Shown here piece by piece: positions 1-64,000 of a DNA stretch of 64,000 bases; the first letter of the stretch is position 1, and the number at the start of each line of letters is the position of its first letter. The notes beneath the pieces are model-generated. The model made no database searches, was not told the origin of the DNA, and saw only the letters and a list, made by a program, of their open reading frames with translations. The position numbers and the translations under genes were made by a program. This DNA is from a beta proteobacterium KB13 (GTDB lineage: Bacteria > Pseudomonadota > Gammaproteobacteria > Burkholderiales > Methylophilaceae). The stretch covers positions 64,390-128,389 of the forward strand of contig DS995299.1 of NCBI GenBank assembly GCA_000156155.1. The letters are read 5' to 3'.

Positions 1-697
<697 letters not shown>

Positions 698-755
698 TTA
701 TGAATACTTTTGTCCATGTATAATACTGCATTCTGAATATTATATCCTTATATTT

Positions 756-1043
756 ATGGCCCTAACAGACAAAGATATTAAAAAACTGAGTCATTTAGCA
801 AAAATTAATATTGATTCTAAAGATGAAGAAATTATCCTCTCCAAATTAGATGGAATTATTAAGCTCATTGATTCCATGCAGAAAGTTAACACCGATAACA
901 TTGACCCCATGTCACACGCCCTAGATATTACTCAGCCACTCAGAGAAGATGTGGTCACAGAAAAAAATCAAAAAAATGATTTCTTAGAGTTAGGCCCTGA
1001 ATCTAATGACGATTATTTTATAGTTCCTCGGGTAGTTGAGTAA
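756..1043 (+). CDS. gatC: Asp-tRNA(Asn)/Glu-tRNA(Gln) amidotransferase subunit C
   Basis: Small subunit (95 aa) of the GatCAB transamidase that converts Glu-tRNA(Gln) and Asp-tRNA(Asn) to the amidated forms; GatC clamps GatA to GatB. I start at the ATG at 756 ([19 protein letters not shown]), which matches the family N-terminus. The frame stays open upstream to 633, but that stretch runs into mreB and the promoter region and has no GatC character. The C-terminus has the typical PLREDVV and FIVPRVVE segments. A TATAAT hexamer at 719-724 is a candidate -10 box, though I see no good -35. First gene of gatC-gatA-gatB. Confidence 0.95.
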
Positions 1044-1047
1044 AGTT

Positions 1048-2502
1048 ATGAAGAATTTATCTTTAAAAGAATTAAATTTGGGGCTTTCAAGTAAAAAATT
1101 TTCAAGCGAGGAGCTGACCAGGTTTTTTTTGAATGAAATAAAAACATTTAATCCTAAAATAAATGCTTTTATTACCCTTGATGAAGAGAAAAGTCTTCAG
1201 CAAGCTCGCGATGCTGACAAGAGAATTAGTCAAGACAACATGAATGAATTGACGGGAATTCCAATTGCACAAAAAGATATTTTTTGTGCCAAGGGTTGGA
1301 AGACAACTTGTGGCTCCAAAATGCTTGATAATTTTTATTCACCTTATGACTCCAAAGTTATCGAGTTATTCAACCAAAGCGGCGCAGTCAATCTTGGCAA
1401 AACTAACATGGATGAATTTGCTATGGGATCGTCAAATGAAACATCTTACTATGGCAAGGTTAGGAATCCATGGAATTTAGATTATGTCCCAGGAGGAAGT
1501 TCTGGTGGAAGTGCAGCTGCTGTAGCTTCTGGTATGGCGCCGGCTGCAACAGCAACAGATACGGGTGGATCTATTCGACAGCCAGCATCTTTATGTGGCC
1601 TTACAGGTTTAAAACCGACCTACGGTTTAGTATCTCGTTTTGGCATGATTGCCTTTGCATCCAGTCTTGATCAAGCTGGCCCAATCGCAAAATCTGCTGA
1701 AGATTGTGCGTTAATGCTGAAGGTCATGGCAGCCCATGATACAAGAGACTCGACCTCAATCAAACAGAATATTCCTGATTATCTAAAAAGTCTTGATAAT
1801 CCAATTAAAGGCAAAACAATTGGACTACCAAAAGAGTTCTTTAATGATGATTTAAACCAGGAAGTGAAGATTGTATTAGAGCAAGTGATCGATTCCTATC
1901 AGAAAATGGGAGTTAACTTCAAGGAAATTTCACTATCCAATTCACATCTCTCAATACCTGTCTATTATGTGATAGCACCAGCAGAAGCCTCAAGTAACCT
2001 ATCCAGATATGACGGAGTGAAGTTTGGATACAGAGCGAAAGAGTTTAAAGATCTTGAAGAAATGTATTTAAAAACCAGAGAGCAGGGATTTGGAGAGGAA
2101 GTTAAGAGACGAATCTTAGTGGGCACCTATGTTCTTAGCGCTGGATATTACGATGCCTATTATTTAAAAGCACAAAAAATTAGAAGACTAATAGCTGATG
2201 ATTTTAAAAATGCCTTTAAAGAATGTGATTTAATTTTGGCTCCGTCCTGCCCGTCAACAGCTTTTAAAATTGGTGACAAAACAGAAGATCCTGTCTCAAT
2301 GTATATGCAGGATATGTACACAATTTCAACGAATCTAGCCGGACTTCCTGCGATTAGTTCTCCTGCAGGGTTTATAAACAAGATGCCTGTTGGTTTTCAG
2401 CTGATTGGAAACTATTTCGATGAGGCCACGATATTAAATTTTACCCATCAATATCAGCGGATAACTGATTGGCATCAAAAAACTCCAGAGGCTGCTGTAT
2501 GA
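1048..2502 (+). CDS. gatA: Asp-tRNA(Asn)/Glu-tRNA(Gln) amidotransferase subunit A
   Basis: Glutaminase/amidase subunit (484 aa) of GatCAB; it releases ammonia from glutamine and channels it to GatB. The amidase-signature Lys-Ser-Ser triad fits K76 (AQKDIFC), S151 ([10 protein letters not shown]) and S175 ([11 protein letters not shown]); the spacing of 75 and 24 residues equals that of the S. aureus enzyme. I choose the ATG at 1048. An in-frame TTG at 1036 lies inside gatC and would add only four residues. The gene starts 4 bases after the gatC stop and its TGA overlaps the gatB ATG, so the three genes are translationally coupled. Confidence 0.96.
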
Positions 2503-3926
2503 GCTGGGATATTGTAATAGGTATAGAAACTCACGTACAGTTAACCACCCAGACAAAAATCTTTTCTGGTGCCCCCACTTCTTTTGGCATGCCAGCCAAT
2601 GAAAATGCCTGTTTAGTCAGCCTTGCCTATCCTGGAACTCTTCCGGTGCTAAATAAAGAAGCTGTCAAAAAAGCCATTAAGTTTGGTTTAGCGGTAAATG
2701 CTGACATTGCTGAGCATTCTGTATTTGCTAGAAAAAATTATTTTTATCCTGACCTGCCTAAAGGTTACCAAATTAGTCAATTTGAATTACCTGTCGTGAA
2801 CAATGGTTTTTTAACAATTGGTGATAATAAAAAAATTAGAATCCTGCGCGCTCATCTTGAAGAAGATGCCGGTAAGTCTGTCCATGGAATCTTAAATAAT
2901 CAAACAGGTATCGATTTAAATCGTGCAGGGACTCCCTTGCTTGAAATTGTGACAGAGCCTGATATGAACTCCGCTCAAGAAGCAATTGCATATGCAAAAA
3001 AATTACACAATCTGGTCCAATGGATCGGAGTTTGCGATGGAAATATGCAAGAGGGTAGTTTTCGATGTGACGTCAATGTCTCTGTTAAGCCGAGTGGTTC
3101 TGACAAGCTTGGCACTCGAAGGGAAATTAAAAATTTAAATTCATTTAGAAATATGGAGCAAGCAATCAATTTCGAAGTGAATTGGCAAATTGAACAGCTT
3201 GAGGATGGAAATGAAATAGTTCAATCCACAGTTTTATTTAATCCTGATAACGGTGAAACGAGAGCTATGAGATCTAAGGAAGAGGCTAATGACTATCGTT
3301 ACTTCCCAGACCCAGATTTGCTTCCTCTAAAAATCACTCAAGAAGATATTGATGATATTAGGTTGACTTTGGGTCAGCTTCCTGAGGAGTCAATTAAAAA
3401 ATTGGTAGAGGATTTTAAATTGAATGATGCAGATGCTTCAATAATCACTACCAATAAGCAAACTTATGAATTCTTTCAATCATTGATTTCTGAAGGACTA
3501 GATCCAAAAATTACAGCGAATTGGATTGTGGTAAATTTATTTGCAAAATTAAATGATAATGAATTAAGTATTAACCAATCCCCAATCAATAAAGATCAGT
3601 TTGTATTGCTTATTCGTCGAATAATGGACAAGACTATTTCAAATAATGCGGCGAAGAAAATTTTTGATCTGCTTTGGGATGATCCAAAAGTAGATGTTGA
3701 TCAATCTATTGAGTCACTCGGCCTTAAACAAGTCAGTGACGCATCAGCGATTCTTCCTTTGGTTCAGGAGGTTATTGCACATAATCAAGCCATGGTAGAA
3801 CAATTTAAATCTGGTAAAGACAAAGCCTTTAATGCGCTTGTTGGCCAGGTTATGAAATTATCTAAAGGGAAGGCCAACCCAGGTCAGGTTAGTGAACTCC
3901 TAAAGGGCGAGCTGGATAAAGTTTAG
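2499..3926 (+). CDS. gatB: Asp-tRNA(Asn)/Glu-tRNA(Gln) amidotransferase subunit B
   Basis: Kinase and amidotransferase subunit (475 aa) that activates the misacylated tRNA. N-terminal [20 protein letters not shown], then [28 protein letters not shown]-like text (here [14 protein letters not shown]) and the tail [19 protein letters not shown] with the YqeY-like C-terminal domain are diagnostic. The start is the ATG at 2499, which forms an ATGA overlap with gatA; an in-frame TTG at 2469 lies inside gatA. The 3' end interlocks with pyrE on the other strand: the two stop codons share bases 3923-3926. Confidence 0.96.
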
Positions 3927-4555
3927 GCTCCATAAACACTTCGGTAATTTTCAATTTTTTCTAAGTATTGATTCAATTCCTTATTTTTCTTGATGAAATT
4001 TATAACATCATCTAGATTTATCAAAGAAAAAACATCAATATTGAAATCATTTTTAACTTCTTGTATGGCACTTTCATGACCTTGACCTTTTTCTTGGCGG
4101 TCAATAGCCACGATAATTGCTTTTGGATTCCCCCCGTGTGCTTTAATAATATTTATTGATTCACGAATAGCTGTTCCTGCCGAAATAACATCATCAATGA
4201 TGACCACATCGCCTTGAATAGGATGTCCAACAATTTGACCTCCCTCACCATGATCTTTTACTTCTTTTCTATTAAAAGCAAAGTTTATCTTTGCATCTCC
4301 AAACGCTATTGCTGTTGCACTGACTATCGATATTCCTTTGTATGCCGGACCGAACAATAAATCAAAAGTAATATTGTTTTTTTCAATGAGATCCCTATAA
4401 AACTCTCCTAATTCTTTCAAATCCTTACCGTTATTGATAAGGCCTAAATTAAAGAAATAAGGAGAAATTCTTCCTGCTTTGGTTTTAAATTCTCCGAATT
4501 TAAGTATCTGATTTGAAATGGTAAAATTGATAAATTGTTCAGAAAGTGTATTCAT
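3923..4555 (-). CDS. pyrE: Orotate phosphoribosyltransferase
   Basis: Makes orotidine 5'-monophosphate from orotate and PRPP in pyrimidine synthesis. 210 aa, normal for the family. The PRPP-binding signature is VVIIDDVISAGTAIRES (acidic pair about residues 121-122). The catalytic-loop region contains FNRKEVKDHGEGG, and LFGPAYKGI is also conserved. It is convergent with gatB (interlocked stops) and divergent from the exonuclease III gene, with only two bases between the two ATGs. Its promoter must therefore lie inside the neighbouring coding region or overlap it. Confidence 0.95.
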   Translation of the reverse strand: MNTLSEQFINFTISNQILKFGEFKTKAGRISPYFFNLGLINNGKDLKELGEFYRDLIEKNNITFDLLFGPAYKGISIVSATAIAFGDAKINFAFNRKEVKDHGEGGQIVGHPIQGDVVIIDDVISAGTAIRESINIIKAHGGNPKAIIVAIDRQEKGQGHESAIQEVKNDFNIDVFSLINLDDVINFIKKNKELNQYLEKIENYRSVYGA

Positions 4556-4557
4556 AT

Positions 4558-5337
4558 ATGAGAGTTATAACAGTTAATTTAAATGGTATCAGATCTGCTT
4601 TAAGAAAGGGATTTTTTGAATGGATGCGAATACAGGATGCTGATTTTATTTGCATTCAAGAACTTAAGGCTCAAGAGAAAGATATGACCGAAGAAATGCT
4701 TAATATTAATGGGTATGCTGGGTATTTTTCATATGCTGAGAAGCCTGGATATAGTGGTGTAGGTATATATACAAAAATAAAACCAAAAAAAATAATTTCC
4801 AAATTAAATTTTGACACTATTGATGATGAAGGACGGTATATTGAATTAATTTATGATGATGTATCGATAATTTCTTCATATTTTCCATCCGGTTCAAGTG
4901 GCGATATTCGCCAGGAAATAAAATTTAATTTTCTTAAATTCATGACCGAATTATTAAATTTGAAAACCCAAAAAAAAGAAAAAATTATTCTGTGTGGTGA
5001 TTTAAACATTGCCCACAAAGAGATCGATTTAAAAAATCATAAAGGGAATAAAAAGAATTCCGGATTTTTGCCTGAAGAAAGGGCATGGATAACTAATTTA
5101 ATAGAGGAAATAGGTTGGAAAGATACCTATCGAAATATTTATCCGAATGAAGAAGAGTTGGCTTATACATGGTGGAGCAACAGGGGTCAGGCCTGGGCAA
5201 ATAATGTTGGATGGAGGATTGATTATCAAATGACGTCACCTAGCCTTACCTTTCAAATAAAAGATGCTGTTGTTTACAAGGAGGAGCGATTTAGTGATCA
5301 TTCCCCATTGATAGTTGATTATGATTTTAATTTATAA
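4558..5337 (+). CDS. xth: Exodeoxyribonuclease III (AP endonuclease)
   Basis: Mg-dependent AP endonuclease / 3'-5' exonuclease of base-excision repair, 259 aa. The EEP-fold motifs are in order: RVITVNLNGIRSA, CIQELKAQ (metal-binding Glu), LCGDLNIAHKEIDL (Asp/Asn), TWWSNRGQAWANNVGWRIDY and the final SDHSPLIVDY with the catalytic Asp-His pair. The start is taken at the ATG at 4558; an in-frame GTG at 4546 would run into pyrE. The last 19 bases overlap the 3' end of the convergent ampG-like gene. Whether it is closer to XthA or ExoA cannot be settled by eye. Confidence 0.93.
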   Translation: MRVITVNLNGIRSALRKGFFEWMRIQDADFICIQELKAQEKDMTEEMLNINGYAGYFSYAEKPGYSGVGIYTKIKPKKIISKLNFDTIDDEGRYIELIYDDVSIISSYFPSGSSGDIRQEIKFNFLKFMTELLNLKTQKKEKIILCGDLNIAHKEIDLKNHKGNKKNSGFLPEERAWITNLIEEIGWKDTYRNIYPNEEELAYTWWSNRGQAWANNVGWRIDYQMTSPSLTFQIKDAVVYKEERFSDHSPLIVDYDFNL

Positions 5338-6545
5338 GGAGCAACTTTCAGAAGTAATAACATTCCAGGGATGGCCAGCATAAAACATAAATAAAAGAAA
5401 TTTGTCCACCCTAGTGATTCCACTATAAAGCCTGTTGAAGCATTGGTGATGGATCTTGGGATAGACGCAAGGCTTGTGAACATAGCAAATTGAGTCGCCG
5501 TGTATCTAGGATCAGTCTGTTTAGATATAAAAGCAATTAATGCTGTTGTACCTAAACCCATTGCAAAAGATTCTAAACCGACTGTGATTCCTAATAAAAT
5601 AAGGTTATGTCCGACCATTGATAAGACAATGAATGGAATGATTGTAACCAGCTGGAGAAAACCAAAAATCCAAAGAGCCTTATTAATACCAATTTTGATC
5701 ATCCAAATCCCACCAAGAAAGCCCCCAATCACACTTGCCCACAGCCCTGCATTTTTCGCAATAATTCCTATCTCAGTCATCGAAAAATTGAGATCAATGT
5801 AAAATGGTGTAACTAATGCTGTCGCCATACTATCACCCAGCTTGTATAGGAATATGAATAATAAAATATACAAAGCATTTTCCCTGCCATTCTTTTTGAA
5901 AAAAGAGATAAAAGGTTGAATCACAGAATCTTTAAAATTTTTTGGTTGAATATATTGTGTGTCAGGTTCTTTGACTGCTAAGGTCATACCAATTCCAACA
6001 AACATAAATAGGGATGTAATTAGGAAAACATTTTGCCATGAGATCATATCCGCAAGAATAAGTGACAGAGATCCTGGGATTAAACTAGAAATTTTATAAG
6101 CATTCACATGAATTGCATTTCCTATACCGAGTTCAGCATCATCCAGAATTTCTCTTCTGTAAGCATCAATAACGACATCATGACTCGCGCTAAAGATTGC
6201 AATTAAAAATGAAATTAAAGCGATTGTTTTTAAATCTATCGCTGCATTGAAAAAACCAAGTGATGCTATCGATAAAAGTAATAAAATTTGGAAAACAATT
6301 AGCCACCCCCGCCGTCGCCCCATTAAAATTCTATATCGATCAAATATCGGAGCCCATATAAACTTCCAAGTAAAAGGTAGCTGAATTAGAGAAAATAATC
6401 CGATAACTTTTAAGTCAATATTTTCAATTCTTAACCAAGCGGGTATTAAGCTAATTAAGATAAAAAGCGGCAGGCCAGAAGAAAAACCTGTTAGGCAGCA
6501 TATGCCCATTTTTTTATTAAGAATAACTTTTAGGTATTTATTCAT
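5319..6545 (-). CDS. ampG: AmpG-family muropeptide transporter (MFS)
   Basis: Predicted inner-membrane MFS permease (408 aa) that imports anhydro-muropeptides for cell-wall recycling. About twelve hydrophobic segments are visible. The N-terminal half contains the AmpG-type string GLPLFILISLIPAWLR, then IGLFSLIQLPFTWKFIWAP and DRYRILMGRRRGWL. It is the last gene of the minus-strand run hemA-prfA-prmC-metX-metW, starting 3 bases after metW. It could also be annotated simply as an MFS transporter. The family call is good; the substrate is inferred from the family. Confidence 0.85.
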   Translation of the reverse strand: MNKYLKVILNKKMGICCLTGFSSGLPLFILISLIPAWLRIENIDLKVIGLFSLIQLPFTWKFIWAPIFDRYRILMGRRRGWLIVFQILLLLSIASLGFFNAAIDLKTIALISFLIAIFSASHDVVIDAYRREILDDAELGIGNAIHVNAYKISSLIPGSLSLILADMISWQNVFLITSLFMFVGIGMTLAVKEPDTQYIQPKNFKDSVIQPFISFFKKNGRENALYILLFIFLYKLGDSMATALVTPFYIDLNFSMTEIGIIAKNAGLWASVIGGFLGGIWMIKIGINKALWIFGFLQLVTIIPFIVLSMVGHNLILLGITVGLESFAMGLGTTALIAFISKQTDPRYTATQFAMFTSLASIPRSITNASTGFIVESLGWTNFFYLCFMLAIPGMLLLLKVAPYKLKS

Positions 6546-6548
6546 TGG

Positions 6549-7127
6549 CTATTTGCTTAATTTAAAAATACCAATTGACCCTCTTAAGTTAGAAAAATAT
6601 TTGATTGGTTGATTTTCAGAAAGAAATAACTGATCTTCAATAATTAAACGTTTTTTTTCGCATAAATCATAAAAGTCTTTCACTGTACACAAATGAATAT
6701 TTGGAGTGTTATACCACTCATGAGGTAAATCTGATGACTTTGGCATTTTGCCATTTATAATTTGCAATCTATTTTTCCAATAACCAAAATTAGGAAATGA
6801 AACAATGATATTTTTTGCAACTCTTTTCATTTCATCCATAATCTTTTCAATGTTGACCATGGCTTGTAGGGTCTGCGATAAGATAACCGTATCGAAAAAT
6901 TGATTATCAAAAACAGATAAGCCGTCCTCAAGATTCATTTGGATAATATTTATTTTATTTTTAATTCCTTTTTCAATATTTGCTGGAGTGATTTCGATGC
7001 CATAGCCAGTAGTCATTTTTTCTGCTTGTAAATATTTCAATAAAGCTCCATCGGCACAACCCAAATCTAATACTTTGCTATTAGGTTCTATCCACTCAGA
7101 AATTTTAATAAAATCAAGTCTATTCAT
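6549..7127 (-). CDS. metW: Methionine biosynthesis protein MetW
   Basis: SAM-dependent methyltransferase-fold protein (192 aa) that normally accompanies metX. Motif I is VLDLGCADGALLKYL. The family-typical segments GYGIEITPANI, VILSQTLQAMVNIEKIMDEM, SFPNFGYWKNRLQI, LPHEWYNTPNIHLCTVKDF and the C-terminal QPIKYFSNLRGS are all present. It lies 1 base downstream of metX and is surely cotranscribed. MetW is thought to assist the acyltransferase MetX; its exact activity is not obvious from sequence. Confidence 0.93.
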   Translation of the reverse strand: MNRLDFIKISEWIEPNSKVLDLGCADGALLKYLQAEKMTTGYGIEITPANIEKGIKNKINIIQMNLEDGLSVFDNQFFDTVILSQTLQAMVNIEKIMDEMKRVAKNIIVSFPNFGYWKNRLQIINGKMPKSSDLPHEWYNTPNIHLCTVKDFYDLCEKKRLIIEDQLFLSENQPIKYFSNLRGSIGIFKLSK

Positions 7128-7128
7128 A

Positions 7129-8241
7129 TTAGGACCTTAGATAGTTCCTCACCGTATTATGATAATGTTCACTTTCTAACAAGAATGCATCATGCCCTGT
7201 CTCAGCTTCTATCTCTGCGTATGTGACATTGATATTATTATCTAAGAGAGCTTTTACAATTTCTTTAGATCGTGATGGAGGAAATCTCCAATCACTTGAA
7301 AATGAAATAACCAAATATTTAGCTTTTATTTTTGCAAATACTTTTGATAATTTATTTTTGAAATTTTTTTCGAGATCAAAATAATCAAGTGCCTTAGTCA
7401 TTCGTAGATAGGTATTTGCATCGAAAGTCATTGCGAATTTATCACCCTGATAGTTTAAGTAGGATTCTATTTCATAATTTTGTTGAAAATTATAGTTATA
7501 TTTCCCTTGAATTAATTTTCTTCCAAATTTTTTATCCATAGAATCATTTGAAAGATAGGTGATATGACCAAGCATTCTAGCTATTCGAAGCCCCTTTTTT
7601 GGTTTTGTTTTTTCTTGATAAAAATTTCCCTTATAAAATTTATCATCTTGAAGAATGGCTTGTCTGGCAACCTCATTGAATGCAATATTCTGCGCGGTAA
7701 GACTAGGAGCTGCAGCAATACATAATATTTTTTCAACTGCATTAGGAAAGTCAATGGACCACTGCATAGCTTGCATTCCACCTAAACTTCCTCCAACAAT
7801 TGCATAAAGTTTTTCAATACCTAAACTATTAATTAATTTTTTTTGTGAGGCAACCCAATCCTTCACCGTTAAAATTGGAAATGAGGATCCCCATACTTTT
7901 TTTGTTTTTGGATTTATTGATTTTGCAGATGTAGAACCATCATTACCGCCAAGATTATTAATGCCAATAACAAAATATTTATTTGTGTCTATGGGCTTGG
8001 CTGGTCCAACCATGTTGTCCCACCACCCTGAATATTTATCATTTTTATGATATTTGCCTGCTATGTGGTGATTCCCTGATAGGGCATGAGGAATAAAGAT
8101 AGCATTTGTTTTGTTGTTATTTAATTTACCATAGGTTTCATAAATCAAATCAAATTCACTGAGCTTTTTGCCACAAACCAGTGCCAGCTCATCCTCACAA
8201 TGAAATATTTTTGACTCTACAATGCCAACCGATTTACCCAA
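7129..8241 (-). CDS. metX: Homoserine O-acyltransferase MetX
   Basis: Alpha/beta-hydrolase-fold transferase (370 aa) that activates homoserine for methionine synthesis. The substrate loop NLGGNDGSTSAKSINP, the nucleophile elbow VGGSLGGMQAMQWSI and the C-terminal ETGHDAFLLE segment holding the catalytic His are clear. Enzymes of this family use either acetyl-CoA or succinyl-CoA; many betaproteobacterial MetX proteins next to MetW are succinyltransferases, so the acyl donor is left open. It sits between prmC and metW with gaps of one base on each side. Confidence 0.93.
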   Translation of the reverse strand: MGKSVGIVESKIFHCEDELALVCGKKLSEFDLIYETYGKLNNNKTNAIFIPHALSGNHHIAGKYHKNDKYSGWWDNMVGPAKPIDTNKYFVIGINNLGGNDGSTSAKSINPKTKKVWGSSFPILTVKDWVASQKKLINSLGIEKLYAIVGGSLGGMQAMQWSIDFPNAVEKILCIAAAPSLTAQNIAFNEVARQAILQDDKFYKGNFYQEKTKPKKGLRIARMLGHITYLSNDSMDKKFGRKLIQGKYNYNFQQNYEIESYLNYQGDKFAMTFDANTYLRMTKALDYFDLEKNFKNKLSKVFAKIKAKYLVISFSSDWRFPPSRSKEIVKALLDNNINVTYAEIEAETGHDAFLLESEHYHNTVRNYLRS

Positions 8242-8242
8242 T

Positions 8243-9088
8243 TTAAGAAAATAACCCTTTAGTGATTCTGTAATGGCCTAATAAATCTTTATAAGATTTA
8301 ACTTGATTAAAATTATACCTATTAAAAATCTCTTGTACTTCATCTTTTTGATTATAACCATGTTCAATAATAATTAAGCCTTGTCTATTTAGATAGTGAA
8401 TACTATTTTTGATAATTTTATGAATATCAGCAAGCCCGTCATTTTTTGATACTAATGCGCGCTTCGGTTCAAAGTGAAGTTCATTTAAATGAGGATCTTT
8501 ATAAGAGATGTAGGGTGGATTAGAGATAATGAGATCAAATTTTATGTTCGGAATATTTTCAAACCAGTTGCTCAAATAAACTTTAGCCTGTATGTCAAAT
8601 TTTTGTAGATTTTTTTTAATACCATGAACGCATCGTTTCGAAATATCACTTAAATGAAGATTAATTTTGTTTTTTGTTTCTAATTTAACTGAAATGCCAA
8701 TTGATCCACTGCCAGCACCCAAATCTAAAAGCTCGACATTATCATTTAAGATATTTTTTTCTTTCAATATATCAATGATTAATTCTGTCTCAGGTCTGGG
8801 AATTAACATCGATGAGTTAATATAAAAAGATCGCCCATAGAAACTCCATTCTTTAAAAATGTAGGCGAGGGGTTTTCCTGATGCCCTGACACTGACAAAT
8901 TTTTTAATTTTTTCATATTGAGCTTTGCTTATTGTTTTTTTTAAAAGCAATTGAGAGTTATCTATTTTTAGGACAAACAGTAAAATTTGATTTACTTCTA
9001 AAGATATTTCTCTAGATGAAATTTTTAAATTATCCGATAATAATTTTGTACATTCATGTTTTAATTGACTAAGACTAATTGAAGTCAT
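8243..9088 (-). CDS. prmC: Peptide chain release factor N5-glutamine methyltransferase
   Basis: Methylates the glutamine of the GGQ motif in release factors RF1 and RF2. 281 aa. Motif I of the methyltransferase is LLDLGAGSGSIGIS and the catalytic NPPY tetrapeptide sits in LIISNPPYISYKD. The N-terminal helical release-factor-binding domain ends in the conserved ASGKPLAYIFKEWSFYGRSF. The ATG overlaps the prfA stop by one base (TAATG), coupling the enzyme to its substrate gene. Confidence 0.95.
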   Translation of the reverse strand: MTSISLSQLKHECTKLLSDNLKISSREISLEVNQILLFVLKIDNSQLLLKKTISKAQYEKIKKFVSVRASGKPLAYIFKEWSFYGRSFYINSSMLIPRPETELIIDILKEKNILNDNVELLDLGAGSGSIGISVKLETKNKINLHLSDISKRCVHGIKKNLQKFDIQAKVYLSNWFENIPNIKFDLIISNPPYISYKDPHLNELHFEPKRALVSKNDGLADIHKIIKNSIHYLNRQGLIIIEHGYNQKDEVQEIFNRYNFNQVKSYKDLLGHYRITKGLFS

Positions 9089-10164
9089 TACTCATTTTCT
9101 TCAGCCAGAAGTGATGCTTGGTGCTCAAGAGAGAGAGCATTAATCATTTCTTCAAGATCACCGTCCATAATAAAATCTATCTTATAGAGAGTTAAATTAA
9201 TACGATGATCAGTAATTCTTCCTTGAGGAAAATTGTATGTTCTTATTCTTTCACTTCTATCCCCGCTACCGATCAAACTTTTTCTTTCACTGGCACGTTG
9301 GGATTGCTGAGCTTGAATTTGATTGTCTTTTATTTTTGCTGCAAGAATACTCATCGCTTGAGCTTTATTTCTGTGTTGTGAGCGATCATCCTGACATTCA
9401 ACTACAATTCCAGTTGGCTCGTGAGTAATTCTAACTGCAGAATCAGTTTTGTTAATATGTTGTCCACCGGCGCCAGATGCACGATATGTGTCTATTCTGA
9501 TATCTGCAGGATTGATATCTACATCTTCAATTTCATCTGCCTCAGGCAATACAGCAACAGTGCATGCAGAAGTATGAATTCTTCCTTGTGTTTCTGTGTC
9601 AGGAACACGTTGCACACGATGCCCACCAGATTCAAATTTTAGCTTTGAGTAAGCTCCGTCACCGTTAATCTTTGCAATAATTTCTTTGTAACCTCCAAGC
9701 CCACTTTCATTTGATGAAATAACTTCAACATTCCAATTATTTCTTTCCGCATAACGCGTGTACATTCGGTAAAGATCCGCAGCAAATAAAGCAGATTCAT
9801 CACCGCCAGTACCAGCCCTGATTTCTAGGAAAATATTTTTATCATCATTAGGGTCTTTAGGTATCAAAAGTGTTTGTAATTTTGATTCAAAATTTATGAT
9901 TTCATCTTTACTGTTATCAATTTCTTCTTGAGCAAATTCTTTCATCTCAGGGTCGGATAACATTTCTTTTGCTTCTTCAATATTTTTGACGAGTTTTTTA
10001 TATCCCGAATAAGTTTCGATAATAGGTGTTAGGTCAGCATGTTCTTTTGATATTTTTTTGAATAGATCTAAATCAGAAGTGATTCCTTCCGAGCTCAATT
10101 TATTATTTAATTCTTCATATTTTAGGATTAAATTTTCTAATTTATTCTTCATGGAGTCTTTCAT
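9088..10164 (-). CDS. prfA: Peptide chain release factor 1
   Basis: Terminates translation at UAA and UAG. 358 aa. The peptidyl-hydrolysis motif GGQ lies in [19 protein letters not shown]. The RF1-type recognition tripeptide PxT appears as PDT in [14 protein letters not shown], which excludes RF2 (SPF). The last helix region includes [17 protein letters not shown] keep the first ATG at 10164 because [12 protein letters not shown] aligns with the family N-terminus. It sits 3 bases after hemA and one base overlaps prmC. Confidence 0.96.
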
Positions 10165-10167
10165 TAC

Positions 10168-11394
10168 TTAATCCTTTAACTTATATATTTGTTTAATTAG
10201 CTTGGCGTTATTTTTATCTTCATTAATAGATTTCGTTGGAAAATGAAGTAATTTTTTAGTAATGTTCCTGGCAAGTTTTTCGCATACCTCTTTTGGATCA
10301 ATACCCTTTTGAATATCTTTAATCGCTTTTTCAAGCTCTCTTGACTTTGTATCATCAAAAAGATTTTTTAGAGAAATAGTTAGAGGAACATTTTTTGTGT
10401 TTTGATTTTTAAGATAATCATTTAAAAGTTTATCAAGAAGTCTAAAAGCTTTTTCAAGTTCTTGTGTGCGAAGATCCATGCCTTCTTGGGCTAACATCGC
10501 CAAATCATCTAAGTTGTATAAAAAGGTATCATCAAGGTTTTCTATTTCTTTTTCAATGTCTGCTGGAACAGCCAGGTCGACAAAGAAGATGGGTTTATGT
10601 TTTCTTATCTTGATAGCCTCTTCGATCATACCAAGACCTATGATGGGCAATTGACTGCCAGTACATGACACTACAACATCATATTGATGAATGATTTTTT
10701 CAACGTCACTGATTAAACATGAATCACCATTAATTTTTTTTGCTAGCTTGGATGCCTTATCTAGGGTTCTGTTGGCTATTGTGGATTTTTTTGGGGAGTA
10801 TTTTGCAAAGTATTTTGCACTTAATTCATTCATTTCTCCTGCACCAATGAATAAAATATTAAGGTCACTGATGGCCCCAAAAATTTTTGTAATCAGTCTA
10901 ACGGCAGCAGATGCAATGGTAGTTGAATTAGTGCCTATTTGGGTTTTTGAACGAATTATCTTTGATAACTCAAACACTTTGCTAAAAAAAGGTATTAAAT
11001 TGTTGTCTAGTAAATTGCCATTTTCAGAAATACGATAAGCTTGCTTCACCTGGCCAAGGATTTGAGGTTCCCCAATAATCATACTATCCAGACCTGCTCC
11101 AACGGATATGGCATGTCGAAGTGCTGCAAATCCATTTAAAAAATAACAATGATCATTAATTTCTTTTATTTTTACGTTGTGATGTTTGCACAGCCATTCT
11201 CCTAAAACTTTATCATTTGACACGGATGAATATATTTCTGTTCTATTGCAGGTTGATAAAATTACAACTCCAGTTTTTAAATTAGCTTTAAATTCATTTA
11301 ATGATTTTGTTAAGGAGTCTTGATTAAAAACAAATTTATCTCTTAGCGAGGCAGGAGCAGATTTATGGTTAATGCCAAGGACAGTTACTTTCAT
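10168..11394 (-). CDS. hemA: Glutamyl-tRNA reductase
   Basis: First committed enzyme of the C5 heme pathway: reduces Glu-tRNA to glutamate-1-semialdehyde with NADPH. 408 aa. The N-terminus has VLGINHKSAPASLRDKF and the catalytic-cysteine motif STCNRTEIYSS. The central part has GEPQILGQVKQAY, and the NADPH-binding domain shows FIGAGEMNELSAKYFAK. First gene of a six-gene minus-strand run. The roughly 100-base gap to the divergent rpe must hold both promoters. A second heme gene, hemB, lies 5 kb away on the other strand. Confidence 0.96.
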   Translation of the reverse strand: MKVTVLGINHKSAPASLRDKFVFNQDSLTKSLNEFKANLKTGVVILSTCNRTEIYSSVSNDKVLGEWLCKHHNVKIKEINDHCYFLNGFAALRHAISVGAGLDSMIIGEPQILGQVKQAYRISENGNLLDNNLIPFFSKVFELSKIIRSKTQIGTNSTTIASAAVRLITKIFGAISDLNILFIGAGEMNELSAKYFAKYSPKKSTIANRTLDKASKLAKKINGDSCLISDVEKIIHQYDVVVSCTGSQLPIIGLGMIEEAIKIRKHKPIFFVDLAVPADIEKEIENLDDTFLYNLDDLAMLAQEGMDLRTQELEKAFRLLDKLLNDYLKNQNTKNVPLTISLKNLFDDTKSRELEKAIKDIQKGIDPKEVCEKLARNITKKLLHFPTKSINEDKNNAKLIKQIYKLKD

Positions 11395-11494
11395 GTAGAT
11401 CGTCGCGAAATTTGTTTACGTTGTTACTAATATTATGTAAAAGCAGTTAAAATACTCATTTTACATGACTAATTAGATATTAAGGATTAAAAGT

Positions 11495-12193
11495 ATGAGT
11501 AAAGACTTTAGGATTGCGCCAAGTATTTTGTCTGCAGACTTTGCGAAATTAGGACAAGAGGTCAGTGATGTAATTACCTCAGGCGCCGATATCGTTCATT
11601 TCGATGTAATGGACAACCACTATGTTCCAAATTTAACTATTGGTCCATTGGTATGTGAAGCAATTCGGCCTGTCACAGATGCGATAATTGATGTTCATTT
11701 GATGATTGAGCCGGTGGATAGAATTATTCCAGATTTTGCTAAAGCAGGCGCAAACATCATTACCTTTCATCCTGAAGCCTCAAATCATATCGATAGAAGT
11801 TTATCTTTAGTTCGTGACCAAGGCTGTAAATCTGGATTAGTTTTTAATCCAGCAACACCTCTCGATTACTTAGACTATGTCATGGATAAAGTTGACATGG
11901 TGTTATTGATGTCAGTTAACCCTGGTTTTGGAGGTCAAAAATTCCTTCCTTCTGCTTTAGAAAAATTAAAAGCAGCTAGAAAAAAAATTGATGCTTACAC
12001 ACAAGAAACAGGAAGAGAGATTTGGTTAGAAATTGATGGTGGGGTTAATGCCAATAATATTGCTGATATTGCAAGAGCAGGGGCTGATACATTTGTTGCA
12101 GGATCGGCGGTTTTTGGCGCAGCTAATGATAGCGACCCAAATCGATACAATACCATTATCAAACAATTAAGAGACTCATTAGCCAGTGCTTAA
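11495..12193 (+). CDS. rpe: Ribulose-phosphate 3-epimerase
   Basis: Interconverts ribulose-5-phosphate and xylulose-5-phosphate; in a methylotroph it would also feed the ribulose monophosphate cycle. 232 aa TIM barrel. Motifs: [33 protein letters not shown] (metal His and Asp), [21 protein letters not shown] and [13 protein letters not shown]. An AAGGA ribosome-binding site lies 9 bases before the ATG. It heads the rpe-gph-trpEGDC run, the usual betaproteobacterial linkage. Confidence 0.96.
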
Positions 12194-12199
12194 AAAAAT

Positions 12200-12874
12200 A
12201 TGACAGCTGGAATATCAAACACAAAATTAAAAGCTATTCTCATTGACCTTGATGGAACAATGTTTAACACTGCTCCAGAAATCTCTATGGCAATGAATCA
12301 GACTTTACAGGCTTTAAATTTTGAAACTCTTTCTTTTAATACAATCAGGCAGTTTATTGGCAAAGGGGTTGATAATTTAGTTAATCAATCATTATTGGCA
12401 TCAAATGAAAAAGGCCATACAGAAAAAAATAAGGCTTTAAAGTTGTTTAATAATTTTTATAAAAGAATTGCAAAACAAAGCAAGCCTTATGATGACGTTG
12501 AAAGCACTCTTCAATTTTTACAAGACAAACAAATTAAATTAGCCTGTGTCACTAATAAGCCATCGTGTCATACATATTTGATTTTAGAAGAATCAGACTT
12601 TGAAAAATTTTTTGATTGTATAATTTGCGGCGATGAAATGGAGTTTAAGAAACCTCATCAATATTCAATTGATTTTGTGAGAAAAAAATTAGATGTTACA
12701 GAGATGGAAACTTTAATGGTTGGTGACTCAAGTAATGATATTAAGGCAGCAAATAATGCAGGAGTCAGTGTAGCAACTGTTCCGTATGGTTATCAATACG
12801 AAGAACCGATAGAAAACTTCCCCGTAAGTTTTGCGCTCCAACAATTTAGCGATCTGAAGCATTTAGTGCATTAA
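12200..12874 (+). CDS. gph: Phosphoglycolate phosphatase (HAD family)
   Basis: HAD hydrolase (224 aa) expected to dephosphorylate 2-phosphoglycolate. The nucleophile motif is ILIDLDGTMFNTAP, motif II is CVTNKP, the Lys of motif III is in FKKPHQ, and motif IV is MVGDSSNDIKAANNAGV. Context between rpe and trpE supports Gph over other HAD enzymes; substrate specificity is not visible in sequence. It starts 6 bases after rpe and ends 3 bases before trpE. Confidence 0.87.
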   Translation: MTAGISNTKLKAILIDLDGTMFNTAPEISMAMNQTLQALNFETLSFNTIRQFIGKGVDNLVNQSLLASNEKGHTEKNKALKLFNNFYKRIAKQSKPYDDVESTLQFLQDKQIKLACVTNKPSCHTYLILEESDFEKFFDCIICGDEMEFKKPHQYSIDFVRKKLDVTEMETLMVGDSSNDIKAANNAGVSVATVPYGYQYEEPIENFPVSFALQQFSDLKHLVH

Positions 12875-12877
12875 CTA

Positions 12878-14359
12878 ATGGAAATTAATCTATCCAAAGA
12901 GCAGTTTTCAATATACCAATCCCAGGGGTATAACAGAATCCCTCTTGTGAAAACTTGCTATGCTGACCTTGAAACTCCTCTATCTATATATCTTAAAGTT
13001 GCTAATAGCCCTTACTCATATTTGCTTGAATCGGTGGAAGGTGGAGAAAATTTTGGGCGATACTCAATCATTGGCATGCCAGCCAAAAAATTAATCCAAG
13101 TTCGACAAAAAACTGTTGAAGTTATTGAGAGTGGAAAAACGATTTTTACTGAAAATAATTCAGATCCACTTGGATTCATTGATCAATACTTGGCCAATTA
13201 TAAGACACCTAAAGATTTAGACCTCCCGCGTTTCTCAGGAGGTTTGGCTGGATATTTTGGCTATGAAACCATTCACTATATTGAGCCAAAGCTCATCAAA
13301 GAATTTACAAAAGATGATTTAGATTTACCTGATATTCACTTAATGAAATCTGATGAGGTTATTGTGTTTGATAATTTGACGGGGAAATTATCCATAGTTG
13401 TTTATGCGAACGATGATTTATCGTCCTATGATCATGCTATCAACAGACTAACGAATATTGAATTGATGATTGAATCGCAACTTAAAAATGAAGATGCTCA
13501 ATCGAAAAAGAAAGTTGATGATGTCAAAGCAGAATCTGAATTTGGTGAGAAGAATTTTCATCAAGCGGTGGATAAAATAAAAGAATACATCGTCGAAGGC
13601 GATGTAATGCAAGTTGTTTTATCTCAAAGGATGGTAAAAAAATTTCAGCTTCCCGCAATTTCCCTTTACAGAGTGTTAAGAAGCATTAACCCATCTCCCT
13701 ACATGTTTTTTTATCACTTTGATGATCACTTCATTGTTGGTGCTTCACCAGAAATTTTGGTTCGTTTAGAAAATGACACCGTTACAGTGCGTCCAATTGC
13801 AGGCACTAGGCCAAGAGGAGAGAATAGTCAGCTTGATAAAGATTTGGAAAAAGATTTATTAAATGACCCTAAGGAGATTGCTGAGCATATTCAGCTGATG
13901 GACTTAGGAAGGAATGATATTGGTCGTGTTTCTCAACCAGGCAGTGTTGAAGTAACTGATAAAATGACAATAGAAAGGTATTCACATGTGATGCATATCG
14001 TATCGAATGTGGAGGGATCAATTCAAGAAAATTTATCACCCATGGATGTGTTGAAAGCTACTTTCCCAGCCGGAACAGTGAGTGGAGCCCCAAAAGTTCG
14101 CGCTATGGAAATAATCAATGAACTTGAATCAACAAAACGTGGCGTATATGCAGGCGCTGTTGGCTACATCGGATATGATGGTACGTTAGATGTTGCGATT
14201 GCTATAAGAACTGGAGTAATCAAATCAGGAAAGCTATTTGTACAGGCTGGGGCAGGTGTGGTTGCCGATTCAATAGCAAAAAATGAGTGGGATGAAACAA
14301 ACAATAAGGCAAAAGCGGTTTTGCGAGCTGCTGAAATAGCAGAGAAGGATTTCGGATAA
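12878..14359 (+). CDS. trpE: Anthranilate synthase component I
   Basis: Chorismate-binding large subunit (493 aa) that makes anthranilate from chorismate and ammonia. The tryptophan-binding N-terminal segment includes [20 protein letters not shown]. The catalytic half has [49 protein letters not shown], and [19 protein letters not shown]. The stop codon overlaps the trpG ATG by one base. No leader peptide or attenuator is seen upstream because gph directly precedes it. Confidence 0.96.
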
Positions 14360-14931
14360 TGTTATTGATGCTTGATAATTACGATTCTTTTACGTACAAC
14401 TTGGTACAGTATTTTGCTGAACTTGGCCAAGACGTAAAGGTATTCCGAAACGATAAGATTTCAGTTACTGAAATTGATAAGATGAAACCAGATTATATTG
14501 TTATATCTCCTGGACCTTGTACACCAAATGAGGCAGGTATTTCACTTGAAATCGTTCATTATTTTCAAGGCAAGATTCCTTTACTTGGAGTATGTCTTGG
14601 ACATCAATCAATTGCTCAAGCGTTTGGTGGAAAAATAATTCATGCCAAAAAAATAATGCATGGCAAAACCTCTAAAATCGGACATGATAATCAAGGTGTA
14701 TTTGCAAATTTATCTAATCCTTTCACAGCCACCAGATATCATTCCCTTGTGGTTGAAAGGGAGAGCTGCCCTGAATGTTTTGATATAACTGCTTGGTCAA
14801 CAGATGATAATGAGATCATGGGCATAAAACATAAAACTCTTCCAATTGAAGGCGTTCAATTTCACCCTGAGTCAATTTTGACTGAGCATGGACATGACTT
14901 GTTGAAAAATTTTTTAGAAACTTATGAGTAA
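14359..14931 (+). CDS. trpG: Anthranilate synthase component II (glutamine amidotransferase)
   Basis: Class I glutamine amidotransferase subunit (190 aa) supplying ammonia to TrpE; in many bacteria it also serves PabB. The oxyanion motif [11 protein letters not shown], the nucleophile C79 in [15 protein letters not shown] and the catalytic His-Glu in [14 protein letters not shown] are present. It overlaps trpE by 1 base and trpD by 8 bases. Confidence 0.95.
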
Positions 14932-15920
14932 TTTTTTAAAAAAATTAATAGCTAAAGAAAATTTAAGTCATAACGAGATGACTGATTTAATGCAATCGAT
15001 TATGTCAGGCGGGTTATCACCAAATTATGTTTCAGCAGTCCTGACTGCCCTGTCAATTAAAGGTGAGACTATTGATGAAATTTCTGCTGCGGCTCAAGTG
15101 TTAAGAAATAATCTTACCCCTGTAGACTTAGACGATGATGTTGTAGATACTTGTGGCACTGGAGGCGACGGGTTAAAGACTTTTAACATATCAACATGTG
15201 CGTCCTTTGTTGCTGCTGGTGCTGGGGTCAGAATAGCAAAGCATGGAGGGCGTTCAATTTCATCATCCTCCGGAAGTGCGGATGTGCTTGAAAGTCTTGG
15301 GGTGAATGTGTCAATTGATAATATAAAGATGAAACAACTGGTTGATAGTATTGGTATTGGTTTCATGTTTGCGCCCAATTTTCATCCTGCCATGAAACAT
15401 GTCGCCCCAATAAGAAAAGATCTGGGCATCAGAACCATATTTAATGTGTTAGGACCTCTTGCCAATCCAGCGAATGCGAAAAAACAGGTGATAGGAGTTT
15501 TTAATAAATCATTAACCTCAATATTTTCAGAGGTGTTAAAGAAACTTGAATCAAAAAAAGTTTTAGTTGTTCATGGGCACGATGGTATGGATGAGATATC
15601 GATGTCTGGCAAAACATTCATTTCTGAACTGGATAGCGGGAGTATTACTAATTATGAAATACACCCCAATGATTTTGGTTTTAATTTAGAAGATAATAAA
15701 CATTTATTTGCCGCTGATGTAAATGCATCTAAGGAAATTATTTTAAAAATTTTAAATAAAGAAGACCTGCCAGCAAAAAATATTGTGCTTTTGAATTCAG
15801 CTGCAATCATTTATGTTGCGGGGCTTGCGAAAAATTTAAATGACGCAAAAGAGTTGGCAGTCAAATCAATTCAAGATGGTAATGCTTTAAATAAATTAAA
15901 AGAATTAGTAAAAGAATCAA

Positions 15921-15928
<8 letters not shown>
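14924..15928 (+). CDS. trpD: Anthranilate phosphoribosyltransferase
   Basis: Transfers the phosphoribosyl group of PRPP to anthranilate. 334 aa. The PRPP-binding loop [17 protein letters not shown], the [18 protein letters not shown] segment and the magnesium-binding [10 protein letters not shown] motif are typical. [11 protein letters not shown] is also conserved. The start codon lies 8 bases inside trpG and the 3' end overlaps trpC by 8 bases, so the operon is tightly coupled. Confidence 0.95.
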
Positions 15929-18282
<2,354 letters not shown>

Positions 18283-18283
18283 A

Positions 18284-20587
18284 TTAATTGATCATAAAGA
18301 AGGCGTTATCTTGAGGATAAAATTCTTCATAAAAATATTCATAAATGCCAGATTCATCATCATTGGAGGTTAATGTTCCATCAACTGGATTTATTTTATG
18401 TGGAATAATTCCTTCAGGCTCTGCATAAATCTTTTCTGGAAGTCCATCTAATGCCCCCTTCATGTAATCAATCCAAATTGGTAATGCTGCCCGAGAACCA
18501 GTTTCATGTTCACCAAGTGATTGAGGTGTGTCATAACCAAACCATGTAAGGGCAATGTGGTCAGGATTGTAACCAACAAACCATGCATCCACGAGATCAT
18601 TTGTTGTTCCTGTTTTACCTGCAATATCTGTTCGTTTCAAAATTCGTGCTCTTTTAGCTGTTCCGTCTTTGATAACATCTTTTAGCATTGAGTCCATAAT
18701 AAAAGCATTTCTTGGGTCAATAATTCGTGGAGTATCTTCATTGGTGATGCTTGATTTTAATTTTATTTCTCGATCATTTGAATCAATAATTTTATCGATG
18801 TAATAGGGTTCTTTTAAATATCCTCCATTTGCAAAAACAGCAAATGCGGAAATTAAATTGATAGGTTTTACTTCTGCAACGCCAAGCGCTAGAGATAAAA
18901 AAGGAGGAATTTTCTTTTTGTCAAAACCAAATCTTGTAACGTAATCTTGAGCATATTTAGGCTCAATATATTTGAGAGTTCTTATAGCCACCATATTTTT
19001 TGATTTACTCAAACCTACTCTTAATCGTGTAGGACCTTCATACTTATCATTGTAGTTTTTTGGCTCCCAATTTTCTTTGCTCATTAATTCATCAGCCGTC
19101 ATAAAGAAAAAATTATCATTTACAAGTGTTGCAGGCGTAACTCCTTTTTCAATGGCTGCGGAATATATAAAGGGTTTAAAAATTGATCCAGGTTGACGAT
19201 AAGCTTGGGTAATATGATTAAATTTATTTTTTTGAAAATCAAATCCTCCAACAAGCGCATTGATCTCTCCTGAATTTGGGTCCATTGCTATAAGTGCAGA
19301 TTCGACTTTTGGTAATTGAGTGATGATCCATTCATTACGTTTTTTTGTAAAGTGAAAAACTCCTCCTTCTCTTATTCTTCTGTATTCTTTTGGCTGATCT
19401 TCGTAGCCTTTATCATTTTCAATAAGTTTCAAACCTTTTTTGTATACATTTATGGTTCTTCCATCTTTTAAGATTGCTTCAATTTCTAAGGGTTGTAATT
19501 TGGTGATAACCCCAGGAATAAAATCCCCATAAGCAGAAAATTTTTTTAAAAAAATGATTACTTCTTTTTTTAGCTCTTCTTCATTTTCTATTTTTTCATT
19601 TGAAATAAAATTTTTTAAATCAAAAATACCATCAGCTTCTCTTGGTTGATGTCTATTTATGTAGTTGATAATCCCATCTCTAACTGCTAAGTTAGCTAAC
19701 TTTTGGTTTGAGCTTTTAATAGTTGTAAAGACTTTTAATCCACTCGAATAAATTTTTTCTCCAAATTCATCAAATAAGTCTTTCCTAACCATTTCAGCAA
19801 CAAATTCTGCATCAACATCTTTCTTCATTTTTGATTCTTTAAGATTAATTTGCTCATCTAATGCAATGATATATGTGGGCTCATCAATAAATCCATGTCT
19901 TAACATGCTAGCTAATACATCTTTTTGTCTTTTAATTGCTAATTCATAATTATTGAAAGGATTGTATCGACTAGGTGCTTTGGGGAGCCCTGCTAATAGG
20001 GCCATTTCTGCGGTATTAAGTTCGTTTAGATTTTTGCTAAAATATGTATTAGCTGCAGAATTAAAACCAAAGCTTCTTTGTCCTAGGTAAATCTGATTCA
20101 TATATAGTTCAAGAATCTGTTCTTTAGATAAATATTTTTCGATCTCTAAAGATAATAAAATTTCACTAATTTTTCTCTTAATGGTTTTATCTGATGTGAG
20201 GAAAAAATTACGTGCTACTTGCATGGTAATTGTACTTGCTCCCTCAAAACTGATTCCAAGAAGTGTTTTGTATGTAGCTCTAAATATTCCAACGAAGTCG
20301 ATCCCATTATGCTCAAAAAACCTTCTGTCTTCTGTAGCAATGATGGCATTGATCATTTTCTGAGGAACATTATCAATTTTAATAAAATCTCGATGTTCCT
20401 CGCCAAACTCTGCAATTAAGTCTCCTTCTTTTGTGAAAACCTGAAGCGGTTCCTTAGGTCGATAGTCGGATAAATTATCTATAGGTGGGAGCGACGGCAC
20501 AATGAGAAGGTAGACATAATAGATTAACGCTATTAAAGATAAGATTATTGAGGTTGAGATTATCAAAAATTGTTTGATTGAGTTCAT
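18284..20587 (-). CDS. mrcA: Penicillin-binding protein 1A (bifunctional peptidoglycan synthase)
   Basis: Class A PBP, 767 aa, anchored by an N-terminal membrane segment at about residues 6-32. The GT51 glycosyltransferase domain shows ATEDRRFFEHNGID, EGASTITMQVARNFFL and the ILELYMNQIYLG motif. The transpeptidase domain has the catalytic SxxK (GSIFKPF, Ser about 468), SKN (about 529-531) and KTGT (about 658-661). I use the ATG at 20587; the TTG at 20593 only adds two residues. An OB-like insert lies between the domains, as in PBP1A. It is divergent from aroK across 63 bases. Confidence 0.95.
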   Translation of the reverse strand: MNSIKQFLIISTSIILSLIALIYYVYLLIVPSLPPIDNLSDYRPKEPLQVFTKEGDLIAEFGEEHRDFIKIDNVPQKMINAIIATEDRRFFEHNGIDFVGIFRATYKTLLGISFEGASTITMQVARNFFLTSDKTIKRKISEILLSLEIEKYLSKEQILELYMNQIYLGQRSFGFNSAANTYFSKNLNELNTAEMALLAGLPKAPSRYNPFNNYELAIKRQKDVLASMLRHGFIDEPTYIIALDEQINLKESKMKKDVDAEFVAEMVRKDLFDEFGEKIYSSGLKVFTTIKSSNQKLANLAVRDGIINYINRHQPREADGIFDLKNFISNEKIENEEELKKEVIIFLKKFSAYGDFIPGVITKLQPLEIEAILKDGRTINVYKKGLKLIENDKGYEDQPKEYRRIREGGVFHFTKKRNEWIITQLPKVESALIAMDPNSGEINALVGGFDFQKNKFNHITQAYRQPGSIFKPFIYSAAIEKGVTPATLVNDNFFFMTADELMSKENWEPKNYNDKYEGPTRLRVGLSKSKNMVAIRTLKYIEPKYAQDYVTRFGFDKKKIPPFLSLALGVAEVKPINLISAFAVFANGGYLKEPYYIDKIIDSNDREIKLKSSITNEDTPRIIDPRNAFIMDSMLKDVIKDGTAKRARILKRTDIAGKTGTTNDLVDAWFVGYNPDHIALTWFGYDTPQSLGEHETGSRAALPIWIDYMKGALDGLPEKIYAEPEGIIPHKINPVDGTLTSNDDESGIYEYFYEEFYPQDNAFFMIN

Positions 20588-20650
20588 GATCAATCTAGAG
20601 TATTTAATATACTTTATAATGAATAATTAAAGAAAGATTATATATTAGAT

Positions 20651-21166
20651 ATGGTATCAAAAATAATATTAGTTGGAATGATGGGGGCTGGAAAAACTAC
20701 AATCGGAAAACTTTTATCTAATAAATTGGATTACGATTTTATTGATCTTGACAAAACCATCGAGGAAAAGTCAGGTGTCAAAATCAATACAATTTTTGAG
20801 ATTGAGGGTGAGTCAGGCTTTAGAGAGAGAGAACTCCAAGTGCTTAATGATTCAATTCTTAAGGATAAAGTGATAATTTCAACTGGTGGAGGAATTGTAA
20901 CTAATGAGAAGAGCAGGACTCAGCTTATTAAGCACAATGCTTTAATTATTTATCTAAAAGCAAATCATCAAACCCTTTGTAATAGATTAAAGAACGATAA
21001 TTCAAGACCTATGCTTAACGTTGATAATAAAGAGCAGGTTATTGAAAGAATATTAGAAGAGAGAGAGCCTTATTATCAAGACCTTGCAGATATGGAGGTT
21101 GATACAAGTCAAATGAAATCAATTGATGTCATTAAATTTATAATAGAAAAAATGGATGCTAAATGA
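20651..21166 (+). CDS. aroK: Shikimate kinase
   Basis: Phosphorylates shikimate at the 3-hydroxyl. 171 aa. The Walker A loop is VGMMGAGKTTIGKLL near the N-terminus, followed by the DLDKTIEE motif binding shikimate, GESGFRERE, and ISTGGGIV. The Arg-rich lid is NRLKNDNSRPML. It overlaps aroB by 4 bases (ATGA). A TATAAT hexamer at 20615-20620 may be part of its promoter. Confidence 0.94.
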   Translation: MVSKIILVGMMGAGKTTIGKLLSNKLDYDFIDLDKTIEEKSGVKINTIFEIEGESGFRERELQVLNDSILKDKVIISTGGGIVTNEKSRTQLIKHNALIIYLKANHQTLCNRLKNDNSRPMLNVDNKEQVIERILEEREPYYQDLADMEVDTSQMKSIDVIKFIIEKMDAK

Positions 21167-22230
21167 AAATTTTAAATGTTGAGCTTGGAGATAGATCTTA
21201 TCCTATATATATCGGCAGAGGTCATCTAGAAGATAAAAAAATAATTACAAGGCACATCAAAACAAAAACTATTTGTATCGTCTCAAACACAACAGTTTCT
21301 AAATTATATTTAGAGAATTTAAAAAATATATTAGATGGCTATCAAGTAGTGGAGGCAATTATTGATGATGGTGAGGAATATAAAAATCATGATTCTTTAA
21401 ATCATATTTACACAAAATTACTGGAGAATCAGTGTAATCGAGATACTACAATTTTGGCACTCGGTGGTGGTGTTGTAGGAGATATAGCCGGTTATGCGGC
21501 AGCATCATTTCTACGGGGCATTCCATTTATTCAAATACCAACCACCCTACTTGCTCAGGTTGATTCATCAGTAGGCGGAAAAACGGGTATAAATCACTTG
21601 TTGGGTAAAAATATGATCGGTGCTTTTTATCAGCCACAAGCCGTAGTAATTGATCTCAATGTTTTAAAAACACTTGATAATCGACAAATATCAGCAGGGC
21701 TTGCTGAAGTAATTAAGTATGGCCTAATTTGGGATAAAGATTTTTTTAAATACCTTGAAAATAATATTGAAAATTTAAAACAAAAAGATTTTGAACATTT
21801 AGGGGAGGTCATTTACAGATCGTGTGAAGTAAAAGCTAAGGTTGTGTCTGAAGATGAAAAAGAGTCTGGAATTCGAGCAATTCTGAATTTAGGTCACACT
21901 TTCGGACATGCGATTGAAAATTGTTTAGGATATGGCGAGTGGCTTCATGGAGAAGCAGTTGGCTGCGGAATGGTTCTTGCAGCAAGGGTGTCGTTGGTTC
22001 ACGGGTGGCTCACTGAATCTGAGTTCGATAGAATAAAAAACCTTATTTTTCAAGCCAACTTACCAATTGAAAAACCTAATATTAGCTATGAAGATTTTAT
22101 TGGTGCAATGAAATTAGATAAAAAAAATAAGGACAAGGATATTTATTTGGTCCTTCAGCAAGGAATTGGAAAAGCCATAGTGACCAATAATTATTCATCT
22201 AGTGCATTAGCTGAGGTTATTAAAAGCTAA
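21163..22230 (+). CDS. aroB: 3-dehydroquinate synthase
   Basis: Second step of the shikimate pathway: DAHP to 3-dehydroquinate, using NAD and a divalent metal. 355 aa. NAD-binding and active-site motifs: ALGGGVVGDIAGYAAASFLRG, PTTLLAQVDSSVGGKTGIN, LGKNMIGAFYQP, and the metal-binding NLGHTFGHAIE and LHGEAVGCGM. It lies in the common aroK-aroB-dgt order. Confidence 0.96.
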   Translation: MKILNVELGDRSYPIYIGRGHLEDKKIITRHIKTKTICIVSNTTVSKLYLENLKNILDGYQVVEAIIDDGEEYKNHDSLNHIYTKLLENQCNRDTTILALGGGVVGDIAGYAAASFLRGIPFIQIPTTLLAQVDSSVGGKTGINHLLGKNMIGAFYQPQAVVIDLNVLKTLDNRQISAGLAEVIKYGLIWDKDFFKYLENNIENLKQKDFEHLGEVIYRSCEVKAKVVSEDEKESGIRAILNLGHTFGHAIENCLGYGEWLHGEAVGCGMVLAARVSLVHGWLTESEFDRIKNLIFQANLPIEKPNISYEDFIGAMKLDKKNKDKDIYLVLQQGIGKAIVTNNYSSSALAEVIKS

Positions 22231-22250
22231 GTATAATATGATCAAAAAAA

Positions 22251-23345
22251 ATGAAAAAATACGCTGTATCAGAGGATAATTCATTAGGGCGTGAGTATTT
22301 AGAAACTAAGTCACCTCTGAGAAATGATTTTCAAAGGGACCGAGACAGAATCATTCATTCATCTGCATTTCGAAGATTAATGTATAAAACTCAAGTGTTT
22401 GTGAATCACGAAGGTGACATGTTTCGCACAAGATTGACCCATTCATTAGAGGTGTCACAAATATCTAGAGGGATTGCTCGCTCCTTAGAGCTCAATGAGG
22501 ACCTATCAGAAACAATCGCTTTGGCTCATGATTTGGGCCACACCCCCTTTGGCCATGCTGGACAAGATGCATTAAATGCTTGTATGAAAAGTCATGGTGG
22601 CTTTGAGCATAATTATCAGTCACTGCGCGTAGTGGACAAGCTTGAAAAAAGGTATAGAGATTTCATTGGTCTTAACTTAACCTTTGAAAGCCGAGAAGGA
22701 ATATTAAAGCATTGCTCAAAAAAAAATGCTATTCAACTTGGTACGCTTGGAGAAAGATTTATTAATAAAACCCAAGCAAGTCTTGAAGCTCAAATCGTAG
22801 ATATCGCCGACAGTATCGCTTACAACATTCATGACCTTGAGGATGGCTACCGTTCAAAAATTCTTCCTGTCTCTAAGTTAATAGAATTAGATTTCTTTAA
22901 AGAGATTTATATTAGTTTAGGAACCGACAGGAAAGATGGCGATGAAAAAATTTATGTTTATGAAACATTGAGACGTATGATGTTTATTCTCATAAATGAT
23001 GTAACTGACCATTCAAAACAGTTAATAGAAAAGGTCAAGATAGAATCATTAAGTGATGTTAGGGATTGTAAAATACCATTGATTGGTATGTCTCCAAAAG
23101 TCAGGCAAAAAATAGATGATTGCAGGATGTTTTTGCGTAAAAATCTATATGAACATCCAAGGGTAAATAAAATGACCAACAATGCTCAAAAAGTAATTTC
23201 AGATTTATTTGCTTACTACGTTGATAATTTTGATGAGTTACCCAAAGAATACAAAGCCCTAGATAAAAAATACCGTTCTATCGCTGATTTTTTGTCGGGA
23301 ATGACAGATCGGTTTGCCAATAATATCCATAAAACATTGATTTAA
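22251..23345 (+). CDS. dgt: dGTP triphosphohydrolase-like HD protein
   Basis: HD-domain nucleotide triphosphohydrolase (364 aa) hydrolysing dGTP or related dNTPs to the nucleoside and triphosphate. Motifs: RDRDRIIHSSAFRRLMYKTQVF, RTRLTHSLEVSQISRGIAR, ALAHDLGHTPFGHAGQDALN (metal-binding HD) and ADSIAYNIHDLEDG. Family members of about this length without the E. coli Dgt insert are called dGTPase-like; the preferred dNTP is not known. A weak hairpin with a T run follows at 23364-23387. Confidence 0.9.
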   Translation: MKKYAVSEDNSLGREYLETKSPLRNDFQRDRDRIIHSSAFRRLMYKTQVFVNHEGDMFRTRLTHSLEVSQISRGIARSLELNEDLSETIALAHDLGHTPFGHAGQDALNACMKSHGGFEHNYQSLRVVDKLEKRYRDFIGLNLTFESREGILKHCSKKNAIQLGTLGERFINKTQASLEAQIVDIADSIAYNIHDLEDGYRSKILPVSKLIELDFFKEIYISLGTDRKDGDEKIYVYETLRRMMFILINDVTDHSKQLIEKVKIESLSDVRDCKIPLIGMSPKVRQKIDDCRMFLRKNLYEHPRVNKMTNNAQKVISDLFAYYVDNFDELPKEYKALDKKYRSIADFLSGMTDRFANNIHKTLI

Positions 23346-23474
23346 ATGATTAATTGTTTATTTTGTTGCAAAAATACAACATTTTTTCAAGTTTGTTGTT
23401 AAAAAATCACTATTTTCTAGTCTTTAATTCAAAATTTGCGCATAATGTATCTAACTTCTTAACGTTTCTACGTT

Positions 23475-23496
23475 GAGAAAGTTCGCGAACTTTCTC
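23475..23496. promoter_or_regulatory. Perfect 22-base palindrome in the porin 5' leader
   Basis: The block from 23475 to 23496 is a perfect palindrome with the core gttcgcgaac. It lies about 40 bases before the porin ATG and just downstream of a CATAAT hexamer at 23441-23446, so it is probably transcribed. It could be an mRNA-stabilising 5' hairpin, as on other outer-membrane protein messages, or a protein operator. No T run follows, so it is not a terminator. Confidence 0.5.
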
Positions 23497-23536
23497 TCAA
23501 CTTGTTTGGGAGTATTTATTAACTTAGGAGATTTTT

Positions 23537-24799
23537 ATGAATAATAAAATCAAATTAGCAGTTGCTGGTGCAGTTTTATCTGCAGCTTCAGTTGCAAACG
23601 CAGGTATCGTAATTCCTGCAGGTGATTGGACATTAGACGTAAACGGTAACGTTAACGCTTTTGTTAATTTTTCTGACATGGACAAAGGTAAAGGCGGAAA
23701 CAACATTCCAGCTGCTAACGGTCGTTTAGCTGGCGTTGAAGATGCTGACGGTGAAGGTAGCACAGTTGGTATCAACACTGGCCTTTTACCAGCATGGTTA
23801 GGCTTTACTGGTACAACACGTCAAAACGACGTTGATGTGTCTTTCACAATTTCATTCCAGCCAAACGTGTCTGATAACACAGCAGCTGGTGACAACAAAA
23901 CACCTCTTAATCGTCAAGCGTTTGTTACATTTGGTGACAAATCTTGGGGTACAGTTAAACTTGGTAAAGACTTAGGTATCTTTGCTGGTCAAGCTATCCT
24001 TAACGACATGACACTTCTAGGTGTTGGTGGTGGCGCTGGTGTTTCTGGCGGTGCAACAACTCTTGGTGGTATCGGTTCTGGTTACATCTACCCAGCATGG
24101 AAAGGTCAAGTTGCTTATACAACACCTAACATGAACGGTTTCACAGCTACTATTGCTGTTACTAACCCTAACCAAGTTAACTCAACAGTTACAACAACAG
24201 CTGGTGTTACAGCTGGTGGTCAGTTAAACCAAGACAGACTTGGTATTGAAGCTCAGGCTATGTATGAGTGGACTGGTGACGTTGCTGGTAAAGTTTGGGT
24301 ATCTGGTGCATCTTATGACGTAACTGGCGATACTGTAAACGACGGTACAGTAACTACTACTGCTGAAATCGATAGCTACACAGCAACAGCATGGGATATC
24401 GGTGCTAACATCACAACAGGTAACTTAGGCTTAGTTGCTTACTACTATGATGGTGACGGCGTTGGTACAACACTATTTGGTAACCTTGGCGCACAAGGTA
24501 CAGGTGGTAAATTCAAGAAACGTGAATCAGACGGTGGTTACTTACAAGCTACATACGTGATCCCAACTGGTACAAAACTTGGTGTTGCTTATGGTGTATC
24601 TAATCTTGATGAAGCATCAGGTGAATCAGATGATGACTTAATCGAGAAAAATGAACGTTGGACTGTTGGTGCATACCACCCATTAACTAAGCACTTAAAC
24701 TTAGTTGCTGAGTACAACAAGATCACATCAGAAGGTCAATCAAGTGCTTATGAGAACGAGCAAGACACATTCTCATTAGGTGCGATCTTATTCTTCTAG
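23537..24799 (+). CDS. Outer-membrane porin
   Basis: 420 aa. A Sec signal peptide (MNNKIKLAVAGAVLSAASVANA) would be cleaved before GIVIPAGDWTLDVNGNVNAF. The mature part is rich in Gly, Thr and Asn with alternating beta-strand patterns, and ends in LGAILFF with the terminal Phe needed for BAM-dependent assembly. VTFGDKSWGTVKLGKDLGIF resembles the Gram-negative porin family. Codon use is visibly more biased than in the neighbours, and a strong AGGAG ribosome-binding site and a private terminator mark high expression. The permeating substrate cannot be told from sequence. Confidence 0.9.
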   Translation: MNNKIKLAVAGAVLSAASVANAGIVIPAGDWTLDVNGNVNAFVNFSDMDKGKGGNNIPAANGRLAGVEDADGEGSTVGINTGLLPAWLGFTGTTRQNDVDVSFTISFQPNVSDNTAAGDNKTPLNRQAFVTFGDKSWGTVKLGKDLGIFAGQAILNDMTLLGVGGGAGVSGGATTLGGIGSGYIYPAWKGQVAYTTPNMNGFTATIAVTNPNQVNSTVTTTAGVTAGGQLNQDRLGIEAQAMYEWTGDVAGKVWVSGASYDVTGDTVNDGTVTTTAEIDSYTATAWDIGANITTGNLGLVAYYYDGDGVGTTLFGNLGAQGTGGKFKKRESDGGYLQATYVIPTGTKLGVAYGVSNLDEASGESDDDLIEKNERWTVGAYHPLTKHLNLVAEYNKITSEGQSSAYENEQDTFSLGAILFF

Positions 24800-24821
24800 A
24801 ATTTTATAATTCTTAAAGATT

Positions 24822-24851
24822 AAAAAACCCCACCTCGGTGGGGTTTTTTTT
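24822..24851 (+). terminator. Intrinsic terminator of the porin gene
   Basis: The stem aaaaaaccccacc / ggtggggtttttt has a two-base tc centre and continues into a T run, 22 bases after the porin stop codon. It is one of the few strong intrinsic terminators in the window. Confidence 0.92.
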
Positions 24852-24869
24852 ATTATATAATTTTCGTAA

Positions 24870-26612
24870 ATGAACGTTTCCACCCAATTAAAAAAAGCCT
24901 TTGAATTCCTAAGAACAGGTAATTTAAATGAAGCCGAGGTGATTTTAAAAAAAGTCCTTAGTAAATACCCGCGGCAATTTGACTCACTGGTTAATTGTGG
25001 GTTTATTCAGCTTCAAAAAAAAAATCTGGCTGAGGCTAAAAGGTACTTTTATAGTGCCCTAGAGGTTAAATACGATTCTAAGATAGTGGATAATCTGGCT
25101 GAGTTATTGAGACAAACACAATCATGGGATGAGATAATTCAGCTCAAAGATCGAATTCATTCGTCTAGTGTTGTCTTTGAATTAAATTATGCAATCGCTC
25201 TTCGAAATAAAAATAACAAAGAAAAATCTCTAGAAATTTTTGAAAAACTGCTTGAGGCAAACCCAAAAAATTTAAATATTTATATTGCCTATGGCTTTAG
25301 CCTCAATTATTTTCAAATGTACGAGGAAGCCATCAGTCTTTATCAGAGGGGGTTAAATTTAGATCCAGAAAATTATTTCCTAAACTACAATTTAGGTATT
25401 GCTTATTCAAATAACGAGGATCAAGTTAATTCAATCAAATATCTGCAAAAAAGTATTACAAAAAATGATAATAATTTTGACGCCTGGATCACTCTCGCCG
25501 CTCAGCAAGTGAAGTTAAGAAAAACTAATGAGGCGATGGAGAGTATTCAAAAATGTAAGGAAATCGATCCAGAGAACAATTTAATTTTATTTCAGACGGC
25601 AGTGGTTCATATGAAAAATGGAAATATTTCTGATACGAAGAAGTATTTGAATCGCTACCTTGAGCTTGAACCACACAACCCTGATGGCAATTTTCATATG
25701 GGGCTATGTTTATTGTTTGAACAAGATTTTAAAGAAGCACCCGTGTATTACCGCTATAGAGTCAAAACAAGCCATAATAGATACGGTATGTTTAACGATA
25801 TTCATTTACCAGAAATTAAAAATGACACGAAGGTAATCATTGGCCAAGAGCAAGGGATTGGAGATCAGCTTATATTCTTAAGGCTATTGCCATCTTTTGT
25901 TAATAGGCACAAAAATACTACCTACATAACTACCGACAAATTATTTGATCTTTTAAAAAATACATTTAATGATACTACTATCATTAAAGAGTCCGAGTGT
26001 GATGATTTAATAAATAATTCACAAGAATATACAAAGATAAATATAGGAAGCTTATTGCATTATGAGGCTAATATTAAAAACTCACTGCAGTTAGCCAGAG
26101 ATCTTGTGACTCATAAATATGAACTCCCCCCAGCCTTGAAAAACAAGAATAAAAAAATTGGCTTATCATGGAGTAGTGTTAATAAAAGCAACGGAAAAGA
26201 TAAAAGCTTACCTCTCATTGATTATGCACCGATTTTAAATATACCAAATTTAAATTTTATTAGTCTCCAGTATGGCGATGTAATTCAAGATATAAAAGAT
26301 ACCGAAAAAAATTTAGGTATCAATTTATATTACGATAAAAATCTAGATTATTTCAATGATATAAGCAAGTTATCAGCACTAATAAAAGAATGTGATTATG
26401 TGGTAACAACTAGCAATGTCACAGCCCATCTCGCAGGGTCGTTGGGAGTTAAGACTTTTGTTTTGGTTCCCAAAAGTCATGGAAAAATGTGGTACTGGTT
26501 TAGTCAAGATGATAAATGCATCTGGTATCCATCTATTCAACTAATTCATCAAAGTAAGGATGGTTTTTGGGACAAGGAAATTAATAAAATTAAGCAAATC
26601 ATCATGAATTAA
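24870..26612 (+). CDS. TPR-repeat protein with C-terminal glycosyltransferase-like domain
   Basis: 580 aa. Roughly the first 300 residues are tetratricopeptide repeats (for example AFEFLRTGNLNEAEVILKKVL, AISLYQRGLNLDPENYFLNYN). The C-terminal part looks like the heptosyltransferase/OGT-type GT-B domain of many marine TPR proteins: IIGQEQGIGDQLIFLRLLP, KKIGLSWSSV, then VVTTSNVTAHLAGSLGVKTFVLVP. No signal peptide is visible. It follows the porin terminator, so it needs its own promoter, and it ends 1 base from the convergent ntrC. A role in surface or flagellin-type glycosylation is possible but unproven. Confidence 0.8.
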   Translation: MNVSTQLKKAFEFLRTGNLNEAEVILKKVLSKYPRQFDSLVNCGFIQLQKKNLAEAKRYFYSALEVKYDSKIVDNLAELLRQTQSWDEIIQLKDRIHSSSVVFELNYAIALRNKNNKEKSLEIFEKLLEANPKNLNIYIAYGFSLNYFQMYEEAISLYQRGLNLDPENYFLNYNLGIAYSNNEDQVNSIKYLQKSITKNDNNFDAWITLAAQQVKLRKTNEAMESIQKCKEIDPENNLILFQTAVVHMKNGNISDTKKYLNRYLELEPHNPDGNFHMGLCLLFEQDFKEAPVYYRYRVKTSHNRYGMFNDIHLPEIKNDTKVIIGQEQGIGDQLIFLRLLPSFVNRHKNTTYITTDKLFDLLKNTFNDTTIIKESECDDLINNSQEYTKINIGSLLHYEANIKNSLQLARDLVTHKYELPPALKNKNKKIGLSWSSVNKSNGKDKSLPLIDYAPILNIPNLNFISLQYGDVIQDIKDTEKNLGINLYYDKNLDYFNDISKLSALIKECDYVVTTSNVTAHLAGSLGVKTFVLVPKSHGKMWYWFSQDDKCIWYPSIQLIHQSKDGFWDKEINKIKQIIMN

Positions 26613-26613
26613 T

Positions 26614-28011
26614 TTATTCATCGTGACTAATATTGATGTCTTTTATTTTGCGAGTAATCGTATTTCTTCCAATTCCCAAAATGTGTGCCGCTTTAATTCT
26701 TTTTCCGCTGCAGTGTTTCAGGGCCGATTTAATCAAAATGCTTTCTAATTTTTCAATATATGTATCATAAATATTAGTTTCATTATTTAAAATATCATTT
26801 TGTATAACCAGTTCAAGGTTATCTTCCCAATTAAAAGATGGTTTGTTATAAATGTTTTCTTTTAAAAGTTCTGTTGGCAAATCGGATACCCCAATTTCTT
26901 TTCCTGGCGACATTACTGTTAGCCAATGACAAATATTTCTGAGCTGTCTAATATTGCCAGTCCAGTTGAGCTTTTTGAAATAGTCTTGGGTTTCTTCATT
27001 AAGATATTTGATACTTGTGTTTAAATCTTGAGCACTCTGATTCAGGAAAAATTTTGCCAAAAGAGTGATATCGTTTTCTCTTTCTCTTAAAGGTGGAAGC
27101 TGAATGGTTATAACATTAAGCCTGTGAAATAAGTCTTCTCTAAAAGTTTGGTTATTTATCTTATCTTGTAAATCTTGATGAGTTGCAGCAATAATCTTCA
27201 CATTTGCTTTTATTACAGAGCTACTTCCAAGTTTTTGAAAAGAGCCATCATTCAAAACTCTTAAAAGTTTAGACTGAAGATCAATTGGCATATCAGCAAT
27301 CTCATCAAGGAATAAAGTTCCATCCTGAGCTTCTTCGAAGTATCCTTTTTTCGAAGAATTTGCTCCAGTAAAAGCACCTTTTTCATATCCGAATAACTCA
27401 GATTCAAGGAGATCTTTGGGAATGGCTGCAGAATTAAGTGCTACAAACGGTTTATCTTTTCTAAGACTATTATCATGAATAGCTTTTGCTACCAATTCTT
27501 TTCCAGTACCACTTTCGCCAGTAATAAGGATAGATGCATCAGACTTACTTAACTTACCAATTTGTTTAAAAACCTCTTGCATCGCTTTTGAAGTCCCAAT
27601 AATTTTATTTGTACTGTCAATATCATTCAATTCATCTGCTTCATCCTTAAATGCAGAGTTAATTACATTGATTGCATTATCGATGTCAAATGGTTTCGGT
27701 AGGTATTCATAAGCCCCGTGAGAATAGGAATCAACTGCTGAATCAAGGTCGCTGAATGCTGTCATGATGATTACAGGAATATTTGGAAACTTTCCCTTCA
27801 CTTTTTCCAGGAACTGAAGTCCAGATTCGCCTGGCATTTTTATATCACTAACAATAAGATCTGGCATATCATGATTGAATTGATTAATAGCCTCGTTGGT
27901 ATTTCCAAATGCTAATACAGTATAATTATTCTTTTCTAAGGCCTTTTGAAGAACCCATCTAATTGACTTATCGTCATCAAGAATCCATATTTTCTTTTTA
28001 GAAGAATTCAT
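26614..28011 (-). CDS. ntrC: Nitrogen regulation response regulator NtrC (sigma-54 activator)
   Basis: 465 aa: receiver domain with phospho-acceptor about D56 (LIVSDIKMPGESG), AAA+ domain with Walker A GESGTGKELVAKAIH, the sigma-54 contact loop GAFTGA in GYEKGAFTGANSSK, FLDEIADMP, and a C-terminal Fis-type helix-turn-helix (RIKAAHILGIGRNTITRKI). When phosphorylated by NtrB under nitrogen limitation it should activate sigma-54 promoters, including the one found upstream of glnA. It lies 2 bases downstream of ntrB. Confidence 0.95.
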   Translation of the reverse strand: MNSSKKKIWILDDDKSIRWVLQKALEKNNYTVLAFGNTNEAINQFNHDMPDLIVSDIKMPGESGLQFLEKVKGKFPNIPVIIMTAFSDLDSAVDSYSHGAYEYLPKPFDIDNAINVINSAFKDEADELNDIDSTNKIIGTSKAMQEVFKQIGKLSKSDASILITGESGTGKELVAKAIHDNSLRKDKPFVALNSAAIPKDLLESELFGYEKGAFTGANSSKKGYFEEAQDGTLFLDEIADMPIDLQSKLLRVLNDGSFQKLGSSSVIKANVKIIAATHQDLQDKINNQTFREDLFHRLNVITIQLPPLRERENDITLLAKFFLNQSAQDLNTSIKYLNEETQDYFKKLNWTGNIRQLRNICHWLTVMSPGKEIGVSDLPTELLKENIYNKPSFNWEDNLELVIQNDILNNETNIYDTYIEKLESILIKSALKHCSGKRIKAAHILGIGRNTITRKIKDINISHDE

Positions 28012-28013
28012 AT

Positions 28014-29075
28014 TTAATTTTGTATTGGTAATAAAATTTTAAATTCTGTTTCACCAGGTCGACTATTAACATCAATTATGCCGTTGTGAAGCGTGATAAA
28101 GTTTTGACTCAGCGGTAGCCCAAGTCCAGTCCCAGAATCTTTTCCGCTAACAAGTGGAAAAAATATTTCTTCAATTTTTTCTTTAGGAATTCCATGCCCA
28201 TTATCAATAATGGATATGTTTAAAACCGTATGGTGAAGTTTCTTATGAAATATTACTTTTCTTTCAGAGCGAGTAACAAATTTAATTTTATTTTTTTCTT
28301 CAAATGGCGAAGAGGTTAAGGCTTCACAAGCATTTTTAACAATATTGAATAGGCTTTGGTAAATTTTTTCATAATCACAAGATATTAAAGGGATAGATAT
28401 ATCGTAATCCCTAATAAATTCAATTTCGGAGTATTCTAATTTAAGAGTGCTACGAATCTTTTCTAATATTTCATGGATATTATTTTTTTCAAATTTCGGT
28501 ATTTTGTGTGGGCTCAATAAGCTATCCATTAATCTTTGTAAACGTTCACTTTCAGAAATGATGATCTGTATGTACTCAGATAAATCCTCATTGACCTCAT
28601 CAGATAAAAGTTGAGCTGAGCCTTTAATTCCACCAAGAGGGTTTCTAATTTCATGCGCAAGATTTCTTAGTAACTCAGAGTTGGCTTTTTGTTGCAATAT
28701 CATTCTTTCTTCTTTTGCTACCTGTAGAACCTGATCCATCTCAATAAATTCTAAAATAAACTCATAATCTTCATCGTCATATGGCGTAACAGTAAATGTC
28801 ACAGTTTTGATAACATCTTTTATTTTAATTTGACATTCATGTTCTTTGTAGGTGGAGGAGCGCTGTACAGATTTTTCAATTCGATACTTTAAATAATCAA
28901 TATCCTCGAAAATTAAAGAAATTTGTTTATCCCTTACTTTTTTTAAAGAAATTTGAAAAAGAATTTCTGCACTTGGGTTTAAATATTTAATATTGAGATT
29001 TTTATCAAGCAGCACAACGGATGTTGCTAACTGTTCTAATTCGTTATTTTCTTTTTCTTTAATTGGCGGAGACAT
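28014..29075 (-). CDS. ntrB: Nitrogen regulation sensor kinase NtrB
   Basis: Cytoplasmic PAS-type sensor histidine kinase, 353 aa from the ATG at 29075. The PAS part begins LATSVVLLDKNLNIKYLNPSAEILF. The H-box is LLRNLAHEIRNPLGGIKGSAQLL, followed by the ATP-binding motifs NIVKNACEAL, IIDNGHGIP and GTGLGLPLSQNFI. A longer frame from a GTG at 29102 would start within the glnA terminator hairpin, so I reject it. No membrane segments are seen, as expected of NtrB. Transcription probably arises by read-through from glnA. Confidence 0.93.
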   Translation of the reverse strand: MSPPIKEKENNELEQLATSVVLLDKNLNIKYLNPSAEILFQISLKKVRDKQISLIFEDIDYLKYRIEKSVQRSSTYKEHECQIKIKDVIKTVTFTVTPYDDEDYEFILEFIEMDQVLQVAKEERMILQQKANSELLRNLAHEIRNPLGGIKGSAQLLSDEVNEDLSEYIQIIISESERLQRLMDSLLSPHKIPKFEKNNIHEILEKIRSTLKLEYSEIEFIRDYDISIPLISCDYEKIYQSLFNIVKNACEALTSSPFEEKNKIKFVTRSERKVIFHKKLHHTVLNISIIDNGHGIPKEKIEEIFFPLVSGKDSGTGLGLPLSQNFITLHNGIIDVNSRPGETEFKILLPIQN

Positions 29076-29084
29076 TAAAAATAA

Positions 29085-29108
29085 TTCGGGGTGAAAAATC
29101 ACCCCGAA
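29085..29108 (-). terminator. Hairpin terminator between glnA and ntrB
   Basis: On the minus strand the stem ttcggggtga / tcaccccgaa encloses a tttt loop, 9 bases after the glnA stop, followed by ttattttta. It is a partial terminator typical of glnA-ntrBC operons: most glnA transcripts would stop here, with some read-through into ntrBC. Confidence 0.78.
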
Positions 29109-29117
29109 AATAAAATA

Positions 29118-30527
29118 TTACACTGAGTAATATAAATCAAACTCAACTGGGTGAGGTGTCATTCTGAGTGTAGTTACTTCATCCATTTTTAATTCAATTA
29201 AACTATCGATAAAGTCATCAGTAAATACACCACCCTGAGTTAAGAATGCACGATCCTCGTTTAATGCTTCAAGAGCTTCCTCGAGAGATCTTGCAACAGT
29301 TGGGATCGCTGCATCTTCTTCTGGTGGAAGATGGTATAAATCTTTTGTTGCTGCCTCACCTGGATGGATTTTATTTTGAATACCATCAAGACCAGCCATC
29401 AATAATGCACTAAAAGCTAGGTATGGATTCGCTGTTGGATCAGGGAATCGTGTTTCAATTCGTCTAGCTTTATCACTTGAAACGAATGGCACTCGGATTG
29501 AAGCAGAGCGGTTTTTTGCAGAGTAAGCTAATTTGATAGGCGCTTCAAATCCAGGGACTAATCTCTTGTAGGAGTTAGTGGATGGGTTAGTAATTGCATT
29601 CAATGCTCTTGCATGTTTAATTACCCCACCAATGTAAAATAAAGCTGTTTCACTTAAACCCGCATACTCATCCCCAGCAAACATATTTTTTCCATCTTTC
29701 CAGATCGACTGGTGGACATGCATACCTGAACCGTTATCATTAAGAACTGGTTTAGGCATAAATGTCGCAGTTTTACCAAAGTTATTAGCTGTATTGTGCA
29801 CCACATATTTTAGAATTTGGGTCCAATCAGCTCTTTGAGTTAATGTAGAAAATTGAGTTCCAATTTCACATTGTCCAGAACCGCCAACCTCATGATGATG
29901 AACCTCAGTAGGAACACCGAGTTGTTCAAGTGTCATACACATGGCTGATCTGAGATCTTGCAGAGAATCAACTGGAGGAACGGGGAAATAACCGCCTTTG
30001 ACTGCTGGGCGGTGACCAACATTACCACCTTCATGATTATTTTCAGAATCCCAAGTGGCTTCCTCAGTGTAAATTTTTACATGAGAGCCACTCATGTCAG
30101 TTTTCCAAGTAATTGAATCAAAAACAAAGAATTCTGGTTCTGGACCAAAATAGGCTGTATCACCAATCCCTGTGGATTTGAGATATGCTTCAGCTTTTAA
30201 AGCAATACTTCTTGGGTCTCTGTCATATGGTTTACCGTCTGTTGGGTCAACAATATTACACGTAAGAGTAAGTGTCGTTTCCTCAAAAAAAGGGTCAATC
30301 TTTGCTGTGTCTGGATCTGGCATGAGCAACATATCTGACGCATTAATTCCTTTCCAACCTGCAATAGATGAGCCATCAAAAGCATGACCATCTTTAAATT
30401 TGTCTTCATCAAAAGCGGATACAGGAACAGACACATGCTGTTCTTTACCTTTTGTATCGGTAAATCTAAAATCAACAAATTTTACATTGTTGTCCTTTAC
30501 CATTTTCATTACATCTGAAACTGCCAT
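29118..30527 (-). CDS. glnA: Glutamine synthetase type I
   Basis: Main ammonium-assimilating enzyme, 469 aa, exactly the E. coli length when started at the ATG at 30527. An in-frame GTG or TTG further up is ignored. Motifs: [17 protein letters not shown], the metal ligands in [12 protein letters not shown]-like text (here [13 protein letters not shown]), [12 protein letters not shown], and [17 protein letters not shown]. The adenylylation tyrosine is in [10 protein letters not shown], so activity should be controlled by GlnE. A GAGG ribosome-binding site precedes the start. Expression is predicted from a sigma-54/NtrC promoter. Confidence 0.97.
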
Positions 30528-30569
30528 AGTAAAATTTCCTCTCAAGTTTAGTTATGTACTTTTTATTAA

Positions 30570-30586
30570 TGCAACATCTATGCCAA
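30570..30586 (-). promoter_or_regulatory. Sigma-54 promoter of glnA
   Basis: Reading on the minus strand: ttggcatagatgttgca. It has the invariant GG (-24) and GC (-12) with 10 bases between, and matches the YTGGCAC-N5-TTGCW consensus except for two weak positions. The expected transcription start is near 30559, 32 bases before the glnA ATG. An NtrC palindrome sits about 139 bases upstream of that start. Confidence 0.88.
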
Positions 30587-30689
30587 AATAAAATAGATGT
30601 AATATATTAGTAGATCATTAACAAATAAGCCTTATTTAAATGTAAAAAAGTATTTTTTTGGTCAAATTTAATACAAATTAACTAGTAAA

Positions 30690-30706
30690 TGCACTATATT
30701 AGTGCA
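30690..30706. promoter_or_regulatory. NtrC-binding palindrome
   Basis: The block tgcactatattagtgca is a perfect inverted repeat of tgcacta and matches the NtrC enhancer consensus TGCACY-N5-GGTGCA in length and arms. It is centred about 139 bases upstream of the predicted glnA start, like the E. coli glnA enhancers. It also lies 14 bases before the aroE ATG, so bound NtrC could affect aroE. Confidence 0.82.
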
Positions 30707-30719
30707 AAAATGGGAAAAA

Positions 30720-31532
30720 ATGAAAAAATTTGCTGTCATAGGTAATCCAATTAATCATTCACTGTCACCACAAATTCATTCAGAATTTGCTCGGCAGTAT
30801 TCGATAGATTTAACTTATGAAAAAATTATGGCTGATGACGACATAAGTTTTACATCGACAATTGAAAATTTAATTAATAAAGGATACTCAGGTGCAAATG
30901 TCACCCTTCCATTTAAAGGATGCGCTGCAAAAATCTCGACAACAAGAACTTCAGAAGTTGACTTAACTGGTTCTGCAAACACGTTATGTTTTGATAATAA
31001 TTCGATTGCAGCACATACAACTGATGGAATTGGCTTGGTGAATGATCTAATAGATAAAATTGGGTCTATTTCCAACTCTTCTGTATTATTGCTTGGGGCT
31101 GGTGGCGCTGCTAACGGGGTTATTCCATCTATATTCAGTGAAAAAATTTCTCATCTTTATCTATGGAATAGGACCATACAGAAATCATTTGACATGGCTG
31201 AGATATGGCATGAAAGTTTTAAAAGAGTTTCAGTGATGGAAAAAATTGAGTTTAATAAGATTGATATAGTGATTAATGCCACCTCTGCAGGCGTTGATGA
31301 TAACTCCCTATCCCCAATATCTTTGAATGACTGCCGTAAGGAAATTATTTGCTATGACATGATGTATGGTAAACAAACGGCATTCCTAAAAAATGCAAGA
31401 GATAATAACTTAACTTCCTTTAATGGGCTTGGCATGCTTGTTAAGCAAGCAGCAGCAAGTTTTGAAATATGGCATGGGCAAAAAGTCGAATCTAAAAGTG
31501 TTGAGGAATCTTTAAGATCATCTCTAGTTTAA
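30720..31532 (+). CDS. aroE: Shikimate dehydrogenase
   Basis: NADPH-dependent reduction of 3-dehydroshikimate. 270 aa from the ATG at 30720; a GTG at 30702 is inside the NtrC site and is not used. Motifs: FAVIGNPINHSLSPQIH, GANVTLPFKGCA (catalytic Lys), NTLCF, the nucleotide loop LLLGAGGAANGVIPSIF, INATSAGV, and the final GLGMLVKQAAASFEIWHG. It is followed by and partly overlaps the 5' part of mtgA. Confidence 0.94.
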   Translation: MKKFAVIGNPINHSLSPQIHSEFARQYSIDLTYEKIMADDDISFTSTIENLINKGYSGANVTLPFKGCAAKISTTRTSEVDLTGSANTLCFDNNSIAAHTTDGIGLVNDLIDKIGSISNSSVLLLGAGGAANGVIPSIFSEKISHLYLWNRTIQKSFDMAEIWHESFKRVSVMEKIEFNKIDIVINATSAGVDDNSLSPISLNDCRKEIICYDMMYGKQTAFLKNARDNNLTSFNGLGMLVKQAAASFEIWHGQKVESKSVEESLRSSLV

Positions 31533-32197
31533 AAAAAATATTTGTTGCAATTTCAATACTAACAATTGGATACATAGTTTTTCTGACTCCAAAAATTATT
31601 GAGATTTACAAGTTCAAATCTATTAATCCAAAAACGACTTCGATGATGAAATATCAATTGGGAATTGATAATGTAAAAAAAATCAAAATTGATTGGGTAG
31701 CTTATGAAATGATCAATAACTCGGTGAAGAGAGCGGTGGTCGCTGCAGAAGACGATCGGTTTATGCAGCATTCTGGAATTGATATCAGATCAATTAAAGA
31801 TGCATATATTGACAATCTTCATCAAAAAAATAAACGTGGCGGTTCAACAATTTCACAACAACTAGTAAAAAATTTATTTCTTAGTCCATCAAAAAATATT
31901 TATAGAAAGATCAATGAAGCGGCTCTTGTTATATTTTTAGAAATGTTTTTAAGTAAAAAAAGGATATTAGAGCTGTATTTAAATATTGCAGAATGGGGTG
32001 ATGGACTCTATGGGATTAAAAATGCATCACAATTTTATTTTAATGTTGACCCAATGTCTTTGAGCTCATATCAGTCGGCAAAACTTGCATCCATGCTAAC
32101 CAATCCGAGAAAGTATCAGAAAGATAGACATTCAGAATTTTTAACAAAAAAAACAAACCAAATTTTTAGGAGGATGGATTACTCAAACATCCCTTAA
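31517..32197 (+). CDS. mtgA: Monofunctional peptidoglycan glycosyltransferase MtgA (start uncertain)
   Basis: GT51 enzyme polymerising lipid II. Catalytic motifs: [33 protein letters not shown] and [18 protein letters not shown]. The first canonical start is the ATG at 31643, but that would remove the membrane anchor. Upstream the same frame reads [23 protein letters not shown], a perfect signal-anchor, with no ATG, GTG or TTG back to the stop at 31502. A GAGGA sits 9 bases before an ATC at 31517, which would give 226 aa, near the family length. I place the start there tentatively. The stop codon interlocks with the uvrA stop. Confidence 0.85.
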
Positions 32198-35010
32198 AAT
32201 AATTTTTGTAAATATTGTCCTGTATAACTTTTTGCAACATTAGCTAATTCTCTAGGAGAACCGCATGCGATCACTTCGCCACCGCCTGAACCTCCTTCAG
32301 GGCCTAAATCTATGATCCAGTCTGCTGTCTTAATGACATCCAAATTATGTTCAATAACAACGATCGTATTTCCATTATCTCGAAGCTTATGAAGAACATT
32401 TAAGAGTAATTGAATGTCAGCAAAATGAAGTCCTGTGGTAGGTTCATCAAGAATGTACATTGTTTTCCCTGTATCTCTCTTGGATAACTCTAGTGCTAAT
32501 TTAACTCTTTGGGCTTCTCCTCCAGATAAGGTGGTAGCATTTTGACCAAGGGTAATATATCCAAGGCCTACATCTAAAAGGGTTTGTAATTTTTTTGCGA
32601 CGACAGGAATGGACTCAAAAAATTGAAAGGCATCCTCAACGGTCATGGATAAAATTTGGTGAATATTTTTGCCTTTATATTTAATCTCTAAAGTTTCACG
32701 GTTATATCGATGTCCTTGGCAAATATCACATTTAACATACACGTCAGGAAGAAAGTGCATTTCTACTTTTAAAACACCATCACCCTCACAAGCCTCACAC
32801 CTTCCTCCTTTGACATTAAAAGAAAATCTTCCTGGACCATACCCTCTTGATTTACTTTCTGGTAATTTAGAAAATAAATCTCTAATCGGCGTGAATAAAC
32901 CTGTATAAGTAGCAGGATTGGATCGAGGCGTTCTACCAATCGGGCTTTGATTTACATCAATGACTTTATCAAATAAATTTACTCCTAATATTTCATCATG
33001 CGGGGCTGTTTCATGATTGTTTCGATTTAATTTATTCGACAAAGATAGATAAAGTGTGTCGTTGATTAAAGTCGACTTACCACTTCCAGAAACCCCTGTG
33101 ACACAAGTAAATAGACCAACAGGAATATCTACATCAATACTTTTTAAGTTATTACCTTTTGCCCCCTTAATTCTAATAAAATTATTGGTGGTCTTTGAAT
33201 GGTTGTTAATTTCAATTTTTTTATTTTTTGACAAATATTGAGCAGTCAGTGAATTTTTATTTTTTAAAATTTCCTGAGGCGAGCCAGAAGCAATCACTTC
33301 ACCACCGTGTACCCCAGCGCCAGGACCAATATCAATTACATAGTCAGCACTTAAGATAGCATCCTCATCATGCTCAACTACAATAACTGTGTTACCCAAA
33401 TCCCGAAGATTTTTTAATGTTTCTAAAAGCCTATCATTATCTCTTTGATGCAAACCAATAGAAGGTTCATCTAAAACATACATGACTCCTGTTAAACCGC
33501 TACCAATTTGAGAGGCCAATCTAATTCTTTGAGCCTCTCCTCCTGAAAGTGTATCCGCTGTCCTAGATAGGCTCAGATAATTAAGTCCAACATTATTAAG
33601 AAAAAAGACTCTACTTTTAATCTCATTGATTATTTTTTCTGCAATATGCTTTTTTGATCCAGTTAAATTTAAATTTTCAAAATACTGATGACATTCTTTC
33701 AGTGACATGTCGCAGATTGTATGGATATCGTAGCCATCTATTAATACACTCAGTGATGATTTTTTTAATCTTTTGCCTTGGCAATCAGGACATTCTTTAT
33801 GGCTGAGGTATTTTGCCAACTCATCTCTTACTAAATGGGAATCAGATTCACGATAACGTCTTGTAAAATTATTGACTATCCCCTCAAAGACATGGTTTTT
33901 TTTGTAAATTTTTCCATCAGAACTGAGATATGAAAAATCAATTTTTTCATTATTTCCGTAAAGAATAATTTGTTGAATTTCTTGGGCTAATTCATTAAAT
34001 GGTGTATCAATATCAAATTGATAATGATCAGCGAGTGACTTTAAGATTTGATAATAAAAATGATTTCTTTTATCCCAGCCTTTAATGGCCCCGGCTGATA
34101 GGGATAAGTCAGGCATCGCCACTATCTTGTCGGAGTCAAAAAATGTTTTGTTTCCAAGGCCATCACAGGAGGGACATGCACCCATGGGATTATTAAAAGA
34201 AAATATTCTTGGCTCTAATTCTTCAAGTGAAAAATCACAAACTGGGCACGCAAATTTTGTAGAAAATAAATGAGTACTGTCATTATCCATATCATAAATA
34301 ATGACCTTTGATTTCGATAACCTCACAGCTGTCTCAATAGACTCTGTAATTCTTTGTTTTGAAGTTGCATCAATTTTCAGACGATCAACAACCACTTCAA
34401 TAGTATGTTTTTTATTTTTATCAATCTCTGGCAAATCATCGATTTCATGAATCGAATTATTAAGTCGTATTCTTATAAACCCCTGAGACCGGAGCTCATC
34501 AATTAGATCTTTATGACTTCCTTTTTGCTCACTAATAATTGGAGATAAGATGACAATTTTTTTTTCGTTTCCTAGTAACAAAATATTATCAACTATCTGG
34601 GAAATAGTTTGAGCCTCTAATTTATGGTTGTGCTCAGGGCAATGCGGGTCACCTGCTCGTGCAAAAAGTAATCTTAAATAATCATGGACTTCTGTAACCG
34701 TTCCCACGGTTGACCTAGGATTATGTGATGTTGATTTTTGTTCAATAGATATTGCAGGAGATAAGCCTTCAATTAAATCCACATCTGGCTTATTCATCCT
34801 ATCTAAAAATTGTCTTGCGTATGCTGAGAGTGATTCCACATAGCGTCTTTGTCCTTCAGCATAAATGGTGTCAAAAGCTAGTGATGATTTACCTGATCCT
34901 GATAGTCCGGTAATGACAATTAGCTTATTTTTAGGCATGGCGACAGAAATATTTTTTAAATTATGAGTTCTAGCCCCTTTGATAATTAGATTGTCATTAT
35001 TTTTTTGCAT
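32194..35010 (-). CDS. uvrA: Excinuclease ABC subunit A
   Basis: DNA damage-recognition ATPase of nucleotide excision repair, 938 aa. Two ABC modules: Walker [28 protein letters not shown] near the N-terminus, in parts, and [16 protein letters not shown] in the second half; signatures [12 protein letters not shown] and [12 protein letters not shown]; zinc-finger cysteines in [20 protein letters not shown] and CDICQGHRY. The start is the ATG at 35010. A divergent MFS gene lies 50 bases away. No convincing LexA box is seen in the gap. Confidence 0.96.
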
Positions 35011-35060
35011 AACCTGTTAATATACGAGAAATTTATTATTTATGTAATACATACTTCAAG

Positions 35061-36434
35061 ATGACTTCGTTTGAAATCAAATCAACATTAGGTATCGCAT
35101 TCATCTATATGCTAAGAATGCTTGGCTTGTTCATTGTTCTCCCAATAATGTCAATCTATCTATCCGAGCTAGGAGCTGGTGCCTCAACCTTTTTAATTGG
35201 TCTTACGTTTGGTATTTATGGATTAACGCAAGCACTATTCCAAATTCCATTTGGAATATTATCCGACCGCTTTGGAAGAAAGAAAATAATCATTATTGGT
35301 TTGTGTATTTTTCTCATTGGTTCGCTTGTTATTTTTTTCTCAGAGTCATTAATTATGATTACATTGGGTCGAGCCCTTCAAGGGGCTGGGGCAATATCAG
35401 CTGTTCTTTTAGCATTACTTGCTGATTTAACTACGGACAAAGCAAGGACAAAATCCATGGCAATTATAGGAGCATCCATTGGCCTTACCTTTGGAATATC
35501 GATTGTACTTTCACCAATTCTAAATACTTATCTGGGCTTTCAAAATATATTTATGCTAATTGCAATTCTGTCACTAATCGCAATAGCAGTAGTTATTTAT
35601 TACATTCCTAACCCCATAAGATATTCAAGGAATGAAAAAATTGATTACCCTATAAAAAAAATTATTTTTGATAAAGTTTTTTTGAAACTTGATTATGGAA
35701 TTTTTGCTTTACATGCATCTCAAATTATTATGTTCATGATGATTCCATTGATGCTTAATAAGATCGGTTATCCGATTAAATATCATTGGCAAATTTATTT
35801 GCCTGTCTTTTTTTTGTCCATGCTTGCCATCATTCCGATGATAATTTTATCCTCAAAGAAAAAGATGCTGAGAAGCTTTTTTTTACTAAATATTTTTCTA
35901 CTTATATTTGTGCAATATCTCTTTATAAGTTGGTCGGATAGTAAACAATCTGTCATGATCACTTTATTAATCTATTTTATTGCTTTTAATTTTTTAGAGG
36001 CAACCTTACCAAGCTTAATCAGTAGACTCTCGCCAAAAAATTTAAAAGGTTTGGTTCTCGGCGCTTATAATACATCGCAATCTTTGGGAATATTTGTAGG
36101 AGGAATTTTAGGTGGATTTATTGCTACGCAATTTAACGATCAAGCTATATTTATCTTGAGTGCAGCTCTTTTAGCTGGCTGGTTAGTCTTGATGATTAGA
36201 TTTATCTTCCCCTCGAGCAAAAATGATATGGTAATAAAGATAAAACCTGAATTTTTCAATCAATCTGATAAATCTAAAAATGCTGTTTTTAATAAGATTC
36301 AAAGCTTAGATTTTGTTGATGAAGCCTTAATTTTCCCAAACGAAAGCTATATAATTATAAAATTAAAACATAATGCAAATTTTGATAACAATAAAGTTAT
36401 GAAAATTTTAGGAGAAAAAAATGCCATCAGTTAA
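35061..36434 (+). CDS. MFS transporter of the YajR type
   Basis: 457 aa. Twelve membrane segments occupy about residues 8-390, with the MFS motif A as [16 protein letters not shown] and [14 protein letters not shown]. After the last segment a soluble tail of about 65 residues ([23 protein letters not shown] and on) resembles the ferredoxin-like C-terminal domain of YajR. The substrate is unknown. The last 14 bases overlap the ssb start, coupling the two genes. Same linkage (uvrA / MFS / ssb) is common in betaproteobacteria. Confidence 0.85.
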
Positions 36435-36894
36435 TAAGGTTATTCTTATGGGTAACTTAGGAAGAGATCCTGAAGTTAGATTCATGCCCAATGGAGATGC
36501 AGTGTGTAATTTCAGCATTGCAACTACTGACTCTTGGAAAGATAAAGCTGGGGAAAGGCAAGAAAAAACAGAGTGGCACAATATTGTTATGTATAGACGG
36601 TTAGCGGAAATTGCTGGCGAGTACCTAAAAAAAGGACGTCCAGTCTATCTTGAGGGTCGATTACAAACAAGAAAATGGCAAACTAAAGAAGGTCAGGATC
36701 GATACACCACTGAAGTTATTGCTGATTCGATGCAAATGCTTGGAGGAAGAGATGGTGCGCCTGCTCAAGAATCTCAAACAAGCTCTCAGCTTGATAATAA
36801 AAATGAGTTTGATCAAACCCCCTCTCGTAACAATCAATCAGGATCATCAAATAGTAGTTCATTTGATGAGTTTGAAGACGATATTCCGTTTTAG
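36421..36894 (+). CDS. ssb: Single-stranded DNA-binding protein
   Basis: 157 aa. OB-fold core starts [32 protein letters not shown] in parts, with [21 protein letters not shown] and [13 protein letters not shown] Ser/Gln/Asn-rich linker leads to the acidic tip FEDDIPF, the docking peptide for replication and repair partners. It is divergent to uvrA in the usual uvrA-ssb neighbourhood, here with an MFS gene between. Confidence 0.96.
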
Positions 36895-36902
36895 AGAAAA
36901 AA

Positions 36903-37157
36903 ATGCCGATCTACGAGTATAAATGTTCTAGCTGCTCTCATTCTGATGATCTTTTTTTAAAGCTTTCAGAGGCCGTTACAAAAATCTGCCCCGCATGTAA
37001 TAAAGAAACTTTTGAAAAAATGTTATCTGCTCCTGCATTCAAACTGAATGGATCGGGCTGGTATGAGACAGATTTTAAAAAACCTGTGACAAAAAAAGAA
37101 GTGAAATCAACTGCTCCTGAAGCTTCGGTAAAGACGGATAACCAAAAAAATGTTTAA
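36903..37157 (+). CDS. FmdB-family zinc-ribbon protein
   Basis: 84 aa putative regulatory protein. MPIYEYKCSSCSH and KICPACNKETFEKMLSAPAFKLNGSGWYETDF (in parts) form the paired CxxC zinc ribbon of the FmdB family. The role is not known; it is conserved upstream of the DUF502 gene and aspS in betaproteobacteria. It overlaps the next gene by 8 bases. Confidence 0.88.
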   Translation: MPIYEYKCSSCSHSDDLFLKLSEAVTKICPACNKETFEKMLSAPAFKLNGSGWYETDFKKPVTKKEVKSTAPEASVKTDNQKNV

Positions 37158-37770
37158 AAAAAATATTCTTACTGGACTCATTGTCCTTATTCCTCTTGTC
37201 TTGACCTTCTGGGTCATTTATTCTTTGGCACATTTTCTTGATCAGGTGGTTTTATTTTTACCATACGAATATCAACCTAATCAGTTAATTGGATTCAATA
37301 TTCCTGGGGTTGGAGTTGTTTTAACAGCGGCCTCAATTTTTGTAGTTGGTTTGATTGCTAATAACTTTTTTGGGAAAAGATTAATTTCCTTGTATGAAGT
37401 TATCTTCGATAAACTTCCTTTTGTTAAATCTATTTATGGAGGAATCAAACAAGTTTCAGACACATTGTTTTCTAATAACTCTAATGCATTTTCAAAGGCA
37501 GTTTTAATTGAGTTTCCCGATGCCAAAAATTATACCTTTGCATTTATCACTGGCGATACCGATGAGAAAATAGCCAAAATTTTAAAGGGAAAATATGTTA
37601 ATGTTTATGTTCCTACAACGCCTAATCCAACGTCAGGATATACTTTAATGGTGCCCAGAAATAAAATTAAGGAAATTGATGTTTCCGTAGACCAAGCCTT
37701 AAAGTATGTAATTTCCATGGGAGTTGTACCTCCTAAATCAAAATCACGTTCAAACAGAGTTAAGAGATAA
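37150..37770 (+). CDS. DUF502 membrane protein
   Basis: 206 aa. Two N-terminal membrane helices ([21 protein letters not shown] and [16 protein letters not shown]) are followed by a conserved soluble part: [37 protein letters not shown], and [19 protein letters not shown]. These mark the DUF502 family of unknown function. It is cotranscribed with fmdB and probably aspS, which starts 5 bases later. Confidence 0.88.
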
Positions 37771-37775
37771 TTATT

Positions 37776-39563
37776 ATGAGAACTTTATATTGTGGGCATG
37801 TGAATGCATCCCATATTGATCAAGAAATATATCTATGTGGATGGGCTCATCGCAGAAGAGATCATGGCGGTGTAATTTTCATTGATTTAAGAGACAGGGA
37901 AGGTCTTGCCCAAATTGTGATTGATCCAGACACACCTGAAGCATTCAAAATTGCTGAAACTGTTAGAAGTGAATTCGTCTTAAAAGTTAAGTGCAAGGTT
38001 CGTAAACGTCCAGAGGGAACAGTCAATAAAAATATACCAACTGGGGAAGTTGAAATGCTTGTCTCTGAAATAGAAATTATCAACGCATCCTTAACGCCAC
38101 CTTTTGTCATTGATGATGAAAATATTACCGAGACTATCCGCTTAGAAAATCGCTTCATTGACTTGCGTCGTGATCAAATGCAGAAAAATTTAAAGGTACG
38201 TTATGAGATCACCAAGAGCGTTCGCCAATCTTTAGATGAAGATAATTTCATAGAAATTGAAACACCGATATTAACTAGAAGCACACCTGAGGGTGCGAGA
38301 GATTATCTTGTACCATCACGAGTGCATCATGGAGAATTTTTTGCTCTACCTCAATCTCCACAACTGTTTAAACAATTATTGATGGTTTCTGGATTTGATC
38401 GATATTTTCAAATTGCTAAATGTTTTCGGGATGAAGATTTAAGAGCAGACAGACAGCCTGAATTTACTCAAATTGACATCGAAGCATCATTTGTTGAAGA
38501 GGAAGATGTAAAAAATATTGCTGCAAAGTTAACACAAAAAGTATTTAAAGATGTGCTAAATGTAGATCTGCCAGAAAAATTTCAGGAAATAACTTACAAA
38601 GAGGCGATGACGAGATATGGATCCGACAAGCCTGATTTACGTGTTAATTTAGAGCTCATTGAATTAACTGAGGATATGAAAGATGTCGACTTTAAGGTCT
38701 TTTCTACTCCAGCGAATTCAACCAGTGGTCGCGTCGCTGCCTTAAAAATTCCATCTGGAGCAGATATGTCAAGATCAGAAATTGATCAATACACGGAATT
38801 TGTCAGGATATATGGAGCAAAGGGATTAGCATATATAAAAATTAATGATGTGACCAAGCTTAATGAAGAAGGGCTCCAAAGCCCAATTGTTAAAAATATC
38901 CATGAAAAAGCATTGAAAGCAATTATTGAGAAAACACAAGCTGAAAATGGGGATTTGATATTCTTTGGCGCGGATAAAGAAAAAATTGTGAATGAAGCCC
39001 TTGGAGCCTTAAGAGAAAAAATTGGTCATGATCGTAAAATACTTTCAGGCGATGAGTGGTCAATTCTATGGGTGGTTGATTTCCCTATGTTTGAATTTAA
39101 TGAAGATGAAGATCGTTGGGACGCATTGCATCATCCGTTCACTTCTCCGAAAGATGGTCATGAAAAATTACTTTCCTCTGATCCAGGAGCATGTCTGTCA
39201 AAGGCTTATGATCTTGTTATTAATGGTTGGGAAGTTGGCGGCGGGTCAATTCGTATTCATGATCAGTCTGTTCAATCACAAGTATTTTCAGCTTTAAATA
39301 TTTCTAATGAGGAGGCAAATGAAAAATTTGGTTTCCTCCTTGAAGCACTTCAATACGGAGCACCTCCTCATGGTGGATTGGCTTTTGGCTTAGATCGTTT
39401 AACCACGTTATTAGTTGGAGCAGAGTCAATTAGAGATGTGATTGCATTCCCTAAAACTCAAAGAGCTCAGTGTCTATTAACATCAGCACCGAATGAGGTT
39501 GATGAAAAACAGTTAAGAGAGTTGCACATTCGTGTCCGTAATCAAAACGTTTCAACCAGTTAA
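37776..39563 (+). CDS. aspS: Aspartyl-tRNA synthetase, probably non-discriminating (Asp/Asn)
   Basis: Class II synthetase, 595 aa, with the bacterial GAD insertion. Motif 2 is [18 protein letters not shown], motif 3 lies in [27 protein letters not shown], and [20 protein letters not shown] is conserved. The anticodon-binding domain reads HRRRDHGG and RPEG, carrying His and Gly where discriminating enzymes such as E. coli AspRS have Leu and Lys. With GatCAB in the genome this suggests it charges tRNA-Asn with Asp for later amidation. That is inference from known specificity residues. Confidence 0.95.
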
Positions 39564-39572
39564 TTTTTAAAT

Positions 39573-39953
39573 ATGATTGAAGGAATTAATCATTACAACT
39601 TAAGGGCTGATGAAGAGACCATTGAAGTTTTAAAAGATTTTTATATCGAAATAGTTGGCTTAAATTTAGGCCATCGTCCACCGTTTAAGAATGGGGGCTA
39701 TTGGTTATATGCAAATCAAAAAGATGTATTACATTTAAGTTTTTCAAAAAATGACATCGTTAATGAGTTGAATGTTAACTCCACATTCGACCATATGGCA
39801 TTTACATGTCAAGATGAGGATATGTATATTGACCTACTAACTAAAAAAAATATTAAGTTTTCAATTCGTGAAATCCCCGAAATTGGAACCCGTCAAATAT
39901 TTTTCAAAGATCCAGCTGGGAATGGTATCGAGCTGATCTTTCCATATAACTAA
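39573..39953 (+). CDS. VOC (glyoxalase/dioxygenase-fold) family protein
   Basis: 126 aa. One vicinal-oxygen-chelate domain: NHYNLRADEETIEVLKDFYIEIVGLNLGHRPPF in parts, YWLYANQKDVLHLSF, FDHMAFTC, and FFKDPAGNGIELIFPY. Metal-ligand positions (His near the start, His in DHMAF, Glu in GIELIF) are plausible. The substrate is unknown. It stands 9 bases after aspS and 1 base before the glycosyltransferase gene. Confidence 0.85.
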   Translation: MIEGINHYNLRADEETIEVLKDFYIEIVGLNLGHRPPFKNGGYWLYANQKDVLHLSFSKNDIVNELNVNSTFDHMAFTCQDEDMYIDLLTKKNIKFSIREIPEIGTRQIFFKDPAGNGIELIFPYN

Positions 39954-39954
39954 G

Positions 39955-40632
39955 ATGTCAATGATTAATTTATATGTTGGATATGATGAAAGAGAAGCAA
40001 TTGCTTACCATGTCTTTTGTCATTCAGTGATTAAAAACACGTCGATTCCAGTAAAAATTACACCACTAGTTTTAAGTCAATTAAAAGAATTTAATGAAAC
40101 TCATCAGGATCGCAGTAATGATTTTGTTTACTCTCGATTTTTAACTCCTTATTTGAATGAATTCAATGGGTGGGCAATTTTTGCTGATGGAGATATGATT
40201 TGCCAAGCTGATTTAAAAGAGTTGATAGGTATGGCTGATCCCAATAAAGCTCTCATGGTGGTAAAGCATGATTATCAAACTAAGGCATCAATCAAATATT
40301 TAGGAAACATTAATGAAAATTATCCCAGAAAAAACTGGTCTAGTGTCATCTTGTGGAATTGTTCTCATCCAAAACATAAAATTTTAACCCCTGAGTTTGT
40401 TTCGAACCAGACTGGTAAATTTTTGCATCGGTTTAGTTGGTTGGATGACAATGACATTGGTGAGCTTCCTGTTGAATGGAATTGGCTGGCGTGTGAGTAT
40501 GAAAAAAATGCAGATGCAAAATTAATTCATTACACTCTTGGTACGCCTTGTTTCAAAGATTTTAGAGATACTGATATGGCTGAGATTTGGTATGATTATT
40601 ATGAATCAGCAAAAAAAGGATTTGATCAATGA
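39955..40632 (+). CDS. Glycosyltransferase, GT8-like
   Basis: 225 aa. Begins [21 protein letters not shown], has the DxD-type metal motif in [15 protein letters not shown], and [23 protein letters not shown] and [14 protein letters not shown]. The whole resembles a conserved proteobacterial glycosyltransferase family of unknown acceptor. The ATG at 39961 is an alternative start two codons in. It overlaps the next gene by 4 bases. Confidence 0.8.
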
Positions 40633-41048
40633 AAAGCTACAGAAAAGAATTATGGTTTAATGCTCCTGAAAGAATGCATTTTACCAACATCACTCATGAG
40701 ATTAGAGAATGCTTAGCTGAAAGCGGTATTAGTGAAGGATTAGTTTTAGTTAATGCAATGCATATCACCGCAAGTGTTTTTATCAATGATGACGAATCAG
40801 GCCTGCACAGCGACTATAAAAAGTGGTTAGAAAAACTAGCCCCACATGAGCCCGTTAGTGGTTATCGTCATAATGATACGGGTGAGGATAATGCAGATGC
40901 CCATATGAAAAGGCAAGTAATGGGTAGAGAAGTCGTTGTTGCTGTGACGGATGGAAATTTAGACTTCGGTCCTTGGGAACAAATTTTTTATGGTGAGTTT
41001 GATGGGCGCAGAAAGAAAAGAGTGTTGGTCAAAATTATTGGTGACTAA
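40629..41048 (+). CDS. YjbQ family protein (UPF0047)
   Basis: 139 aa. The family motifs [25 protein letters not shown] (in parts), [28 protein letters not shown] and [19 protein letters not shown] are all present, with the conserved histidines. Some members have weak thiamine-phosphate synthase activity; the physiological role is unclear. Its stop interlocks with the stop of the convergent CBS-domain gene. Confidence 0.9.
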
Positions 41049-41476
41049 CTTTTAATAAAACTTTCTAGCTGGTCAATTAAAAACCTTTGATGGGTAATTG
41101 TTTCTTTAGCTAAATCACCTAAAGACAACATCCCAACCACCTTATTATTTTCTATAACCGGAAGATGACGAATATGATTTTCTGTCATTATTTCCAAACC
41201 TTTGTCATAGGTATCGTTGGCATCAATAGTAATGACATTTTTTGTCATAACCTCCTCAATCAAGCATTCTTTTGAGGATTTACCTTTTAACACTATCTCT
41301 CTGGCATAATCTCTTTCTGAAATGATGCCAAGCAGTTTATTTTTTTGCATTACTAGCAAAGCCCCTATTTTATATTCTGCCATGATAATTAATGCATCTA
41401 TTACCGGTCTATCAGGTTCAACAGAAAGAATGTCATTGTGTTTTTTATCATTTAATATTTGCTGCGCTGTTTTCAT
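41045..41476 (-). CDS. CBS-domain pair protein
   Basis: 143 aa consisting almost entirely of two CBS motifs: [37 protein letters not shown] and [33 protein letters not shown] (each in parts). Such proteins bind adenine nucleotides and act as energy sensors; the target is unknown. It is divergent from the EamA gene across about 50 bases. Confidence 0.85.
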
Positions 41477-41527
41477 AATGCATAATTAGTAAATTCAGAA
41501 AAGCTAGAATAACAAATTTTATAAAAC

Positions 41528-42421
41528 ATGCAAAATTCTTTTAAATTGAAACTTCTGCCAATTTTAAGTGTTGTTTTAATGACTTTTTTTTGGGGTTATA
41601 ACTGGGTGGTGATGAAACAAGCGGTTCAATTAGTTGGGCCTTGGGAATTTGCGTTTATAAGAAACTTTTTTGGCGCCTTAATACTGTTGGTGCTTTTAGT
41701 ACTCATGCAGAAATCATTAAAAATTATAAATTTTAAGTTTGTTTTTTTAATTGGCATGTTTCAGATGATTGGGTTCACTGTTCTGGTTTTAGTTGCTCTA
41801 GTTAATGGCGGAACAGCAAAAACATCCGTCCTAACCTTTACGATGCCCATATGGGCTAATTTGCTTGCTCTCTATTTTTTAAAGGAGAAAATGACAAATA
41901 AACAAATTTTAGCAATCGCTGTCAGTTTGATTGGATTGATACTCATATTTGATCCTGTCCACAAAAATGCAGATTTTAACAGCATGTTAATTGCGATCAG
42001 CGCAGGTTTTTTTTGGGGTTGTGGGGTGATCAGTGTCAAAAAATATAATAAAAAATATCCTCAAGTTGATCTGTTAAATCTGACTGCCTGGCAAATGTTA
42101 TTGGGCTCTTTACCTATCCTTATTGTTATTCTTGCAAAAGGTATCGAAATTTACGAGATCAATCCATATTTTTGGAAGGCTTCGCTTTTTAATATTATTT
42201 TTTGCAATGCTTTGGCTTGGTTATTATGGAATTATGGAGTCAAACATTTAAAAACTGGCGAGGTATCGACTATTTCATTATTGGCTCCAGTCATAGGATC
42301 GTTGGCTGCATTTCTTGAACTTCATGAGGCATTAAAAATTAATGAAGGTATTGGATTGATAATGATATTTAGTGGAGTTTTATTTATGATCCTTTTGGCT
42401 TCACGCGAAGGCTCAAAATGA
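41528..42421 (+). CDS. EamA/DMT-family transporter
   Basis: 297 aa, about ten membrane segments in two repeated halves, each an EamA domain: FFWGYNWVVMKQAVQLVGPWEFAFIRNF near the start (in parts) and GFFWGCGVISVKKYNKK in the middle, ending GVLFMILLASREG. A metabolite exporter by family; substrate unknown. It stands alone before yebC. Confidence 0.85.
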   Translation: MQNSFKLKLLPILSVVLMTFFWGYNWVVMKQAVQLVGPWEFAFIRNFFGALILLVLLVLMQKSLKIINFKFVFLIGMFQMIGFTVLVLVALVNGGTAKTSVLTFTMPIWANLLALYFLKEKMTNKQILAIAVSLIGLILIFDPVHKNADFNSMLIAISAGFFWGCGVISVKKYNKKYPQVDLLNLTAWQMLLGSLPILIVILAKGIEIYEINPYFWKASLFNIIFCNALAWLLWNYGVKHLKTGEVSTISLLAPVIGSLAAFLELHEALKINEGIGLIMIFSGVLFMILLASREGSK

Positions 42422-42454
42422 TAAAATATATAATAAAAATTTTTAGGAAAACTT

Positions 42455-43180
42455 ATGGCAGGACATTCCAAGTGGGCAAACATTCAGCATCGTAAAGGAC
42501 GCCAGGATGCTAAAAGAGGAAAGATATTCACGAAATTAATTAAAGAAATTACTGTTTCAGCTAGGATGAGTGGCGGTGACCCAAATTTCAATCCAAGATT
42601 ACGTGCTGCTATAGCGGCAGCAAAAGATGAAAATATGCCTGCAGAAAATATTACAAGAGCAATCAAAAGAGGAACGGGTGAACTCGAGGGTGTGAATTAC
42701 GAGGAAATTCGTTATGAAGGCTATGGAATTAATGGCGCAGCGATTATTGTTGATTGTTTAACTGATAATAAGAATAGGGCTGTCGCTGATGTACGCCATG
42801 CTTTTTCTAAGAATGGTGGAAATTTAGGTACGGATGGTTGTGTTGCTTTCATGTTTAAACATTGTGGCAGTATTTTTTTTGCTCCAGGATCTAATGAAGA
42901 AGAGATCATGGAGAAAGCGATTGACCTAGGTGCTGAGGATGTTGAGATTAATGAGGATGGTTCCATAGAGGTAATTACTCCACCAAATGATTTTTTAATC
43001 ATTAAAGAAGCATTTGAAAAAGAAAATTTAAAATTCGAGATGGCCGAATTAACAATGAAAGCAGATAACGAAGTGGAGTTATCTGGAGACGAGGGTACAA
43101 AAATGCAAAAAATTCTCGATGTGCTTGATGATCTTGATGATGTGCAAGAGGTATACACCAACGCTGTAATCGAGAACTAA
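42455..43180 (+). CDS. yebC: YebC/PmpR family translation or transcription regulator
   Basis: 241 aa. The N-terminal signature [23 protein letters not shown] and [12 protein letters not shown] are invariant in the family; the C-terminal part carries DVQEVYTNA. Recent work on homologues ties it to relief of ribosome stalling, older work to regulation of ruvC and quorum genes. It directly precedes ruvC, separated by one base, as in many proteobacteria. Confidence 0.94.
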
Positions 43181-43181
43181 T

Positions 43182-43709
43182 TTGACCTCAACTAGGGTAA
43201 TTGGAATTGACCCAGGATTAAGAATCACGGGATATGGCATAGTTGATTGTGAAAATAAAAAAACAACTTACATTACAAGTGGCGTCATTAAGACAACCTC
43301 GGAAAAACTACCCTACCCTGAAAGATTAAAAATAATTTTTGATGAAGTATCAGAGATTGTATCTAAACACCAGCCCAATCAAATGTGCATCGAAAAAACT
43401 TTTGTAAATATGAATGCAAATAGCTCTTTGGCATTAGGACAGGCTCGAGGGGTGGCCATGGCAGCAGGAATTCAACACCAGCTGCAAATATATGAATATA
43501 CCGCTCTGCAAATTAAAAAGTCTGTGGTGGGAAATGGCCATGCTGAAAAAATTCAAGTGCAATCAATGGTGCAAAAACTATTAAATCTTCCAGAGGTCCT
43601 GGGCCCAGATTCTTCGGATGCACTTGCCTGCGTATTGTGTCACAATCAAGTCATGCAAATTAACCAAGATAATTCCCCAATTAATTTTAAAGGTGGTCGA
43701 ATTTTATGA
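43182..43709 (+). CDS. ruvC: Holliday junction resolvase RuvC
   Basis: 175 aa endonuclease that resolves junctions with RuvAB. Acidic residues are in GIDPGLRITGYG, CIEKTFVN and PDSSDALACVLCH. The start is a TTG at 43182, the only reasonable one, 1 base after the yebC stop; MTSTRVIGIDPG fits the family N-terminus. It overlaps ruvA by 4 bases. Confidence 0.94.
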   Translation: MTSTRVIGIDPGLRITGYGIVDCENKKTTYITSGVIKTTSEKLPYPERLKIIFDEVSEIVSKHQPNQMCIEKTFVNMNANSSLALGQARGVAMAAGIQHQLQIYEYTALQIKKSVVGNGHAEKIQVQSMVQKLLNLPEVLGPDSSDALACVLCHNQVMQINQDNSPINFKGGRIL

Positions 43710-44275
43710 TTGGAAGTATTCGCGGAATTTTAATTGATAGGTCACCTCCTTGGGTTCAAGTTGATTGTGGTGGCATTGGCTATGAAATTGAAGTCCCCAT
43801 GTCGACTTATTATCATCTACCAGAGTTGCAATCTGACATTTTTCTTCATGTTCACATGGTAGTTCGTGAAGATGCTCAGTTGTTGTTCGGGTTTCTTACC
43901 AAAGAGGAAAAATCATCCTTTAAAAGCTTAATTAAAATTAACGGCATTGGAGCTAAAGTTGCCCTCTCAATTTTAAGTGGTGTATCCATGGATCAATTTT
44001 CTAACGCCATTGAACAACAAGACGTCTCTCTTCTCGTAAAAATTCCTGGTATTGGCAGAAAGACTGCGGAAAGATTAATTGTCGAATTAAAAGATAAACA
44101 AGATCTGAAGCTACAACAATCATCTCAGCATTCAAAAAATTTAACTGATATTATGGATGCATTAGAGGCGCTTGGATATTCTAAAAGCGATATCCAAAAA
44201 GTCATTAAAAATTTCAATGAAGATATTAATGTGAATGAGGGAATCAAACAAGCATTACAATGGTTGTCTAGTTAA
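43706..44275 (+). CDS. ruvA: Holliday junction DNA helicase subunit RuvA
   Basis: 189 aa junction-binding tetramer. N-terminal OB domain ([31 protein letters not shown] in parts), helix-hairpin-helix motifs [16 protein letters not shown] and [20 protein letters not shown], and a C-terminal domain [16 protein letters not shown] that binds RuvB. ruvB starts 2 bases after it. Confidence 0.95.
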
Positions 44276-44277
44276 TC

Positions 44278-45306
44278 ATGATTGAAGAAGATCGTTTTAT
44301 TGCTACCACTCCGAAAGAGAATGAGGAGATTCTCGAGAAATCCCTACGTCCTGCAGACCTTGATGAATATGTTGGCCAAGAAAAAATCAGAGATCAGTTG
44401 GAAATTTTTATTAAAGCTGCTCAGCAAAGAGGGGAGGCTTTAGATCATGTGCTTTTGTTTGGTCCTCCAGGTTTAGGGAAAACCACTTTATCTCATATTA
44501 TTGCCCGTGAAATGAATGTCGGTTTAAAACAAACCTCAGGACCTGTGTTGGAAAAAGCTGGAGATCTAGCAGCACTCCTCACCAATCTTGAGCCCAATGA
44601 TGTTTTATTTATTGATGAGATTCATCGGTTGTCACCGATTATTGAAGAAATTTTATATCCTGCGATGGAAGATAACCATCTTGATATTATGATTGGGGAC
44701 GGACCGTCAGCTCGCTCAGTGAAATTGGACTTGCCTCCATTTACCCTTGTAGGAGCAACAACTCGCGCAGGAATGCTAACCAACCCTCTTCGAGATCGTT
44801 TTGGAATAGTTTCTCGATTAGAATTTTACTCGCAGGATGAGCTAATCAGAATTGTGAAAAGATCAGCGAAGTTGCTTGATATTTTTATTGATGACTCAGG
44901 TGCAGCGGAAATTGCTAAAAGATCACGAGGTACGCCTAGAATTGCTAATCGATTATTACGACGTGTGAGAGATTATGCCTCAGTCAAAGCAGATGGAAAT
45001 GTTAACGATAAAACAGCCGATGCCGCATTAAAAATGTTAGATGTTGATAAAATTGGATTAGATAATATGGACCGAGCATTACTGTTGGCAATCATTGAAA
45101 AATTTAAAGGAGGACCGGTTGGCCTTGATAATTTAGCGGCTGCGATCGGTGAAGAAAAAGAAACGATTGAAGATGTAATTGAGCCCTATTTAATTCAGCA
45201 AGGTTACTTGATGAGAACTCCTAAAGGAAGAATAGCTACAGATCTGAGTTTGAAGCATTTTAATATTCCAATTGAACAATCGAATAATACGAAAAATTTA
45301 TGGTAG
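44278..45306 (+). CDS. ruvB: Holliday junction DNA helicase RuvB
   Basis: 342 aa AAA+ branch-migration motor. [19 protein letters not shown], Walker [22 protein letters not shown], Walker [13 protein letters not shown], sensor [19 protein letters not shown], and the winged-helix tail ending RTPKGRIAT are present. The last 7 bases overlap ybgC. Confidence 0.96.
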
Positions 45307-45707
45307 CACTGGTTCATCACTGGCCAATAAGAATATATTATGAAGACACCGATAGTGGGGGCGTTGTTTACCATTCCAATTATTTAAAATTTATGGAGCG
45401 AGCCAGAACGGAGTGGTTAAGAGATTTTGAAATTGATCAGAAAGCGTTAAAAGATAATCTAAACTTAATGTTTGTTGTTCATGAAATTGATATAAAATTT
45501 ACTAGGCCCGCTGTTTTTAATGATGAAATAGAGGTTCAAACAAAATTGGATAAATTGGGATCAGTGAAAATTGAGCTTGAGCAAAAAATTTTTCGCTCAT
45601 CTGAGCTTTTAATTGAATCTCGAGTTGTTGTTGCATCAGTTAACTCTATTTCGATGAAGCCGATGCGAATCCCAAATGAAATAAAATTATTAATGGAGAA
45701 TAAATAA
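45300..45707 (+). CDS. ybgC: Acyl-CoA thioesterase YbgC (Tol-Pal associated)
   Basis: 135 aa hot-dog thioesterase. The catalytic motif [24 protein letters not shown] is typical, with the active-site Asp. It overlaps ruvB by 7 bases and tolQ by 1 base, leading the tol-pal genes as in most proteobacteria. Confidence 0.92.
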
Positions 45708-46378
45708 TGAGCCTAGGTGGCGATCTTTCCTTTTTATCCTTGGTAATGGGAGCAAGCATTCCTGTTCAATTAGTGATGTTAATCTTAATTGCTGCCTCTG
45801 TTTTCTCATGGAAATATATTTTCATTAAAATAAAAACCATAAAAAATGCAGAAGAGCACGCTACAGAATTTGAAAAATATTTTTGGGCAGGAGCTCAGTT
45901 TAAGCAGCTCTATGAGTCTGCCAGTCATTCTTCAAATAATGTCGGCGGATTAAAATCAATTTTTTTTGCTGGCTATAAGGAATTTATAGCGAGTACGAAA
46001 GATCAAAAATTAGACAAACAAAGTAAAGAAAGTATTCGTCGAGCTATGCAAGTTGCATATAATCGAGAGCTTGATTCCCTTGAAAGACATCTTCCATTTT
46101 TAGCTAGTGTTGGATCTGTAAGTCCTTATATTGGTTTGTTTGGAACAGTATGGGGCATCATGAATTCTTTTATTGGTCTTTCTAATGTTGCTCAATCTAC
46201 CTTAGCTCAAGTGGCTCCAGGCATTGCTGAAGCATTGATCGCAACAGCCATTGGTTTATTTGCTGCAATCCCAGCGGTGATTGCATACAACAGATTTGCA
46301 GCCAAGGTGGATCGATTGGCTATTCGTTATGAGAGTTTTATGGAGGAATTTATTAATAACGTGGATCGTAGAGCGTAA
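45707..46378 (+). CDS. tolQ: Tol-Pal system proton channel subunit TolQ
   Basis: 223 aa inner-membrane protein related to ExbB and MotA. Three membrane helices are visible (about residues 15-38, 135-157 and 170-195), with VGSVSPYIGLFGTVWGIMNSF and AQVAPGIAEALIATAIGLFAAIPAVIAYN. Works with TolR to energise TolA during cell division. Overlaps ybgC and tolR by one base each. Confidence 0.94.
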   Translation: MSLGGDLSFLSLVMGASIPVQLVMLILIAASVFSWKYIFIKIKTIKNAEEHATEFEKYFWAGAQFKQLYESASHSSNNVGGLKSIFFAGYKEFIASTKDQKLDKQSKESIRRAMQVAYNRELDSLERHLPFLASVGSVSPYIGLFGTVWGIMNSFIGLSNVAQSTLAQVAPGIAEALIATAIGLFAAIPAVIAYNRFAAKVDRLAIRYESFMEEFINNVDRRA

Positions 46379-46764
46379 TGAAAAAACGTCGCTTAATGAA
46401 CAATATCAATGTGGTTCCATACATTGATGTAATGTTGGTGTTATTGGTGATTTTTATGGTTACAGCACCGATGACCAATCCCGGAGTGGTTGAATTACCT
46501 CGTGTGGGCCAAGATTTAAAACAACAAAATACCCCGATCACAGTATCTGTCAAAAAAGATGGCAGTCTTGAGATGGAAGGAAAAAAAATCAAAGCGGATG
46601 CATTGTTGATTAAATTAAATCAAAAGCTTGAAAAAAATCCAGAGCTATCTGTCGTGATTGCAGCAGACAAAAAGACGCAATATGAGAATGTGGTCACGGT
46701 TATGGATTTATTGAAACAAAATCAGATCCATAAAGTAGGCTTATTACTTAAACCAGAAAAGTAA
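46378..46764 (+). CDS. tolR: Tol-Pal system protein TolR
   Basis: 128 aa. A short basic N-terminus, then NNINVVPYIDVMLVLLVIFMVTAPM, the single helix carrying the essential Asp, and a periplasmic ExbD-like domain (ITVSVKKDGSLEMEGKKI, VVIAADKKTQYENVVTVMDLL). Proton-pathway partner of TolQ. Confidence 0.93.
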   Translation: MKKRRLMNNINVVPYIDVMLVLLVIFMVTAPMTNPGVVELPRVGQDLKQQNTPITVSVKKDGSLEMEGKKIKADALLIKLNQKLEKNPELSVVIAADKKTQYENVVTVMDLLKQNQIHKVGLLLKPEK

Positions 46765-46776
46765 TTGATACCTAAA

Positions 46777-47598
46777 ATGAATTACGATGAAAATATAAAT
46801 TTACAGTCAAATTTATTTTCTTTACTTATCCACCTGTCTATTCTTTTTGTCATGATTTTTACTGTGCAATGGTCCCCGCAATACCCTTATTTTGGTGAAG
46901 TAGAATTATGGGAAGCTGTCCCCACAGTGAAAGAACAAGCTCAAACACCACCAAAACCAAAACAGGTCGAGCCTGCAAAAGCTGAAAAATCAATTCCCAA
47001 AGTGAATCAACAAATTAAAGATACTCAAGCTGAAATTAACCTTAAGAAGAAAAAAGAAAAAGAGCTAGCAGAAAAAAAGAAACAAGAACAAATTAAGAAA
47101 ATACAACAAGAGCTTCTAAAACAAGAGCAGATCAAACAACTCCAGGACCAATTACTTCAGCAAGAGCAATTAGAAAAATTACAAAAAGAGTTATTAGAAC
47201 AAGATGCTCAAAATGCTGATCAAGAAATTATTTCAGAGGATAAAAAGAAATCGGAAAGAATTGCGATTCAAGCAGATCAAGATATGGAAGCTGGTAAAAA
47301 TAAATCAGAGATTGATAAATATAAGGCGTTAATTCAGCAAAAAATACAACAGAATGTAAATAATAATTTATGTGGTTTGGATTATTTAAGCTTAAGCTTT
47401 GAAATTACATTATTACCATCAGGGGAGCTTTTAAATGATCCAGTCTTGAAAAATTCAAGTGGAAATTTAAGCTGCGATGAAGCCGTGGAAAGAGCTATAT
47501 ATCAATCTGAACCACTCCCAGTGCCAACAGACCCAAAAATTTTTACCAAACTTAAAAAAATTAAATTAAAATTTTATCCAAACGGACAGCCTCAATGA
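46777..47598 (+). CDS. tolA: Cell envelope protein TolA
   Basis: 273 aa. An N-terminal membrane anchor (LFSLLIHLSILFVMIFTVQW) is followed by a Lys/Gln/Glu-rich helical domain at about residues 50-170 with short repeats such as KIQQELLKQEQIKQLQDQLLQQ, and a compact C-terminal domain with two cysteines (NNLCGLDYLS, NLSCDEAVERAI). It spans the periplasm to Pal and TolB. Either the ATG at 46777 or a TTG at 46765 directly after tolR could be the start; I prefer ATG. It overlaps tolB by 4 bases. Confidence 0.9.
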   Translation: MNYDENINLQSNLFSLLIHLSILFVMIFTVQWSPQYPYFGEVELWEAVPTVKEQAQTPPKPKQVEPAKAEKSIPKVNQQIKDTQAEINLKKKKEKELAEKKKQEQIKKIQQELLKQEQIKQLQDQLLQQEQLEKLQKELLEQDAQNADQEIISEDKKKSERIAIQADQDMEAGKNKSEIDKYKALIQQKIQQNVNNNLCGLDYLSLSFEITLLPSGELLNDPVLKNSSGNLSCDEAVERAIYQSEPLPVPTDPKIFTKLKKIKLKFYPNGQPQ

Positions 47599-48872
47599 AA
47601 AAACTTGCTTTCTTATTTATTACGCTATTTTATTTAATTCCTCTTCCCGCCATAGAGGTGATTGATATTTTGGGTGGCAAAGCCAATGAATTATCAGTGG
47701 CTGTCATTCCATTTCAAGACGACTTGATTGAAAATGAAAAAAATCAAATTCACAATGTGATTAAATCTGACCTTTCGCGATCGGGTTTTTTTAGAGTGAT
47801 TGATACCGGTGGTGTTAATAAACTGCCAACTTCCTTAAACGATGTAGATTACAGTTTTTGGTCAGGCCTGCAGACTGAGCTCTTAGTCATTGGTCGTGTG
47901 CAGAGAGGTGATAATCAAATCAAAGTGGTCTATGAACTGATTGATGTATTTAAAGAGAAAATGATGGTGTCCTCTGAATATTCAGGAAACATAAAACAAG
48001 ACCGTCAGATTGGACATCAAATCTCAAATATAATTTATGAAAAGATTACAGGAAGTAAGGGCGTATTTCATACCAAGATTGGATTTGTACAAAAGATAAA
48101 TAACAATAAATATCAGCTTAATGTCTCTGACATGGATGGGTTTAATAAAAAGGCAATTGTCACCTCTAACCAACCAATTATTTCAACTCGCTGGTCTCCG
48201 GATGGAGAAAAAATAGCTTACGTGTCATTTGAAAAAAAGAAACCTGTTATTTATGTACAAAATTTAAAAAATGGTGAAAGACAGTTGGTTGCAAATTTTA
48301 AAGGAAATAACAGCGCCCCAGCATGGTCACCTGATAATAAACAGCTCGCTATTGTATTGACCTACAATAACTTTTCCCAGATTTATGTAATGAATGCGGA
48401 CGGTAAAAATATCAAACGATTGATGAGGAGCCGATCCATTGATACAGAACCAGTGTGGGCTCCGGATGGCAAATCAATTTATTTTGTATCAGATAGAGGA
48501 GGTGGTCCGCAAATCTACAAAATTGATTTAAAAACTGAACAAATAAAGAGGGTTACCTTTGAGGGGAAATATAATGTCAGCCCTCAACTATCTCCAGACG
48601 GAAAATTACTCACTTTTATTACAAACGATAACGGTGCATTTAAAGTGGGTGTTCAAAACTTAATTTCTAATCAAGTCATAAAATTAACTCAGGGAAGAAA
48701 TGATGAGGCACCTGTTTTCAGTCCGAATGGACATATGGTACTATACACACATAAGGATTCAGAAAAAGAAACATCGCTTTCAACTGTTTCTTTAAATGGT
48801 TTTAAAACCCAGGTGATCAATACGGATTCAGTAAGAAATTATGAAGCCACTTGGTCTCCAATTGATTTTTAA
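47595..48872 (+). CDS. tolB: Tol-Pal system beta-propeller protein TolB
   Basis: 425 aa periplasmic protein with an N-terminal signal peptide (MKKLAFLFITLFYLIPLPA). The N-terminal domain is followed by repeated propeller blades with the WSPDGEKIAYVS, WSPDNKQLAIV, WAPDGKSIYFVSDRGGGPQIYKID and LSPDGKLLTF motifs. It docks on Pal and TolA. Confidence 0.95.
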   Translation: MKKLAFLFITLFYLIPLPAIEVIDILGGKANELSVAVIPFQDDLIENEKNQIHNVIKSDLSRSGFFRVIDTGGVNKLPTSLNDVDYSFWSGLQTELLVIGRVQRGDNQIKVVYELIDVFKEKMMVSSEYSGNIKQDRQIGHQISNIIYEKITGSKGVFHTKIGFVQKINNNKYQLNVSDMDGFNKKAIVTSNQPIISTRWSPDGEKIAYVSFEKKKPVIYVQNLKNGERQLVANFKGNNSAPAWSPDNKQLAIVLTYNNFSQIYVMNADGKNIKRLMRSRSIDTEPVWAPDGKSIYFVSDRGGGPQIYKIDLKTEQIKRVTFEGKYNVSPQLSPDGKLLTFITNDNGAFKVGVQNLISNQVIKLTQGRNDEAPVFSPNGHMVLYTHKDSEKETSLSTVSLNGFKTQVINTDSVRNYEATWSPIDF

Positions 48873-48887
48873 TGAAAGGATAAATCA

Positions 48888-49385
48888 ATGAAAAAATTAG
48901 TATTCGCAGGTCTTACTTTAGCTCTTCTTGCGGGCTGTAGCTCAACTCCTTTGGAAGACGCTGAGGCTCCATCTGACGCAAAAGCAGGAGTAGCAGCCGA
49001 TCAAACTCAAACTGATGATCTTGGTCTTGACAAATTAAGATCAGATAGTCTCTTAACACAAAGAAGTATCTATTTTGATTTTGATAAGTTTGAAGTTAAA
49101 CCTGAGTATTTAGATATTGTAAATGCTCACGCACAATATGCTGCCGATCATCCTGCAGCCAAAATGACATTAAAAGGCCATGCCGATTATAGAGGTTCAC
49201 ATGAATATAACCTCGCATTAGGTCAGAAGCGATCAGTGTCAGTGAAAGATGTGATGAATACATCAGGAGCTAGCGATGGACAAATCGAAACTGTAAGTTA
49301 CGGTGAAGAGGAAGCTAATCAAAATTGCCAAGGTAATGAGTGTTCACAAGATCGACGTGTCGATATTAGCTACGAAGTAGAATAA
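48888..49385 (+). CDS. pal: Peptidoglycan-associated lipoprotein Pal
   Basis: 165 aa. Lipobox LLAGC gives Cys about residue 17 as the lipid anchor. A flexible acidic linker is followed by the OmpA-type domain SIYFDFDKFEVKPEY, LKGHADYRGSHEYNLALGQKRS and NECSQDRRVDI, which binds meso-DAP in peptidoglycan. A Tyr replaces the more usual Glu in the ADERG motif. An AAAGGA ribosome-binding site precedes it. Confidence 0.95.
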   Translation: MKKLVFAGLTLALLAGCSSTPLEDAEAPSDAKAGVAADQTQTDDLGLDKLRSDSLLTQRSIYFDFDKFEVKPEYLDIVNAHAQYAADHPAAKMTLKGHADYRGSHEYNLALGQKRSVSVKDVMNTSGASDGQIETVSYGEEEANQNCQGNECSQDRRVDISYEVE

Positions 49386-49403
49386 TTATTACTTTGTAGA
49401 TTT

Positions 49404-50366
49404 ATGAAAAGAATACTATGGGCTGGTTTATTAATTTTATCTTTTAATTCTTATGCTTTCCTTGAAGATGAGGAAGCAAGAGAAAAAATTAACGACCTGC
49501 AAAGCCAGCTCAATTCTTTAAAAAATGATCAATTAAATTCTCTAGAAGAGAAAGTGATTGATCTTCAGCAAATTCTTCAAGGCGGAAGCCTTCAACAATT
49601 CAATACCAAAATCAACGAGATATTTGATGATATTGCCAAGATTAGAGGTGATGTCGAAGTTTTACAGTTTAATTTTGATAGCTTCCAAGATCGTCAAAAG
49701 ATAAATTATCAAGATATCGAAAGTAGATTTATTCAAATCGAAGAAGAATTAAATTCAATCAAAAATAATTCCAATACTGAACAGGAAGTAATTAAAGAAA
49801 ATAAATTAGACTTAAAGAGTGCAGATGCTCAAGTAAAAGATCAAGAAAATTTAACCCCTTCTATTGAATCTATCCAAAATGATATCGCGCAAGAATTAGA
49901 AAATGAAGACAAGTCATCAGGCGATGATAATCCTGAAAATATTGTAGAAAGCGACAACTTACCTCCTTTGATTGATGAGGAGCAAGAACAAAATATGTTT
50001 AGTGATGCTGAAGGACTAATGACATCAACAAAATATAAAGAGGCATTTGAATTATTTGATCGATTTGTAACTGCATACCCAAATTCTCAGCGAGCTGTTG
50101 AGGCAAAGAAAAATATTGGTTACATACAATTTGCACTAAAAAATTACAAGGCCTCATTGAGCACTTATGACAAGTTGATTGCCAATCACCCTGATCATGA
50201 GCTGATGCCAGAAATTTTATATGGAAAAGCTAATACAGAAATACAATTGACTCGGATTACCAAGGCAAAGCAAACCTTAAGAAGAATCATTAAAGAATAT
50301 CCAAATGCATCCATTATCGAGAGCGCTAAGAAAAGATTAAAAGCTCTTGAATCAATCAAGCTTTAA
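49404..50366 (+). CDS. cpoB: Cell division coordinator CpoB (YbgF)
   Basis: 320 aa. A signal peptide (MKRILWAGLLILSFNSYA), a coiled-coil N-terminal part with IEEELNSIKNNSN and leucine/glutamine heptads, an acidic linker, and a C-terminal TPR domain (YKEAFELFDRFVTAYPNSQRAVEAKKNIGYIQF in parts). Coordinates PBP1B activity with Tol constriction in E. coli; here PBP1A is the only class A enzyme seen. Confidence 0.9.
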   Translation: MKRILWAGLLILSFNSYAFLEDEEAREKINDLQSQLNSLKNDQLNSLEEKVIDLQQILQGGSLQQFNTKINEIFDDIAKIRGDVEVLQFNFDSFQDRQKINYQDIESRFIQIEEELNSIKNNSNTEQEVIKENKLDLKSADAQVKDQENLTPSIESIQNDIAQELENEDKSSGDDNPENIVESDNLPPLIDEEQEQNMFSDAEGLMTSTKYKEAFELFDRFVTAYPNSQRAVEAKKNIGYIQFALKNYKASLSTYDKLIANHPDHELMPEILYGKANTEIQLTRITKAKQTLRRIIKEYPNASIIESAKKRLKALESIKL

Positions 50367-50375
50367 AAAAAGATT

Positions 50376-51014
50376 ATGTCAACATTAAGAATCAATGAGA
50401 TTTTTTATTCGATTCAGGGTGAGTCGTCCCGAATTGGAAAGCCGACGGTCTTTGTTAGATTGACGGGTTGTCCCATGAGGTGCACCTATTGTGATACGGC
50501 GTACGCATTTCATGAGGGTCAACAACAAGAAATTGAAGAAATAATTCAAGAAATAAAACAGTTTGATACCAATTATGTGACTGTTACTGGCGGCGAACCA
50601 TTGGCGCAAAAAAACTGTATAGACTTAATGAACCAATTGTGTGAATTAGGATATCAAGTTTCGTTAGAGACAGGAGGGGCTTTAGATATCAAAGATGTTC
50701 ACGCAAAAGTTAAAATTATCTTGGATGTAAAAACTCCTAAATCTAATGAAGATAAAAATAATTTTTGGCCAAATTTAGAAAATATTAGAACGAATGATGA
50801 AATTAAATTTGTAATTCAAGATTATGAGGATTTTTCTTGGTCGATGGACATCATTAAAAAATATCAGCTCAATCAAGGCCAGATTCTTTTTTCCCCAGTA
50901 TATAAAGTTCTGGCAAATGAACAATTAGCAGGGTGGATATTAAAGCATCAACTGAATGTGAGGCTTCAGGTTCAACTCCATAAAATATTATGGGGAGATA
51001 AAAAAGGTGTCTAA
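50376..51014 (+). CDS. queE: 7-carboxy-7-deazaguanine synthase QueE
   Basis: 212 aa radical SAM enzyme of queuosine synthesis. The cluster motif CPMRCTYCD holds the three cysteines, and SIQGESSRIGKPTVFVRLTG and VTVTGGEPLAQ are typical. It overlaps queC by 8 bases. Confidence 0.94.
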   Translation: MSTLRINEIFYSIQGESSRIGKPTVFVRLTGCPMRCTYCDTAYAFHEGQQQEIEEIIQEIKQFDTNYVTVTGGEPLAQKNCIDLMNQLCELGYQVSLETGGALDIKDVHAKVKIILDVKTPKSNEDKNNFWPNLENIRTNDEIKFVIQDYEDFSWSMDIIKKYQLNQGQILFSPVYKVLANEQLAGWILKHQLNVRLQVQLHKILWGDKKGV

Positions 51015-51690
51015 AAAAGCCATTGTATTATTATCAGGCGGGCTGGATTCGCTTACAACACTAGCCATTGCGCAAAATGATGGATTTGATTGCTATGCAT
51101 TACATGTGATTTATGGTCAACGGCATTCCTCTGAAACAAAGGCCGCAAGAAATATTGCAAAAAAATACAATCTTGCTGAGTTTCGTGAAATTAATGTGGA
51201 TATGAGTTGGTTAAAATCCTCGGCTTTAACTAACCATGATATGACTATTCCAGAAGAAAGATCTGAGGGCATTCCAGTGACTTATGTTCCAGCGAGAAAT
51301 ACCATTATGATGTCATTTGCCGCAGCTTGGGCTGAATCTTTGGCAATAAGTCATTTATTTCTGGGGGTCAATGCAGTTGATTACTCAGGCTACCCTGATT
51401 GTCGGCCAGAATTCATAGATGCTTTCAAAAAAATGGTCAATCTTGGTACTAAGGCAGCCATAGAAGGCACCCCATTCAATATCCATACCCCTCTCATTGG
51501 ATTAACAAAAGATGAAATAATTACAAAAGGCTGTAATTTAGGCGTTGATTATTCAATGAGTATTTCATGTTATCAGGCCGATCAAAACGGTAATGCATGT
51601 GGTAGATGTGATTCTTGTTACCTTAGAAGGCAGGGATTTGAAAAAGCAGGCATTAAAGATCCAACACCCTATCAAAATGTCGATAACTAA
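51007..51690 (+). CDS. queC: 7-cyano-7-deazaguanine synthase QueC
   Basis: 227 aa ATP-dependent enzyme that converts 7-carboxy-7-deazaguanine to preQ0. PP-loop VLLSGGLDSLTTLAIA, VIYGQRHSSE, VPARNTIMMSFAAAWAES, and the zinc site in SCYQADQNGNACGRCDSC. The start is a GTG at 51007 inside queE. End of the tol-que run. Confidence 0.95.
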   Translation: MSKKAIVLLSGGLDSLTTLAIAQNDGFDCYALHVIYGQRHSSETKAARNIAKKYNLAEFREINVDMSWLKSSALTNHDMTIPEERSEGIPVTYVPARNTIMMSFAAAWAESLAISHLFLGVNAVDYSGYPDCRPEFIDAFKKMVNLGTKAAIEGTPFNIHTPLIGLTKDEIITKGCNLGVDYSMSISCYQADQNGNACGRCDSCYLRRQGFEKAGIKDPTPYQNVDN

Positions 51691-51703
51691 TTTTCAAGAA
51701 AAC

Positions 51704-51733
51704 TTGCCAAAACAACAAAAAATAGCGTAAAAT
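51704..51733 (+). promoter_or_regulatory. Candidate promoter of rpsP
   Basis: TTGCCA at 51704-51709 and TAAAAT at 51728-51733, 18 bases apart, about 40 bases before the rpsP ATG, in the only clear gap between queC and the ribosomal genes. Pattern-based and not tested. Confidence 0.42.
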
Positions 51734-51771
51734 CCCACCCTTTTCTGTATAAAATTTTTTAGAGATTATTT

Positions 51772-52248
51772 ATGGTTATTATTAGATTATCAAGAAGCGG
51801 TTCAAAGAAGAAACCTTATTACAACGTAGTGGTTCAAGATTCACGCAAACGAAGAGATGGTCGTTTTATTGAGCGTGTTGGTTTCTACAATCCAATGGCG
51901 CAATCTGGAGCTGAAAGCCTAAGGCTTGATCAAGAAAGAATTGCTTATTGGAAAGATAATGGCGCTCAAATTTCAGAGACAATGTCTAGAATTATTAAGT
52001 TGCAAGCAAAAGGCCCGGCTGGTCTTGAAGCAATGAAACAAAAAGATTTGAAAAAGGCTGAAGCAAAAAAAGCGAAAAAAGAAGCTGAAAAAGCTGCAGC
52101 TGCAGAGCCTGTGACTGAGGAAGCTGCTCCTGCTGAGGAAGCTGCTCCTGCTGAGGAAGCTGCTCCTGCTGAGGAAGCTGCTCCTGCTGAGGAAGCTGCT
52201 CCTGCTGAGGAAGCTGCTCCTGCTGAGGAAGCGCCTAAAGAAGAATAA
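51772..52248 (+). CDS. rpsP: 30S ribosomal protein S16 with long repetitive C-terminal tail
   Basis: 158 aa; S16 is normally 80-90 aa. Residues 1-85 are ordinary S16 ([31 protein letters not shown]). From about residue 88 a Lys/Ala helix ([19 protein letters not shown]) is followed by six perfect AAPAEE repeats and a final APKEE. The repeats are exact 18-base units in DNA (52123-52230). The tail is acidic, low complexity and likely disordered. rimM follows without a gap. Confidence 0.95.
52123..52230 (+). repeat. Six perfect 18-base tandem repeats in rpsP
   Basis: The unit gctgctcctgctgaggaa occurs six times without a mismatch, encoding AAPAEE each time. Perfect identity at the DNA level points to recent expansion or slippage rather than selection on protein alone. 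Confidence 0.97.
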
Positions 52249-52749
52249 TTGTTGGAAAACCTAGTCATCATAGGAAAAATTATTTCTGCCTATGGGATTA
52301 AAGGTTGGGTAAAGATAAGACCATTTACCGAAACAGCTAAAAATTTTATACAGTACAAAACACAGTTTTTATCAAGAAATCAAAAAGATTGGAACCGTGT
52401 TGAAATTAAAGAAATAAAGATTCAAGGTCAGGATGTCATAGCTGATATTGGATTAACTGATCGAGACCAATCCATCTCGCATAAAGGATATTTCTTAGCA
52501 ATTGCAAGGGATCAGCTCCCCCAGTTGCCTGAAGATGAGTTTTATTGGGATGATCTGATAGGTTTAAAAGTGATTGATGTTGACCGTGAAGATTTGGGTA
52601 AAGTGGTTGGTTTAATTGAAACTGGCGCCAATGATGTGTTGGTAGTTTCAGGAGATAGAGAAAGACTAATCCCCTATATTCCACAAGTAATTAAAAAAGT
52701 GGATACTCATAATCAGCTCATAGAGGTTGACTGGGATAAGGAATTTTAA
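52249..52749 (+). CDS. rimM: Ribosome maturation factor RimM
   Basis: 166 aa 30S assembly factor. N-terminal IIGKIISAYGIKGWVKIRPF and the PRC-barrel half with EDEFYWDDLIGLKVI, LIPYIPQVIKKV. No ATG is available; the start is one of two consecutive TTG codons at 52249 and 52252, immediately after the rpsP stop, so translation is probably coupled to S16. It overlaps trmD by 1 base. Confidence 0.92.
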   Translation: MLENLVIIGKIISAYGIKGWVKIRPFTETAKNFIQYKTQFLSRNQKDWNRVEIKEIKIQGQDVIADIGLTDRDQSISHKGYFLAIARDQLPQLPEDEFYWDDLIGLKVIDVDREDLGKVVGLIETGANDVLVVSGDRERLIPYIPQVIKKVDTHNQLIEVDWDKEF

Positions 52750-53522
52750 TGATTACATTTGATGTCATTTCAATAATGCCTCAAATGTTTGAAGTAATTA
52801 AATCTGACGGTGTGGTCAGTAGAGCATTGAAAGATTTCAAGGTTAATTTAAATCTGTGGAATCCTCGTGATTATGTAAATGATGTTCATCACACTATTGA
52901 TGACCGACCTTATGGTGGCGGACCAGGAATGGTAATGATGATTGAGCCTCTTGTGAAAACCATAAGAGACATCAAAAAAAATCATGAGAATAAGAAAGTA
53001 CATAACTCTAAAGTGATATATTTGAGCCCCAAAGGAAAGAGGCTTGATCAGAAAAAACTAATTGAGTTATCAAAGATAGATAATATGATTTTAATCTCGG
53101 GTCGATACGAGGGTATAGATCAAAGAGTGATAGATCATTATGTGGATGAAGAAATCTCTATTGGAGATTTTGTGACGACAGGTGGAGAATTACCGGCTAT
53201 GGTTTTAATTGATTCGTTATCCAGGCTAATTCCTGGAGTGTTAAATAACAATGAATCTTTTGAGGATGATTCTTTCTATAAAGGACTTCTCGATCATGTT
53301 CAGTACACTCGACCTGAAGTTTTTGAGAATTTAAAGGTACCAGATGTATTATTATCTGGAGATCATAATCTGATATCAAGGTGGCGAAAAAAAACCGCTT
53401 TGTTAGAAACTTTTAAAAAAAGACCTGACTTAATAGATGTTCAGGAATTAACAATAGAAGAATCTGGGCTGCTTCAGGAAGCGTTAAGTGAGCAGGAACA
53501 AGATTTGAAAAAGAGGAAATAG
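52749..53522 (+). CDS. trmD: tRNA (guanine-37-N1)-methyltransferase TrmD
   Basis: 257 aa SPOUT enzyme. [27 protein letters not shown], the knot motif [37 protein letters not shown] (in parts), and [19 protein letters not shown] are conserved. Modifies G37 to prevent frameshifting. Third gene of the S16 operon. Confidence 0.96.
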
Positions 53523-53524
53523 AT

Positions 53525-54070
53525 ATGACAAACATTATTCAAACTATCGAAAAAGAAGAAATTGCTCGTCTTGGCAAAAAAATTCCTAAATTTGCTCCTG
53601 GTGATACCGTTGCTGTTGGTGTAAACGTTGTTGAGGGAGACCGAAAAAGAGTACAGGTTTTTGAGGGTGTTGTAATTGCCAGAAAAAATAGAGGGCTTAA
53701 CTCATCTTTTATTGTTAGAAAAATTTCATCTGGAGAGGGTGTTGAGAGAACATTCCAACTTCACTCCCCATTAATCGATTCAATCGAAGTCAAACGACGT
53801 GGTAACGTGCGTCGTGCAAAACTTTTCTATTTAAGAGAACGTTCTGGTAAGTCTGCGCGTATTAAAGAAAGATTAAAAGCACGTGAATCGGATTCACAAT
53901 TTGAAGCAATTCCTGAAGTAGAACTGGCTGAAGCACCAGCTCAAGATGCAGCTCCGGCTGAAGCACCAGCTCAAGATGCAGCTCCGGCTGAAGCACCAGC
54001 TCAAGATGCAGCTCCGGCTGAAGCACCAGCTCAAGATGCAGCTCCGGCTGAAGATAAGAAAGATGCTTAA
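53525..54070 (+). CDS. rplS: 50S ribosomal protein L19 with repetitive C-terminal tail
   Basis: 181 aa; L19 is normally 115-130 aa. The core ([70 protein letters not shown], in parts) ends near residue 118. After it comes an acidic linker and four exact [10 protein letters not shown] repeats (30 bases each) ending AEDKKDA. This parallels the S16 tail two genes upstream. A strong terminator follows. Confidence 0.95.
53927..54046 (+). repeat. Four perfect 30-base tandem repeats in rplS
   Basis: The 30-base unit starting gctgaagcaccagctcaaga occurs four times without a mismatch, coding [10 protein letters not shown]. Composition is like the S16 repeat but unit length and sequence differ, so the two arrays arose separately. 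Confidence 0.97.
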
Positions 54071-54091
54071 TTAAATTCTTAAAACAAAATG

Positions 54092-54117
54092 AAAAGCCCC
54101 TACTAGGGGCTTTTTTT
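54092..54117 (+). terminator. Intrinsic terminator of the rpsP-rimM-trmD-rplS operon
   Basis: agcccct / aggggct stem with a 3-base loop, flanked by an A run and followed by seven T, 22 bases after the rplS stop. Confidence 0.93.
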
Positions 54118-54138
54118 ATGCCATAATAAATTTCAATT

Positions 54139-55035
54139 ATGAATGAAGCATCTAAAGAATTACCTTTAATTGTTGATCAATTTATAAATAGCTTATGGTT
54201 AGAGGATGGCTTATCAAAAAATACATTAGATAGCTATCGTTATGATTTAAAGCAACTAGCCATCTGGTATTCTAATCGCGACATTGCTCATATTACAAAA
54301 AGTGAAATTCAAGAATATTTGGCTTATCGTTTTCCATTGTCAAAATCACGGAGTATCGCACGTCTATTGGCTTGTTTACGGAGGTTTTATAGATATTTGG
54401 TAAGAGAAAATATTATTCATGAGGATCCTACATTAATGATTGAGGCTCCTAAACCTTCAAAAGCACTCCCAAAAAGTTTAAATGAAAATGAGGTTGAGAA
54501 GCTTCTCAATGCACCTAATATATCTGATGACCAGGGTTTACGAGATCGAGCCATGTTGGAATTATTGTATGCATGTGGCTTAAGAGTCAGTGAATTAATC
54601 ACCATTATGGTCACTGAAGTTTCTTTAAATGATGGCGTGATCAGAATAACAGGCAAAGGGGATAAAACTAGACTAGTTCCGATGGGCGAGGAGGCTTCTC
54701 ACTGGATTGAGCAATACCTTAAATCTTCGCGAGATAATCTTTTAAAAGAGAAAAAATCAAAGTACCTTTTTGTAACTTTGAGAGGTGCTGCTATGACTCG
54801 TCAAGCCTTTTGGTATTTAATTAAAAGGTATGCAGTTGCATCAGGGATAAAGCATGCAATTTCTCCACACGTGTTAAGGCATGCCTTTGCCACACATTTG
54901 TTGAATCATGGCGCAGATTTGAGAGTAGTACAAATGTTGTTAGGCCATAGCGATATATCGACTACGCAAATATATACTCATGTGGCCCGCGAGAGATTGA
55001 AAGATTTACATCAAAAACATCACCCAAGAGGTTAA
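54139..55035 (+). CDS. xerD: Tyrosine recombinase XerD
   Basis: 298 aa partner of XerC for chromosome dimer resolution at dif. N-terminal SAM-like domain LWLEDGLSKNTLDSYRYDL. Catalytic residues: Arg in CGLRVSELI, Lys in ITGKGDKTRLVPMG, HxxR in PHVLRHAFATHLLNHG, His in LGHSDISTTQIYTHV with the nucleophile Tyr. N-terminal sequence resembles XerD more than XerC. Its stop interlocks with folB. Confidence 0.94.
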   Translation: MNEASKELPLIVDQFINSLWLEDGLSKNTLDSYRYDLKQLAIWYSNRDIAHITKSEIQEYLAYRFPLSKSRSIARLLACLRRFYRYLVRENIIHEDPTLMIEAPKPSKALPKSLNENEVEKLLNAPNISDDQGLRDRAMLELLYACGLRVSELITIMVTEVSLNDGVIRITGKGDKTRLVPMGEEASHWIEQYLKSSRDNLLKEKKSKYLFVTLRGAAMTRQAFWYLIKRYAVASGIKHAISPHVLRHAFATHLLNHGADLRVVQMLLGHSDISTTQIYTHVARERLKDLHQKHHPRG

Positions 55036-55385
55036 ATCGATCGATTAAGAATGATACCAACGAAATCAGCATCTGGAATTATTTTTTTCTTTGATATTTT
55101 CAAGGTAAGAGACTGGGCAGGAAAGTTTTGAAGAATTTGAGATGCTATTTTTTCTCCAAAACTTTCAAGTAAGATATCTTTATTTTCATCAGCCAGTGAT
55201 TTAATTAATTCAATTACAGAGCTATAGTCAATAGTGCCTTCTAAATTATCCGAATTGAAGGCATCATTTTTTTTAAGAATAATATTCAAATCAATGTAAA
55301 GATTTTGTGGAATAGCTCTTTCCCAATCTGGTACTCCAATAATAATCGGAACAACAAAATTGGATATGAAAATTTGATTATTCAT
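55032..55385 (-). CDS. folB: Dihydroneopterin aldolase
   Basis: 117 aa enzyme of folate synthesis. The family N-terminus IFISNFVVPIIIGVPDWERAIPQNLYIDL (in parts), IDYSSVIELI, LLESFGEKIASQIL and the C-terminal Lys in LKISKKKIIPDADFVGI are present. Divergent from plsY across 28 bases. Confidence 0.91.
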   Translation of the reverse strand: MNNQIFISNFVVPIIIGVPDWERAIPQNLYIDLNIILKKNDAFNSDNLEGTIDYSSVIELIKSLADENKDILLESFGEKIASQILQNFPAQSLTLKISKKKIIPDADFVGIILNRSI

Positions 55386-55413
55386 CTGAATAGCAATCCC
55401 TTATAATTTAAAT

Positions 55414-55998
55414 ATGATTAATTTTATCTGCATTATTTTAGCTTATTTTATAGGATCCATTTCGTTTGGAATTTTATTAAGCAAGATTTTTAAAATTCAA
55501 GATCCACGAAGTTTTGGCTCAAAAAATCCAGGAGCGACTAATGTCATGAGGTCGGGAAAAAAATTAGCTGCACTATTAACACTTCTGGGTGACATGCTCA
55601 AAGGGACAATTGTTGTTTTGATAGCAGAATTTTATTTAAATCTTAATTATGAACAAGTGCTACTTATTGCAGCGGCAGTTTTTTTAGGACATCTGTTTCC
55701 TGTCTACCATCAATTTAAAGGTGGTAAAGGGGTTGCTACCGCCTTGGGAGTCTTATTAGCAATTGATATTCATGTTGCAATCTTAGTGCTAATCATTTGG
55801 CTAGTTATTTTTTTGGTAAGTCGCATTTCCTCTTTGTCTGCCATCACTGCAGCATTATGTTTACCTTTGATGGCGTTTTTCATGAATGTTGATCAGAGTT
55901 TTTTATGGCTTAGTCTCTTTTTAAGTGTCTTATTAATTTACCGTCATAAAGAAAACATTAAAAATTTAATTGAAAAAAAAGAATCCAATTTTAAATAG
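55414..55998 (+). CDS. plsY: Glycerol-3-phosphate acyltransferase PlsY
   Basis: 194 aa membrane acyltransferase using acyl-phosphate. Motifs: AYFIGSISFGILLSK, RSFGSKNPGATNVMRSGKKLAALLTLLGDMLKG (in parts), GHLFPVYHQFKGGKGVATALG. About five membrane helices. Common neighbour of folB and tsaD in proteobacteria. Ends 5 bases from convergent tsaD. Confidence 0.94.
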   Translation: MINFICIILAYFIGSISFGILLSKIFKIQDPRSFGSKNPGATNVMRSGKKLAALLTLLGDMLKGTIVVLIAEFYLNLNYEQVLLIAAAVFLGHLFPVYHQFKGGKGVATALGVLLAIDIHVAILVLIIWLVIFLVSRISSLSAITAALCLPLMAFFMNVDQSFLWLSLFLSVLLIYRHKENIKNLIEKKESNFK

Positions 55999-56003
55999 GA
56001 AGA

Positions 56004-57008
56004 TTAAATTTCTGTAAGTTTCCATTTGGGTTTGACAGAAAATTCATAATTTTTGTTAATCGAAAGTTGATGCCTAAAAAATCCGGCAATAGCAATCATG
56101 GCCCCATTGTCAGTACAAAATTCCAGACTGGGGAAAAATAATTGAAAACTATGTTCTTCAGCAAGTGATTTTAACTTGTCTCGCAATTGTCTATTAGCCC
56201 CTACTCCGCCAGAAACAACTAAGCAACTCAAATTTTTTTCTTTAAGCGCTTTTAAACATTTCGTGGTGAGGACATCTGTGATGGACTCTTGGAATGCATA
56301 AGCAATATTCGCTTTTTTTGCATCATCCAAAGGCTGTTCTTTTTTGACCAGATTAAGCACTGCCGTTTTTAATCCACTAAAACTAAAATTGAGATCATCA
56401 CTGCTAATCAATGGCTTTGGCAGTGAATAAAACGAAGAACCGGAAGTGGCTAGTTTTGATAATGCTGCGCCACCAGGGTATCCAAGGCCTAGGAGTTGGG
56501 CACTTTTGTCAAAGGCTTCCCCAGCTGCATCATCAAGCGTATCTCCAATAATCTCATAATTACCCAGTTCTCTCACGTGAATGAGTTGTGAATGCCCTCC
56601 CGAGACAAGCAATGCTAAAAAAGGAAATTCAGGTTGATTATTTTCTAAAAAGGGAGATAAAAGGTGTCCTTCAAGGTGATGAATAGGGATTGTTGGAATG
56701 GCTAAACTCATAGCCAAACTTTCTGCGACGCTGGCTCCTACTAAAAGAGCTCCTGAAAGCCCGGGACCTTTGGTATAAGCAATGGCATTAAGATCGGTAA
56801 CGTCTTTGTTAGTTTTTTTGAATAATTCATCTAACAAAGGGAGTATGAATCGAATGTGATCGCGTGATGCTAGCTCTGGGACCACTCCACCGTATAAACG
56901 ATGCAAATCAACTTGAGAATTTAAAACATGTCCGATTAGACCTGATTCTGAGTCATAAAGGGCCAAACCCGTTTCATCACAAGAAGACTCAATACCTAAG
57001 ATTAACAT
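56004..57008 (-). CDS. tsaD: tRNA N6-threonylcarbamoyladenosine transferase TsaD
   Basis: 334 aa ASKHA-fold subunit that makes t6A37 with TsaB and TsaE. ILGIESSCDETGLALYD, YTKGPGLSGALLVGASVAE, metal histidines in IPIHHLEGHLLSP, LVSGGHSQLIHV, VSGGVGANRQLRDKL and FCTDNGAMIAIAG. Divergent from rpsU. Confidence 0.96.
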   Translation of the reverse strand: MLILGIESSCDETGLALYDSESGLIGHVLNSQVDLHRLYGGVVPELASRDHIRFILPLLDELFKKTNKDVTDLNAIAYTKGPGLSGALLVGASVAESLAMSLAIPTIPIHHLEGHLLSPFLENNQPEFPFLALLVSGGHSQLIHVRELGNYEIIGDTLDDAAGEAFDKSAQLLGLGYPGGAALSKLATSGSSFYSLPKPLISSDDLNFSFSGLKTAVLNLVKKEQPLDDAKKANIAYAFQESITDVLTTKCLKALKEKNLSCLVVSGGVGANRQLRDKLKSLAEEHSFQLFFPSLEFCTDNGAMIAIAGFFRHQLSINKNYEFSVKPKWKLTEI

Positions 57009-57023
57009 TTTGACAATTTATTG

Positions 57024-57052
57024 TTGAAAAAAAATGATATTAGCATTAAAAT
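57024..57052 (+). promoter_or_regulatory. Candidate promoter of rpsU-yqeY-dnaG
   Basis: TTGAAA at 57024-57029 and TAAAAT at 57047-57052 with a 17-base spacer, 38 bases before the rpsU ATG. A TTGACA at 57010-57015 near the tsaD start could serve an overlapping promoter. Pattern-based. Confidence 0.5.
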
Positions 57053-57090
57053 AGCGGACCTTAAACGAACTATTAATAAAATAATTATTT

Positions 57091-57303
57091 ATGACAACTA
57101 TTAAAGTAAAAGAGAACGAACCATTTGACGTTGCATTAAGAAGATTTAAGCGTCTTGTTGAAAAAACAGGTCTTATGAATGATCTTCGTGCTAAAGAATT
57201 TTACGAAAAACCTACATGGGAGCGTAAAAGAAAAGCAGCGGCTGCGGTAAAAAGACAATATAGACGTCTTCGCAACCAAATGTTACCTCCAAAAATGTAC
57301 TAA
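57091..57303 (+). CDS. rpsU: 30S ribosomal protein S21
   Basis: 70 aa. [52 protein letters not shown] (each in parts) are typical. First gene of the macromolecular-synthesis run with yqeY, dnaG and rpoD. Confidence 0.96.
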
Positions 57304-57313
57304 ACCCTCCGAG

Positions 57314-57757
57314 ATGTCGATCCGACAATTAATCTCAGATGATATGAAAACCTTCATGCGAGCCAAAGATACGGCTCGACTTGGAGCTATTCGCCTTCTT
57401 CAGGCCTCTATCAAACAAAAAGAAGTTGACGAGAGAATTGAATTAAATGATGACCAAATTCTAACTGTCATCCAAAAAATGCTTAAACAAAGAAAAGATT
57501 CAATCGAAGCTTATCAAGAAGCGAATAGACAAGATTTGATTGATCAAGAACAATTAGAGATTGAAGTACTAACCAAATACATGCCAGAACCATTATCGGA
57601 TGAAGAGATAAATCAATTCATTGAAGAAGCAATAGCGGCAACTGGAGCTGCTGATATGAAAGATATGGGTAAAGTTGTGGGTGTACTCAAATCAAAAGTA
57701 GCTGGCCGTGCCGATATGGGTGAAGTATCAAAATTAGTCAGACAAAAACTCTCATAA
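57314..57757 (+). CDS. yqeY: GatB/YqeY domain protein
   Basis: 147 aa. IRQLISDDMKTFMRAKDTARLGAIRLLQASIKQKEVD at the start (in parts), LTKYMPEPLSDEEI and the C-terminal GKVVGVLKSKVAGRADMGEVSKLVRQKL, which is homologous to the tRNA-binding tail of GatB. Exact role unknown; conserved between rpsU and dnaG in many bacteria. Confidence 0.93.
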   Translation: MSIRQLISDDMKTFMRAKDTARLGAIRLLQASIKQKEVDERIELNDDQILTVIQKMLKQRKDSIEAYQEANRQDLIDQEQLEIEVLTKYMPEPLSDEEINQFIEEAIAATGAADMKDMGKVVGVLKSKVAGRADMGEVSKLVRQKLS

Positions 57758-57799
57758 ATCACTTATAAAAATTGAAATAATTTCAGTTATCATTATGTG

Positions 57800-59536
57800 A
57801 TGATCCCGGAGTCCTTTATTCAAGAAATCTTAAATCGAATTGACGTTGTCGATGTTGTTGATCAAAGAGTAAAACTAAAAAAAGCTGGCGCAAACTATGT
57901 TGCATGTTGCCCCTTTCATCAAGAAAAATCTCCCTCTTTCACAGTAAGCCCCTCCAAGCAGTTTTATCATTGCTTCGGATGTGGCGCCCATGGATCGGCC
58001 ATTAGTTTTTTGATGGAGTATGACGGATTAACATTTATTGAATCTGTTCAATCAATTGCAAATCAGCTTGGGTTAGCCGTGCCAAATGATCAATCTAATG
58101 TAAAGAAAGATAAAGCAGATGAGTTTAAGTTAGAAGAAATTCTAAAGAGAGCTAATCAACATTTTAAAAAAAATCTGCGCTCTTCAGAATTAGCAATTAA
58201 TTATTTAAAAAAAAGAGGATTAACTGGAACTGTTGCCCGTGAATTTCAGATTGGATATGCGAGTGATGATTGGCAAGGATTGAAAAAAGAATTTGAAAAC
58301 TATGAAGAGCCAAAATTACAAACTGCTGGATTAGTACAAAAAAACGATTCTGGGAAAATATATGATCGATTTAGAAATAGAATTATCTTTCCAATTATCA
58401 ATGCTAAAGACAATATTATTGGATTTGGTGGCAGGGTAATAAATAAGGAAGATCAACCCAAATATTACAATTCACCAGAAACTCCATTATTCAAAAAAAG
58501 TTACGAAGTATATGGTCTCCCTCAAGCTAAAAAAGGGATTCGAGAAGATAATAATATTTTGATTGTAGAAGGATATATGGATGTCATATCTTTATATCAA
58601 CATGGCATTGAAAATGCAGTTGCAACTTTAGGAACAGCAACAACCATTTATCATTTAAAAAAATTAATTCGCTACTCAAAAAAAATTACTTTTTGTTTTG
58701 ATGGAGATCATGCCGGAAAAGAGGCTGCTTGGAAGGCACTAAATACTGCTGTTGAAATTTTAGAGGATGATTACGAATTTTATTTCTTATTTTTACCCGA
58801 AGGTGAAGATCCAGATACATTCATAACAAAAAACTCAATTCAAGATTTCAAAAAATACATCGATCATGCGACTCCCTTAACTGAATTCATTGTTAAAAGA
58901 TTAACTGAAAAGAATGATCTAACTAGCCAGGAAAATAAGATTAAATTTATAAATAATTTTGAGCCAATTTATAAAAAAATAAATTCTAATAAATATAAAA
59001 TATTTCTCATTAAAAGAATTGCAGACTTAATTCACTTTTCACAGAGAGAAATTGAAAAGATGATGAGGATTGAGTCCGCTGAAAATTATTCTTCTTCACA
59101 ACAAATCAAATATTCGCCATCGACGAGGAATTCATTAACAGCGAAGCGTAAATATATTCTTATATTAGTCATGAAACCAGAGTTATTTAATAGTGATGAT
59201 GAAGTATTTTTTCAGAGTAATTTAATTGAGGATGAACTGTTTAATAAAATTAAAAAATTATTGGAAGAGAATGATTCAAACATTAAAAATACAGCTAGCT
59301 TACTTCATTCTTTAGTAAATAAAGTTGATGAAAATATATTGAATGAATTACAAAAACAGATGATGGATTATTCTGAAAATATTGATTTGCTTGAAGAGTT
59401 TAAGGGTATTCAAAATTCTTTTAGTCATCAATTAAATAAGACTCAACAATCTCAGCAATTTGCAGCACTTAAAAATAAAAAATTAAGTGAATTAAGTGAT
59501 GAGGAAAAAGAATTTCTGAAAAATTATAAGAAATAA
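57800..59536 (+). CDS. dnaG: DNA primase
   Basis: 578 aa. CHC2-type zinc finger CCPFHQEKSPSFTVSPSKQFYHCFGCG (in parts), Toprim motifs ILIVEGYMDVISLYQHGI and ITFCFDGDHAGKEAAWKAL, FGGRVINKEDQPKYYNSPETPLF, and a helical C-terminal domain for DnaB binding. Start is the ATG at 57800; the preceding GTG gives only one extra residue. It synthesises the RNA primers for replication. Confidence 0.95.
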   Translation: MIPESFIQEILNRIDVVDVVDQRVKLKKAGANYVACCPFHQEKSPSFTVSPSKQFYHCFGCGAHGSAISFLMEYDGLTFIESVQSIANQLGLAVPNDQSNVKKDKADEFKLEEILKRANQHFKKNLRSSELAINYLKKRGLTGTVAREFQIGYASDDWQGLKKEFENYEEPKLQTAGLVQKNDSGKIYDRFRNRIIFPIINAKDNIIGFGGRVINKEDQPKYYNSPETPLFKKSYEVYGLPQAKKGIREDNNILIVEGYMDVISLYQHGIENAVATLGTATTIYHLKKLIRYSKKITFCFDGDHAGKEAAWKALNTAVEILEDDYEFYFLFLPEGEDPDTFITKNSIQDFKKYIDHATPLTEFIVKRLTEKNDLTSQENKIKFINNFEPIYKKINSNKYKIFLIKRIADLIHFSQREIEKMMRIESAENYSSSQQIKYSPSTRNSLTAKRKYILILVMKPELFNSDDEVFFQSNLIEDELFNKIKKLLEENDSNIKNTASLLHSLVNKVDENILNELQKQMMDYSENIDLLEEFKGIQNSFSHQLNKTQQSQQFAALKNKKLSELSDEEKEFLKNYKK

Positions 59537-59573
59537 TTACATTTAAAAATCAAACCAAGTTATACCAAATATA

Positions 59574-59602
59574 TTGATGAAAAAGAGTGAATTTGTTATC
59601 AT
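59574..59602 (+). promoter_or_regulatory. Candidate rpoD promoter
   Basis: TTGATG at 59574-59579 and TATCAT at 59597-59602, 17 bases apart, in the 104-base gap between dnaG and rpoD. It would give a leader of about 32 bases. Suggests that rpoD has its own housekeeping promoter besides read-through from rpsU. Confidence 0.5.
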
Positions 59603-59640
59603 GTCGGGTCGTTCTGTTAATTAATTTAAGGCGTTCACGC

Positions 59641-61617
59641 ATGGGAAGACCAAGAAAAAATCCTGAAGAAAAAGTTACTCCTAAAAGAACAAGAAAACCT
59701 CGTGTCAAAAAGCTAAAAGATTTATATCTGGATGAGGCTTCCAATCCGAAAGAAGCTGAAAATAGAAGAAATCAGCTAAAAGCGTTAATCATCTTAGGTA
59801 AAGAGCGCGGTTACCTGACACATGCTGAGATTAATGACCACCTTCCTGATGAGATATCTGAAACTGATCAAGTTGACGAAATTATTTCTATCATCCATGA
59901 CATGGGTATTCGAACCTATGACGAAGCTCCAGATGCAGAGAATTTATTAATGGATGACGCGCCTGCTCCTGTTACTGACGAAGAGGCAGCAGAAGAAGCA
60001 GAACAAGCACTAGCTACTGTTGATTCAGAGTTTGGAAGAACGACAGACCCTGTGCGTATGTATATGCGTGAAATGGGTAAGGTGGGCTTGCTTGATAAAA
60101 AAGAAGAAATTGAAATTGCGAAAAGAATTGAAGATGGTTTAAAGCATATGGTTCAAGCCATTTCTGCATGCCCAGGCATTATTGATGATCTGATGCAAAT
60201 GGGCGACAAAGTAAAGGCTGGAGAATTATCAGTGGATGAATTTGTTGATGGTTTAATTGATCTAGAAGCTGAGAAGGAGCTAAATGAAGCTCTTGGCATG
60301 AATGATGAAGAGTCATCAAATGATGAAGATAGTGATGACGATGACGATGATTCATCATCTTCTGATAATGGCAAAGGCATGTCTTCAGAAGATTTGAAAG
60401 TGTTAACAGAGGAAGTTCTGAAAAGATTTAAAAAAATCAAATCGGCGCATAAAAAGTTAGCCTTATTGCGTGAGAAAAATAAATGGATTGATGACCCAGA
60501 ATATAAGAAACACCAGGATGTTATACAAAAAGAATTACTTAATTTTAGATTTTCAGCAAAGCTTGTTGAAGTCTTGTGTGACAAAGTTAGACAATTCATT
60601 GTACAGATTCGCTCACATGAGCGCACCATCATGGATTTTTGTGTAAACCAAGCTAAGATGCCTCGAACCCAATTCATCAAATCATTCCCTGGAAATGAAA
60701 CCAGTAATAAATGGTTAAAAGTAGAGATGAAGGAAGATAAACCTTACATTGCTAATCTAGAAAAATTAAAACATTCAATTTTAGACCAACAGGCGCAATT
60801 AAAAGAATTAGAAGACTTCTCTGGTATCCCTATTAAAAATTTCAAAGAGATTAACCGCCAAATGACGAGAGGGGAATCTCGAGCAAGACGTGCAAAAAGA
60901 GAAATGATTGAAGCTAACTTACGTTTAGTGATTTCAATAGCTAAGAAATATACCAATCGTGGCTTGCAATTTTTAGATCTTATCCAAGAAGGAAATATTG
61001 GTTTAATGAAAGCAGTCGATAAATTTGAGTATCGAAGAGGTTACAAATTTTCAACCTATGCGACATGGTGGATTCGTCAGGCGATCACTCGATCTATTGC
61101 CGATCAGGCAAGAACTATCCGTATCCCAGTGCATATGATTGAGACCATCAATAAGATGAATCGAATTTCAAGACAGATTTTACAAGCAACAGGCCAAGAA
61201 CCAGAGCCAGCAGTCTTGGCTGAGAAAATGGAAATGCCTGAAGATAAAATCAGAAAAATTCTAAAAATATCTAAGGAGCCAATTTCAATGGAGACTCCAA
61301 TCGGTGATGATGAGGATTCTCACTTAGGCGATTTTATTGAAGATCTTGGTACATTGACTCCAGATGATGCTGCAGTTTATTCAAGTCTTCGAAATGTGAC
61401 TAATGAAATTCTTGAAGGGCTTACTCCAAGAGAAGCTAAAGTATTGAGAATGAGGTTTGGTATTGAAATGAATACAGACCATACGTTAGAAGAAGTTGGA
61501 AAGCAGTTCGATGTTACTCGTGAAAGAATCCGTCAGATTGAAGCTAAAGCTTTAAGAAAGCTTAGACACCCAACAAGGTCTGATCGATTAAAAAGCTTTC
61601 TTGAAGGAAAAGATTAA
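59641..61617 (+). CDS. rpoD: RNA polymerase primary sigma factor RpoD (sigma-70)
   Basis: 658 aa from the ATG at 59641. The open frame extends to 59587 but that part contains the promoter and is not coding. Region 1.1 at about 40-100, region 1.2 near [17 protein letters not shown], an acidic run of Asp/Glu/Ser at about residues 222-244 in the non-conserved region, region 2 with [39 protein letters not shown] (in parts) and region 4 with [28 protein letters not shown] (in parts). It ends 8 bases before a tRNA gene. Confidence 0.97.
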
Positions 61618-61625
61618 TCTAAATA

Positions 61626-61702
61626 GGGCCTATAGCTCAGTTGGTTAGAGCAGAGGACTCATAATCCTTTGGTCCCTGGTTCGAGTCCAGGTGGGCCCAC
61701 CA
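61626..61702 (+). tRNA. tRNA with CAU anticodon, probably tRNA-Ile2 (lysidine-modified)
   Basis: 77 bases including an encoded CCA. Acceptor GGGCCTA pairs with TGGGCCC, D-arm GCTC/GAGC, anticodon arm GAGGA-CTCATAA-TCCTT, T-arm CCTGG-TTCGAGT-CCAGG. The anticodon is CAT, so it is Met or Ile2. The C4-G69 and C5-G68 acceptor pairs are those recognised by TilS in E. coli tRNA-Ile2, and the sequence is far from initiator tRNA. It begins 8 bases after the rpoD stop, so it is probably processed from the rpoD transcript. Confidence 0.95.
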
Positions 61703-61713
61703 ATAAAAACAAG

Positions 61714-61739
61714 GCTTACAGTTCATGTAAGCTTTTTTT
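61714..61739 (+). terminator. Intrinsic terminator after the tRNA
   Basis: gcttaca / tgtaagc stem (61714-61732) with a gttca loop and a following run of seven T. It would end the rpoD-tRNA transcript. Confidence 0.82.
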
Positions 61740-62057
61740 ATTTCTACTTTATCAAATTAAGACAATAAAAATTTTATTTAAATTAAAACATAGTTAAGAT
61801 GTTAATAAGATTATTGACTAGCCTATTTGAACCGCCGGCTAGTCAGGCGGTGTTTCAGGGAAGTAAGCGGTTATCATATTAAACACCAGATAACCATGGT
61901 GCTGGAGGTAATGAAGAGAGAATTAAGCCTCCTTAATTGATAGATGAGTGAGTTTAAAAAAGTCAGGAAAAAAATTTCATTCATTAATTGAATAAAAAAT
62001 CCTGACCTATTGAGTATTGCTGCATCACATTTATATAAGAGTAAAACCGGAGGAAGA
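61740..62057. other. Gene-free region with interleaved inverted repeats (possible structured RNA)
   Basis: No convincing gene of normal length. 61740-61815 is AT-rich. From 61816 to 61938 there is a dense chain of exact complementary blocks: gactagcc 61816-61823 with ggctagtc 61837-61844; accgcc 61831-61836 with ggcggt 61846-61851; ggtgttt 61849-61855 with aaacacc 61881-61887; ggttatc 61869-61875 with gataacc 61889-61895; aattaag 61921-61927 with cttaatt 61932-61938. Neighbouring helices interleave and exclude one another. The rest, to 62057, holds an inverted repeat (61962-61968 with 62000-62006) and an ECF-type promoter candidate. GC content in the core is clearly above the surroundings. 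Confidence 0.5.
61998..62026 (+). promoter_or_regulatory. Candidate ECF promoter of the sigma gene
   Basis: aatcctgacct (from 61998) and attgctgcatc (ending 62026) match, apart from a one-base spacer change and one substitution, a block upstream of the Sel1 gene at 63378. The ATG lies 31 bases downstream. The -35-like tcctgac is also the right arm of an inverted repeat. A shared motif before a sigma gene and a nearby secreted-protein gene suggests autoregulation; the motif is inferred from two copies only. Confidence 0.42.
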
Positions 62058-62636
62058 ATGCTTGCAGGGGAAGTGCTAGAGCAATTGAAAGACAAAGCAA
62101 AGCTAAATGTTGCCTATAAGGCTCTAAATAACTTTTTTTATAAAAAAGCCTTCAGGTTTTTATTGAGTAATAAATTAAATGATGAGGATGCCGATGATGT
62201 GATTCAAGAGACTTTTATTAAGGTATTTGAAAAGATCGACACCCTTAAAGAGGACGGTAAATTTGAATCATGGTTGTGGCAGATTCTAAGAAATAATATG
62301 AATGAGTTTTATCGTAAATCAAATAGAAAAAATGATGTCATGTTTAGTGTTGCATCAGAAGACCTTGAAAATCTTAAGGGCGATGAAGATGTGAAGGTCA
62401 GTCATGATCAAAAATATGATGATCAGCAAAGTTGTATTGAGGAAAAATTTAAATTATTTAAAGAAGAGATGCCAGATCGCCACTATGCCATTAATTTACA
62501 AAAAGATGGTGTGCCTGTTAAAGATATTTCCATCAGAATAGGCCGCTCTTATGCAGCAACTAAAGAATTTTTATCTCAATCAAAAAAGAAATTGATTCCA
62601 TACTTTGAAGAATGTAAAGAAATTGAAACATCATGA
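62058..62636 (+). CDS. ECF-like sigma-70 family sigma factor
   Basis: 192 aa from the ATG at 62058, which has a GGAGG ribosome-binding site 4 bases away; an upstream in-frame TTG at 62010 would start inside the candidate promoter. Region 2 reads LSNKLNDEDADDVIQETFIKVFEKI followed by KFESWLWQILRNNMNEFYRKSNRK (each in parts). Region 4 reads MPDRHYAINLQKDGVPVKDISIRIGRSYAATKEFLSQSKKKL (in parts), a helix-turn-helix. There is no region 3, so it belongs to group 4. Its stop overlaps the ATG of the next gene by 4 bases. The stimulus is unknown. Confidence 0.85.
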   Translation: MLAGEVLEQLKDKAKLNVAYKALNNFFYKKAFRFLLSNKLNDEDADDVIQETFIKVFEKIDTLKEDGKFESWLWQILRNNMNEFYRKSNRKNDVMFSVASEDLENLKGDEDVKVSHDQKYDDQQSCIEEKFKLFKEEMPDRHYAINLQKDGVPVKDISIRIGRSYAATKEFLSQSKKKLIPYFEECKEIETS

Positions 62637-63316
62637 GTGAACAACAAATACAAGATAACTTTATTAGTGTATTGCAAGGTAAAAAAGTACCAGGCATGGA
62701 TCCTAAGTGGCGTGTGATCGCTCGTATGGTTCGAAATATTATGATTAAGGAAGATAACCTTGAAGAGTATTTGATGGAGAGACGTCAACAAGCCTTTGAG
62801 AAAAGAATAGGTAAAGTTCTACAAGATCGTTATCTTATACCAAAGCAAAAAAGATCATTTGCATATAAGAATTGGATTCTTGCATTTATTCTTGGTGCCT
62901 CAGGGGTCTACGCCACCAAAGAATATGTGCATTTCACCAAACCACTTCCATTAGAACTGACACACACCCAGGAAGAATTAGAAGGACAGGATCCCAAATT
63001 GTTTTGGAAGAAATGGTTTAACAACGGCACTTTCATTATGTTTGGCCATCGTTATTTGACTAATCCTCTGCCAACAAATATTGGTGGCTGTGATCCAGAT
63101 CAAATCGATCTCGAAGGATGTTTAAAATTACTTAAAAAATATCCCAGTAACCCCAACCTTTTATTTAATATAGGCTTGATTTACCACATGGGTTTTGATG
63201 GGGAAGAAAATCATGACAAAGCAATTGAGTTCTATAAGCGCGCTGCCGCGTTGGGGAATGATTATGGTCGCCTGAATTATGAATATTTAATTAATCAAAA
63301 CAGTAAAAAGAAATAA
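62633..63316 (+). CDS. Single-pass membrane protein with Sel1-like repeat; putative anti-sigma partner
   Basis: 227 aa, function unknown. Residues 1-75 are charged and probably cytoplasmic; NWILAFILGASGVYATKEYV at about 80-99 is a likely membrane helix with a basic KQKR on its N-side, giving an N-in topology. The rest is probably periplasmic, with FWKKWFNNGTF at 124-134 and Sel1-type text (NIGLIYHMGFDG, HDKAIEFYKRAAALGN). Coupled by ATGA to the sigma gene, with a soluble end and a membrane helix: the layout of an anti-sigma factor. No zinc-binding anti-sigma motif is visible, so this is inference. Confidence 0.72.
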   Translation: MSEQQIQDNFISVLQGKKVPGMDPKWRVIARMVRNIMIKEDNLEEYLMERRQQAFEKRIGKVLQDRYLIPKQKRSFAYKNWILAFILGASGVYATKEYVHFTKPLPLELTHTQEELEGQDPKLFWKKWFNNGTFIMFGHRYLTNPLPTNIGGCDPDQIDLEGCLKLLKKYPSNPNLLFNIGLIYHMGFDGEENHDKAIEFYKRAAALGNDYGRLNYEYLINQNSKKK

Positions 63317-63355
63317 TTCCTGACCTTTAATCATTGCTACATCTATCTAATGTAG
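63316..63355 (+). promoter_or_regulatory. Candidate ECF promoter and overlapping inverted repeat before the Sel1 gene
   Basis: attcctgacct from 63316 and attgctacatc ending 63343 resemble the block upstream of the sigma gene. The inverted repeat ctacat-ctatcta-atgtag (63337-63355) overlaps its -10-like end. A start near 63350 would give a leader of about 28 bases to the ATG at 63378. Confidence 0.4.
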
Positions 63356-63377
63356 TTAATCAATTAAGGGTTAAAAA

Positions 63378-64000
63378 ATGAAAATTAAAACAATTGCTGC
63401 AGTGCTTGCTAATGTATTCTTGATCTCGAATGCTGTTACAGCGAATGAGATTCAAGCACCAGAAGTTAAAGTCCAAGAAAAGAATCCGTGTAAAGAAAAA
63501 ACCTTTTGGCAAACTAATTTTACCAATGGGCAATTTAATGGCTTCTATTCACAAATGACCAATAGCGTCATTAGCAATGCTCAACATTTATTTGCCAATC
63601 ATTATTTTGAAGGATCAATTTTAAACAAAGATTTAGCTAGAGCGTTAGACCTTTATCAGCGAGCACACAATCGTGGCAATCAAGATTCGACAGCAAAATT
63701 AGGGTTAGTGTATCGCTATGGCTTGTCAACTATTAAAGATTATCAAAAAGCAATTGAGTATTATCAGTCCATCGCAGCCAATTATCCAGAGGCTCAATTC
63801 AACCTTGGTTTGATGCACCGCTATGGCATTGGAACAGCATCCAACCAACAGCAAGCATTTCAATACTTCAAACAAGCTGCATCCAATCAAGTTGTTGCAA
63901 AAAACAATTGTGAAGTAGAAGTGGAAGGCATGGCGGAAGCTCAATTTCAGTTGGGACAGATGTTTCGTTATGGTTTAGGTGTTGAGAAAAATTTAGATCA
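63378..64000 (+). CDS. Secreted Sel1-repeat protein (C-terminus cut by window end)
   Basis: 207 residues are visible and the frame is still open at the window end. An N-terminal signal peptide MKIKTIAAVLANVFLISNAVTA-like segment would be cleaved near residue 22. After FWQTNFTNGQF (about 43-53) come Sel1/TPR-like repeats: LARALDLYQRAHNRGNQDSTAKLGLVYRYGL, YQKAIEYYQSIAANYPEAQFNLGLMHRYGIG and AEAQFQLGQMFRYGLGVEKNLD (each in parts). The FWxxxFxNGxF motif is shared with the membrane protein next door. Sel1 proteins act as adaptors; its target is unknown. The gap 63317-63377 holds the candidate ECF promoter. Confidence 0.82.
   Translation, partial: MKIKTIAAVLANVFLISNAVTANEIQAPEVKVQEKNPCKEKTFWQTNFTNGQFNGFYSQMTNSVISNAQHLFANHYFEGSILNKDLARALDLYQRAHNRGNQDSTAKLGLVYRYGLSTIKDYQKAIEYYQSIAANYPEAQFNLGLMHRYGIGTASNQQQAFQYFKQAASNQVVAKNNCEVEVEGMAEAQFQLGQMFRYGLGVEKNLD

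Follow-up and report, generated by a model that had tools for sequence, protein, structure and literature searches.

In the RpoE-RseA-RseB system, an ECF sigma factor is accompanied by a single-pass anti-sigma factor and a periplasmic partner protein. RsiV, the anti-sigma factor of sigma-V in Bacillus, is also a single-pass protein with a sensor ectodomain, and just outside its membrane helix it has a conserved AXA, at which signal peptidase cleaves first once ligand has bound (PMC4183432). RsiP is reported to be cleaved likewise (PMC8844934). A periplasmic Sel1-repeat protein is paired with a membrane sensor in the ExoR-ExoS-ChvI system. In the protease cassette of type III-E CRISPR loci, a sigma factor, CASP-sigma, occurs with the TPR-CHAT protein Csx29 and the inhibitor Csx30 (PMC10028731).

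The gene trio described here has the same three kinds of component as RpoE-RseA-RseB, but its promoter differs and its periplasmic partner has a domain in common with the sensor. The genome also has a separate canonical rpoE-rseA-rseB-rseC-degQ-like cluster (G000:871390), and identity of the trio's sigma factor with canonical RpoE was therefore rejected. ExoR-ExoS-ChvI is unlike the trio in being built on a two-component kinase, with an ExoS sensor that has no Sel1 domain, where the trio appears to be a sigma/anti-sigma system. RsiV resembles the trio's membrane protein in layout, but its ectodomain is DUF4163/DUF3298 and that of the trio Sel1-type. The only literature match to Sel1, ECF and anti-sigma together was a paper on Azospirillum RpoE6, which was rejected as a related system, a Sel1 protein being one among the upregulated proteins. 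The main-text passages located in a published OM43 transcriptomics study (PMC5120137) contain no discussion of the trio genes.

The locus

The window (the whole stretch of DNA that was analysed, 64,000 nucleotides) is part of a complete genome of 1.33 Mb. In a public collection, Methylophilaceae bacterium LSUCC0717 is the nearest named relative, followed at a greater distance by Methylophilales bacterium HTCC2181, a member of the OM43 clade of small-genome coastal methylotrophs; the source is therefore an OM43-type streamlined methylotroph.

Three genuine ORFs encode a sigma factor, a membrane protein and a secreted Sel1 protein (Table 1). The original prediction of a three-gene set with a group 4 sigma factor, coupled to its neighbor by an ATGA, was borne out on both points: the sigma factor matches Pfam Sigma70_r2 (PF04542, E 1e-13) and, above the cutoff, TIGR02937, and the sigma and membrane genes overlap at 62633-62636. 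The sigma factor also matches solved ECF sigma factors, is of ordinary size for an ECF factor, and has regions 2 and 4 only, with no region 3. Its two cysteines are invariant across the genus. The start of the sigma gene is ATG 62058, which follows a Shine-Dalgarno sequence, GGAGG, at 62049-62053. An alternative start, TTG 62010, was rejected, since it would lie upstream of the conserved promoter -10 element (CATC, 62023-62026). The secreted gene extends beyond the window and stops at about 64652, giving a full length of 424 aa. A few kilobases downstream of the trio there is a complete heavy-metal-type efflux set (L007 7786-13246), consisting of an outer membrane factor, a membrane fusion protein and an RND pump, all named by eye.

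Table 1. Features of the sigma/membrane/secreted protein locus, in window coordinates.
Feature	Position	Strand	Details
tRNA gene, CAT anticodon	61626..61699	+	Rfam RF00005; between rpoD and trio; boundary marker, outside the system
H-type pseudoknot, divergent strand	61816..61850	-	
Pseudoknot stem 1	61846-61850 with 61832-61836	-	CCGCC with GGCGG
Pseudoknot stem 2	61837-61844 with 61816-61823	-	GACTAGCC with GGCTAGTC
Divergent sigma-type promoter copy	61943..61967	-	CCTGAC-N15-CATC
Sigma/anti-sigma operon promoter (putative)	62001..62026	+	CCTGAC-N16-CATC
ECF (group 4) sigma factor	62058..62636	+	192 aa; invariant Cys126 and Cys186
Single-pass membrane protein	62633..63316	+	227 aa; probable anti-sigma factor
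Cytoplasmic part of membrane protein	62633..62869	+	aa 1-79; W-x3-L-x-G ... LR; hhalign to partners of related sigmas
Val92-Tyr93-Ala94	62906..62914	+	outer end of membrane helix; signal-peptidase-like
FWKKWFNNGTFIMF motif of membrane protein	63002..63043	+	aa 124-137; start of shared domain
Sel1 repeat of membrane protein	63161..63259	+	aa 177-209
Separate promoter of secreted gene (putative)	63319..63343	+	CCTGAC-N15-CATC
Secreted Sel1-repeat protein	63378..64000 (in window)	+	N-terminal signal peptide
FWQTNFTNGQFNGFY motif of secreted protein	63504..63548	+	aa 43-57; beta-hairpin in model

Conservation of the trio

Of 31 genomes of the genus, 23 encode the membrane protein, which was found in none of the other genera of the family that were sampled. 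About 20 related genomes have the three genes together, the block occupying several different chromosomal positions among them. OM43 methylotrophs are streamlined and have few regulators, yet most retain this system; it is nevertheless dispensable, since three genomes of the genus that are more than 90% complete are without it. The order sigma factor, membrane protein, secreted protein was the same at every locus read, with partial or broken copies set aside (G021 and G030 truncated, L043 frameshifted, L037 at a contig end).

The original prediction suggested looking for the trio downstream of rpoD in other Methylophilales. That position is found only in close relatives of the window, whereas the three genes stay together, and do not lie apart, in all readable relatives. 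In a second group the trio adjoins a conserved gene pair encoding proteins of 371-380 aa and 455 aa, and at a third site an additional gene for an 83-aa protein and one for a 200-aa exported protein stand in front of it. Given these different neighbors, the trio is a unit that has been kept while its surroundings changed. The membrane proteins of conserved trios diverge to 22% identity. In one subclade the exported protein, of about 200 aa and with no Pfam match, is encoded after the 83-aa gene and ahead of the sigma gene (L045 3297-3899, L040 4840-5448, L044 3726-4331).

A profile scan of 84,980 species genomes gave no full-length match to the membrane protein outside these bacteria, only matches to Sel1 repeats; conserved Sel1 peptides were required for a match, so the scan was not exhaustive.

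A domain shared by the membrane protein and the secreted protein

The membrane protein has a charged segment of 79 aa followed by one hydrophobic helix. Sel1-like repeats and an FWxxxFxNGxF motif had been claimed for both the membrane protein and the secreted protein, and both are there. The membrane protein has one Sel1 repeat (E 4e-6, by itself below Pfam's cutoff) and the secreted protein nine to ten (PF08238, E 7e-26). The motif, in the form FW..WF...G.F.GF, is kept in both proteins across the genus. It lies within a homologous domain, the periplasmic part of the membrane protein aligning by hhalign with residues 40-146 of the secreted protein (probability 98.2, E 4.8e-14), and for these two reasons we do not attribute the likeness to chance. 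The same alignment upholds the claim that the membrane partner of an ECF system has a domain in common with the exported product. Since the outer half of the partner is a relative of the secreted protein, the cell may sense with a copy of what it makes, as the alignment suggests.

In a model of the secreted protein (pLDDT 85) the Sel1 repeats build a solenoid, and the FW motif falls in a small beta-hairpin. Its best PDB match is the Sel1 protein 6ok3 (E 1.5e-19), and the other nearest solved structures, LceB (8sxq), 4bwr and LpnE (6deh), are all Sel1 proteins too.

An unnamed family of sigma factors with a cysteine pair

As had been predicted, the membrane partner has no recognisable anti-sigma zinc motif: neither it nor the wider family described here has a Pfam match to a curated anti-sigma domain, including the zinc (ZAS) type with HxxxCxxC. 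The further suggestion, that the system may be of a new type, is weakened by the cytoplasmic half of the membrane protein, which is homologous to the partners of related sigma factors elsewhere in Beta- and Gammaproteobacteria (hhalign probability 95.8, E 7e-9). Sigma factors with the same cysteine pair are sparse in the same order and class. At all seven loci of related sigma factors that were read (L206-L209, L216-L218), the next gene encodes a single-pass protein with W-x3-L, usually followed by G and LR. We therefore assign the window's pair, on the cysteine pair of the sigma factor and the homologous cytoplasmic half of its partner, to an existing, unnamed proteobacterial sigma/anti-sigma family.

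The periplasmic half of the membrane protein gave no alignment with the partners of related sigma factors outside the genus. These related pairs have another periplasmic domain in place of the FW motif and Sel1 repeat, and for this reason we regard the Sel1 ectodomain as an OM43-specific replacement. The CCTGAC-type promoter discussed below was not found in the wider family.

The neighbors of the related pairs, read by eye from the sequence, are also different from those in the window. They are not Sel1 proteins, but caspase-like proteins at L207, L209 and L216, a TPR-CHAT-like protein and a trypsin-like protease at L206, and other proteins elsewhere. The trio leads to an unnamed family of sigma/anti-sigma pairs beside caspase and CHAT proteases. 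The pairs at L206 (G151), L207 (G256), L209 (G052) and L216 (G409) recall the type III-E CRISPR cassette. The CASP-sigma model matches the window's sigma factor at E 2e-10, with other ECF models scoring better, and kinship of the cysteine-pair systems with the CASP-sigma cassette is only a lead.

Promoters and a candidate regulon

The pattern CCTGAC-N14-17-C[A/G]TC was found 5' of the sigma gene in 15 of 19 loci (shuffle expectation 0.005) and 5' of the secreted gene in 18 of 21 (shuffle expectation 0). Three of the four exceptions at the sigma gene have the motif before the 83-aa gene, which heads a longer cluster there, and in the fourth the contig ends at that point. The presence of the motif before its own gene suggests that the sigma factor is autoregulated. 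At all three sites listed in Table 1, the -10 element reads CATC within the window's subclade but CGTC in all others, as if the variant tracked the sigma factor. The claim that this ECF system is a dedicated one that includes the exported gene gains support here, as common promoters tie the secreted gene to the sigma factor.

Genome-wide, the pattern outnumbered its reversed control by 47 to 7 in five genomes and by 41 to 18 in ten. Intergenic copies precede further secreted Sel1 genes (L125, L126, L112, L113, L117, L120), genes for SIMPL proteins (L113, L118), a 44-aa lipoprotein gene (L119, L123, L124) and the gene for the 83-aa protein (L114, L115 and the cluster loci). This distribution suggests an autoregulated regulon of the sigma operon, secreted Sel1 genes, SIMPL, the small lipoprotein and the 83-aa protein. 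In at least one case, a weakly matching Sel1 protein in a relative (G019 C7), the promoter is missing.

The trio's two are the only Sel1 genes found in the window's genome. Downstream of that genome's lipoprotein gene (405.7 kb) there is a 38-aa Sel1 signal-peptide remnant, the Sel1 gene being intact in G001. The arrangement at this locus (L119, G000 403500-408000, minus strand) and at L124, with a promoter, a pseudoknot leader, the 44-aa lipoprotein gene and a Sel1 gene cut down to its signal peptide, looks like a decayed member of the regulon, of which L126 in G001 is the intact copy.

Proposed mechanism and alternatives

The membrane protein is most likely an anti-sigma factor, judging from its position and the homology of its cytoplasmic half. 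In G018 the sigma factor and membrane protein could be modeled as a fusion, in frame through the stop codon (pTM 0.49). The sigma part of this model was closer to anti-sigma-bound sigma factors (SigW/RsiW, TMt 0.70; CnrH/CnrY, 0.66; also 5uxx) than to RNAP-bound ones (TMt about 0.35). This likeness is weak evidence for the anti-sigma role, and such a fold of the sigma factor may arise without a partner.

We think it somewhat probable that the trio works as a sigma/anti-sigma switch of the ECF class that regulates its own expression and is devoted to secreted Sel1 proteins, with a sensor paralogous to the product, proteolytic release and feedback. The genes, their conservation as a block, the promoters, the common domain, the homologous cytoplasmic half and the Ala94 site can be read from the sequence; sigma binding, proteolysis, the ligand and feedback are the steps that we infer. 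The cytoplasmic half of the membrane protein would hold the sigma factor, and the periplasmic half, a shortened version of the first part of the secreted protein, would act as the sensor. When the sensor met a ligand or an envelope signal, a first cut, probably made by signal peptidase at [VAST]-[YW]-A, would fall at the outer end of the helix, and a second cut inside the membrane would free the sigma factor. The freed factor would then drive transcription of its operon, of the secreted Sel1 gene and of a small regulon. The secreted protein would compete with the sensor for the ligand, or bind the sensor, and so damp the response; we propose damping because sensor and product are homologous, a sign that they may recognise a common target.

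Each of the 21 membrane proteins carries [VAST]-[YW]-A where its helix reaches the outer face of the membrane, with the position of Ala94 invariant. Initiation of release by signal peptidase at this site is suggested by analogy with RsiV, and V-Y-A may be just a membrane-interface pattern. We put forward only tentatively the fuller version of the switch, in which sensor and secreted Sel1 protein bind the same ligand, the product titrates the signal, signal peptidase starts release and a pseudoknot RNA confined to the regulon adds post-transcriptional control.

The domain common to the sensor and the secreted protein could also mean that the latter reports back, holding the sensor inactive until stress leads to its own proteolysis or export. 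ExoR provides a precedent: this periplasmic Sel1 protein keeps a membrane sensor repressed and loses its activity through proteolysis (PMC4550343), but its target is a histidine kinase and not an anti-sigma factor. Since the secreted gene has a promoter of its own and is probably under the control of the sigma factor, a damping loop fits better than a pre-formed lock, and we consider this arrangement unlikely.

Another explanation is that the ectodomain was captured by fusion from a Sel1 gene of the regulon and senses something unrelated, the secreted protein being output only. The lineage-specific replacement described above would agree with such a capture. The motif and the gene pair have, however, been kept together through deep divergence, which suggests a continuing functional linkage and makes this explanation quite doubtful. 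That the membrane protein is a co-expressed envelope protein, with the sigma factor controlled otherwise (for example through its invariant cysteine pair), would account for the lack of a recognisable Pfam anti-sigma domain, but is very improbable given the overlapping genes, their linkage at all readable loci and the homology of the cytoplasmic half with the adjacent partners of related sigma factors.

A predicted pseudoknot RNA at regulon loci

A predicted H-type pseudoknot of the form CGC ... GGCY ... GCG ... RGCC-ACC occurs in the divergent transcript and also in the leaders of several genes of the regulon. In 18 hand-aligned examples, 107 of 107 pairs of stem 2 are standard, and five of its six positions vary with pairing kept; the same topology is found in relatives. 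The stems were picked by eye, which favors pairing, and the compensatory changes are thus the stronger point. A scan of 20 genomes gave ten matches to the pattern, all at regulon loci, and none to its reverse; the pattern misses the form found in the window's subclade. No Rfam match was found for the pseudoknot. Minimum-energy folding of the window's divergent RNA was weakly better than that of shuffles (z -1.3), and the case for an RNA is therefore one of compensatory changes and location, not of energy. The L036 copy has a run of T at its end, and a role as small RNA or attenuator is therefore possible for some copies.

Members of a family of proteins of 83-95 aa, with no Pfam match and the same promoter (L115, L114, L086, L095, L110), often have the pseudoknot RNA just before or after their genes and are a possible partner of the RNA. 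The divergent transcript in the window encodes no obvious protein, and in G006 and G012 it is followed by a short signal-peptide-like remnant. A gene for a 118-aa protein (L007 4084-4440 and L034 2161-2517, both on the minus strand) is 3' of the secreted gene in the window's relatives. In G006 and G012 it follows the divergent promoter and RNA on the 5' side of the sigma gene, which points to a local rearrangement.

Follow-up and report, generated by a model that had tools for sequence, protein, structure and literature searches.

The element analysed here lies in the genome of the beta proteobacterium KB13, a methanol-using marine bacterium (1.33 Mb, one contig), within a stretch of 64,000 nucleotides that we refer to as the window. 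To its left are an rpoD-type sigma factor gene (59587-61617, plus strand) and, between that gene and the element, a tRNA gene with anticodon CAT (61626-61702, plus strand). A pattern scan also found a terminator-like stem with a T-rich tail on the minus strand (stem 61714-61732, site 61711-61735), which is a candidate for the 3' limit of a minus-strand transcript in this genome. To the right is an ECF-type sigma-70 family gene (62058-62636, plus strand), which has its ATG at 62058 after a GGAGG and matches Pfam Sigma70_r2 (1.3e-13) and TIGR02937 (50.1 bits, cut-off 42.9). The second gene of this operon (62633-63316, plus strand) encodes a protein with a Sel1 repeat, possibly an anti-sigma factor, and the order of the two genes is kept in orthologous operons; a further Sel1-repeat gene starts downstream at 63378 on the same strand.

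The surroundings of the element differ between relatives. A minus-strand ORF of 118 amino acids, which has no Pfam family above cut-off, is found beside the element in genome G006 (L008 1020-1376) and between the tRNA gene and the element in G012 (L007 1021-1377), whereas in the window genome it lies downstream of the Sel1 genes (G000, contig C1, 129086-129439), pointing to local rearrangement around the sigma operon. In G006 the region upstream of the element (L008 1-942) contains an ORF that by eye is integrase-like, together with a 103-amino-acid ORF giving weak winged-helix matches, which suggests integration near the tRNA gene.

Inverted repeats in the intergenic region

The first-pass annotation had described, between 61816 and 61938, at least five exact complementary pairs of 6-8 bases, and we found six: 61816-61823 with 61837-61844 (pair 1, 8 bases), 61831-61836 with 61846-61851 (pair 2, 6 bases), GGTGTTT/AAACACC at 61849-61855 and 61881-61887 (pair 3, 7 bases), 61869-61875 with 61889-61895 (pair 4, 7 bases), and two further pairs, 61830-61835 with 61867-61872 (6 bases) and 61921-61927 with 61932-61938 (7 bases). 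The GGAGG/CCTCC complement that is also present comprises 5 bases and so falls below the 6-base threshold. The pairs interleave as had been described, 1 with 2 and 3 with 4, and bases 61849-61851 are common to helices 2 and 3. That such a density exceeds expectation was borne out, as only 1 of 1000 dinucleotide shuffles gave an equal pair count, and likewise 1 of 1000 gave an equal number of pairs with at least three G/C. Within the window, 110 of 1558 tiles held as many pairs of any composition, and as many GC-containing pairs were seen in a single tile of the 1558, which overlaps the element (at 61788). The local rise in GC content is also real (0.447 in the element against 0.348 in the window), and no Rfam 15 family reached its gathering threshold, in keeping with the earlier remark that no known riboswitch or ncRNA consensus fits. 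Nested folding alone was unremarkable, with z-scores of -1.5 for the plus strand and -1.7 for the minus strand.

The minus strand is predicted to form a hairpin and two H-type pseudoknots

On the minus strand the element can be folded into three consecutive structures. The first is a 5' hairpin (61904-61932) in which GGAGG (61932-61928) pairs with CCTCC (61908-61904) around a loop of about 19 bases that holds TCTCTCT. It is followed by pseudoknot 1 (61869-61901), with S1 formed by CACCA (61901-61897) and TGGTG (61888-61884), S2 by GGTTATC (61895-61889) and GATAACC (61875-61869), an L1 of 1 nt (T) and an L3 of 8 nt. Pseudoknot 2 (61815-61851) has S1 formed by ACCGCC (61851-61846) and GGCGGT (61836-61831), S2 by TGACTAGCC (61845-61837) and GGCTAGTCA (61823-61815), and an L3 of 7 nt, TCAAATA. 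The two pseudoknots are joined by a pyrimidine-rich linker, CGCTTACTTCCC (61858-61869), the first base of which is common to pseudoknot 1; it is identical in all five genomes that carry the element and is a candidate pairing seed.

An H-type pseudoknot is defined by the order S1-L1-S2-S1'-L3-S2', a short L1 and an L3 long enough to cross S1, and this is the arrangement seen on the minus strand, where the lengths S1/L1/S2/.../L3 are 6/0/9/0/7 for pseudoknot 2 and 5/1/7/0/8 for pseudoknot 1. When both strands of the 64-kb window were scanned with an H-type descriptor, seven matches were obtained, the best two being the pseudoknots of the element on the minus strand; pseudoknot 2 scored 24 and pseudoknot 1 scored 18, compared with a maximum of 19 in 100 shuffled strands, and two matches within 60 nt occurred in 2 of the 100 shuffled strands. 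On the plus strand the loop crossing a helix of 7-9 bp would have only 0-1 nt, which is infeasible in H-type geometry, and both helices therefore cannot coexist there. We conclude that the presence of canonical tandem H-type pseudoknots on the minus strand only is, as a structural prediction, well supported.

Conservation of the element in five genomes

When 149 genomes were searched at the DNA level, the element was matched over its full length in G003 (98% identical) and G001 (97%), and at 78% over approximately 170 bases in G006 and G012. Exact pattern matches in genome contigs numbered only two, both in close relatives, and two element patterns had no match in viral contigs. In all five genomes with the element, that of the window included, it stands directly upstream of the sigma gene. 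It can be seen from the five-sequence alignment that TGACTAGCC/GGCTAGTCA, GGTTATC/GATAACC and GGAGG/CCTCC are invariant, so that GGAGG/CCTCC shows no covariation, and three of the five helices lack any variation at this level. The CACCA/TGGTG stem, which was absent from the earlier list of repeats, carries two compensatory pairs (in G006 and G012), and the CCGCC/GGCGG stem of pseudoknot 2 carries one compensatory pair in G012 and one mismatch in G006, giving three compensatory pairs in total. As five sequences are few, the main weight for the structure comes from the more distant relatives described below.

The GGTGTTT/AAACACC helix behaved differently. In G006 and G012, the more distant two of the relatives, most of it is lost and never more than two adjacent pairs stay in a row; across the five sequences 80% of its cells are paired, a value that 29 of 500 shuffles equalled; we therefore rejected it as an alternative fold. 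Compensatory change, which had been put forward as the test of the proposed RNA, was found for the CACCA/TGGTG and CCGCC/GGCGG stems. The proposal of a structured, pseudoknotted RNA is supported, but its switch-like part, a choice between helices 1 plus 3 and 2 plus 4, is not, given that helix 3 is not conserved and that on the minus strand helices 1 and 2, like helix 4 and the CACCA/TGGTG stem, combine into an ordinary H-type pseudoknot and so are compatible rather than mutually exclusive. The assumption of the plus strand is probably wrong as well, since promoter, loop geometry and relatives all indicate the minus strand. We also discarded a leader peptide starting on the plus strand at ATG 61896 or 61911, as these frames are not conserved and meet early stops in G006 and G012. 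On the minus strand a frame of seven codons, ATGGTTATCTGG..TGA (61896-61873), lies in pseudoknot 1 and is uninterrupted in each of the five sequences, which conservation of the helices may be enough to explain.

Promoter-like sites around the element

Three sites of CCTGAC type flank the element and the sigma operon. One lies on the minus strand (61943-61967; CCTGAC 61967-61962, N15, CATC 61946-61943) and points leftward into the element, as a divergent ECF-type promoter-like site would; a start of the RNA near 61936, at the 5' hairpin, is predicted from its position. The second (62001-62026, plus strand, CCTGAC-N16-CATC) precedes the sigma gene, and the third (63319-63343, plus strand, CCTGAC-N15-CATC) precedes the Sel1 gene starting at 63378. 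Each of the five genomes with the element has all three sites, with spacers that differ between the two lineages, and whole-genome searches with the promoter pattern gave 6-13 matches per genome, compared with 0-1 for a control.

These sites bear on whether the element could act from the plus strand, as a switch or other regulatory RNA within the sigma gene's leader. It is indeed conserved upstream of the sigma gene and on its strand, and in G006 a sigma-70-like promoter pattern is found upstream of it. However, each of the five genomes has the sigma gene's promoter-like site between the element and that gene, so that the element is probably outside the leader of the sigma mRNA. Together with the 0-1 nt loops that exclude both helices at once, the loss of the alternative helix, and the divergent orientation of the RNA relative to the operon in many relatives, this makes a plus-strand leader very unlikely. 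Instead, the RNA is probably made from the opposite strand and controlled by the sigma factor.

A related RNA is widespread in the genus

A covariance model built from the five sequences (R1) was run against 299 genomes and returned nothing convincing beyond the five true matches; of the weaker matches, one (G026, L072) was inside a coding gene and those in G070, G171, G175, G184 and G216 showed poor pairing. R1 also gave nothing convincing at 13 loci with diverged sigma genes. Inspection by eye upstream of diverged sigma orthologues, taking the strand from the promoter motif, did however reveal a related RNA, which consists of a hairpin with UUCCUCCUGU in its loop, followed by CCGC and a 3' H-type pseudoknot, and which is placed at the same site as the window element, or near it, in the orthologous operons of other species. 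When 13 of these relatives were aligned, 95.4% of cells were paired, and 9 pairs and 26 cells were changed on both sides; against 500 shuffles this was equalled in none for cells and score and in 2 for pairs. G-U cells numbered 12 and A-C cells 2, which favours the RNA-sense strand.

A second model (R2) found the RNA in 18 of the 31 genomes of the genus, and in 20 with laxer filters, which added weak matches in G014 and G016 as well as a second match in G018. Matches outside the R2 alignment were those in G009, G021, G025, G027 and G029 and second copies in G015, G019 and G026, and the RNA of L043, missed by the pattern search, was recovered by R2 (L125). A third match in G029 (L136) looks like an ordinary terminator and was set aside. 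Among the 399 genomes searched, R2 gave only three weak matches outside the genus (G257, G264 and G337), which we judged to be chance, L129 and L131 being without the core. L130 around 1501-1573 (G337, a member of the same taxonomic order) has a weak R2 match with UUCCUCCUGU and a CCGC segment, and is possibly a distant relative or again chance. The loci of 14 relatives had no Rfam match at E 0.5.

At four loci that were read in detail, the gene after the sigma gene is of the same type as the second gene of the window operon; a third, Sel1-like gene is in view at L041 and L042, and L122 and L123 end before that point. With the operon called present at a sigma match of E <=1e-12, and with G029 (2.7e-12) added because its sigma fragment adjoins the RNA, 19 of the 31 genomes have the operon, and R1 or R2 finds the RNA in 18 of them. 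In the one remaining genome, G016, 433 bases of contig precede the sigma match (L047). The 12 genomes without the operon comprise five with the RNA (G009, G010, G021, G025 and G028) and seven with neither (G002, G007, G008, G011, G013, G014 and G020), G014 having the weak match under lax filters. At L036, L037, L039 and L041 a run like GATAATGATAATGATTCGCA, which we take to resemble a Fur box, is found downstream of the RNA.

The CCTGAC-N-C(A/G)TC motif lies directly upstream of the divergent RNA copies in all five genomes of the window lineage and of 8 of 10 other divergent copies, the two without a proper motif (G019 and G030) having degenerate versions. By a pattern that was written after the sites had been seen, 16 of the 18 RNA copies that are divergent or in leaders have the motif directly upstream, and none of the 8 intergenic copies does, against a background of 7 of 6394 60-mers of the window.

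The orthologous RNAs also speak to a role at the level of DNA, in which the palindromes would serve regulator binding or recombination beside the tRNA gene. The element does adjoin that gene, and G006 and G012 have extra genes between the two; yet it stays with the sigma operon and not with the tRNA gene, and the orthologous RNAs, which occur at other loci, show covariation with G-U pairs on one strand. We regard this explanation as the least credible of those considered.

Genes linked to the RNA

A family of 85-amino-acid proteins (L123 1242-1499; L137-L146) is encoded in 10 of the 31 genomes, and in all 10 the RNA adjoins the gene. A CCTGAC-type motif is found no more than about 120 bases upstream of each of the 10 ORFs, with the RNA in between in two cases, and all eight intergenic RNA copies follow such an ORF. 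This linkage raises the idea that the RNA is a protein-binding sponge or scaffold, for instance for the 85-amino-acid protein, with the anti-Shine-Dalgarno-like loop forming part of the binding site. There is a precedent in CcaF1, a 71-amino-acid RNA-binding protein that PMC10253847 describes as co-transcribed with the CcsR sRNAs. Against this, searches for the 85-amino-acid gene came up empty in all five window-lineage genomes and in several others that carry the RNA, and no RNA-binding domain was recognised in the protein; a sponge or scaffold thus seems unlikely.

At L118-L120, L122, L126 and L132-L135 the RNA ends just before a Shine-Dalgarno sequence and start codon, and in G006 and G012 the 118-amino-acid ORF is downstream of the element on the minus strand. 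It could be argued from this that the RNA is a cis-acting leader, the loop of which pairs with or releases the downstream ribosome-binding site, stand-alone copies being remnants. However, the RNA does not prefer its own downstream Shine-Dalgarno sequence (-9.3 kcal/mol, compared with -9.1 kcal/mol when partners are permuted, and 35% of permutations are as good), the divergent copies inspected have no ORF directly downstream, and in the window genome the 118-amino-acid ORF is elsewhere while the element is conserved. A cis-acting leader is consequently doubtful, although less so than the other alternatives. Proteins of about 495 amino acids follow the RNA at three loci (L132 1587-3065, L126 and L135), and VIT and von Willebrand A domains were found in that of L132, the one scanned.

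Relationship of the window element to the genus RNA

The window element is like the related RNA in its operon, in the side on which it lies and in its divergent promoter, and both have a 3' H-type pseudoknot, which starts with ACCGCCTGACTAG in the window and may be compared with ACCGCCTGGCTCG in the related RNA. R2 scored the window locus at 11.9 bits (E 0.085 in 15.8 kb) and G006 at 4.2 bits, and left the window genome unmatched at E 0.01 genome-wide; in L064, L062 and L063, nevertheless, R2 matched best at the locus and strand of the element. In view of these low scores, homology rests mainly on position and architecture. UCCUCCUGU is not found in a hairpin loop of the window variant, where CCTCC is a stem arm; in place of the displayed loop this variant has a second pseudoknot and then the invariant linker CGCUUACUUCCC, and CUUCCC in the linker is its only resemblance to that loop. 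We consider it quite probable, with moderate confidence, that the window RNA is a diverged homologue of the genus-wide hairpin-pseudoknot RNA.

Discussion

Our preferred reading, to which we give a probability of roughly 0.55, is that the minus strand from 61936 to 61815 encodes a structured RNA that is driven by the adjacent ECF-type sigma factor and is a diverged version of an RNA found across the genus. Judged from sequence comparison, the structure, strand and promoter of this RNA are well supported; that it is transcribed, has targets and represses them is what we infer. The ECF-type sigma factor would transcribe the RNA from the divergent promoter, so that it accumulates when the sigma factor is active. 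It would fold into the 5' hairpin and the two consecutive H-type pseudoknots joined by the pyrimidine-rich linker, and the pseudoknots may protect and fix the RNA. An anti-Shine-Dalgarno-like segment, UUCCUCCUGU in most species and probably CUUCCC or CCUCC in the window variant, could then occlude the ribosome-binding sites of target mRNAs.

Complementarity to Shine-Dalgarno sequences is a general property of UUCCUCCUGU. The RNA did not prefer the ribosome-binding site of its own sigma gene (-14.4 kcal/mol, compared with -15.2 kcal/mol for permuted partners, and 87% of permutations were as good), and specific feedback on the sigma mRNA is therefore unsupported. Two observations count against parts of the proposed mechanism: CCTCC in the window variant is paired in the 5' hairpin, and eight copies lie between genes, so that a role in cis is conceivable.

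In the literature searched, no paper was recognised as describing the element RNA or its genus-wide family. Compact H-type pseudoknots are well known from SAM-II, preQ1, fluoride and other riboswitches; unlike these, the RNA here has no Rfam match and often no downstream gene. The RybB and MicA genes of enterobacteria are not known to be divergent from the sigma operon, and we know of no sequence or structural relation of the element RNA to them. They do provide a parallel as sRNAs under an ECF sigma factor, which for our RNA is suggested by the promoter motif; sigma-E-dependent transcription of enterobacterial sRNAs is described in PMC12249550.

CcsR RNAs carry an anti-SD-type loop motif, as does the RNA of the relatives here. 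In alphaproteobacteria, the system of CcaF1 and CcsR1-4 (CIN1, cuckoo RNAs) also has a small protein gene beside small RNAs under an alternative sigma factor, and in Rhodobacter such an operon couples the small RNA-binding protein to the CcsR sRNAs, as PMC10253847 and PMC8307010 describe it. Our system differs in that the sigma factor is of ECF type and not RpoH, the host is betaproteobacterial, the RNA contains H-type pseudoknots and it has no Rfam match. In addition, DUF1127 is not matched by the 85-amino-acid partner, for which no gene was detected in the window genome, and the promoter motif is the one common to the ECF operon and not evidently of RpoH type. A second comparison is with alpha-r14 (NfeR1), for which PMC10746234 reports an ultraconserved, unpaired anti-SD motif of CCUCCUCCC type on variable stems, and silencing by occlusion of the ribosome-binding site. 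The display of an unpaired motif is common to both, UUCCUCCUGU being in the hairpin loop of the relatives, whereas alpha-r14 has three hairpins in place of a hairpin and pseudoknot(s), is under other control and belongs to another bacterial class, and the function of the RNA described here is predicted. By analogy, the RNA would be a counterpart of CcaF1/CcsR and alpha-r14 in function, as a sigma-dependent riboregulator blocking ribosome-binding sites, and not a family member.

OM43-type bacteria are abundant, streamlined ocean methylotrophs with few known regulators. Near-complete genomes of the genus are about 1.3 Mb, and that an RNA family has been kept with one ECF sigma operon despite this size suggests that riboregulation is important in the genus. 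As a tentative extension, a riboregulatory module might be built around one ECF sigma factor in these marine methylotrophs, with the same RNA placed in several transcripts of the regulon, which would cover the divergent stand-alone, intergenic and leader copies, often beside a dedicated 85-amino-acid protein. The RNA family offers a defined RNA, a promoter and a candidate protein partner, with tandem H-type pseudoknots in what appears to be a sigma-dependent regulatory RNA. If such a module does exist, it would couple sigma activity to broad control of translation through mimicry of the anti-Shine-Dalgarno end of 16S rRNA, and the window lineage would have swapped the displayed loop for a second pseudoknot.
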